NCBI GenBank assembly: GCA_030739975.1
Contig: JASLYC010000037.1
Span: forward strand, 1 to 36,124
Direction: 5' to 3'
Source of the DNA: Gammaproteobacteria bacterium
GTDB lineage: Bacteria; Pseudomonadota; Gammaproteobacteria; PS1; Pseudothioglobaceae
Length of the DNA stretch: 36,124 bases
Below the pieces are notes generated by a model. The model was given only the letters and a program-made list of their open reading frames with translations. It searched no databases and had not been told where the DNA came from. The position numbers and the translations under genes are program-made. Shown piece after piece: positions 1 through 36,124 of the stretch (the stretch's first letter is position 1; the number at the start of each line of letters is the position of its first letter).

Positions 1-1204
1 CATTTAATTGGTTGGTTTTACATACAGGCGAAAAAATCTCGAAACTCTTAGGGTATCGTCTATAGTAGGAAGGCCCATGACTACCCATAGTGTGTAGAAC
101 GACAACTATGTCTTTGCCTTTGTTGTTGTCTATATAGTCCTGTAAATCATACAACATCCCCTCGTCCCTACACTCAATATCGCAAACCATATTTCTGTCT
201 GCAGAACGAAAATCTTCAAACTCTACTCTATCTGCAACACCTTTGGAGCTAGAATTGTTGTCGCGCCACAGAACTTTAATATCCGCATAACTCAATATAT
301 CAAGAAGGTTGGAGGTATTCTTGCCTATTTCATGGGAGTAATCTTCTCTAGTTAAATTAGAAAACATGCAGGGAATTGACAATGCAGTATCCGTTCCACA
401 TGAATACATTTGACTAAAGTTAATTACTCTTTGCTTAGAAAGTAATGGGTTTGTTGCCCTTTCATATCCATTAAGTGCAAACCTATCAGCCCTTGCCGTC
501 TCACCAGCAACAACAATGATTAACTTGTTTACATTATTATGTCTACTAACGAATGCATCTTCGCCTATCTTATTAAAGGGCGTCGATATAGTCTTAAATT
601 GAGAGTTAATGTGCTTTCCTAATGCATACACATAGTAACTAGGATTGATATATAAGCGTAACTGTTTGTGCTCCCTTAACAATGAGGCGTAAGACTTTGA
701 AAATACAAGGGTCACTCCTGCAAACAAAATAAGTAGCAAGGTTATCGCTTTGATTTTTAACCATAACTGTTGATTTAATGTTTTATAAGTTATCTCCGCC
801 TTATAAACAATAATAGCCGGTATAAACCCCAAAAAAATAAAATAAAATAAAAGTTTTAGGCTTAACAAATCTAATGACTCGTTAAGATCGGTAACAAAAA
901 TATTGTCAATCATGTTGTCATCAAAAACAACCCCATAATTATCAGTAAAATAGCTGATAACTGAAGTACAAATCAGTAAAGCTATGAGAATAAACTTTGT
1001 ATTAAATCTATAGCAAACCAACAACAACACTACTGACAAAAAAGAAAACAACCAAAACAATAGTGAAATAACAAAGAGAGGATTTTCTTGAAATGGGTAG
1101 ATTATTATCGCTTCAACAAAAAACTTATAATTACATGTGGCTGTTATAAAACCTGAAACTATAAGCGTCAAACGAGTTATGCTAATACTTTTGGTAAGTC
1201 TCAT
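1..1204 (-). CDS. eptA: Lipid A phosphoethanolamine transferase (EptA/MCR family), partial
   Basis: Inner-membrane enzyme that moves phosphoethanolamine from phosphatidylethanolamine onto lipid A, lowering surface negative charge. The frame is open from ATG at 1204 to the window edge, giving about 401 residues; the family is usually near 545, so the C-terminal quarter with the remaining zinc ligands lies outside. About five hydrophobic segments fall in residues 7-170, followed by a periplasmic sulfatase-fold domain. GETARAD is at 234-240, with Glu235 as the expected metal ligand. The CGTDT motif at 269-273 places the expected nucleophile at Thr273, and Cys269/Cys279 match the conserved disulfide. 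WRDNNS and MGSHGPSYY follow, as in EptA. It is divergent from the TatD-like gene across 73 bp, and no clear Shine-Dalgarno is visible. The family is certain; the exact substrate site is not. Confidence 0.93.
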   Translation of the reverse strand, partial: MRLTKSISITRLTLIVSGFITATCNYKFFVEAIIIYPFQENPLFVISLLFWLFSFLSVVLLLVCYRFNTKFILIALLICTSVISYFTDNYGVVFDDNMIDNIFVTDLNESLDLLSLKLLFYFIFLGFIPAIIVYKAEITYKTLNQQLWLKIKAITLLLILFAGVTLVFSKSYASLLREHKQLRLYINPSYYVYALGKHINSQFKTISTPFNKIGEDAFVSRHNNVNKLIIVVAGETARADRFALNGYERATNPLLSKQRVINFSQMYSCGTDTALSIPCMFSNLTREDYSHEIGKNTSNLLDILSYADIKVLWRDNNSSSKGVADRVEFEDFRSADRNMVCDIECRDEGMLYDLQDYIDNNKGKDIVVVLHTMGSHGPSYYRRYPKSFEIFSPVCKTNQLN

Positions 1205-1277
1205 TATTTTTACAAAGGTTTGTTAATATAAATAAATGACTGTTATTATATTGTCTTACAGTTGCCAGGATTAAAGA
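1205..1277. promoter_or_regulatory. Divergent promoter region, eptA / TatD-like gene
   Basis: This 73-bp spacer separates two divergent genes. On the minus strand TATAAT reads from 1250 to 1245, about 40 bases before the eptA start, without a good -35. On the plus strand TTGTTA at 1220-1225 is followed after 18 bp by TATTAT at 1244-1249, which would start transcription roughly 20 bases before the TatD-like gene. The two -10 elements overlap, so the promoters may compete. This rests on consensus matching only, in AT-rich DNA. Confidence 0.35.
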
Positions 1278-1961
1278 ATGCTAAACTCACACGCACATAT
1301 TGATTTTGTAGGTGTCGAGAAACTTGAAAGTACAAATTCATGTATTGTGCCATCGATTGGCAAAAATAATTGGCATGCAGTTACTAAATTCGCTTACTAT
1401 GCTCTAGGAATCCATCCTTGGTATCTAGAAGAGCACACGACTGATGACCTTAAAATGCTGGATCAATATATAAACAACAATAACCCTATCGCTATTGGTG
1501 AATGCGGACTAGACTTTAATCGAAATATTAACAAAAAGAAACAAAAAATATACTTCCAGGAACATCTAAGTTTAGCGCAAAAGTACCAGCTACCTGTAGT
1601 TATTCACTCTGTCAATGCTACCGAAGAAGTTATTATGACGCTAAAACAATTTCCTAGTATTAGTGGCGAAATTCATGGATTTTCTGGTAGCGCATCGCAG
1701 GCAGAATTATTGACCAATATGGGGTTTCTTCTTGGATTTGGAATGCAAATAACTAACATTAATTCAACAAAACTTAGGTCGATAGTAGCAAATACTCCAT
1801 TAGAGTTTATTCTTATCGAGACAGACGACCACCACAATCCAAACGATATGCTTAAAGTTGCTTATGTTGTAGCAGAATTAAAGCAAATACCGGTAGATAA
1901 AATTATTGAGCAATGTGATAATAATGCACTTTCACTTTTTAATATAAAAACTAAAACATGA
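1278..1961 (+). CDS. TatD-family metal-dependent hydrolase (YjjV-like)
   Basis: A 227-aa TIM-barrel metallohydrolase of the TatD DNase family, which acts as a 3'-5' exonuclease or phosphoesterase where tested. The expected metal ligands are all visible: His5 and His7 in the HxHxD opening, Glu75 in GECGLDF (74-80), His110 in VIHS, His133 in GEIHGF and Asp183 in ETDD. GIHPWY at 44-49 is also typical. It is somewhat shorter than E. coli TatD (about 260 aa) and resembles the YjjV branch more. Its stop codon overlaps the start of the next gene as ATGA at 1958-1961, so the two are probably translationally coupled. The true substrate in this organism is unknown. Confidence 0.88.
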   Translation: MLNSHAHIDFVGVEKLESTNSCIVPSIGKNNWHAVTKFAYYALGIHPWYLEEHTTDDLKMLDQYINNNNPIAIGECGLDFNRNINKKKQKIYFQEHLSLAQKYQLPVVIHSVNATEEVIMTLKQFPSISGEIHGFSGSASQAELLTNMGFLLGFGMQITNINSTKLRSIVANTPLEFILIETDDHHNPNDMLKVAYVVAELKQIPVDKIIEQCDNNALSLFNIKTKT

Positions 1962-2692
1962 CTGGAAGCTGTGCTAGAACAGAGATATTACTCGGGCAAC
2001 TAGGTTTAGCTAGATTAGCTGAGACCCATGTGCTTATAGCTGGAGTTGGTGGGGTTGGTGGGATTTGTGCAGAAAGCCTGTGCAGAGCTGGAATCGGAAA
2101 GCTAACTCTGGTTGACTTTGATGTGGTATCAAAGACAGATCTTAATAGGCAAATTACTGCACTTCACTCTACCATTGGTGAGCTCAAAGTCAATGTGTTA
2201 GCTGATAGATTAAACGATATTAATCCTGACACTGTTGTGGTTAAGTGTAATGATTTTATAGATAGGCAAAAAGCTGAAAAAATTGCCAAAGACGAGGATG
2301 TAGATTTTGTTGCCGACTGTATTGACTCAATTGCCTACAAAACTTTACTTATTGATTGCTGTAATAAAAATGATAAATCTATAATTTCAAGTATGGGGGC
2401 TGGCGGCAGGTTGGACCCAACCAAAGTAAAAATATCACGCATGGATAAAACCGAAAACTGTTCTCTAGCAAGAGAAATGCGAAAACAATTAAGGCGAATT
2501 GATGCATCTTTGAAGTTCCCTGTAGTCCATTCAACTGAATTACAGATTAAGGCGCTACCTCACCAAGATGTTGCTAAAACAAAAACGGCCCCTGCTGGCA
2601 GACCTAGAGCTGTCAATGGCGCTATTTCATATATGCCCAATATTTTTGGACTTATGATGTCAGGACACATCATACAAACTCTATTAAAATAG
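1958..2692 (+). CDS. tcdA: tRNA threonylcarbamoyladenosine dehydratase TcdA
   Basis: An E1/ThiF-like ATP-dependent enzyme that converts the t6A base next to some tRNA anticodons to its cyclic form (ct6A). The protein has 244 aa, slightly under the E. coli CsdL/YgdL length. The Rossmann nucleotide loop GVGGVGG is at 29-35. The acidic strand DFD (53-55) and the TDLNRQ motif (60-65) mark the adenylation site. The start overlaps the TatD-like stop by four bases. It acts on the product of the TsaD pathway, and a partial tsaD gene lies at the other end of this window. Confidence 0.92.
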   Translation: MTGSCARTEILLGQLGLARLAETHVLIAGVGGVGGICAESLCRAGIGKLTLVDFDVVSKTDLNRQITALHSTIGELKVNVLADRLNDINPDTVVVKCNDFIDRQKAEKIAKDEDVDFVADCIDSIAYKTLLIDCCNKNDKSIISSMGAGGRLDPTKVKISRMDKTENCSLAREMRKQLRRIDASLKFPVVHSTELQIKALPHQDVAKTKTAPAGRPRAVNGAISYMPNIFGLMMSGHIIQTLLK

Positions 2693-2760
2693 TCATCTTA
2701 TATAAAATATTATTGCGTAAATTGTTGCGCTTAATTCAAATAATTAGCTGGAGATGATTA

Positions 2761-3312
2761 ATGGTTAGTACTGAAACGCCAGTTTGTGACTTTAAAGCCC
2801 CAGCAATTGACTTTAAACTTAAGGGTGTAGACAACAAGCTATACACATTAAACGAATGCAGAGGAGAGAATGGTCTTCTTGTGATGTTTATTTGCAACCA
2901 TTGCCCCTATGTAAAAGCAATAATCAATAGGATTATTCGTGACACTAAAGAGCTCAAATTATTAGGGATAAACACTGTAGCAATAATGTCAAATGACCAA
3001 CAAGAATATAAAGAAGACTCTTTCGAGAATATGCAAAAAATCGCTTCAGATTTTATGTTTCCTTTCCCTTACCTTTTGGATGAAACTCAAGAAATTGCAA
3101 AGGCCTATGGCGCCGTTTGTACTCCTGATTTTTTTGGCTACAACACTGACTTAGAGCTACAATACCGTGGCCGTTTTGATGAATCTAGAAAAGATACAGC
3201 ACCTGAGCATGTCAAAAGAGATTTGTTTGAAGCAATGAGTCAGGTTGCCAGAACAGGCAGTGGACCAAAAGAACAGATTCCTTCAATGGGATGTTCAATA
3301 AAATGGTTATGA
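2761..3312 (+). CDS. Thioredoxin-fold redoxin (AhpC/TSA-like)
   Basis: A 183-aa cytoplasmic thioredoxin-fold protein of the group often annotated as thioredoxin family or peroxiredoxin-like. The active site sits in FICNHCPYV, with Cys45 and Cys48 forming a CxxC pair, and a Thr-Pro (VCTPDFF) supplies the expected cis-proline loop. There is no signal peptide. A GGAG Shine-Dalgarno lies about 8 bases before ATG at 2761. The gene stands alone, 68 bp after tcdA and 141 bp before the helicase. Its partner and substrate are not deducible from sequence, but a role in thiol redox or peroxide handling is likely. Confidence 0.85.
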   Translation: MVSTETPVCDFKAPAIDFKLKGVDNKLYTLNECRGENGLLVMFICNHCPYVKAIINRIIRDTKELKLLGINTVAIMSNDQQEYKEDSFENMQKIASDFMFPFPYLLDETQEIAKAYGAVCTPDFFGYNTDLELQYRGRFDESRKDTAPEHVKRDLFEAMSQVARTGSGPKEQIPSMGCSIKWL

Positions 3313-3420
3313 TCTAATAACTATTCCTTCTTTTACAAAAAAAGATTATTACCGACCTGTTTGCTTTAATTATATTTTATAAATAAAGGCTATTAAATAT
3401 AATAAGAAACTGTCGTAGCG

Positions 3421-3426
3421 TATAAT
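3421..3426 (+). promoter_or_regulatory. Possible -10 box for the DEAD-box helicase gene
   Basis: A perfect TATAAT lies 27 bases before the helicase ATG. A second TATAAT is at 3398-3403. Neither has a recognisable TTGACA-like -35 at 16-18 bp. The rest of the 141-bp spacer is AT-rich with no clear hairpin terminator. Confidence 0.3.
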
Positions 3427-3453
3427 TGCGCTCTTTTCCAGTAACTTAAACTC

Positions 3454-5295
3454 ATGCCCGACAAAAACAACGACAAAAAGCAGCCAAGTTTTATTGATTT
3501 AGGTCTTTCTGAGTCCATACTTAAAGTGCTTGACGGTATAGGTTATGAGACACCCTCACCCATTCAACAGAAATGCATAACTCACCTACTTGACGGGCAT
3601 GACATTATTGGCCAGGCACAGACAGGTACTGGAAAAACTGCAGCTTTTGCATTGCCTCTTTTGGACAAAATTGATACTAGCACTAAGCATACACAGCTAC
3701 TTATATTGGCCCCAACACGTGAACTAGCGATACAAGTCTCTGAAGCAGTACAAACATATGCAAGAGGGATGAAAGGTTTTCATGTATTGCCAATATATGG
3801 TGGTCAATCATATGATGTCCAGCTAAGACCTTTAAGGCGAGGTGTGCACGCCGTAGTTGGAACCCCAGGAAGGGTAATGGACCATATAAAACGTGGCACT
3901 TTAAAGTTGGACGGTTTGACTTCGTTTGTACTTGATGAAGCTGATGAGATGTTGAAGATGGGATTTATTGACGATATTAAATGGATCATGGAAAGGATTC
4001 CAGATAAGCGGCAAATAGCTCTCTTCTCGGCTACCATGCCAACCGTTATAAAAAAGGTTGCTGAGGACTTTCTAAATAAACCCAAAATAGTAAAGATTAA
4101 AGCCAAAACAGAGACCGCTACAAATATTACTCAGAAGTATTGGCTTGTTGGCGGGGTACATAAGCTCGATGCACTTACTAGAATACTTGAGGTGACAAAG
4201 TTTGATGCCATGATTATATTTGTAAGAACCAAGACTCTTACAATAGAGCTGGCAGAGAAGCTCTCAGCCCGTGGGTTTTCAGCCGAAGCTATAAATGGTG
4301 ATATCCAACAAAGCCAAAGAGAAAGAATAATAAACGGATTCAAGAAAGGTAAAACTGATATTCTTGTTGCTACTGATGTTGCTGCACGTGGACTTGATGT
4401 TGACCGTATTTCTCATGTTGTTAACTACGATATACCTCAAGATGCTGAATCTTATGTGCATCGTATAGGAAGAACTGGCCGTGCTGGAAGATATGGTGAG
4501 GCAATTCTGTTCGTCTCTCAACGAGAAAGGCGCATGCTCAAAACTATAGAACGAGTAACAAGGCAAGTAATCGAGCCAATCGAGCTCCCAAGCGCCAAGA
4601 TGATTAATGAGCAGCGTGTAGAGTCATTCAAACAAAAAATTACGGAAACTTTAAGTAACCAGAATTTGTCAATATTTGAAAAGCTAGTGGAAGATTACCA
4701 AAAAACCAATGAAAGCACTGACCCAATAAAAATTGCTGCTGCTCTTGCACTTATAGCTCAAGGGAAAGAGCCATTGCTTTTGTCAGAAAAAGATATAATC
4801 ATTAACAAAGGGGGCTCAACCAAAGAAAAGTCAGTCCCAACAAAAGCTGAACCATTAAGTTCCTACCCTCAAATCCCAATGCGTAGATATAGGGTTGAGG
4901 TTGGCAATAAGAATAATGTCAAACCAGGAAATATTCTTGGAGCAATTGCGAACGAAGCTGACATTGATAGCGAATATATAGGTGCAATTCAAATTTTTGA
5001 TAATTTTTCAACTGTTGACCTGCCCGATGAGATGCCAAAGGATGTATTCGAAATATTACAAAAAACAGTTGTTTGTAATAAAACGCTAAACATTACTGAG
5101 TTAACAGATAAAAACAATAACGCCTTAATAAGAAATAATCCTAGAAATAAAAGGAAACCCTTTGAAAAAGGCAAATTCTCAAGAAGTAATAGCTATAAAA
5201 GAAAATCTGGAAGATCTAGAGGTGAAAGTGGCTCTGATAAAGGTTCAAGAAAACCAAAACTCTCTCATCAAAAGAAAAGAAAAGAAGGCAAATAG
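3454..5295 (+). CDS. deaD: DEAD-box ATP-dependent RNA helicase (DeaD/CsdA-type)
   Basis: An RNA helicase for ribosome assembly and mRNA remodelling, especially in the cold. It has 613 aa, close to the 600-650 of DeaD proteins. The Q motif region is residues 13-40, AQTGTGKT (motif I) is at 55-62, PTREL at 87-91, DEAD at 161-164, SAT at 192-194 and HRIGRTGR at 336-343. A DbpA-type RNA-binding fold follows at about 478-545. The tail after about 555 is rich in Lys, Arg and Ser, as expected for RNA tethering. A cold-shock protein gene follows 156 bp downstream, which fits a shared cold-adaptation role. DeaD is preferred over RhlE or SrmB because of the C-terminal DbpA-like domain plus basic tail. 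Confidence 0.93.
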   Translation: MPDKNNDKKQPSFIDLGLSESILKVLDGIGYETPSPIQQKCITHLLDGHDIIGQAQTGTGKTAAFALPLLDKIDTSTKHTQLLILAPTRELAIQVSEAVQTYARGMKGFHVLPIYGGQSYDVQLRPLRRGVHAVVGTPGRVMDHIKRGTLKLDGLTSFVLDEADEMLKMGFIDDIKWIMERIPDKRQIALFSATMPTVIKKVAEDFLNKPKIVKIKAKTETATNITQKYWLVGGVHKLDALTRILEVTKFDAMIIFVRTKTLTIELAEKLSARGFSAEAINGDIQQSQRERIINGFKKGKTDILVATDVAARGLDVDRISHVVNYDIPQDAESYVHRIGRTGRAGRYGEAILFVSQRERRMLKTIERVTRQVIEPIELPSAKMINEQRVESFKQKITETLSNQNLSIFEKLVEDYQKTNESTDPIKIAAALALIAQGKEPLLLSEKDIIINKGGSTKEKSVPTKAEPLSSYPQIPMRRYRVEVGNKNNVKPGNILGAIANEADIDSEYIGAIQIFDNFSTVDLPDEMPKDVFEILQKTVVCNKTLNITELTDKNNNALIRNNPRNKRKPFEKGKFSRSNSYKRKSGRSRGESGSDKGSRKPKLSHQKKRKEGK

Positions 5296-5303
5296 AAGTT
5301 TTA

Positions 5304-5451
5304 TTGTCTATTTTTAAAAAAATAAGTTAAAATGATGCACACTGGTAAAGAATACAGTTGCTATTTATATGTTGTTGATTGATTAAAATCGGTTTTCTAG
5401 TTATATAAAAGTGGTATTTTTTTCGGTACTTTTTAATTTTTAGGAGACACA
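5304..5451 (+). promoter_or_regulatory. Promoter and long leader of the cold-shock gene
   Basis: TTGTCT at 5304-5309 and TAAAAT at 5328-5333 are separated by 18 bp and form a plausible sigma-70 promoter. Transcription from it would leave a leader of about 110 nt before the ATG at 5452. The leader contains short AT-rich complementary segments, such as AAAAGT near 5407 against ACTTTT near 5429, just before a TAGGAG ribosome binding site. Long structured leaders are known to control cspA-type genes by temperature. That this one does so is inference. Confidence 0.4.
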
Positions 5452-5658
5452 ATGTCTACAACAACAGGTCGCGTTAAATGGTTTGACGCAAAAAAGGGTT
5501 TTGGTTTTATCGAACAAGAAGGCGGTGATGACGTTTTCGTTCATTACAGAGCAATAAATTCAGATGGCTACAAATCACTAGATGAAGGTCAAGAAGTAGA
5601 ATTCGAACTAGAGGATGGCGCTAAAGGTCCACAAGCTGCAAACGTAGTTCCAAAATAA
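5452..5658 (+). CDS. Cold-shock domain protein (CspA/CspE family)
   Basis: A 68-aa single-stranded nucleic-acid chaperone with one OB-fold. RNP1 (KGFGFI, 15-20) and RNP2 (VFVHY, 28-32) are intact. [11 protein letters not shown] at the start and the acidic [11 protein letters not shown] segment are typical of the family. A strong TAGGAG Shine-Dalgarno precedes the ATG, and an intrinsic terminator follows after 16 bp, so the gene is probably a single-gene transcript. The sequence cannot separate a cold-induced from a constitutive paralogue. Confidence 0.95.
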
Positions 5659-5674
5659 TTCTTATACATTCAAT

Positions 5675-5702
5675 AAAAAACCCAGCTTAGGCTGGGTTTT
5701 TT
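5675..5702 (+). terminator. Intrinsic terminator after the cold-shock gene
   Basis: The arms CCCAGC (5681-5686) and GCTGGG (5691-5696) are perfectly complementary around a TTAG loop and are flanked by six A and six T. This is the clearest Rho-independent terminator in the window. The A/T symmetry means it could also work on the other strand. Confidence 0.93.
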
Positions 5703-5772
5703 ATTGCCTATAGCTATACAATTAACAAATCAGCAGTATCAATAAATAAATCACAGATAAAATATAGCCAAT

Positions 5773-7188
5773 ATGAATTCATTCTACTGGTATGACTATG
5801 AAACATTTGGCATCTCTCCAAAAGTAGACAGAATTGCGCAATTTGCAGGTATTCGTACAGATGAAAATCTTGATATACTTGATGAACAGATGTTCTATTG
5901 CAAACCAACGCATGACGTTCTTCCATCTCCAGAGGCTTGTGCAATAACCGGCATTAGTCCTCAACTCTGTGATCAAAAAGGCATAATTGAACATGAATTT
6001 ATAAAAAAAATTAACAACGAATTTTCTGCTCCAGGAACCTGTACAGTTGGTTATAACTCTATAAGTTTTGATGATGAATTCACCCGACATACTCTCTATA
6101 GAAACTTTATTGATCCATACGCTTGGCATTGGAAGAATGGCAATACTAGATGGGATATACTTGATGTGGTGCGACTCTGTTATGCTCTGAAAAAAGATAA
6201 TAGCTTAAGTTGGGCTTACAATGAAAATAATAAGCCGGTCTTTAAACTAGACAGACTATCAGTTGCAAACGGAATTGAGCATTCTGATGCACATGATGCA
6301 TTAGCTGATGTTAGGGCAACTATTGGAATTGCTAAAATTATTAAGGAAACACAGCCTAAATTATTTGATTTTGCTTTTAGCTTGAGAGATAAAAAAACGG
6401 TTGAAAGTAAAATTAATATGTTTGAACCTATGCTACATATATCAGGTGTATATCCTGCAGAACGTTCTTGTGCAAAATTAGTATCGGCACTAGCATATCA
6501 CCCTAAATACCGCGACAGAGCGATAGTTTTTGCTCTTGACCAAGACCCAAGTATATTGTTAGAGCTAGAAACTGAAGAATTAAGGACCTTAATATTTACA
6601 AGTCAATCAAAACTACCAAAAGATGTGACAAAACTGCAAATCAAGGATTTAATTTTCAACAGAAGCCCAATGTTTGTTCCTAATATCTATAAGCTTAATG
6701 AAAATACCTCTAGTCAACTACAAATAGATATGCCTAAATGTATCAGCAATCTTGAATTCATTAGGAAAAACCAGAATGAAATTAGTGAAGTGATTAAAGA
6801 TATATATACCATTGAGGATGCAAAAGCCCCAACTGAAGATGTCGATCAGTCAATCTATGATGGCTTTATTGACAATTCAGATAGAAAGATTTGTGATCAA
6901 ATTCAAAAACTTGATACAAAAAAACTTAGTAATTTTCATCCGCAATTTAAAGACCAAAAACTCTCGAAACTTCTACTAAATTTCAAGGCCAGGAATTACT
7001 CTGAATCTTTGTCAGAAAAAGAGCATGATGAGTGGTTTGAAATTGTTCAAGGAAGGATTCAAGAGGGCAAATATGGCTATTTATCTCTTGATGAGTTCTA
7101 TAAAAAACTAGAAAAAGTTCGCAACAAAAATCCTGAAAAGAAGGCTCTATGGAAACAATTAGAGAGCTACGCTGAATCTTTTTTATAG
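5773..7188 (+). CDS. sbcB: Exodeoxyribonuclease I (SbcB)
   Basis: A 3'-5' exonuclease that degrades single-stranded DNA in recombination and mismatch repair. It has 471 aa, against about 475 in E. coli. The DEDD core is visible: Asp8 and Glu10 in YDYETFG, GYNSISFDDEF at 93-103, and HDALADV at 174-180. The ExoI-specific SH3-like and C-terminal helical regions follow over the remaining length. It begins 70 bp after the cold-shock terminator and so needs its own promoter. An endonuclease III gene comes next, after a spacer with its own promoter. SbcB is largely confined to Gammaproteobacteria and supports the taxonomic placement. Confidence 0.94.
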   Translation: MNSFYWYDYETFGISPKVDRIAQFAGIRTDENLDILDEQMFYCKPTHDVLPSPEACAITGISPQLCDQKGIIEHEFIKKINNEFSAPGTCTVGYNSISFDDEFTRHTLYRNFIDPYAWHWKNGNTRWDILDVVRLCYALKKDNSLSWAYNENNKPVFKLDRLSVANGIEHSDAHDALADVRATIGIAKIIKETQPKLFDFAFSLRDKKTVESKINMFEPMLHISGVYPAERSCAKLVSALAYHPKYRDRAIVFALDQDPSILLELETEELRTLIFTSQSKLPKDVTKLQIKDLIFNRSPMFVPNIYKLNENTSSQLQIDMPKCISNLEFIRKNQNEISEVIKDIYTIEDAKAPTEDVDQSIYDGFIDNSDRKICDQIQKLDTKKLSNFHPQFKDQKLSKLLLNFKARNYSESLSEKEHDEWFEIVQGRIQEGKYGYLSLDEFYKKLEKVRNKNPEKKALWKQLESYAESFL

Positions 7189-7208
7189 CAATTTCAATTG
7201 TTACAATA

Positions 7209-7244
7209 ATTGGCCAATATATCTTAATAATAATTGGTCAATAT
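7209..7244 (+). repeat. Pair of near-identical 12-bp direct repeats before nth
   Basis: ATTGGCCAATAT at 7209-7220 recurs as ATTGGTCAATAT at 7233-7244 with one mismatch, start to start 24 bp. The first copy contains the palindrome ATTGGCCAAT. The second overlaps the -35 of the nth promoter. They could be binding sites for a regulator, but no regulator is identified. Confidence 0.5.
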
Positions 7245-7262
7245 GTACTAATGAGGTATAAT
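7234..7262 (+). promoter_or_regulatory. Sigma-70 promoter for nth
   Basis: TTGGTC at 7234-7239 and a perfect TATAAT at 7257-7262 are spaced by exactly 17 bp. Transcription would begin near 7269 and reach the nth ATG at 7296 with a short leader. Confidence 0.65.
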
Positions 7263-7295
7263 GTTTTGCATTGATTTTTTTCAGGATTTATTTAG

Positions 7296-7928
7296 ATGAA
7301 CGCAGAAACACGAAGTGAAATGTTTAGCAGAATGCTAAAAACCATCCCAAACCCAACAACAGAATTAAACTACGGTACTCCATTTGAATTACTTGTTGCT
7401 GTTACTTTATCTGCACAAGCTACAGACAAAAGCGTTAACCTAGTGACAGACAAACTATTTCCTATAGCCAATACGCCTGAGAATATTTTTAATCTTGGCG
7501 AAGACGCACTAAGAGAAACAATTAAAACTATTGGGCTCTTTAATTCAAAGGCTAAACACATTATTCAAACCTGTAAGATTCTAATTGAAAAATACAGCTC
7601 TGAAGTTCCGCAAACCAGAAAAGAACTAGAGTCGCTTCCAGGAGTTGGTCGAAAGACAGCAAATGTTGTTTTGAATACTGCGTTTGGTCAACCAACCATT
7701 GCCGTTGATACACATATATACAGAGTCGCAAATCGTACCGCTATTGCTTCTGGAAAAACTGTATTAGAGGTCGAGAAAAAGTTAGTCAAGTTTATCCCAG
7801 ATGAGTACAGAGTACCAGCACACCATTTAATGATTCTACATGGTCGTTATGTTTGTAAAGCCCGCTCTCCACTATGTCCAGAGTGCACTTTACTTGAACT
7901 TTGCGAGTATGAAGAGAAGAATATATAA
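7296..7928 (+). CDS. nth: Endonuclease III (Nth)
   Basis: A bifunctional DNA glycosylase/AP lyase that removes oxidised pyrimidines in base excision repair. It has 210 aa, the same size class as E. coli Nth (211). The helix-hairpin-helix LPGVGRKTANVV carries the catalytic Lys120, and AVDTHIYR carries Asp138. The [4Fe-4S] ligands are Cys187, Cys194, Cys197 and Cys203, in the C-x6-C-x2-C-x5-C spacing. All these residue numbers coincide with the E. coli protein. The gene has its own promoter and is followed after 8 bp by the DUF1841 gene, so the two are probably cotranscribed. Confidence 0.97.
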   Translation: MNAETRSEMFSRMLKTIPNPTTELNYGTPFELLVAVTLSAQATDKSVNLVTDKLFPIANTPENIFNLGEDALRETIKTIGLFNSKAKHIIQTCKILIEKYSSEVPQTRKELESLPGVGRKTANVVLNTAFGQPTIAVDTHIYRVANRTAIASGKTVLEVEKKLVKFIPDEYRVPAHHLMILHGRYVCKARSPLCPECTLLELCEYEEKNI

Positions 7929-7936
7929 ATATATCT

Positions 7937-8356
7937 TTGTTTTATTCTCAAAATAGAAAAGAACAACGCAAATTCCTTGCCAACGCTTGGCAAAAATTTC
8001 TAAGTAACAAGTCCCTGGAACCGATCGAGGTTGAACTTACTTCGATAATTAAGATACACCCTGAATATCAAAAACTTATTAATGACATTGAGCTAGATTA
8101 CTTCCCGGAAAGCGGGGAAGTTAATCCCTTCTTACATATAAATCTTCATTTATCGTTAAGGGAGCAGTTATCAATTAACCAGCCCAAAGGTATTAGAAAT
8201 TATTATGATAAGATTATAAATAAAGTTAAAGACCCCCATGAGGCCGAACATATTATGATGGAGTGTATAGCAGAGATGATCTTCCTGTCACAAAAAAACA
8301 ATACAGTAATGGACCACAAAGCATATATAAGCTGTCTAGATAAACACGCAAAATAG
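7937..8356 (+). CDS. DUF1841 family protein
   Basis: A 139-aa soluble protein of unknown function resembling the DUF1841 family. The features that suggest this are the opening MFYSQNRKEQRKF, the HPEYQKL segment and a central NPFLHINLHLSLREQ stretch, followed by a helical C-terminus (HEAEH-like, ending LDKHAK). The start is TTG at 7937; it is preferred because family members begin with MF and a charged helix here and there is no upstream in-frame ATG before the nth stop. The Shine-Dalgarno is weak. The gene sits 8 bp after nth and 7 bp before the kinase-like gene, which suggests one transcript. No enzymatic motif is visible. Confidence 0.8.
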   Translation: MFYSQNRKEQRKFLANAWQKFLSNKSLEPIEVELTSIIKIHPEYQKLINDIELDYFPESGEVNPFLHINLHLSLREQLSINQPKGIRNYYDKIINKVKDPHEAEHIMMECIAEMIFLSQKNNTVMDHKAYISCLDKHAK

Positions 8357-8363
8357 CTTTTTT

Positions 8364-9218
8364 ATGCAGGTCGAGAATCACATTGAAAAACACCTTTCTA
8401 AAAGGGTAGTTAACAAGATATCGATAGGCACCGGAATATTTCAAGCCTACAAGGTTGAATTAAATAGCGGTGATTGTGTTTTTATAAAGTACCAACAAAA
8501 AAGTGACAATAGCCTAATAAATGAAGCCAAAGAGTTGAAATTATTAGGTAATACAGTAAACACACCTGAGGTACTTGGATGCTGTGAACATTGCTTAATC
8601 CTTCACTGGATTAAGGAATCATACAATCCGAATAAACAGTCGCAGATGGGCTATCAGCTCGCTAAACTACATAAAAATACTGGAAAATATTTTGGCTTTA
8701 GTTTTGATAATAAGATTGGAAAAACAGAACAACTAAATGCCGTAGGAAAAAATATTAATAATTGGCCAGACTTTTTTTGGGAATACAGAATACTTTATCA
8801 AATAGAGATGGCATATGAAAACAAACTTTTATCTCAAAAACATTATCTTGAGATAATGCCAATAAAAAACCTCCTTGGGGAGATTCTAAGTGACGATATA
8901 AAGCCATCACTAATACATGGCGACTTATGGTCAGGAAACACCATAAGTGATAAAAATAACACTTATTTTATAGATACTGCTAGCTACTATGGTCATAGGG
9001 AGATAGACTTTGCTTTGACCTTTATGTTTGGAGGCTTTAATAAAGATTTTTACCTAACATACAATGAGGAATTCCCATTTGAGGATGGCTTTGAAAACAG
9101 AAAACCACTATATATGCTCTACCATTATTTAAATCACTTAAATATTTTTGGCAGCTCTTATAGTTCTGGAGTTATAAAGTGCATCAATAAAATCCGATCA
9201 ACCTATAGATTAAATTAA
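8364..9218 (+). CDS. Fructosamine/ketosamine-3-kinase family protein
   Basis: A 284-aa protein with the aminoglycoside-phosphotransferase-like kinase fold of the fructosamine kinase family. Members phosphorylate sugars attached to lysines, so that glycated proteins can shed them. Lys42 in the VFIKY strand is the likely ATP-contacting lysine. The catalytic loop HGDLWSGN is at 185-192, with Asp187 as base and Asn192 as metal ligand. FIDTASYYGHREIDFA starts at 202, with Asp204 equivalent to the second magnesium ligand. The C-terminal FGSSY element is typical. It ends 6 bp from the stop of convergent hisH with no terminator between. The actual substrate is unproven. Confidence 0.88.
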   Translation: MQVENHIEKHLSKRVVNKISIGTGIFQAYKVELNSGDCVFIKYQQKSDNSLINEAKELKLLGNTVNTPEVLGCCEHCLILHWIKESYNPNKQSQMGYQLAKLHKNTGKYFGFSFDNKIGKTEQLNAVGKNINNWPDFFWEYRILYQIEMAYENKLLSQKHYLEIMPIKNLLGEILSDDIKPSLIHGDLWSGNTISDKNNTYFIDTASYYGHREIDFALTFMFGGFNKDFYLTYNEEFPFEDGFENRKPLYMLYHYLNHLNIFGSSYSSGVIKCINKIRSTYRLN

Positions 9219-9224
9219 GGCTTT

Positions 9225-9848
9225 TCAGTTATTCCAGTTAACAAAGTTTGTTAATAGCTGTAACCCATCTTGCTGAGACTTTTCTGGATGAAACTGGACA
9301 GCAAAAATATTGTCCTTTTCTATTGCACTGGTGAATTTAATGCCATAATTAGTAACCCCAGAGACAACACCATGGTCACACTCTTTGACATAATAACTAT
9401 GTACACTATAGAAACGAGAATTATTTTCAATTTTATGCCAAAGTGGGTGTTTAGTAACTTGTTCTACGTTATTCCAGCCCATATGTGGGATTTTAAGATT
9501 ATTATCTTGGAATTTTACTACATTACCTGGGATTATTGACAAACCTTTAGTACCACCATTCTCTTCACTAAATTCAAACAACAGTTGTAAACCAAGACAG
9601 ATACCTAAAAAAGGTCTGTCTATGGCGCATGACTTAATGACATCTGTCAATCCGTGCTTTTTAAGTGCCTGCATACAGGCCCCCATAGCGCCCTGACCAG
9701 GAAATACTATCCTATCAGAATCACCAATCAACTTAGCATCATCAGAAATAAAGACATTGTCATTTGGTGCTATATATTCAATAGCTTTTTGTACTGAACG
9801 AACATTGCCCATGCCGTAATTGACAATCGCAATGCTCTGTCTTGGCAC
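9225..9848 (-). CDS. hisH: Imidazole glycerol phosphate synthase, glutaminase subunit HisH
   Basis: The class I glutamine amidotransferase that feeds ammonia to HisF in histidine biosynthesis. It has 207 aa. The catalytic triad is Cys84 in LGICLGLQ, with His187 and Glu189 in FHPEKSQ. PGQGAMG near 50-56 and GWNNV near 124-128 are typical. The start codon is GTG (9848-9846) and abuts the hisB stop TAG at 9851-9849 with no gap, so translation is likely coupled. Its partner hisF is not in the window. Confidence 0.95.
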   Translation of the reverse strand: MPRQSIAIVNYGMGNVRSVQKAIEYIAPNDNVFISDDAKLIGDSDRIVFPGQGAMGACMQALKKHGLTDVIKSCAIDRPFLGICLGLQLLFEFSEENGGTKGLSIIPGNVVKFQDNNLKIPHMGWNNVEQVTKHPLWHKIENNSRFYSVHSYYVKECDHGVVSGVTNYGIKFTSAIEKDNIFAVQFHPEKSQQDGLQLLTNFVNWNN

Positions 9849-10430
9849 CTAAAGAGATCCCTTAGTCGATGGGATAGTGTTTAATTGCTTTTCATCCAAG
9901 GTTACAGCTTGACGAAGCGCTCTGCCGAAAGCCTTAAACATGGTTTCTGCCTGGTGATGTGAATTAACTCCTTTAATATTGTCAATATGCAAAGTGATTA
10001 GGGCGTGATTTACGAATCCTTGAAAAAATTCACCTATAAGGTCTACATCGAAAGTGCCAATCATGGCTCTTGTAAAGCTAACATTTAGCTCTAAGCCTGG
10101 CCTACCAGAAAGATCTAGAACTGCTCTTGATAATGCTTCATCTAACGGAACATATGAATAACCATACCGATTAAAGCCTTTTTTATCTCCAACAGCCTTA
10201 GCAAAAGCCTGTCCAAAAGTGATACCAATATCCTCAACACTATGGTGATCATCAATCTCAGTATCTCCATTGCACTTTATAGCTATATCCATCAGTCCGT
10301 GGCGGGCTACCTGATCGAGCATGTGGTCCATAAAAGGTACTCCAGTATCAATATTGGCTATACCATTCCCATGAATATTTAACTCAACACTTATATCTGT
10401 TTCGTTAGTTTTTCTTGATACTTTAGTCAT
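9849..10430 (-). CDS. hisB: Imidazoleglycerol-phosphate dehydratase HisB (monofunctional)
   Basis: Catalyses dehydration of imidazole glycerol phosphate in histidine synthesis. At 193 aa it contains only the dehydratase domain. The histidinol-phosphatase domain fused to it in enteric bacteria is absent. The metal-binding histidine motifs [11 protein letters not shown] (about 31-41), [10 protein letters not shown] and [16 protein letters not shown] are all present. It lies 13 bp after asd and directly before hisH on the minus strand. A separate histidinol phosphatase must be encoded elsewhere. Confidence 0.96.
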
Positions 10431-10443
10431 ACTTTAGTATAGA

Positions 10444-11466
10444 TTATAAATATTCTTGTATTAATATCTCTGCAATCTGAATAGTGTTAAGTGCTGCTCC
10501 CTTACGAATATTATCAGAAACAACCCACATATTTAAACCTTTATCATAACTTATATCTTCACGTATCCTACTTACAAAAGTGTCGTCCTTGTTTGTTGCT
10601 TCTGCAAATGGTGTCGCGTAGCCACCGTTCTCGCGCCTATCTATTACGGTCACTCCATTTGCTGACATTAATATTTCAGTTGCCTCTTTGGCAGTAATTT
10701 TTTTCTTGGTTTCAATATTTATTGCTTCCGAATGACCATAAAGTACTGGCACACGCACTGCGGTAGGATTAACCAAAATAGATTCATCCTCAAATATTTT
10801 TTGAGTTTCCCATACCATTTTCATTTCTTCTTTCGTGTAACCATTCTCTTGAAATACATCGATATGAGGAATCACATTAAAGGCTATCTGTTTAGGGTAT
10901 ACATCAATGTCAATATCTTGACCATTTAATAGCTTAGCTGTTTGTGTTGTAAGTTCTGTTATAGCTTCCTTTCCTGAGCCCGAAACTGCCTGATAAGTGG
11001 CAACATTAATACGTTCAATTCCAACAGCATCATATATAGGCTTAAGAGCAACAAGCATCTGAATTGTTGAACAATTTGGATTTGAGATAATATTTCTCTT
11101 AGTATATCCAGCAATAGCGTGAGCATTAACTTCAGGGACCACCAAAGGTATATCTTTGTCTCTCCTAAAGTGAGCAGTATTATCAATCACTACACATCCA
11201 GCTTCAGCAGCAATTGGAGCGTACTTCTCTGATATACTTCCGCCAGCCGAGAACATGCCTACTTGGACTTTTGAAAAGTCAAACTTATCTAAATCTTGAA
11301 CTGTCCAGCTTTTACCTTGGCATAAAACCTTTTTGCCTGCAGAATTGGCGCTAGCCAATGGATATAAGTTATTAATTGGAAAATTTCGCTGTTCCAATAT
11401 TGATAGGATTGTTTCTCCCACAGCCCCAGTTGCGCCAACAATGGCAACGTCAAATTTTTTGCTCAT
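10444..11466 (-). CDS. asd: Aspartate-semialdehyde dehydrogenase
   Basis: NADPH-dependent reduction of aspartyl phosphate to the semialdehyde, the branch step to lysine/diaminopimelate, threonine and methionine. It has 340 aa. The nucleotide loop GATGAVGE is at 11-18. The catalytic Cys132 lies in SNPNCSTIQM, SGSGKEA is near 162-168, and the acid/base histidine is probably His245 in YGHSEAI. The start is ATG at 11466, after a 179-bp spacer. It heads a short minus-strand run with hisB and hisH. Confidence 0.96.
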   Translation of the reverse strand: MSKKFDVAIVGATGAVGETILSILEQRNFPINNLYPLASANSAGKKVLCQGKSWTVQDLDKFDFSKVQVGMFSAGGSISEKYAPIAAEAGCVVIDNTAHFRRDKDIPLVVPEVNAHAIAGYTKRNIISNPNCSTIQMLVALKPIYDAVGIERINVATYQAVSGSGKEAITELTTQTAKLLNGQDIDIDVYPKQIAFNVIPHIDVFQENGYTKEEMKMVWETQKIFEDESILVNPTAVRVPVLYGHSEAINIETKKKITAKEATEILMSANGVTVIDRRENGGYATPFAEATNKDDTFVSRIREDISYDKGLNMWVVSDNIRKGAALNTIQIAEILIQEYL

Positions 11467-11645
11467 AACGTAAGAAAATTGAAAATTATTAAAACACGGA
11501 TATTATACTTTAGTTATTAACAGGTTTGAAAGCGATAGATTCGTTATATGGGGTGCTCATTGTGACTTAATAATGGGGTTAGAATAGTAGTAATAATAAA
11601 CAACTTAATACTATGGTCTTAATAACGATAAAGAAATCTTAATGC
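11467..11645 (-). promoter_or_regulatory. Spacer with probable asd promoter
   Basis: This 179-bp AT-rich spacer lies between nif3 and asd. On the minus strand TATAAT reads from 11507 to 11502, with the weak -35 TTTCAA 17 bp upstream (11530-11525). The predicted start is about 30 bases before the asd ATG. I see no terminator hairpin for the upstream nif3 gene and no other open frame of note here. Confidence 0.4.
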
Positions 11646-12386
11646 TCAAACACTGTTATCTATTTCAATGAACTTATAAACAATATCAAATTTATCGCTT
11701 AAGTGTTGGCCTAGAGCCTGAACCCCATATCTCTCAGTTGCATGATGGCCAGCAGAAATAAAAGAAATGCCACTTTCTTTAGCCAGAGCAGGAATTTGTT
11801 CTGATATTTCGCCACTAATAAACAAATCTGCCCCAACATCTATTGCCACATCTATTTTGTCTTGTGCAGCACCAGTACACCAAGCGACATGTTTAATTTT
11901 TTTATCATTTTTGCCGAAAACTTGTGGCTTTCGTTGTAATTTATTATTAATAAGTTCAGATACAGTTTGTAATGTTGAGTTTATCTCTCCTGTCCAAACT
12001 AGTGTGTCTCCTATGGGTCTTGGATTGTCAATATTAAGAATCTTAGCTAATTGATAATTGTTGCCAACTTCTGGATGAGCGTCAAGTGGCAAATGGTATG
12101 CAAATAAATTGATATCGTTCTTTAGTAGCAATGAAACCCTATTCTTTTTTGTTCCAGTAATTGATGGATTCTCGTTTTTCCAAAAAAAACCGTGGTGAAC
12201 AAGTAATGCTTCGGCTCTTTCTTCGATAGCTCTTTCTATCAAGTCAATATTAGCACTAACCCCAGCGATAATTTTATTTATTTTTTTACAGCCTTCGACC
12301 TGTAAACCGTTGGGGCAGTAATCACTAAATTCACCTATCTTTAGATATTCTGAGCAATAATTGGTTAATGTCTTATTGTCTACCAT
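11646..12386 (-). CDS. NIF3/YbgI family dinuclear-metal protein
   Basis: A 246-aa member of the NIF3/YbgI family, widely conserved and often labelled GTP cyclohydrolase I type 2 homologue, although the true function is unsettled. The metal motif HHGFFW is at 64-69, and a second His-rich motif, SAGHHATERYG, lies near residue 215. CPNGLQVEG (24-32) is a family hallmark. E. coli YbgI has a similar length (247 aa). The ATG at 12386 lies inside the 3' end of hisC (14-bp overlap), so translation is probably coupled. Confidence 0.92.
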   Translation of the reverse strand: MVDNKTLTNYCSEYLKIGEFSDYCPNGLQVEGCKKINKIIAGVSANIDLIERAIEERAEALLVHHGFFWKNENPSITGTKKNRVSLLLKNDINLFAYHLPLDAHPEVGNNYQLAKILNIDNPRPIGDTLVWTGEINSTLQTVSELINNKLQRKPQVFGKNDKKIKHVAWCTGAAQDKIDVAIDVGADLFISGEISEQIPALAKESGISFISAGHHATERYGVQALGQHLSDKFDIVYKFIEIDNSV

Positions 12387-13443
12387 AATAATTTTTAACT
12401 ACATCAATAAATTGTTTATTTTGCTCTCTGGTGCCAACAGTGACACGTAAACAGTTTGTCAATCTGTTTGATTTAGATAGATTTTTTATCAACACACCAT
12501 TATCTTTCAAATGTTCAAATAATCCTTCTGCTTTTGGAGCTTTAAATAAAATAAAATTAGCTTGAGATGGATAAACAAAAAGCTCTCCAATAGCGTTCAT
12601 GTTATCACTAAGATATGCACGCTCTGAGATTATTGTAGTAGCGTTTTTATTTATTTCATCTTTTTCCTGAAGTAAAAAGTTTGCACTGACTTGGGTTAGG
12701 GTATTGATATTGTAAGGCAGTCTAATCTTGTCAAGCTGCTCTACAGTATCTTTGTTACCAATTAATAAGCCCAAACGTAGGCCAGCAAAACCTATCTTTG
12801 ATACGGTTCTTAATAATACGAGATTTGGAAAATTATTTATGTCCTGTAAAAAACTGTCTTCAGCATACGCATAGTAAGCCTCATCTAAAACTACAAGAGA
12901 GTCTTTTGCAGTATCGATAATATTGACAATATGCTCCCTACTAAAGGCATTACCTGTTGGATTATTTGGATATGCAATAAATATTATTTTAGGGTTATAT
13001 TTATTAATTGAAGCTAAGGTTGTTTCTATATCGATTTCATACTTCTCATCAAGCTCAACACCTTTGTAATTAATTCTCGTGAACTTTGATATGATATCGT
13101 ACATCACAAAACTAGGCTCAACGCTAAGTACGGTGTCGCCTGTATTGCATGCTAGTGCTAGTAGCTGGATAAGTTCATCGGAGCCGTTCCCGAGTAAAAT
13201 GCCAAAATGGTCTGGGATACCCATCAAATCGCGCAATGTTTTTTGTAGCTCTAATGCTTTAGGTGCTGGATAACGGTTAAGTTCTACATTTGTAAGGTAT
13301 GCCAAATATTGACTAATCAAATTATCTGGCAATGGAAATGGGCTTTCCATCGCGTCTAACTTGGTCATGCCTTGTGCGTCAGGCACTTGATATGCACTGA
13401 TATCTTTTATATCATCGCGCAACCAACTACTAATAAAGCTCAT
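12373..13443 (-). CDS. hisC: Histidinol-phosphate aminotransferase HisC
   Basis: A PLP-dependent fold-type I aminotransferase of histidine biosynthesis. It has 356 aa. The cofactor lysine is Lys216 in TVSKIGFAGLRLG. GNGSDELI (85-92), YPNNPTG (158-164) and LDEAYY (186-191) are standard. The ATG is one base after the thiD stop, and the gene's 3' end overlaps nif3. It is separated from hisB/hisH by nif3 and asd, so the histidine genes here are scattered rather than in one operon. Confidence 0.95.
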   Translation of the reverse strand: MSFISSWLRDDIKDISAYQVPDAQGMTKLDAMESPFPLPDNLISQYLAYLTNVELNRYPAPKALELQKTLRDLMGIPDHFGILLGNGSDELIQLLALACNTGDTVLSVEPSFVMYDIISKFTRINYKGVELDEKYEIDIETTLASINKYNPKIIFIAYPNNPTGNAFSREHIVNIIDTAKDSLVVLDEAYYAYAEDSFLQDINNFPNLVLLRTVSKIGFAGLRLGLLIGNKDTVEQLDKIRLPYNINTLTQVSANFLLQEKDEINKNATTIISERAYLSDNMNAIGELFVYPSQANFILFKAPKAEGLFEHLKDNGVLIKNLSKSNRLTNCLRVTVGTREQNKQFIDVVKNYYGRQ

Positions 13444-13444
13444 A

Positions 13445-14206
13445 TTACGGTTTTTTTCTGTTTGGATGGTACTGCATTTTACCTATACTCTTGGCGTTTA
13501 ATAGTGTTTGGTATGTGTATTCAAGGGCCTTATTGCATGCTATATCAGTATTTACCCCTAAAGATAACAGTGCAGAAATTGCGCTAGCTAATGTACAGCC
13601 TGAACCGTGATAACTTCCAGGAAGCTTAGTGTAATTGAACCGTTCAACTAACTCTGCATGGTGGTATAGACGGTGCTCTATTTCGTCTACAGATGAATCA
13701 CTAGTAGTTACTAACACCCACTCACACGGCAATGACTTAATAGCTTGTTGTTCGTCCTTGTTTGGGCACAAAATTTGTAGTTCATTTAAATTAGGTGTAA
13801 GAACATCTACTACCGGGATTAGTTTTTCCTTTATTGCTTTGATTGTTTCATTATCAAGGAGCTCATTGTTTGATCCAGAGCTTATAATGGGGTCAAGCAC
13901 AATTATTGGATTTGTTAAACTACTTAGCAATGACAATATTGTACTAGCCTGACCTTTAGACGCTATCAATCCAACCTTAACAACTGAAAAGTTAACATCC
14001 TGCAGTAAATGATTAAACTGTTTAGTTATAAGCCCACTGTCAACTTCACTAACGCCTATTACTGACTCTGTGTTTTGCACTGTAAGTGAGGTAACTATAG
14101 GTAGTGAGGTAACTCCAAACTGATTTAAGGTTTCTATATCTGCGCTTATTCCTGCGCCACCACAAGGGTCAAGGCCTGATAAAACTAAAACTCTGTCTTC
14201 AGGCAC
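13445..14206 (-). CDS. thiD: Hydroxymethylpyrimidine/phosphomethylpyrimidine kinase ThiD
   Basis: A ribokinase-fold enzyme that phosphorylates HMP and HMP-P for thiamin synthesis. It has 253 aa. GGAGISAD at 16-23 contacts the pyrimidine. LDPIISSGSN near 104-113 and the anion-hole motif GSGCTLASA (201-209) are present. The start is GTG at 14206-14204, six bases after the dsbA stop, and there is no good Shine-Dalgarno, which suggests coupling. No other thiamin gene is in the window. Confidence 0.94.
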   Translation of the reverse strand: MPEDRVLVLSGLDPCGGAGISADIETLNQFGVTSLPIVTSLTVQNTESVIGVSEVDSGLITKQFNHLLQDVNFSVVKVGLIASKGQASTILSLLSSLTNPIIVLDPIISSGSNNELLDNETIKAIKEKLIPVVDVLTPNLNELQILCPNKDEQQAIKSLPCEWVLVTTSDSSVDEIEHRLYHHAELVERFNYTKLPGSYHGSGCTLASAISALLSLGVNTDIACNKALEYTYQTLLNAKSIGKMQYHPNRKKP

Positions 14207-14212
14207 TGAAAG

Positions 14213-14833
14213 CTATTGAGACTCTTTTTGTATTAAGAAGTCTACAATCTTAAATATCTCAGAATTGCTTCCAGCATACTTAGAGTCGACCCAATATTTA
14301 CCATTTACAATGATAGTGGGTACACCATTTGATTTATATTTGGATGTGTTAACTTTTGATTTATTCAGTTTGACCCTTACAGTGTAAGATTTAAATGCAT
14401 CGTTGGCTTTCTTTTCGTCTGCGCCATGTTCAACTAACCAATCAACAAAGTCATCCTGGTCAATGAATGGAGTTTTATGTAAATGAATAGCGTCAAGTAG
14501 TTTCTCATGAAGCCTATCAACCTCTCCTATCTCCTCTAGAACATAATAGAAAATTGCGCCATTTACCCAACGCTCAGAAAAAACAGCTGGCTGCCTAATA
14601 AATTCAATATTTTCAGGTTTAGATTGTAGCCAAAGGTTTACTCTAGGTTCTAGAGCGAAGCAATGAGGGCAGTAATACCAAAAAAGCTCTCTTACCTCTA
14701 TCTTGTCGCCAGTTTCAGTTTTGACTGGCTTATCGAGAACAACATAATGCTCCCCCTCAACATAATTAGCTAGAGAGTAGTTGGTATTAACAAAAAACAC
14801 AAAAAAACCAATAAATATAATTATTTTTTTCAT
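14213..14833 (-). CDS. dsbA: Periplasmic thiol:disulfide oxidoreductase DsbA
   Basis: Introduces disulfide bonds into exported proteins. The 206-aa precursor begins with a Lys-Lys plus hydrophobic signal peptide, probably cleaved after NYSLA (about residue 22). The CPHC active site is Cys55-Cys58, and Val-Pro-Thr at 171-173 provides the cis-proline. The helical insertion domain occupies about 90-155. It sits between folK and thiD with spacers of 12 and 6 bp, so it is in the same transcript although functionally unrelated. The EptA at the left edge has the conserved Cys pair that would be a DsbA substrate. Confidence 0.95.
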   Translation of the reverse strand: MKKIIIFIGFFVFFVNTNYSLANYVEGEHYVVLDKPVKTETGDKIEVRELFWYYCPHCFALEPRVNLWLQSKPENIEFIRQPAVFSERWVNGAIFYYVLEEIGEVDRLHEKLLDAIHLHKTPFIDQDDFVDWLVEHGADEKKANDAFKSYTVRVKLNKSKVNTSKYKSNGVPTIIVNGKYWVDSKYAGSNSEIFKIVDFLIQKESQ

Positions 14834-14845
14834 AGCAATTTCAAG

Positions 14846-15340
14846 TTATTCTAGAATTTTATCTGCATTATACTTAATTAAGCCGAATTTCTTTTCAGAT
14901 TGAAATTCTTCCCATAGCTCTCCATAAGTCAATCCTTCTATTGGGTGTAGGTGTTTTTGATTTAGCTCTGCTAATGGTGCTAGCACGAAGGCATACTTAA
15001 GTATATCTTCTCTAGGTATATTGTATTCAGGATTTATATCATCGCCATAAAAGACTAAATCTAGATCTATTATTCTTGAGGAAAACTTTTTTGAAGTTCT
15101 GTCCCTACCATGCTCTCTTTCAATATCATGCAACCTATCAATGGTATCAGAGATAGTCATATCGGTTATAGCGTTCACACCCATATTATAAAAATCATCG
15201 CCATCAAAGCCTTCAGCTGGGCTTGAATATATTGAAGAAACTTTTATTTCATCAAAACTCAATTCTACTGACCTTAGAGCGTTACTTATATTTTTTTGAC
15301 GATCAATATTAGAGCCTATATTTATATGAATTTTAGTCAT
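14846..15340 (-). CDS. folK: HPPK, folate biosynthesis (FolK)
   Basis: 6-hydroxymethyl-7,8-dihydropterin pyrophosphokinase. I chose ATG at 15340, giving 164 aa, because the family begins with a short strand like TKIHINIGSNID. A longer frame from 15379 would add 13 residues inside folB with no family support. GSNID near the start, EREHGRDR, and the Mg-binding RIIDLDLVFYGD region are the key motifs. The start overlaps the end of folB by 8 bp. FolB and FolK catalyse consecutive steps, which explains the pairing. Confidence 0.95.
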   Translation of the reverse strand: MTKIHINIGSNIDRQKNISNALRSVELSFDEIKVSSIYSSPAEGFDGDDFYNMGVNAITDMTISDTIDRLHDIEREHGRDRTSKKFSSRIIDLDLVFYGDDINPEYNIPREDILKYAFVLAPLAELNQKHLHPIEGLTYGELWEEFQSEKKFGLIKYNADKILE

Positions 15341-15701
15341 ACCCATAGGAAGATTTTGTGCGCTCAATGATAACCCCAACTCCCTTTGCTCCAGTTACCG
15401 CTTCTCCTTTGTTTAGGGTTAACTTAACCCAATCAACTTTAAATTCTTTCACAACTATCTGAGTAATCCTTTCTGCTAAAGTTTCTACCAATTGAAATTC
15501 ACTATTCTGAACATATTCAATTAGCCTTTTGCAGATTGATTTATAGTTGAGTGTTTGCTCTATATTATCAGTTTTACTAGCAGATTCTATGTCTGCAGAC
15601 ATCTGCAAATCAATTACAACATCTTGACGAATCTTTCTCTCCCAGTCGTATATCCCAATGACCGTATCGATTTTTAAACCTTGTATAAATATTATATCCA
15701 T
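15333..15701 (-). CDS. folB: Dihydroneopterin aldolase FolB
   Basis: Cleaves 7,8-dihydroneopterin to the pterin substrate of FolK. The 122-aa protein has the usual size. The family opening DIIFIQGLKIDTVIGIYDWE, the LNYKSI tyrosine near 54, LVETLAERI (substrate-binding Glu) and KGVGVIIER near the C-terminus are visible. It is the first gene of the minus-strand run folB-folK-dsbA-thiD-hisC-nif3 and is divergent from plsY across 59 bp. Confidence 0.93.
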   Translation of the reverse strand: MDIIFIQGLKIDTVIGIYDWERKIRQDVVIDLQMSADIESASKTDNIEQTLNYKSICKRLIEYVQNSEFQLVETLAERITQIVVKEFKVDWVKLTLNKGEAVTGAKGVGVIIERTKSSYGYD

Positions 15702-15760
15702 AGTAACATTATAATTATCACTGGCAAACTGAATTAGCCTTCTTTAATTAACAAAAATAC

Positions 15761-16345
15761 ATGTTACCTGAGTTAATTTATTTATTCATACTTAGCTACC
15801 TTATTGGCTCTATTTCAACAGCCATTATTGTATGTAAGCTACTCATGATTGATGACCCAAGGACCCAAGGGTCAAAAAATCCTGGTGCAACAAATGTACT
15901 TAGGATTGGTGGTAAAAAGGCGGCAGCCGTTGTTTTATTTGGAGATGCCCTTAAAGGCATATTGCCAGTATTAATAGCTAAGTATCTTGATTTTAATTTA
16001 TTGAACATTTCAATAATTGCATTATCATCTTTCTTAGGGCATGTTTACCCTATCTTTTATAAATTTAGAGGCGGAAAAGGAGTGGCAACCTTTATTGGGT
16101 CATTGTTTGCTATTAATTATTTAGTTGGATTGTGCTTTGCGTTTACATGGATATTCGTAGCTAAAGTGCTAAAGGTATCTTCTGTATCAGCACTTGTGGC
16201 TACATTTCTAACGCCAATATATTTTTATTTAATCACAAACAGCTTAAATTCAACCTACATTATTTGTATTATTTGTGTGTGGATTTTTTATACTCATAGA
16301 AGTAATATTAAAAGAATCATTTTAGGTGCTGAAAAACGTATTTAA
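15761..16345 (+). CDS. plsY: Acyl-phosphate:glycerol-3-phosphate acyltransferase PlsY
   Basis: An inner-membrane enzyme making lysophosphatidic acid, the first step of phospholipid synthesis. It has 194 aa with about five membrane segments. The three PlsY motifs are present: the N-terminal SYLIGSIST, GSKNPGATN at 37-45 and RGGKGVAT at 103-110. It is divergent from folB. The next gene, aceF, begins 68 bp later behind its own promoter. Confidence 0.95.
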   Translation: MLPELIYLFILSYLIGSISTAIIVCKLLMIDDPRTQGSKNPGATNVLRIGGKKAAAVVLFGDALKGILPVLIAKYLDFNLLNISIIALSSFLGHVYPIFYKFRGGKGVATFIGSLFAINYLVGLCFAFTWIFVAKVLKVSSVSALVATFLTPIYFYLITNSLNSTYIICIICVWIFYTHRSNIKRIILGAEKRI

Positions 16346-16352
16346 GCTTTAC

Positions 16353-16393
16353 TATAAAAGGTCTTATTATTGCTATAATTAGTACCTTTTATA
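16353..16393. repeat. Long dyad centred on the aceF promoter
   Basis: The arms TATAAAAGGT (16353-16362) and ACCTTTTATA (16384-16393) are perfect inverted repeats of 10 bp. Inside them a second pair, ATTAT (16366-16370) and ATAAT (16375-16379), shares the same centre near 16373. The -10 box lies within the spacer. This could be an operator, a plsY 3' hairpin, or both. Confidence 0.6.
16371..16379 (+). promoter_or_regulatory. Extended -10 promoter for aceF-lpd
   Basis: TGCTATAAT is a perfect extended -10 element (TGn plus TATAAT). There is no -35 of note, which such promoters do not need. Transcription would start near 16386, about 28 bases before the aceF ATG. Confidence 0.6.
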
Positions 16394-16413
16394 ACTACAG
16401 ATAAAATTGCATT

Positions 16414-17958
16414 ATGCCGAGCATTCAGAATATAAATTTACCCGACATTGGTGATTTTGATGAAGTCGATATTATTGAGATTTTAGTATCAATTGGCGAC
16501 ATTATCAAAGAAAATGACAGCATAATAACGCTAGAGAGTGACAAAGCATCAATGGAGATACCCTCTCCTTTTGCAGGAAAGGTTGTTAAAATAAATGTAC
16601 AAATAGGCGACAGAATTAGTCAGGGCACTTCAATAATCACCCTTGAAACTGAAAATGATGATGCCAAAACCAATCAAAAAATAGAAACTAATAATCAAAC
16701 TCAAGAATCTAGCTCGATAATTACACCTGTAGTTGTACCAGATATTGGAGACTTCGATAAAGTTAACGTTATTGAAGTTTTGGTTAAGGTTGGAGATGAA
16801 ATAGATAAAGAACAGAGCATAATTACACTAGAGAGTGACAAAGCTTCGATGGAAATACCGTCACCCGACTCTGGGAAAGTGACCAGTCTTAATATAAGTG
16901 TTGGCGACAAGGTAGGGCTTGGCTCCTTGATACTTAACCTAGAGACCAACAATGTTGGTTCGCAGGTTGCTAGCACAATTATTGAAAGTTCTAGCAGCAC
17001 AACCAATAACGCGAATAACAATGCTCAACAAAATTCTTCATCAAACAATATTGATGAATCTGTCACAATTGCAGCCCCGGCTGACTCGCATGCATCTCCA
17101 TCAATTCGTAAGCTTGCTAGAGAGTTAGGCGCTGACCTTTCAAAAATTAATGGCACAGGAAGGAAAGGCAGGATACTTGATTCTGACCTAAAATCTTATG
17201 TTAAGCAGTTGATTGTATCTGGAGGAGGCGGTAGCTCTATACCTTCATTGCCGGTTATTGATTTCTCTAAATTTGGAGAAATTGAAACAAAGCCTTTATC
17301 GAGAATAAACAAACTCTCAGGTAAACACTTGTCATCATCTTGGCTCAATATCCCACACGTTACGCAGTTCGACGAAGTTAATATTGACCAGATGGAAGAA
17401 TTCAGACAGCAACAAAAATCAAGAGGAGTTAAATTGACTCCATTGGTTTTTATTATGAAGGCAGTTGTACAGGCATTAAAAAAACATCCTACATTTAACT
17501 CATCTTTGGACCAATCAAGCGAAAACCTGATATTAAAGAAGTACTTCAATATAGGTATTGCTGTTGACACACCTAACGGGCTTGTTGTGCCTGTTATTCG
17601 TGATGTTAACAAGAAATCACTGGTAGAACTAGCGACCGAACTGTCTGAAAAATCTCAGACTGCAAGAGAGGGCCTATTAAAGCCATCGGACTTTCAAGGT
17701 TCAGGGTTTACTATTACTAGCCTTGGAGGTATTGGAGGTACCCAATTTACCCCAATAGTAAATGCCCCTGAGGTTGCTATATTAGGTGTATCGCGCTCAC
17801 AGATAAAGCCTGTTTGGGATGGCGATAATTTTATTCCAACTTTAATGTTGCCTCTTGCACTGTCTTATGATCACAGAGTTATTGATGGGGTCCAGGGCGC
17901 TAGATTTATAAACGATCTTGGCAATATATTAAGAGATATTAGAGAGATTTTATTATGA
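16414..17958 (+). CDS. aceF: Pyruvate dehydrogenase E2, dihydrolipoyl acetyltransferase (AceF)
   Basis: The core of the pyruvate dehydrogenase complex, transferring acetyl groups to CoA. It has 514 aa. Two lipoyl domains carry the target lysines Lys44 and Lys143, each in ESDKASMEIPSP. A Ser/Asn/Gln-rich flexible linker spans about 181-215, a peripheral-subunit-binding domain about 227-263, and the catalytic domain about 290-514 with His487 and Asp491 in SYDHRVIDG. Pyruvate rather than 2-oxoglutarate specificity is inferred from the GDFDEVD-type lipoyl domains and two-domain layout. It overlaps lpd by ATGA. The E1 gene aceE is not upstream, which is unusual. Confidence 0.94.
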   Translation: MPSIQNINLPDIGDFDEVDIIEILVSIGDIIKENDSIITLESDKASMEIPSPFAGKVVKINVQIGDRISQGTSIITLETENDDAKTNQKIETNNQTQESSSIITPVVVPDIGDFDKVNVIEVLVKVGDEIDKEQSIITLESDKASMEIPSPDSGKVTSLNISVGDKVGLGSLILNLETNNVGSQVASTIIESSSSTTNNANNNAQQNSSSNNIDESVTIAAPADSHASPSIRKLARELGADLSKINGTGRKGRILDSDLKSYVKQLIVSGGGGSSIPSLPVIDFSKFGEIETKPLSRINKLSGKHLSSSWLNIPHVTQFDEVNIDQMEEFRQQQKSRGVKLTPLVFIMKAVVQALKKHPTFNSSLDQSSENLILKKYFNIGIAVDTPNGLVVPVIRDVNKKSLVELATELSEKSQTAREGLLKPSDFQGSGFTITSLGGIGGTQFTPIVNAPEVAILGVSRSQIKPVWDGDNFIPTLMLPLALSYDHRVIDGVQGARFINDLGNILRDIREILL

Positions 17959-19385
17959 TAAAGACTGAAGTTGCAGTAATTGGCTCAGGTCCTGGTGGCT
18001 ATACAGCTGCCTTTCGTGCAGCCGACCTAGGTAAGAAGGTTGTACTAATTGAGCGCTATGAGAGCCTAGGTGGAGTATGTCTAAACGTTGGCTGTATTCC
18101 TTCTAAGGCCCTATTACATACTGCACAAATAATTAATGAGGCTAGCGAATCTTCTAATATTGGAGTTACATTCAATGAACCCGATATCGATATTGATGCT
18201 ATCAGGCTAAATAAAAATAATACTGTTTCTAAACTAACATCTGGAATTAAGGCTTTAGCTAAAGCAAGAAAGGTGCAAATAATTTCTGGTTATGGCAAGT
18301 TTGCCTCGCCTAATAGCATTGTTGTTGATAGCGAAGGAAAGGAATCGGAATCAGAGTTAATTGAGTTCGAACAATGTATTATTGCTGCTGGATCAAGTGT
18401 AACTAAGATTCCTAGTTTCCCATTTGATGACCCAAGAGTAATGGACTCGACAGATGCACTCGAGCTAGAAAGCATACCTAAACGACTGCTGATAGTTGGT
18501 GGTGGCATCATTGGACTTGAGATGGCGACAGTATATAGTGCTCTTGGTAGTGAAATTACTGTAGTTGAATTAGCTGAACAACTAATTGCTAGTGCCGATA
18601 AAGATATTGTAAACCCTTTATTAAAGCGCATAAAGAAACAATATAGTAATATATTCCTTAGCACTAAGGTTACCAGCATTAAAGCTTTGAAGGGAGGTAT
18701 CAAGGTTGGTTTTGATGGCAAAGATGCGCCTGAATTTGATACTTTTGATAAGGTACTTGTGTCTGTAGGTCGTTCACCAAATGGGAAATTAATCGACGCT
18801 GATAAGGCAGGCATCAATGTTGATGATAGAGGTTTTATCTCGGTTGATAGGCAAATGAAAACTAATGTAAATAACATCTATGCCATTGGTGACATTGTTG
18901 GACAACCAATGCTAGCACATAAGGCTGTGCATGAAGCTAAAGTAGCTGCTGAGGTTATATGTGGCCATAAATCTGGCTTTGATGCATTAACAATTCCTTC
19001 AGTTGCATATACTGACCCAGAAGTTGCATGGACAGGAAAAACTGAAAAAGAAATTAAAGAACAAGGTATTGACTATGATAAGGGTGTCTTTCCTTGGGCT
19101 GCCTCTGGCAGAAGTCTGAGCATAGGTCGAAGTGAAGGCATCACTAAAGCTTTATTCGATAAAGAAACAGGTAGAATAATTGGGATGGGCATATGTGGGA
19201 CCAATGCGGGTGAACTTATTGCTGAGGCAACTCTTGCAATTGAGATGGGCTGTGATATGGCGGATATAGCTCTTACAGTTCATGCCCACCCTACACTCTC
19301 AGAAACCACCGCGTTCGCTGTTGAGATGGCAGAAGGAACTATAACTGACTTAATGCCCCCGAAAAAGAGAAAGGACAAATTATAA
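17955..19385 (+). CDS. lpdA: Dihydrolipoamide dehydrogenase (E3)
   Basis: An FAD/NAD flavoprotein that reoxidises the lipoyl groups of 2-oxoacid dehydrogenases. It has 476 aa. The FAD loop GSGPGG is at 10-15. The redox disulfide is Cys42/Cys47 in GGVCLNVGCIPSK, and the NAD loop GGGIIGLE lies near 176-183. The active-site His445 and Glu450 are in HAHPTLSE. The start overlaps the aceF stop by four bases, so E2 and E3 are cotranslated. It probably serves all lipoyl complexes of the cell. Confidence 0.96.
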   Translation: MIKTEVAVIGSGPGGYTAAFRAADLGKKVVLIERYESLGGVCLNVGCIPSKALLHTAQIINEASESSNIGVTFNEPDIDIDAIRLNKNNTVSKLTSGIKALAKARKVQIISGYGKFASPNSIVVDSEGKESESELIEFEQCIIAAGSSVTKIPSFPFDDPRVMDSTDALELESIPKRLLIVGGGIIGLEMATVYSALGSEITVVELAEQLIASADKDIVNPLLKRIKKQYSNIFLSTKVTSIKALKGGIKVGFDGKDAPEFDTFDKVLVSVGRSPNGKLIDADKAGINVDDRGFISVDRQMKTNVNNIYAIGDIVGQPMLAHKAVHEAKVAAEVICGHKSGFDALTIPSVAYTDPEVAWTGKTEKEIKEQGIDYDKGVFPWAASGRSLSIGRSEGITKALFDKETGRIIGMGICGTNAGELIAEATLAIEMGCDMADIALTVHAHPTLSETTAFAVEMAEGTITDLMPPKKRKDKL

Positions 19386-19395
19386 AAATATATAA

Positions 19396-19500
19396 ATGGG
19401 AATTATGGAAAAAGATATTAAAAATATTAAAGATCAAGTAGGTCTTATATGGTTAACAATGGTAGGCTATATAATATATCTAGAATTTTTTAAAGGATAA
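19396..19500 (+). CDS. Possible small single-pass membrane peptide
   Basis: An open frame of 34 codons from ATG 19396, or 31 codons from the internal ATG at 19405, ends in TAA at 19500. The N-terminal half is charged (EKDIKNIKDQ) and the C-terminal half is hydrophobic (VGLIWLTMVGYIIYLEFF), the pattern of a one-pass membrane peptide. It fills the 118-bp spacer between lpd and the methyltransferase gene, and its last codons contain the AAAGGA ribosome site of that gene, so coupling is possible. GGGA lies very close before the second ATG. I do not recognise a family. It could be chance. Confidence 0.4.
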   Translation: MGIMEKDIKNIKDQVGLIWLTMVGYIIYLEFFKG

Positions 19501-19503
19501 CTG

Positions 19504-20154
19504 ATGGATATTTTACAAGCACGAAATAATACTATTGAACAGCAAGTTCGGCCATGGGGCGGACTGAACAATGAAGCAAATGAGTTCTTAAAAGAAATAT
19601 GTCGAGAAAATTTTGTACCAGAGAAATACAAAAAACTTGCTTTTGCTGATATAGAGATACCACTAAACTCTACTGCTAAAATGTTAAGCCCAAAGCTTGA
19701 AGGAAGAATACTTGATATAGTAAATATTCAAAAAGACGAGGATGTTCTGCAGGTGGGTACTGGTAGTGGGTACCTTACAGCAGTGATTTCAAAGCTAGCT
19801 AAATCAGTCTCTACAATAGAAATAGATGAAGAGCTTAGCAATTCAGCTCAACAACGAGTCCAATCTCTAGATATTAATAATGTTCAATTTATTAATACAG
19901 ATTTTAGAGACTGGAGGACAACAAATTTTTTTGATATCGTAATTATTGAAGCTTCTGTGCCAAAGATATACAATAGCTATTTACATCTACTAAAGAAAAA
20001 TGGCAGGTTATTCATTGTCGAAGGGGAAGGCAAGGCTATGAGCGCAAAGCTAATTACTCGAAAGAGTGAAAACAATTGGGAAAGCAAGTCATTATTTGAA
20101 GTACATATTGATTCATTAATTGGTTCACAACTACCCCAAAAATTTGAATTTTAA
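19504..20154 (+). CDS. Divergent protein-L-isoaspartate O-methyltransferase family protein
   Basis: A 216-aa class I SAM-dependent methyltransferase of the PCMT family. VLQVGTGSGYL (81-91) is the SAM-binding loop, and IEIDEEL follows as the acidic strand. The segment that should read as the catalytic PI-GQTIS motif is altered to IPLNSTAKMLSP (52-63). The protein is therefore one of the divergent paralogues and may not repair isoaspartate. A strong AAAGGA precedes ATG 19504. It is followed after 9 bp by the RND exporter. In other proteobacteria such paralogues often lie beside export genes; that is general knowledge, not seen here beyond the one neighbour. Confidence 0.8.
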   Translation: MDILQARNNTIEQQVRPWGGLNNEANEFLKEICRENFVPEKYKKLAFADIEIPLNSTAKMLSPKLEGRILDIVNIQKDEDVLQVGTGSGYLTAVISKLAKSVSTIEIDEELSNSAQQRVQSLDINNVQFINTDFRDWRTTNFFDIVIIEASVPKIYNSYLHLLKKNGRLFIVEGEGKAMSAKLITRKSENNWESKSLFEVHIDSLIGSQLPQKFEF

Positions 20155-20163
20155 ATAGCAATT

Positions 20164-22545
20164 ATGGCTGCTCATAAGCTTATCGATCTAATTATGAGTA
20201 AACCAAAACAAGGCATTACTTTACTTTGCCTTGTTTTAGTGTTTTTTGTTGCACAAATTCCCAATTTTCAGTTAGATGCATCTTCAGACTCACTAGTTCT
20301 AGAGGGTGATAAAAATCTCCGATTCTATCAAAGCATAAAAAAAGATTTTGGTACCGATGATTCATTAATTATTAGCTATCAAATTCAAAGCAACTTGCTC
20401 GATGAAGATAATTTAACTCATTTAAGGAGCTTTAGAGATGAGTTGAGGAGTGTTAGCGGTATTCAATCAGTTACAACTATACTGGATGTACCTTTGTTCA
20501 GATCTCCGCCAATAGACTTAACAGATCTTGCCTCATCAGACATAAGCATAGATAAAGGCAATGCAGATTTATTGCTGGCAAATTCAGAATTCACATCTTC
20601 CCCACTATATGCCAACAACCTTGTAAGCCTAGATGGCAAAACAACTGCCATCTTAATCTCATTAAATGAAAATCATGCATTTAAGGAGCTTAAAGAAAAG
20701 CGCGACGATATGCGTGCACAAAAAGCTATCGATAATTTGTCAAAGAATGACACAAACAAACTAAATGCTATAGAAAAAAAGGTCTTAATAAATTCAAATA
20801 TTGAAAATAAATTGCAAGCCAAAACTATAGCAGAAATACGCTCTGTAATTGACAAATATAGGGCCAATGCCACCCTTTTCTTGGGCGGACTACCTATGAT
20901 ATCCAATGATATTATTGCATACATAGGAAATGATTTAATTGTCTTTAGTATAGCTGTACTTGGACTTATGATAGTTGTCCTTGCTATGATATTTAAATCA
21001 ATACGTTGGGTTCTAATGCCTATAGGGATCAGTGTTTCTGGGGCATTAATAATGACAGGTATTTTGGCATTTTTGGGGTGGAAAGTAACAGTAATATCAA
21101 GTAACTTTTTTTCTTTGTTGTTAGTTATGACACTGTCAGTAACAATACACCTTGTGGTGCGTTATCGTGAATTAGCACAAAATAAAACTGAGCTAGAATC
21201 AAAACAATTAATTAAAGAAACACTAATACAAATGTTTAAACCATGTCTTTTTACTACATTAACAACATTTACGGCTTTTAGTTCTTTACTTATTTCTGGC
21301 ATAAGGCCGGTTATTGATTTTGGATGGATGATGTCTATAGGTGTTACGATAGCGCTTGTGTTGTCATTTTTAGCTTTCCCTATGATAATGAGTTTAATAC
21401 CAAAAGCTAAAGTAATTAGGCATAAAACTGAGCTAAGTACTACATACAATTTAGCTAAATTTAGCGAAAAATTTGGCAACCAATTGATTGTAGTTTTGTC
21501 TATTCTTGTTATCGTTTCTTTTTACGGCATTAGTAAACTGAGTGTTGAGAATCGCTTTATAGATTACTTTAAACAAGACACTGAAATCAATCAAGGGCTA
21601 AGTTCAATCGATAATAACCTTGGAGGCACAATACCTCTTGAAATTGTGTTTGACGATCTGGCAGAGGACTACTGGTACGATGAAGAGTTAAGAGATGATA
21701 TAAACAATATCCACCAATATATTGAAGGTTTGGATGAAACTGGAAAGGTTCTTTCTATAGATACCTTAATGCAAATATTGACTCAGGCTAATGACAATGA
21801 ACCATTAAGTGGATTCTTCTTAAATGTTGTTAAGGCTCAGATGCCTGAAAGCGCAAAAAACTACGTATTTTATCCATACCTGTCTGAAGATAGTGGAAGG
21901 TTAAGAATTGTTGCTAGAATTAAAGAGACCAACAAAAACTTAAGGCGCGGTGAACTAATAAACCAAATTAAAAACTATATCGCTGATAATTTTGGATTTA
22001 ATGAAAAAAACTTCCATATGAGTGGCATGTTAGTTTTGTACAATAATATGCTTCAAAGTCTATTCAATTCCCAAATAAAAACAATCATTGTTGTTTTTGC
22101 TATTATATTTGTTATGTTTTTATTTATATTTAAATCGTTAAGCTTATCTGTACTTGCTTTAATTCCTAACACCCTTCCTTCATTATTTATCCTTGGAATT
22201 ATGGGAATTTTTAACATACCTCTTGATCTAATGACAATAACAATTGCCGCTATCGCAATTGGCATAGGTGTTGACAATGCTATTCACTATATTCATAGAT
22301 ACAAGATTGAATTTATTAAAGACAATGACTACATTGCCACTATGTACCGATCACACGGAAGCATTGGTTTAGCAATGTTCTACACCTCCATTACTGTGGC
22401 TCTTGGATTCCTAATTTTATCCCTATCGAACTTTATTCCTAGCATTTATTTTGGTTTTTTTACAGCTACTGCAATGCTAAGTGCCCTTATAGCAAATCTA
22501 ACCCTGTTACCAAAATTACTCATTATGTTTAGACCGAAAATATAA
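20164..22545 (+). CDS. RND-superfamily exporter, MMPL/SSD type
   Basis: A 793-aa inner-membrane transporter of the MMPL-like RND group, probably proton-driven. One membrane helix at about 17-31 is followed by a periplasmic domain (about 32-245), then a bundle of helices at about 250-415, another single helix near 443-462 and a second periplasmic domain to about 635. A final bundle of five reaches the end. The two halves form the expected internal duplication, and GVDNAIHYIHR in the second half is a typical acidic site. Hydrophobic molecules such as lipids are the usual cargo. No membrane-fusion or outer-membrane partner is adjacent, so the substrate is unknown. Confidence 0.88.
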   Translation: MAAHKLIDLIMSKPKQGITLLCLVLVFFVAQIPNFQLDASSDSLVLEGDKNLRFYQSIKKDFGTDDSLIISYQIQSNLLDEDNLTHLRSFRDELRSVSGIQSVTTILDVPLFRSPPIDLTDLASSDISIDKGNADLLLANSEFTSSPLYANNLVSLDGKTTAILISLNENHAFKELKEKRDDMRAQKAIDNLSKNDTNKLNAIEKKVLINSNIENKLQAKTIAEIRSVIDKYRANATLFLGGLPMISNDIIAYIGNDLIVFSIAVLGLMIVVLAMIFKSIRWVLMPIGISVSGALIMTGILAFLGWKVTVISSNFFSLLLVMTLSVTIHLVVRYRELAQNKTELESKQLIKETLIQMFKPCLFTTLTTFTAFSSLLISGIRPVIDFGWMMSIGVTIALVLSFLAFPMIMSLIPKAKVIRHKTELSTTYNLAKFSEKFGNQLIVVLSILVIVSFYGISKLSVENRFIDYFKQDTEINQGLSSIDNNLGGTIPLEIVFDDLAEDYWYDEELRDDINNIHQYIEGLDETGKVLSIDTLMQILTQANDNEPLSGFFLNVVKAQMPESAKNYVFYPYLSEDSGRLRIVARIKETNKNLRRGELINQIKNYIADNFGFNEKNFHMSGMLVLYNNMLQSLFNSQIKTIIVVFAIIFVMFLFIFKSLSLSVLALIPNTLPSLFILGIMGIFNIPLDLMTITIAAIAIGIGVDNAIHYIHRYKIEFIKDNDYIATMYRSHGSIGLAMFYTSITVALGFLILSLSNFIPSIYFGFFTATAMLSALIANLTLLPKLLIMFRPKI

Positions 22546-22548
22546 AAA

Positions 22549-22575
22549 GCCTCGTCTCAAATTATGAAACGAGGC
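22549..22575 (+). terminator. Hairpin after the RND exporter, possible terminator
   Basis: The arms GCCTCGT (22549-22555) and ACGAGGC (22569-22575) are perfectly paired, with an inner TCA/TGA stem across a single mismatch and a five-base loop. Only three T follow, so termination may be weak. It begins three bases after the exporter stop. Confidence 0.6.
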
Positions 22576-22624
22576 CTTTACTACTAAAGGAGGAGAATAA
22601 AGTTAAAACTAGTAGTTTTTTAAC
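22575..22624 (+). other. Stacked alternative hairpins and orphan Shine-Dalgarno-like tract before nadB
   Basis: CCTTTA (22575-22580) pairs with TAAAGG (22585-22590). AAAAC (22605-22609) pairs with GTTTT (22615-22619), followed by two more T. ACTACTA (22580-22586) is also complementary to TAGTAGT (22610-22616), so the folds exclude one another. AAAGGAGGAG at 22586-22595 is the strongest ribosome-site match in the window, yet no ATG, GTG or TTG follows at a useful distance. This could be an attenuator-like leader, or chance palindromes in AT-rich DNA. Confidence 0.4.
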
Positions 22625-22630
22625 TTCGAA

Positions 22631-22662
22631 TAATATTATAACATAGTTATTTTATAATATTA
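22631..22662. promoter_or_regulatory. Perfect 11-bp inverted repeat at the nadB promoter
   Basis: TAATATTATAA (22631-22641) and TTATAATATTA (22652-22662) are perfect inverted repeats around 10 bp. TATAAT at 22653-22658 in the right arm could be the nadB -10, although there is no -35. The site sits 25 bp before the nadB ATG and could be an operator. It does not match a NAD-repressor site I know. Confidence 0.45.
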
Positions 22663-22686
22663 CCATTTTTTAATATATATTATTTT

Positions 22687-24246
22687 ATGCCATCACAACA
22701 CAAATTTGACGTATTAATTATAGGCACGGGTAGCGCTGGATTAGTAACCGCACTGCATTTATCTAGAGAAATGTCTATCGCGTTGATTTCTAAAGATAAA
22801 ATTCTTGAAGGCAGTTCATATTATGCCCAAGGCGGGGTATCTGCGGTACTAGCAAAAAATGACAACTTTGACAAGCATATTAAAGACACCTTGATTGCTG
22901 GTGCCGGTCTTGGCAATATTGAGTCAATAAAGTTTATGGTAGAAAATGCCCCCGAAGCAATAAACTCTCTTGAGAGCCATGGAGTACCTTTTACCAAGAA
23001 AGAAAACAAATACCATCTAACTACAGAGGGCGGCCATAGTGAACGCAGAGTGGCTCATGTTGCAGACAAAACTGGCGAGCATATTCAATTAAACTTGCTC
23101 GAAAGTGTTCGCAGTAGAGACAATATTTCAATTTTTGAAAACTATATAGCTGTAGATTTACTATTAAACGATGATAGTTGTTCAGGTGCCTACATACTAA
23201 ACAAGGAAACCAAAATTGTTGAAAGCTTTATTGCACACAAAACAGTATTAGCTACTGGCGGGGCATCGAAAACTTATCTGTATACATCAAACCCTGATAC
23301 GTCGACAGGTGATGGTATTGCTATGGCTTATCGTGCTGGTTGTGAGGTTACAAATATGGAATTTACCCAATTTCATCCAACTTGCCTATTTCACCCCCAT
23401 GCAAAGTCTTTTTTGATTTCTGAAGCGGTAAGAGGTGAAGGTGGAATCTTAACCTTAGGTGACAGTAAAGAGTTCATGCAAAATTATGATGAGAGGAGGG
23501 AGCTTGCACCAAGAGACGTAGTGGCTCGAGCTATAGACAATGAAATGAAGACTAAAGGGCTTGACTGTGTTTATCTTGATATATCATTCAAAGGTGAGAA
23601 ATGGATTGAAGAGCACTTCCCTACTATAAAAAATAAATGCTCTTCCTTTGGAATAGATATTTCCAAAGAACCAATCCCAGTTGTTCCTGCTGCGCACTAT
23701 ACCTGTGGCGGTATTCAAACAGACTTAAACGCTAACTCTAGTATCAATAATTTGTATGCAGTAGGTGAAGTTGCGCATACCGGTGTACATGGCGCTAATA
23801 GAATGGCCAGTAATTCATTATTAGAATGTATAGTTTTTGCTAAATCTTGTGCTAAACATATAAATAAGCAACAATTATCAACAAAATTGCCCATATTTAA
23901 TTCTTGGGATGAATCTAGGGTTTCGGCATCCAAGGAAAAGGTAGTTGTGCTACATCTATGGGATGAAATTAGACGTCTTATGTGGAACTTTGTTGGTATA
24001 GTTAGGAGCAATAAGCGCTTACAGTATGCCCAACAAAGATTAGAGGTAATTAACCTAGAGGTTGACTCATATTACGGAACATATCTAATTTCAAATGACC
24101 TTATCGAACTAAGAAATTTAGTTAAAACAGCACAAATTATTGTTGACTCATCTATAGACAGAAAAGAAAGTCGTGGACTCCACTTCAATGAAGACTATAA
24201 AGAACTATCAAGTAAAATAGCTAACACAACCATTAAAATCAAATGA
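22687..24246 (+). CDS. nadB: L-aspartate oxidase NadB
   Basis: A flavoenzyme that oxidises aspartate to iminoaspartate for de novo NAD synthesis with NadA. It has 519 aa. The FAD loop GTGSAGL is at 12-18. SYYAQGGVSAV, GGHSERRV, TQFHPTC, SEAVRGEGG and GANRMASNSLLE are characteristic of the succinate-dehydrogenase/fumarate-reductase flavoprotein group, and AHYTCGGI and the overall length fit NadB. The C-terminal three-helix region is present. The stop overlaps the def start as ATGA at 24243-24246. nadA and nadC are not in the window. Confidence 0.96.
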   Translation: MPSQHKFDVLIIGTGSAGLVTALHLSREMSIALISKDKILEGSSYYAQGGVSAVLAKNDNFDKHIKDTLIAGAGLGNIESIKFMVENAPEAINSLESHGVPFTKKENKYHLTTEGGHSERRVAHVADKTGEHIQLNLLESVRSRDNISIFENYIAVDLLLNDDSCSGAYILNKETKIVESFIAHKTVLATGGASKTYLYTSNPDTSTGDGIAMAYRAGCEVTNMEFTQFHPTCLFHPHAKSFLISEAVRGEGGILTLGDSKEFMQNYDERRELAPRDVVARAIDNEMKTKGLDCVYLDISFKGEKWIEEHFPTIKNKCSSFGIDISKEPIPVVPAAHYTCGGIQTDLNANSSINNLYAVGEVAHTGVHGANRMASNSLLECIVFAKSCAKHINKQQLSTKLPIFNSWDESRVSASKEKVVVLHLWDEIRRLMWNFVGIVRSNKRLQYAQQRLEVINLEVDSYYGTYLISNDLIELRNLVKTAQIIVDSSIDRKESRGLHFNEDYKELSSKIANTTIKIK

Positions 24247-24740
24247 TCCTACCTATCCTTCACTATCCAGATAAGCGCCTAAGAAAAATTGCCGAAGAGG
24301 TAGAGGTGTTTGATGACTCAATATCAGTACTGGTTGATGATATGTTTGAGACTATGTATCAAGCCCCTGGAATTGGACTTGCTGCTACACAGATAAATCA
24401 ACACAAAAGAATCATAGTGATAGATATTTCTGAACAACAAAATGAACCCATTTGTCTTATTAACCCAGTAATTACTGAAAAGATTGGCAAAACAGAGTCT
24501 GAAGAGGGCTGCCTATCTGTTCCAGATTATGTTGAATCAATTAAACGCTTTGAAAGCATTAAAGTTGACGCTATGAATCAAAAAGGTGAGAACTTTGAAA
24601 TGGATGCGAGTGACTTATTAAGTATCTGTATCCAGCACGAAGTCGACCATTTAAATGGCATTTTGTTTGTCGACCATCTATCCAAACTCAAACAAGGCAG
24701 GCTAATAAAAAAAACCAAAAAGTCTGGTAAAGAATTGTAA
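24243..24740 (+). CDS. def: Peptide deformylase
   Basis: Removes the formyl group from new proteins. It has 165 aa. All three family motifs are intact: GIGLAATQ at 43-50, EGCLSVP at 88-94 with the metal ligand Cys90, and QHEVDH at 131-136 with His132, His136 and catalytic Glu133. It is translationally coupled to nadB and its stop abuts the dusB start directly. In many bacteria def is paired with fmt, but here it is not. Confidence 0.97.
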   Translation: MILPILHYPDKRLRKIAEEVEVFDDSISVLVDDMFETMYQAPGIGLAATQINQHKRIIVIDISEQQNEPICLINPVITEKIGKTESEEGCLSVPDYVESIKRFESIKVDAMNQKGENFEMDASDLLSICIQHEVDHLNGILFVDHLSKLKQGRLIKKTKKSGKEL

Positions 24741-25718
24741 ATGAAAATTGGCACACACCAATTAACATCACAAGTTTTTCTTGCGCCTATGGCTGGCACA
24801 AGTGACAAGCCCTTTCGTAGAATATGTAAAGAACAAGGTGCAGGCCTTACTATCTCTGAAATGGTTGTAATTAAGAAACACTTGCTTAAATCAAAGAAAT
24901 CAAAATATAGGTTAGATTTTAGTGGCGAAGATGGACCTATAAGTCTACAAATTGCAGGCTCACAACCTGATGAGTTAGCTAACTCAGCCAAACATGCGCT
25001 AGATTTTGGTGCGGAAATAGTCGACATAAATATGGGCTGCCCTGCTAAAAAAGTTTGCAACAAAGCCTCCGGCTCAGCACTAATGAAGGATGAAATGCTA
25101 GTAAAAGATATACTTACATCTGTTGTCAATGCTGTAGATGTACCGGTAACCTTAAAGATGCGTACAGGATGGAATACTAACAACAAGAATGCTCCTACAA
25201 TTGCAAAAATTGCTGAGGATGCTGGAATAGAAATGTTGACTATTCATGGTCGTACTCGTGATGATAAATATAATGGTAATGCAGAATATGACACAATAGC
25301 TGAAGTTGTTGATATTGTGGATATACCGGTAATAGCAAATGGAGATATTACTTCTGCAAAGAAAGCCAAAGATGTCTTAGATTATACTGGAGCAAAAGGC
25401 ATTATGGTGGGTAGAGCCACCCAGGGAAACCCTTGGGTTATTGGTGAAATTGACCACTATCTAAAAACTGGAATGATGGCTCCAAAGATTCCACACAATC
25501 TAAAAAAACTAACAATTCTTAGTCATATTAATCAAATTCATAAATTTTATGGCGAAAATATGGGTGTAAGGCTCGCCAGAAAGCATATTTTTTGGTATGC
25601 TATACATCTTTACCAAAGCTCTTATTTAACTTTTTGGAATAAAATCAATAAAGTTAGTGAGCCTAATTTACAGTACAGTTTGTTTAAAGAATTTCTGGAA
25701 AATAATGAGTCCAACTGA
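24741..25718 (+). CDS. dusB: tRNA-dihydrouridine synthase DusB
   Basis: An FMN/NADPH enzyme reducing specific uridines in tRNA. It has 325 aa with a TIM barrel then a helical domain. LAPMAGTSDKPFR near the N-terminus binds FMN, the catalytic Cys100 lies in INMGCPAKKVCNKASGSALM, and TIHGRTRD and GRATQGNPWV are standard. DusB is preferred over DusA or DusC because fis follows, an arrangement well known in Gammaproteobacteria. It starts immediately after def and overlaps fis by 14 bp. Confidence 0.95.
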   Translation: MKIGTHQLTSQVFLAPMAGTSDKPFRRICKEQGAGLTISEMVVIKKHLLKSKKSKYRLDFSGEDGPISLQIAGSQPDELANSAKHALDFGAEIVDINMGCPAKKVCNKASGSALMKDEMLVKDILTSVVNAVDVPVTLKMRTGWNTNNKNAPTIAKIAEDAGIEMLTIHGRTRDDKYNGNAEYDTIAEVVDIVDIPVIANGDITSAKKAKDVLDYTGAKGIMVGRATQGNPWVIGEIDHYLKTGMMAPKIPHNLKKLTILSHINQIHKFYGENMGVRLARKHIFWYAIHLYQSSYLTFWNKINKVSEPNLQYSLFKEFLENNESN

Positions 25719-25935
25719 TCTACCTACTTGTATAAATGCAAAGCTTGAGCGTTACTTCAGGCAACTTAACGGCGAAAAAGCAAGCAATGTATTTAAGATG
25801 GTTATAAATGACGTTGAACCAATTGTAATTAAACATGTTTTAGAATTCACAAAACAAAACCAGAGTGAAGCCTCAAGAATTTTAGGCATAAATCGCGGCA
25901 CATTAAAGAAAAAAATAGAACTATATAAACTCTAA
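25705..25935 (+). CDS. fis: DNA-binding protein Fis, short form
   Basis: A nucleoid-associated factor that bends DNA and activates growth genes. I chose ATG at 25705, giving 76 aa. A longer frame from 25657 would add 16 residues that are only dusB read out of frame. The helical core YFRQLNGE and the C-terminal helix-turn-helix NQSEASRILGINRGTLKKKIELY match E. coli Fis closely. Alignment by eye shows that about 25 N-terminal residues of the 98-aa E. coli protein, the flexible arms needed for invertase activation, are missing. The arrangement dusB-fis, overlapping, is the classical one. Confidence 0.94.
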   Translation: MSPTDLPTCINAKLERYFRQLNGEKASNVFKMVINDVEPIVIKHVLEFTKQNQSEASRILGINRGTLKKKIELYKL

Positions 25936-25985
25936 CTATCTATAATTCTTACCTGTTGATTCTATAAATTCATGTAAGGAATAAA

Positions 25986-27527
25986 ATGTCTATAAAACGT
26001 GCTCTATTAAGTGTTTCTGATAAAAATGGTATAGTAGATTTTGCAAAAGTTCTAGCCAGTCATAATATCGAAATATTGTCTACAGGTGGTACCGCTAAAC
26101 TTCTAACTGAAAACGGAATTTCTGTTATTCAAGTGTCTGACTATACTGGCTTCCCTGAAATGATGGCTGGAAGAGTAAAAACATTAAACCCAAAAATTCA
26201 TGGGGGCATTCTTGCTCGTCGTGGTATCGATGAAGGGATCATGAAAGAACACAATATCCACCCAATCGACTTGGTTGTTGTTAATCTTTACCCGTTTCAA
26301 GAAACTATAGCCAGAGATGACTGCACACTAGAAGTCGCAATTGAAAATATTGATATAGGTGGGCCAGCTATGCTTAGGTCTAGCGCAAAAAATTATGCCT
26401 CAGTAACGGTTGTGGTTGATAGTTCAGACTATCAAAAAGTTATTGATGAGATTAATGATTCAGGCGACACTACTCTAACTACCAGAGCTGATTTAGCTTT
26501 GAAAACTTTTGAACATACAGCTCAATATGATGGCGCTATAGCAAACTATTTAGGTAAATCTGAAGATGGATTCCCTAACACTATGAACCTTCAATTTCAT
26601 AAGGTCCAGTCTATGCGTTATGGTGAAAACCCGCACCAAAGTGCCGCATTCTACAAAGAAAACAAGCTTACAGAGTCTTGTATATCTTCAAGTATTCAAT
26701 TACAAGGCAAGGAAATGTCTTACAACAATATGGCCGATACTGATGCCGCATTGGAATGTGTACGTAGCTTTGAATCTCCTGCCTGTGTAATAGTTAAGCA
26801 CGCTAATCCTTGCGGTGTAGCTGTGCGTAGCAATATTAATGACGCATATATGGACGCATTTAGGACTGACCCTACATCGGCATTTGGTGGCATTATTGCT
26901 TTTAACCGTGTGCTTGATAAGTTAACAGCTAAGAATATTATTGATAAACAATTTGTCGAAGTCATAATAGCGCCAAGTATTGACGCAGATGCAAAAAAAG
27001 TGTTAGCGACAAAACCAAACGTACGCGTACTTGAATGTGGAGATCTTAGTACTGCACAAAATTCATTAGACTATAAAAGAGTTAATGGTGGGCTTTTGAT
27101 TCAAGATAAAGATCTGGGTGTTATTACTAGCAAAGATATACGTTGCGTTAGTGATATAGAGCCGACAGAGGAACAAGTAAAGGACCTATTGTTTGCATGG
27201 AATGTGGCAAAAGTGGTTAAATCAAATGCCATTGTTTATGTTAAAGATGAAATGACTATTGGTGTAGGGGCAGGTCAAATGTCAAGGGTGTATTCAGCTA
27301 AAATTGCTAGCATTAAGGCCTCTGATGAAGGGCTACAGGTTGAAGGTTCAGTCATGGCTTCTGATGCCTTTTTCCCATTCAGAGATGGAATTGATGCCGC
27401 GGCCGAGGCTGGGGTCAAGGCAATTATTCAGCCGGGTGGGTCTATGCGAGATGATGATGTTATTGCTGCTGCCAATGAACATAGAATCTCCATGGTATTT
27501 ACCGGCATGAGGCACTTCAAACACTAA
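25986..27527 (+). CDS. purH: Bifunctional AICAR transformylase / IMP cyclohydrolase PurH
   Basis: Catalyses the last two steps to IMP. It has 513 aa. The N-terminal MGS-like cyclohydrolase domain (about 1-195) includes STGGTAKLL and [15 protein letters not shown]. The transformylase domain follows, with Lys271 and His272 in VKHANPCG as catalytic residues. A TAAGGA ribosome site precedes the ATG, 50 bp after fis. The apt gene follows after 17 bp, linking de novo synthesis and adenine salvage. Confidence 0.97.
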
Positions 27528-27544
27528 TAATTTGGTTTATCATT

Positions 27545-28057
27545 ATGGATTTAAAAAGTTACATTAAAGACATTAATGATTTTCCAAAGAAAGGCATTAT
27601 ATTTAGAGATATCTCACCACTATTAGCAGACCCAAAAGCTTTTTCTTATGCTGTTGATTGTATTGCAAATAAATATAGTCAAAAAACAATTGATAAAATT
27701 GTTGGGCTTGATGCTAGGGGGTTTATTTTTGGCTCTGCTGTATCTTATACAACAGGTATACCATTTGTTATGGTGCGAAAACCTGGCAAACTCCCAGATA
27801 AATGCGCCAGTATAGATTATCAATTAGAGTATGGCCATAATACATTTGAAATACACAAAAATGCAATAAGCAAAAATGAAAATGTATTAATAATTGATGA
27901 TCTGTTGGCTACAGGAGGCTCAGTTAAGGCTGTTGTAGAACTGATTAATAAGCTCGGTGCAAAAGTTCATGCATTGGAGTGCATTGTTGAGTTAGGCTTT
28001 TTAAACGCTAGAGACACTCTCGATATTACAATTAACTCGCAGATAGTTTATGATTAG
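27545..28057 (+). CDS. apt: Adenine phosphoribosyltransferase
   Basis: Salvages adenine to AMP using PRPP. The 170-aa protein has the family size. FPKKGIIFRDISPLL near 13-27 and LDARGFIFG near 55-63 are typical, and the PRPP loop VLIIDDLLATGGS occupies 114-126. It is the last gene of the plus-strand run and converges on dbpA across only 14 bp with no visible terminator. Confidence 0.95.
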   Translation: MDLKSYIKDINDFPKKGIIFRDISPLLADPKAFSYAVDCIANKYSQKTIDKIVGLDARGFIFGSAVSYTTGIPFVMVRKPGKLPDKCASIDYQLEYGHNTFEIHKNAISKNENVLIIDDLLATGGSVKAVVELINKLGAKVHALECIVELGFLNARDTLDITINSQIVYD

Positions 28058-28071
28058 AAAAGTTGTATAGA

Positions 28072-29469
28072 TTAAGACAGTATCCTGGCTCTAAAAGCTT
28101 TACCTTTTAGTTTGTCGCTTTTAATTTTTCTAAGTACATCCTTAGCCAAATCTGAACTAACAGCAACATAAGACCAATTGTTAGTAACATGTATTTTGCC
28201 AATTTTATCTCCATCAATGCTACCATTTGCAGTAATACCACCCACAATATCTCCAGGACGAAGCTTTTGTTTCTTGCCGCCATCTATCTTAATTGTTGTC
28301 ATTGCTGGTTTGTTGGCGGGTTTAGCTAAATAATTATCACTAGGAAGAGTGTCTGGGAGCTCTTCATTGTCTACAATGCTACTTAATGTTTCGATTTTAT
28401 ATTTTTCTTTGTCACTATATAGAGTACAGGCTATACCGACACGGCCGGCCCTTCCGGTTCTGCCAATACGATGTATATGTACTTCTGGATTGTGCGCAAC
28501 ATTGTAATTTATAACCATATCGAGTGAGTCAATATCTAAACCACGAGCAGCAACGTCAGTGGCCACAAGAACGGACGCACTTTTATTGGTAAATCTAATC
28601 AGGGACTGGTCTCTGTCTCGTTGGTCAAGGTCCCCATGAATTGCTAGGGCATAGTGGCCATGATATCTCAATTCATTGGCTACATCTTTGGTGTCACTCT
28701 TGGTATTACAAAAAACAAGAACAGACTCTAGTTTATATTTTGATAGTAAAATTCTGAGCGCTGTCATTCTGTCATCGTGACTGTTGGTCTCATAAAAAAA
28801 CTGCTTTATTGTTTTTTCTTCATGCATTGACTCAGACTTAACCTTAATAGGTCTATTCATGACACTGCCTGCAATAGTGTTAATTTCTTCAGGGAATGTT
28901 GCACTGAAAAGAAGAGTTTGGCGTTCTATAGGGGTATTTGATACAATCTTTTCTATGGATTCTAGGAATCCCATATCTAACATACGGTCTGCCTCATCTA
29001 GAACCAATGTGTTAATGTTATCTAAATCAAGTGTACCCTTTCTTAGGTGCTCTTCGATCCTTCCTGGTGTACCCACAATTACATGAGTTCTGTGCCTTAA
29101 TGACCCTATTTGTGGACCTATTGGAGCACCACCACATAAAGTTATAACCTTTACATTATTGATTACCCTTGCCAATCTTCGTATCTCTTCAGCAACCTGT
29201 TCTGCTAGCTCTCTTGTAGGGCAAATAACTAAAGACTGAGGCTTAAAAGAATTAAGGTCCATCTTATTGATTAGCCCAAGACCGAATGCTGCTGTCTTGC
29301 CAGAACCAGTTTTTCCTTGCCCAATCAAATCTTTATTTGCCAATATAACAGGCAAACTCAACGACTGTATGGCTGTCATCTCTTTGTATCCAAGAGAATC
29401 CAAATTGTTTAATAGTTCTCTACTGAGGTTAAGTGAGGAAAAGTCTGATGAATTCAAAATAAATCTCAA
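28072..29469 (-). CDS. dbpA: ATP-dependent RNA helicase DbpA
   Basis: A DEAD-box helicase that, in E. coli, is targeted to 23S rRNA hairpin 92 during 50S assembly. It has 465 aa. GKTGSGKT is at 52-59, PTRELA at 84-89, DEAD at 158-161, SAT near 193-195, and HRIGRTGRAGR is present. The C-terminal RNA-binding domain (about 390-465) reads KIDGGKKQKLRPGDIVGGI and ends KLKGKAFRARIL, closely matching DbpA. This makes two DbpA-domain helicases in the window with the DeaD-type one. It lies 6 bp after the unknown 144-aa gene, so they are probably cotranscribed. Confidence 0.95.
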   Translation of the reverse strand: MRFILNSSDFSSLNLSRELLNNLDSLGYKEMTAIQSLSLPVILANKDLIGQGKTGSGKTAAFGLGLINKMDLNSFKPQSLVICPTRELAEQVAEEIRRLARVINNVKVITLCGGAPIGPQIGSLRHRTHVIVGTPGRIEEHLRKGTLDLDNINTLVLDEADRMLDMGFLESIEKIVSNTPIERQTLLFSATFPEEINTIAGSVMNRPIKVKSESMHEEKTIKQFFYETNSHDDRMTALRILLSKYKLESVLVFCNTKSDTKDVANELRYHGHYALAIHGDLDQRDRDQSLIRFTNKSASVLVATDVAARGLDIDSLDMVINYNVAHNPEVHIHRIGRTGRAGRVGIACTLYSDKEKYKIETLSSIVDNEELPDTLPSDNYLAKPANKPAMTTIKIDGGKKQKLRPGDIVGGITANGSIDGDKIGKIHVTNNWSYVAVSSDLAKDVLRKIKSDKLKGKAFRARILS

Positions 29470-29475
29470 TAAAGT

Positions 29476-29910
29476 TTATAATTTATATTTCTTAGGCATT
29501 TGCGGGTTATTTTTTGGGTCTGTGTCATGAATATTTAATTTCATGCATACCGGTAGAGAACTCAATTTGTTATATATATCTTCTGCAGTATTTTTATCGT
29601 ACACTTCATTGCCTTTAACGTATACAGTAAATTTTTTTGAATGTTTTTTTACTTTTTGAGGGTCACTAATTACTGATTTTGTCCAGTTATATAATGGATA
29701 ATTCTCTATGCCATTTATTTCTGCCTCGTGACAATAGCCTGCAAATGCCTCATACACACTAATTGCTTCTGCATTACAAGAACTTAAAATTGATATAAGA
29801 GCTCTGGAATTGCCTTTTGGACTATCTAAGTTCATACCTTTTGCATCTAAATCACTCAACTCAAATCTTATTTGAAACATAAGCTCTTTGGATTTATTTT
29901 TGTCAGCCAT
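29476..29910 (-). CDS. Conserved-looking hypothetical protein, 144 aa
   Basis: I do not recognise this protein. It starts at ATG 29910 behind an AAGGA ribosome site at about 10 bases and ends 6 bp before dbpA. It is soluble, with no signal peptide or membrane segment, and is rich in Lys, Asn, Asp and Ser. The N-terminal part (MFQIRFELSDLDAKG) and a central helix (ISVYEAFAGYCHEAEI) look structured. The rest carries several Lys-rich stretches. Four cysteines or fewer are scattered without a metal motif. Codon use looks like its neighbours. The pairing with dbpA hints at RNA or ribosome work, which is only inference. Confidence 0.72.
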   Translation of the reverse strand: MADKNKSKELMFQIRFELSDLDAKGMNLDSPKGNSRALISILSSCNAEAISVYEAFAGYCHEAEINGIENYPLYNWTKSVISDPQKVKKHSKKFTVYVKGNEVYDKNTAEDIYNKLSSLPVCMKLNIHDTDPKNNPQMPKKYKL

Positions 29911-30156
29911 GTATCAATCATCCTTAATGAAAATATACAAAAAATATTAATAATTAGACAGCTTTGGTCAAAATGATTACAACAAATGTGACTACATTGC
30001 TTAGCACTATTAGAGGCAATCAGGCTGTCACTATATTTTATATTGTGGGGATAGAATATATGATTTTTTTTACTCAGAACAGTTAATTCTACACCTAAAT
30101 ATAGCTATTATAGTAACTTTATTTAGAAATAATTCTATCGTATGTTACCAATAAAG
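29911..30156. other. AT-rich spacer between the 144-aa gene and 6S RNA
   Basis: About 250 bp without an open frame of note. TATAAT occurs on the minus strand near 30110 and could serve the 144-aa gene, but it lies far upstream and has no good -35. I see no strong hairpin, repeat or tRNA here. Confidence 0.5.
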
Positions 30157-30165
30157 TGAGATAAT
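30157..30165 (+). promoter_or_regulatory. Extended -10 promoter for 6S RNA
   Basis: TGAGATAAT gives an extended -10 (TG, one base, GATAAT, five of six consensus). Transcription would start near 30172, which fits the 5' end expected from the closing stem of the RNA. No convincing -35 is visible. Confidence 0.55.
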
Positions 30166-30171
30166 ATTTGT

Positions 30172-30345
30172 ATCTGTTGTGTTCGTGATTGGTTATATTC
30201 CCTGAGCCGATTAAAAACAACATTAGGAAATGAGATAGCTGACTATTGTGCAAGCCCGCCTTGAAGTGGGAAACCTACGGGAGGCTTCGAAATTCCGCCT
30301 TGAGCCAGATGGTTTCAGGTTGCTTCCAACACGGCACAATGGACT
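30172..30345 (+). ncRNA. ssrS: 6S RNA (SsrS)
   Basis: A regulatory RNA that mimics an open promoter and binds sigma-70 RNA polymerase. The 5' strand of the central bubble, CCCTGAGCCGA (30200-30210), is identical to the E. coli hallmark. The 3' side reads CCGCCTTGAGCC (30295-30306) followed by a TTTCAGG-type stem, also like E. coli. The ends pair: TTGTG and GTG in 30177-30187 against CACGGCACAA (30330-30339). The 5-formyl-THF cyclo-ligase gene lies about 80 bp downstream, the well-known ssrS-ygfA order. The exact ends are estimates; about 174 nt is slightly below the usual 180-190. Confidence 0.93.
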
Positions 30346-30424
30346 TTTATCAAGCATTTCTATTTACCTCTATTTCTGTATTTCAACTATAATAATTTAC
30401 CTAAATCGTATCTTAATTTAATTA

Positions 30425-30979
30425 ATGAAAGACTTAAGGCAAACTCTTAGGCAGAAAAGAAGATCTGTTACTAACTCAGATAGAGTCAAGTGCTCTAAAC
30501 AGTTACTATCAAAATGCAAAAGTTTGGGTATATTTAAAACTGGCAGAAGGATTGCTATCTACCTTTCAAATGACGGTGAGATCGACCCTGTTTATATTCA
30601 AAAGCATATGCAAATGCTTGGATTATGCGTCTATTTGCCTTTATTAGACGGTAAAAGCTTAAAATTCGCAAAAACAGGTAACAAATTTATAAAAAATAGA
30701 TTTGGCATAAATGAACCTGTTTTTTCAAAATATGTTAACGCCAATAGGCTAAATATCATTCTTATGCCTTTGGTAGGATTTGATAATCAAAAAAACCGAA
30801 TAGGTATGGGTGGTGGTTTTTATGATAGAACGTTGTCTTTTAAGATGAGGCAGTTAGACTATAAAAGTCCTAAACTTTACGGTCTTGCGTTTGATTGCCA
30901 AGAAGTAAAGAGGCTCGATATTCAGCCTTGGGATGTGAAACTTGATGGCGTTATAACACCCAATAAAATAATCAAGTAG
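30425..30979 (+). CDS. ygfA: 5-formyltetrahydrofolate cyclo-ligase
   Basis: Converts 5-formyl-THF to 5,10-methenyl-THF with ATP. The 184-aa protein fits the family. A basic N-terminus (LRQTLRQKRRSV), a YLSNDGEIDP substrate segment and the nucleotide motif GMGGGFYDR (127-135) are diagnostic. It lies directly downstream of 6S RNA and is likely cotranscribed with it, as in enteric bacteria. Its last 8 bp overlap the 3' end of the convergent ubiquinone hydroxylase gene. Confidence 0.95.
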   Translation: MKDLRQTLRQKRRSVTNSDRVKCSKQLLSKCKSLGIFKTGRRIAIYLSNDGEIDPVYIQKHMQMLGLCVYLPLLDGKSLKFAKTGNKFIKNRFGINEPVFSKYVNANRLNIILMPLVGFDNQKNRIGMGGGFYDRTLSFKMRQLDYKSPKLYGLAFDCQEVKRLDIQPWDVKLDGVITPNKIIK

Positions 30980-32144
30980 GGGTTTTGTCTGTATCGCCTA
31001 GTGCTTGCCTTTGAAAGAATGATTTAATTGATGAATTGTTATCAATTATGTTCATGCCTAAACCCCTCAGCCACCTTAATGGCTCATTATTTTCTTTATA
31101 AATCCAGTTGAGCGCGGTCATAGTTTTTGCCATTAGCTCATTGTCAAAGCGTCTAGACCTGGCGTACTTCCTAAGAACACTATAGTCGCCAAGAGGCTTA
31201 TTGCTATTTATTATCTGGTGTGTTAATTCTTCGACATCGGCGAATCCTAAATTAACCCCCTGTCCTGCTAGTGGGTGGATGTTGTGTGCAGCATCCCCCA
31301 CCAAAGCCAAATTTTCTTTCACATAATCCTTAGCACTACGTTCAATTAATGGGAATGAATAGATGTCACTTGCAACTTTCAATCTTCCAAAACGATGCTC
31401 TGTTGCATTCTCTAAGCGTTTTACAAAATCTTCATTAGAAAGTGAAATTAAATCTTCAGCTAAATGATTATTAGCAGACCAAACTATTGATGCTTGAGTA
31501 TTGCTTAGAGGTAATACTGCTACAATACTATCGGATAAGAATCGCTGCCATGTAGTATCTTCAAAGTCATTAGTCGTGGTTATATTACAAATAATGGCTT
31601 GCTGATTATAGTTGGTAGTGCTAAATTCAATTCCAGCTAATTCTCTGGTACGTGATAGGGCTCCGTCTGCTCCTATTAATAGCTGGCAAGTTATATTTTC
31701 GTCATTATCCAATCTAATTTGATAGCCATTATTTATCTTTTTAATAGAGCTAAGTTTAGCCTTAATATATTCAGCTGATGTTCTGGATAGTGACTCGTAT
31801 AAGGCTTTCTGAATTGCATCATTTTCAATAATACTTCCCAAACTCGATAAACTTTCGTCTTGGGAATTAAAGCTTATACTGCCGTGTGAATTTTGGTCCC
31901 ATACCTTGGTTTTAGTAAAGACATGCTTGCGTTTAATAAGTTCCCACACTCCAAGTCTTGTTAACAAGTCCTCGGACTTCAGGTTAATTGCACTAACCCG
32001 CGTATGGAAATCCTTTGTAAGTTTGGGTTGTGGATTATTGGGCTCGATTATTGCGACCTTGAGTTCACTTTTTTGTAATAAACTTAATGCAAAAGACTGG
32101 CCGACCATTCCGCCGCCAATGACTATGACATCATATTCTATCAT
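30972..32144 (-). CDS. UbiH/UbiF/VisC-family ubiquinone biosynthesis hydroxylase
   Basis: An FAD-dependent monooxygenase hydroxylating the ring of a ubiquinone precursor. It has 390 aa. The FAD loop GGGMVGQSF begins at 10, the GADG motif is at 158-161, and GDAAHNIHPLAGQGVNLGF begins at 283. Family membership is clear, but UbiH, UbiF and UbiI cannot be separated by eye. In E. coli ubiH and visC lie near ygfA, which fits the position beside it. It overlaps pmbA by 4 bp (32141-32144). The 3' end overlaps ygfA tail to tail. Confidence 0.9.
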   Translation of the reverse strand: MIEYDVIVIGGGMVGQSFALSLLQKSELKVAIIEPNNPQPKLTKDFHTRVSAINLKSEDLLTRLGVWELIKRKHVFTKTKVWDQNSHGSISFNSQDESLSSLGSIIENDAIQKALYESLSRTSAEYIKAKLSSIKKINNGYQIRLDNDENITCQLLIGADGALSRTRELAGIEFSTTNYNQQAIICNITTTNDFEDTTWQRFLSDSIVAVLPLSNTQASIVWSANNHLAEDLISLSNEDFVKRLENATEHRFGRLKVASDIYSFPLIERSAKDYVKENLALVGDAAHNIHPLAGQGVNLGFADVEELTHQIINSNKPLGDYSVLRKYARSRRFDNELMAKTMTALNWIYKENNEPLRWLRGLGMNIIDNNSSIKSFFQRQALGDTDKTPT

Positions 32145-33460
32145 TGTAAATCGCCTGCAATAGTCATTTCGTTAACTAGAACAGAACCAACCTTGATATT
32201 GCTACGCATATCAATGTCATTGCCAATATGCACAACCCCTTTAAACATATCCTTCAAATTGCCAGCAATAGTAAGACCAGAGACCGGAAATTTAATTTCA
32301 CCACCCTCGACCCAATAACCAAGTGCACCCCTTGAGTAGTCTCCGGTAGTGCCATTAATCCCATGGCCCATAAGCTCAGTTACTACAAGGCATTTATCTG
32401 TATCCTTAATTAAAGAGTCAAGGCCGCCATTAAAGTTTGCACTCACAACTACATTGTTGACACCTCCAGAATTTGCGGTTGTATTAAGACCAAGCTGGTT
32501 AGCAGAATATTGCCCCATAATATAGCTCTTAACATAGCCATTCTTTATAAAGTGTTGTTCACCTTTAAGTACCCCATCACTATCGAAGGACTTAGCACCT
32601 AATGTTTTCTTTGTAAGTGGCTTTTCAGTTATATTTACACTCTCTGGTAATATTAATTTATCTAGACTGTCTAACAAAAAAGTTGATTTTTTGTATTGCC
32701 TAGAGCCTCCCAAAGCGCCCAATAACTGTGAAAATAGACCGCTAGATAAGCGTGATGTAAAAATAACCGGGCACTTTTGAGAGGTCAAGGAACTGGCGCC
32801 TAGCTTATTCTGAGCCAACTTAGCTGCCCCTGTTGCAACACTATTTAATGAGCTGAGGTCTTTGTAATCTAGTGCCGTTGTGTATTCATATGCGGTCTGC
32901 TTTTCTGTACCTTTTTTAGCGATTAAAGAACAATGCATTGAGTGGCTAGTGCTTTTTTGTGTTGCAATCAAGCCGTTAGAGTTTGCATATAGGCCTTTAC
33001 CTTCGTAACTTGAAACTTCTGTACCCTCTGAGTTGTCGATATATTCCTGTTCTAGAGCAATAGACTCGCACTCTTTAGCTAATTCAATACTCTCAGTAGC
33101 TTCCAGTTCCCATGGATGGTATAAATCTAAATCAGGCGCACTAAACGCCATCCTTTCCTTTGGAGCTAGGCCATTAAATGGGTCTTCCTGAGTGTATTTA
33201 GCAATTAGGCAGGCAGACTCGATTGACTTCTTTAGGCCTTCTTTAGTGAGGTCTACGCTGGATGCGTGGCCTTTTTTTTGGCCGAAATATACATTAATTT
33301 CGAAGCTCTTATCTAAATGGTACTGTAGAGTTTCAACATTGCCCAGCCTTACAGAGGTAGAGACTCCTGAACTTGATGTGAGTGATATTTCGAAGTCACT
33401 GACCTGTTGTTTTTTTAACAGATCTATAGCCATTTCGACTGTTTTTTCTAGTGATGACAT
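32141..33460 (-). CDS. pmbA: TldE/PmbA metalloprotease-family protein
   Basis: The non-catalytic partner of TldD in the TldD/TldE protease, which in E. coli matures microcin B17 and degrades CcdA. It has 439 aa, close to the E. coli 450. The C-terminal ELMGHGINGTTGDYSRGALGYWVEGG region and the closing LTIAGNL/IGNDID segments are characteristic. The HExxH of TldD is absent, supporting PmbA. TldD is not in the window. The stop overlaps the start of the hydroxylase gene, so both are on one transcript. Confidence 0.94.
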   Translation of the reverse strand: MSSLEKTVEMAIDLLKKQQVSDFEISLTSSSGVSTSVRLGNVETLQYHLDKSFEINVYFGQKKGHASSVDLTKEGLKKSIESACLIAKYTQEDPFNGLAPKERMAFSAPDLDLYHPWELEATESIELAKECESIALEQEYIDNSEGTEVSSYEGKGLYANSNGLIATQKSTSHSMHCSLIAKKGTEKQTAYEYTTALDYKDLSSLNSVATGAAKLAQNKLGASSLTSQKCPVIFTSRLSSGLFSQLLGALGGSRQYKKSTFLLDSLDKLILPESVNITEKPLTKKTLGAKSFDSDGVLKGEQHFIKNGYVKSYIMGQYSANQLGLNTTANSGGVNNVVVSANFNGGLDSLIKDTDKCLVVTELMGHGINGTTGDYSRGALGYWVEGGEIKFPVSGLTIAGNLKDMFKGVVHIGNDIDMRSNIKVGSVLVNEMTIAGDLQ

Positions 33461-33498
33461 TTGGGTTTATAAAAAATAAAAAGCATATATTAGTTATG

Positions 33499-34338
33499 TT
33501 ATGGAGTTTCAATTCTTTTAACTTCTAATAAATGTAGCCTTCTAGTGTCAGTTTTAAGTACCTTAAAATTAAACCCTTGCAAATCAATCTCACTCATCTG
33601 TTCAGGTAGGAAGGTAAACCCATTAATAACAAAACCTGCAACCGTATCAACATTGTCTGCCTTTAGGGTTACCTCAAAATATTCATTGAATTCATCAATG
33701 GGGGTACTGGCATTTAATAAAAATCTGCCCTCACCAAAGTCGATAATGTTGTCTTCCTCTAGGTCGTGTTCATCAACAATTTCACCAACTATCTGCTCAA
33801 GAACATCCTCAAGCGTTACTAAGCCTGCTATCTCTCCATACTCATCCATAACAATTGCCATGTGTGATTTTTTTTGTTGAAAATCTCTAAGCATTGCTCC
33901 CAAAGTCTTACTTTCAGGCACCAAAACTGCGGCCCTTAAATACTCCTTATAGCCAAGACCTTTCTTTTTGTCTACAGCTAAAAATGCCAAAAGATCCTTA
34001 GCTAAAATTATCCCCTGAACCTTATCTTTTTGCTCGTTTAGTACAGGAAACCTAGAATGAGAAGACTTAACCATCATCTCAATTAGTTTTTTTGTTGGAA
34101 CATTGTTCTCTATCATTACCATTTTTGACTTTGGAACCATAACATCACGAACCTCGAGATTTTGAAGCTGCATTGTTCCTTCAATGATTGATCGACTATG
34201 TGAATCAATTATATGGTGCTCTTCAGCCTCTTTTAGGGTATGCAGAAGGTCGTCGCTAGTAGTTAACGGGTAATGAAAAAACTTGTTTATTATTCTCTGC
34301 AGAATAGGCTTTGTCGACGGAGGTTTTTCTTCGCTCAT
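33499..34338 (-). CDS. corC: CorC/HlyC-family CBS-domain protein
   Basis: A 279-aa cytosolic protein with two CBS domains (about 63-120 and 135-190) and a CorC/HlyC C-terminal domain (about 205-279). EVRDVMVPKSKMV, HSRFPVLNE, DEYGEIAGLVTLEDVLEQIVGEIVDEHD and VAGFVI are hallmarks. There is no membrane domain, so it is the short CorC form implicated in magnesium/cobalt handling rather than the membrane-anchored type. It lies 35 bp after rnfH and 38 bp before pmbA. Confidence 0.92.
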   Translation of the reverse strand: MSEEKPPSTKPILQRIINKFFHYPLTTSDDLLHTLKEAEEHHIIDSHSRSIIEGTMQLQNLEVRDVMVPKSKMVMIENNVPTKKLIEMMVKSSHSRFPVLNEQKDKVQGIILAKDLLAFLAVDKKKGLGYKEYLRAAVLVPESKTLGAMLRDFQQKKSHMAIVMDEYGEIAGLVTLEDVLEQIVGEIVDEHDLEEDNIIDFGEGRFLLNASTPIDEFNEYFEVTLKADNVDTVAGFVINGFTFLPEQMSEIDLQGFNFKVLKTDTRRLHLLEVKRIETP

Positions 34339-34373
34339 TGAGTTTTATATAATTACTAGAATAGCCATTGTAC

Positions 34374-34676
34374 CTATGCTTTTTCCTTTTTACTACTTCG
34401 CATAATCTTTCCTTGTGCTGCACGCTCTTTGCGTACCTGCTTGGGATCAGCGACTAGGGGTCTGTATATTTCTACTCTATCTTTTTCACGTAAGACCGTG
34501 TCTAGTTTTGCAATCTTTCCAAATATCCCTGTCTTGTCTTTTGATAAATCAATCTGAGGATAGATATCTAATATGCCCGATAGTTCGATAGCTTGACGAA
34601 GGGTTGAACCTTCATCGATATCAAAACTCAAGAGTGTTTGTTTTTTCTCTAAGGCGTAAGCTACTTCAATAATCAT
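34374..34676 (-). CDS. rnfH: RnfH family protein (UPF0125)
   Basis: A 100-aa ubiquitin-like beta-grasp protein of the RnfH family, of uncertain function and usually found near ssrA-smpB or rnf genes. MIIEVAYALEKKQ at the start, GIFGKIAKLDTVLREKDRVEIYRPL in the middle and the DPKQVRKERA tail identify it. Its ATG directly abuts the hisA stop (34677), so the two are translationally coupled. It lies 35 bp before corC. Confidence 0.92.
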   Translation of the reverse strand: MIIEVAYALEKKQTLLSFDIDEGSTLRQAIELSGILDIYPQIDLSKDKTGIFGKIAKLDTVLREKDRVEIYRPLVADPKQVRKERAAQGKIMRSSKKEKA

Positions 34677-35408
34677 CTAATATTGCTCGCAAAGTTCTTG
34701 GGCTTTAGTAAAATTCAATGTACCTTCGTATATAGCCCTTCCGGTAATGGCGCCAGAAATCCCGTGATGAGACTCAAGTAATAAACTAGAAATATCATTG
34801 ATTGTAGTTATACCTCCAGAAGCGATAATTGGGATGCTAGTTTGTTTAGCAAGGTTTGCTGTTGCCTCCACATTGACTCCCTGCATCATTCCGTCTCTAG
34901 ATATGTCGGTATAAACAATAGAGCTAACACCGTCTTGTTCAAATTTTTTCGATAACTCGCTAACATGAATGTCTGTCTGTTTAGCCCAACCATCGGTTGC
35001 TACTAGGCCGTTATTTGCATCTAAACCAACAATAATCTTGCCTGGAAATTTTGCGCACAGTTCAGAAACAAACTCAGGATTAGTTACTGCCATGGTGCCT
35101 ATTATGAGATAACTAACACCTGCCTCAATATAGGTGCTTGCAATATCTAAGTTACGAATACCTCCGCCAATCTGAACAGGTAAATCTGGAAACGCTCTAG
35201 TTATATCGCTAACACTTGAAGCATTCACTGGTTTGCCTTCGAATGCACCATTTAAATCTACAAGATGCAATCTTTTTGCGCCCTGCCCTACCCACTGTGC
35301 TGCCATCTCAGCAGGGTTATCTGAAAATACTGTTGTATCTTCCATTAGTCCTTGTCTAAGTCTGACGCACTGTCCATTTTTTAAATCAATTGCAGGGATA
35401 ATAACCAT
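34677..35408 (-). CDS. hisA: HisA, ProFAR isomerase
   Basis: Catalyses the Amadori isomerisation in histidine biosynthesis. The 243-aa TIM barrel has the catalytic Asp8 in [23 protein letters not shown] (about 95-103), [20 protein letters not shown] and ASGGI complete the pattern of phosphate-binding and catalytic loops. It begins a five-gene minus-strand run with rnfH, corC, pmbA and the hydroxylase. It is far from hisB, hisH and hisC. Confidence 0.96.
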
Positions 35409-35448
35409 TCTTTTACACTTCAGTTATACTTCGGATATCAAGCTGACT

Positions 35449-35476
35449 ATTATAAACACATAGCGCTCCAGCTCAA
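35449..35476 (-). promoter_or_regulatory. Probable promoter for hisA-rnfH-corC-pmbA-ubi
   Basis: On the minus strand TTGAGC (35476-35471) is followed after 16 bp by TATAAT (35454-35449). Transcription would start about 35 bases before the hisA ATG. It lies in the 119-bp spacer between tsaD and hisA. Confidence 0.5.
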
Positions 35477-35527
35477 ATAGTTTCATAAATTCAACTTAAC
35501 AAATAATTGGGTCAATATTGCAGCCTA

Positions 35528-36124
35528 TCAGATTGCATTCAGTTCTTCTAGGCTCCATCTTGGCTTTATTGTAATCTCAGAGTCATCGTTAAATTGTTCT
35601 GCAGATAGCCGGTAATGCCCAGCCAAAGCTATCATTGCTCCATTGTCAGTACAAAATTCTTGTCTTGGATAAAAAGCTCTAGCTCCCAATTTATCGCACA
35701 TCTTATCTAGTTCACTTCTAAGCGATAAATTTGCACTAACCCCTCCAGCAACTACTAAGCTAGAATAATTTAATTGTTCTAGAGCCCTCCTACACTTTAT
35801 CATCAATGTTTGAGTAGCAGCAACTTCGAAAGCCTTTGCAATATCTGCCTTATTGTCGGGATACTTGGAGAAGGTATTACGCGCATAAGTCTTTAAGCCA
35901 CTAAAACTAAAATCAAGTCCTGGCCTATCCGTCATAGGTCTTGGAAATTTGTATTTATTTTTGTCTCCTTTCTTTGCTAGTTCAGCTAAAGCTGGCCCAC
36001 CTGGGTAGCCCAAACCTAAGATTTTTGCTGTCTTGTCAAATGCTTCGCCCACAGCATCATCTACTGACTCTCCTAGTATTTTATATTTTCCGATACTATG
36101 AACATCAACTAGCATGGTATGTCC
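35528..36124 (-). CDS. tsaD: tRNA threonylcarbamoyltransferase TsaD, C-terminal part
   Basis: The catalytic subunit that puts the threonylcarbamoyl group on A37 of tRNA (t6A). The frame is open to the right window edge and 198 residues are visible of about 335. It opens at GGHTMLVDV, the conserved SGGHT motif. [28 protein letters not shown] and [14 protein letters not shown] follow, the last supplying the metal-binding Asp. The HxxGH metal histidines lie outside. It provides the substrate for TcdA at 1958-2692. It is followed by hisA on the same strand after 119 bp. Confidence 0.97.

Follow-up and report, generated by a model that had tools for sequence, protein, structure and literature searches.

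A short frame between lpd and a methyltransferase gene

The spacer between lpd and the following PCMT-family gene in one gammaproteobacterium of the family Pseudothioglobaceae (genome G000) raises the question of whether the small open reading frame within it is a gene, and, if so, how it came to this place and what its product could do. The locus was considered within a window of 36,124 nucleotides, i.e., the whole stretch of DNA analyzed (contig JASLYC010000037.1), and its features are listed in Table 1. The likely answer is that the frame is a genuine 31-codon gene of a single-pass inner-membrane protein, which was acquired from, or along with, a different genus of the family as an independent segment of about 118 nt (leader and frame) and now fills the lpd–PCMT junction.

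Table 1. Features of the lpd–PCMT junction and adjacent genes (window coordinates)
Feature	Position	Strand	Remarks
lpd (dihydrolipoyl dehydrogenase), upstream neighbor	17955..19385	+	C-terminus ...KRKDKL longer than in relatives
Leader common to copies in genus g5, begins at the lpd stop codon	19383..19404	+	Matches G010 at 18 of 22 bases
Alternative in-frame upstream start (MGI), probably unused	19396..19404	+	No ATG here in three other short-form genomes
CDS of the 31-aa single-helix membrane protein, ATG to TAA	19405..19500	+	Homologs, silent-only changes, helix model
AAAGGA, last two codons (K, G), Shine-Dalgarno-like site of the PCMT gene	19492..19497	+	Read from the sequence; 6 nt before the PCMT ATG
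PCMT-fold methyltransferase, downstream neighbor	19504..20154	+	PF01135, E 3.3e-28
Gene presumed to be an RND/MMPL-type exporter	20164..22545	+	Follows PCMT in peptide-free relatives

The preliminary description placed between lpd and the PCMT gene a frame nearly filling the spacer, and this frame is present as stated: it has 34 codons (19396..19500, + strand) and lies between the lpd stop codon (19385) and the PCMT start codon (ATG 19504). The spacer is 118 nt long (121 in the gap count across relatives), with a G+C content of 22%. Of the suggested length of 31 to 34 residues, the 31-residue form, read from the conserved ATG at 19405, was retained; the start at 19396 that would give 34 residues is not conserved. 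ATG 19405 is thus most likely the start, and the product probably has 31 residues, since G010, G018 and G024 have no ATG at the position corresponding to 19396. The charged N-terminus and hydrophobic C-terminus described earlier were also recovered, with a mean hydropathy of 1.79 over an 18-residue hydrophobic stretch (residues 12–29) and an AlphaFold2 model of the 31-residue protein consisting of one helix (residues 2–29, mean pLDDT 95).

Evidence for coding and selection

A frame of this size could arise by chance or through an assembly artefact. After dinucleotide shuffling of the spacer, an ATG frame of at least 31 codons was found on the + strand in 21 of 5000 sequences; for at least 34 codons the figure was 8 of 5000. 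Such a frame is uncommon, but this is not decisive by itself given the number of spacers per genome. The G000 assembly is also fragmented (95 contigs, 87% complete). However, the piece fills the junction of two intact genes, its DNA differs from that of every other copy found, and homologs exist with silent-only change. A chance frame was rejected on account of these homologs, and chance or artefact together are considered highly improbable.

The decisive evidence that the frame is real is comparative. An identical 31-residue protein is encoded in G010, which belongs to another genus (g5) of the same family, and the DNA differs at 6 of 93 positions, all of them synonymous. This agrees with the earlier suggestion of a missed membrane peptide with synonymous-biased change, as all six codon differences are silent. 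Six random changes left the protein intact in none of 20,000 trials and, with transition bias, in 11 of 100,000. Protein identity to the short forms is 100% in G010, 90% in G018 and 87% in G024.

Constraint is also visible in the eight long forms (51 residues), in which pN is lower than pS in 28 of 28 pairs (means 0.24 and 0.62); G033 (47 residues, deletion) and the degraded copies of G007, G017 and G019 were left out of these pairs. It is strongest in the C-terminal 21 codons, i.e., the membrane half (pN 0.16 vs. pS 0.58). Intact copies make up 13 of the 16 found; of the others, the G007 copy is cut at its 5′ side, the G017 frame is broken, and that of G019 has neither the usual start nor the final lysine. 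Judged from these comparisons, the 31-codon frame is a genuine coding gene under purifying selection.

A family of small membrane proteins in genus g5

A genome-wide protein search (E up to 10) found the peptide in 16 of 83 genomes of the family, namely G000 and 15 genomes of genus g5. The g5 members are single-helix proteins of 31–51 residues and form a family without a name. Nine columns are invariant in alignment A1 (12 rows), and the motif of the membrane half, D-x-x-G-(L/V/M)-I-W-(L/I)-...-Y-I-x-Y-x-E-F-x-K, is present in the G000 peptide (profile E 6.4e-17). The G000 protein thus shares the membrane half with the g5 family and is 100–87% identical to the short forms located before fadE; it differs in its position at the lpd–PCMT junction, where the g5 copies precede fadE, DUF4389 or Ldh genes. 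It also lacks the roughly 20 extra N-terminal residues of the long forms, which resemble coiled coils; matches of the profile's N-terminal half to designed coiled coils and GCN4 are weak (best E 0.00012). One further HMM match, in G054, lies inside a 306-codon frame and was treated as chance.

No match to the peptide above cut-off was obtained in Pfam or NCBIfam, none in PADLOC, none in Rfam at E up to 1, and none in a fold search of the PDB, as expected for a lone helix. Among 369 genomes of a class sample and 398 of a phylum sample, only the own genome matched; the class sample held, among the genomes listed, four of Pseudothioglobaceae including the own one. PHROGs gave weak matches only, the best being holin phrog_689 (E 0.0024), and the similarity to XhlA (PF10779) is 12.8 bits against a Pfam cut-off of 34.7 (E 0.14). 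In XhlA and such holins, a coiled-coil-like helix leads into a single C-terminal membrane helix, which is the point of likeness in these weak matches; the difference is that the score is far under the Pfam cut-off and the peptide has no phage context. An origin in a phage, plasmid or virus was rejected, as phage records (50,697), plasmids and viral contigs contained no match.

The peptide could be a membrane-active selfish element of the type I toxin-like or holin-like kind, spreading as a minimal gene and kept because losing an attached antisense or other control would be harmful. A small, single-helix product that is taxonomically confined and moves separately is in keeping with this, as are the weak profile similarities to phrog_689 and XhlA; the 31-residue protein qualifies as a small hydrophobic single-helix peptide, a feature of type I toxins. 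Toxins such as TimP and those of the Fst type (for Fst, according to an account in PMC10903887) are likewise tiny membrane peptides with a single helix that normal annotation leaves out. In contrast to them, the peptide is embedded in sense operons, where a partner gene would not fit. One minus-strand promoter-like site is located at 19430-19402, but such sites are at chance level (1 found; 1.8 ± 1.5 in shuffles), so that a candidate antisense RNA does not rise above chance, and Rfam adds no match. The peptide is absent from the phage, plasmid and viral collections, and the degraded copies of G007, G017 and G019 show that loss is possible. This main rival is regarded as unlikely, and the reading as an accessory single-pass membrane protein is preferred.

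The lpd–PCMT junction in relatives

Adjacent lpd–PCMT pairs are found in 59 genomes of the family, with a gap of 3–18 nt in 57 of them, 60 nt in G056 and 121 nt in G000. This count drew on the 74 of 83 genomes in which PCMT was matched over nearly its full length; no match was obtained in G001, and weak (G004, G020, G025, G027, G028, G029) or partial (G048, G079) matches were left out. Pairs split between contigs or strands (ten) and pairs separated by more than 1 kb (five) are not adjacent, and second copies in G011 were not used. Both lpd and PCMT are missing from the assembly of G001, the nearest genome of the same genus. The peptide search across the 83 genomes places the peptide at this junction in G000 only, and the junction of G010 itself is peptide-free (9 nt). 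A conserved frame in the same spacer, proposed earlier as a check, is absent from the 58 other adjacent pairs. Such a comparison would call the peptide unconserved, as its conservation becomes apparent only in the genome-wide peptide search.

The neighbors show peculiarities of their own. The lpd product ends in ...PPKKRKDKL (19360-19385), several residues past its orthologs, which finish near PPKKR/K; this extension may come from insertion at the lpd stop codon. The PCMT-family protein falls under the NCBIfam equivalog cut-offs for isoaspartyl methyltransferase (best 125.7 vs. 188 bits) and may not be a true isoaspartyl methyltransferase; weaker second methyltransferase matches occur in several relatives. 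A 6S RNA is located at 30168-30349 of the window (RF00013, 79.5 bits).

The gene after PCMT, presumed from the preliminary description to be an RND/MMPL-type exporter, suggested another function. AcrZ is a small single-helix protein of an RND exporter, and the peptide, a single-helix protein encoded two genes upstream of the presumed exporter, could be an AcrZ-like partner; a tie to the methyltransferase and the exporter had been guessed earlier from the position of the frame. Among 29 peptide-free PCMT loci examined (L003–L031, a subset of the PCMT genomes), however, 28 show the same RND gene immediately behind PCMT and in its orientation; in the 29th, the contig ends 134 nt after PCMT. The other 15 carriers hold the peptide in unrelated operons, so that it differs from AcrZ in not being tied to an exporter locus across relatives. 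The guess is largely refuted by this, and an exporter partnership is hardly probable.

Sites of the peptide in other genomes

The 16 carriers hold the peptide at several kinds of sites: nine before a DUF4389 gene, three before an acyl-CoA dehydrogenase gene (fadE; G010, G018, G024), two before a gene that is presumably an Ldh-type dehydrogenase gene (G011, G007), one beside a DUF4389-gene remnant (G019) and one between lpd and PCMT. DUF4389 appears in a published gene table. The usual order at the DUF4389 site is membrane protein, XRE regulator, 63-residue protein, peptide and DUF4389 protein. This g5 operon is modular (L036:592-2176 and similar loci), with the 63-residue protein and the peptide optional and middle genes that come and go. 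In G028, G010, G025 and G006, no gene separates the DUF4389 gene from the XRE gene upstream; G010 therefore combines a peptide-free operon with a short peptide at another site.

Peptide-free versions exist for fadE as well: its leader is empty in G007 and G011, whose FadE proteins are 97% and 95% identical to that of G018, and the peptide occupies this site in 3 of the 23 genomes seen. For the Ldh site, the gap between uxaA and the Ldh gene is 36 nt in G031 vs. 262 nt in G011 and 105 nt in G007; uxaA is absent from the flank in the remaining 15 of 18 loci. This copy could partly reflect local rearrangement, and its relocation is counted as weaker because the Ldh gene lies 8–10 kb from the DUF4389-operon copy in G008, G009, G013, G017 and G020. 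In G011, a terminator-like hairpin and a subsequent T-rich run separate uxaA from the peptide (L148:1211-1250, minus strand), and this copy may have its own promoter.

The G000 peptide is outside the home operon with XRE and DUF4389 genes, and no DUF4389 match was found in G000 at E 1e-10. The short forms of G010, G018 and G024 are also located elsewhere, so the home operon was not treated as defining the g5 family.

Probable transfer between genera and fit into the operon

Divergence of the peptide between G000 and G010 (dS 0.48, dN 0) is much lower than that of lpd (dS 2.35) or PCMT (dS 2.88). Windows of 31 codons with at most 6 differences between these genomes number 0 of 437 in lpd and 0 of 186 in PCMT, the best having 14 and 30 differences. 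The leader identity to G010 given in Table 1 was reached by 5 of 20,000 shuffles. Homology to the g5 copies extends from about 22 nt before the ATG to the stop codon, so that nearly the whole spacer would be the imported piece, the leader and frame having arrived together from, or with, another genus. In a tree of 66 nt, the four short forms join (support 74), and the order within them, including the place of G000, has a support of 30; an origin of the peptide gene in g5 would be the parsimonious one. On these comparisons, the peptide gene is an addition at the lpd–PCMT junction, a separately moving small gene with family members at several operon junctions that are unrelated to one another.

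A target duplication flanking the insert was considered, as ATGGGAATT at 19396 resembles ATGGATATT at 19504; this was dropped, ATGGGAATT being alignable with the g5 leader. The fadE of G000 itself (G000:C87:39061-40518, L116) shares 72% identity with the g5 type, against only about 45% for those of other genera of the family, which suggests further exchange with g5.

Every copy except the G019 remnant directly precedes a start codon on the same strand. The short forms before fadE end in AAAGGG-TAGT-ATG or AAAGGT-TAGT-ATG, and in all short forms AAA GGN precedes the next start by 4 to 6 nt, made up of just the stop codon and 1–3 further nt. The last codons would therefore provide the ribosome site of the next gene. 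In G000, the peptide gene would share a transcript with lpd and PCMT, and translation of PCMT would now depend on the AAAGGA within the last codons, a dependence proposed to have made the insertion tolerated.

The same arrangement could mean that the act of translation matters and not the peptide, i.e., that the frame is a leader coupling or timing translation of the next gene. Its place before same-strand starts and the Shine-Dalgarno-like site in the last codons of the short forms favor such a role, but the amino acids are strictly kept between G000 and G010 while codons vary, and the nine columns are invariant in 12 rows. A pure coupling leader does not need such residue conservation and is considered improbable. 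A further, rather unlikely possibility is a plug-in cassette of about 120 nt, consisting of leader, frame and a 3′ end supplying the ribosome site of the next gene, which would insert just before start codons in unrelated operons, across genera and without a transposase, and be expressed from the host operon.

Possible role and significance

The product of this gene could be an accessory protein of the membrane, where it would bind or modulate a larger membrane protein; this proposal is tentative and held with low confidence. In the long forms, the N-terminal coiled coil would oligomerize the protein. The home operon, with a small multi-helix-like membrane protein, XRE regulator, 63-residue protein and DUF4389 membrane protein, suggests a function in membrane state rather than in metabolism. 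The single helix of the model would fit many functions.

Small single-helix membrane proteins are a kind already known, and what is noteworthy here is that the gene moved singly. A gene of 31 codons can pass between genera by itself and take up a place at a core-operon junction with its protein unchanged. Such genes would be lost in scans that demand a conserved frame at one and the same spacer. The four kinds of junctions, each with peptide-free versions in relatives, offer a tractable system for studying the movement of single small genes and the reasons for their retention.
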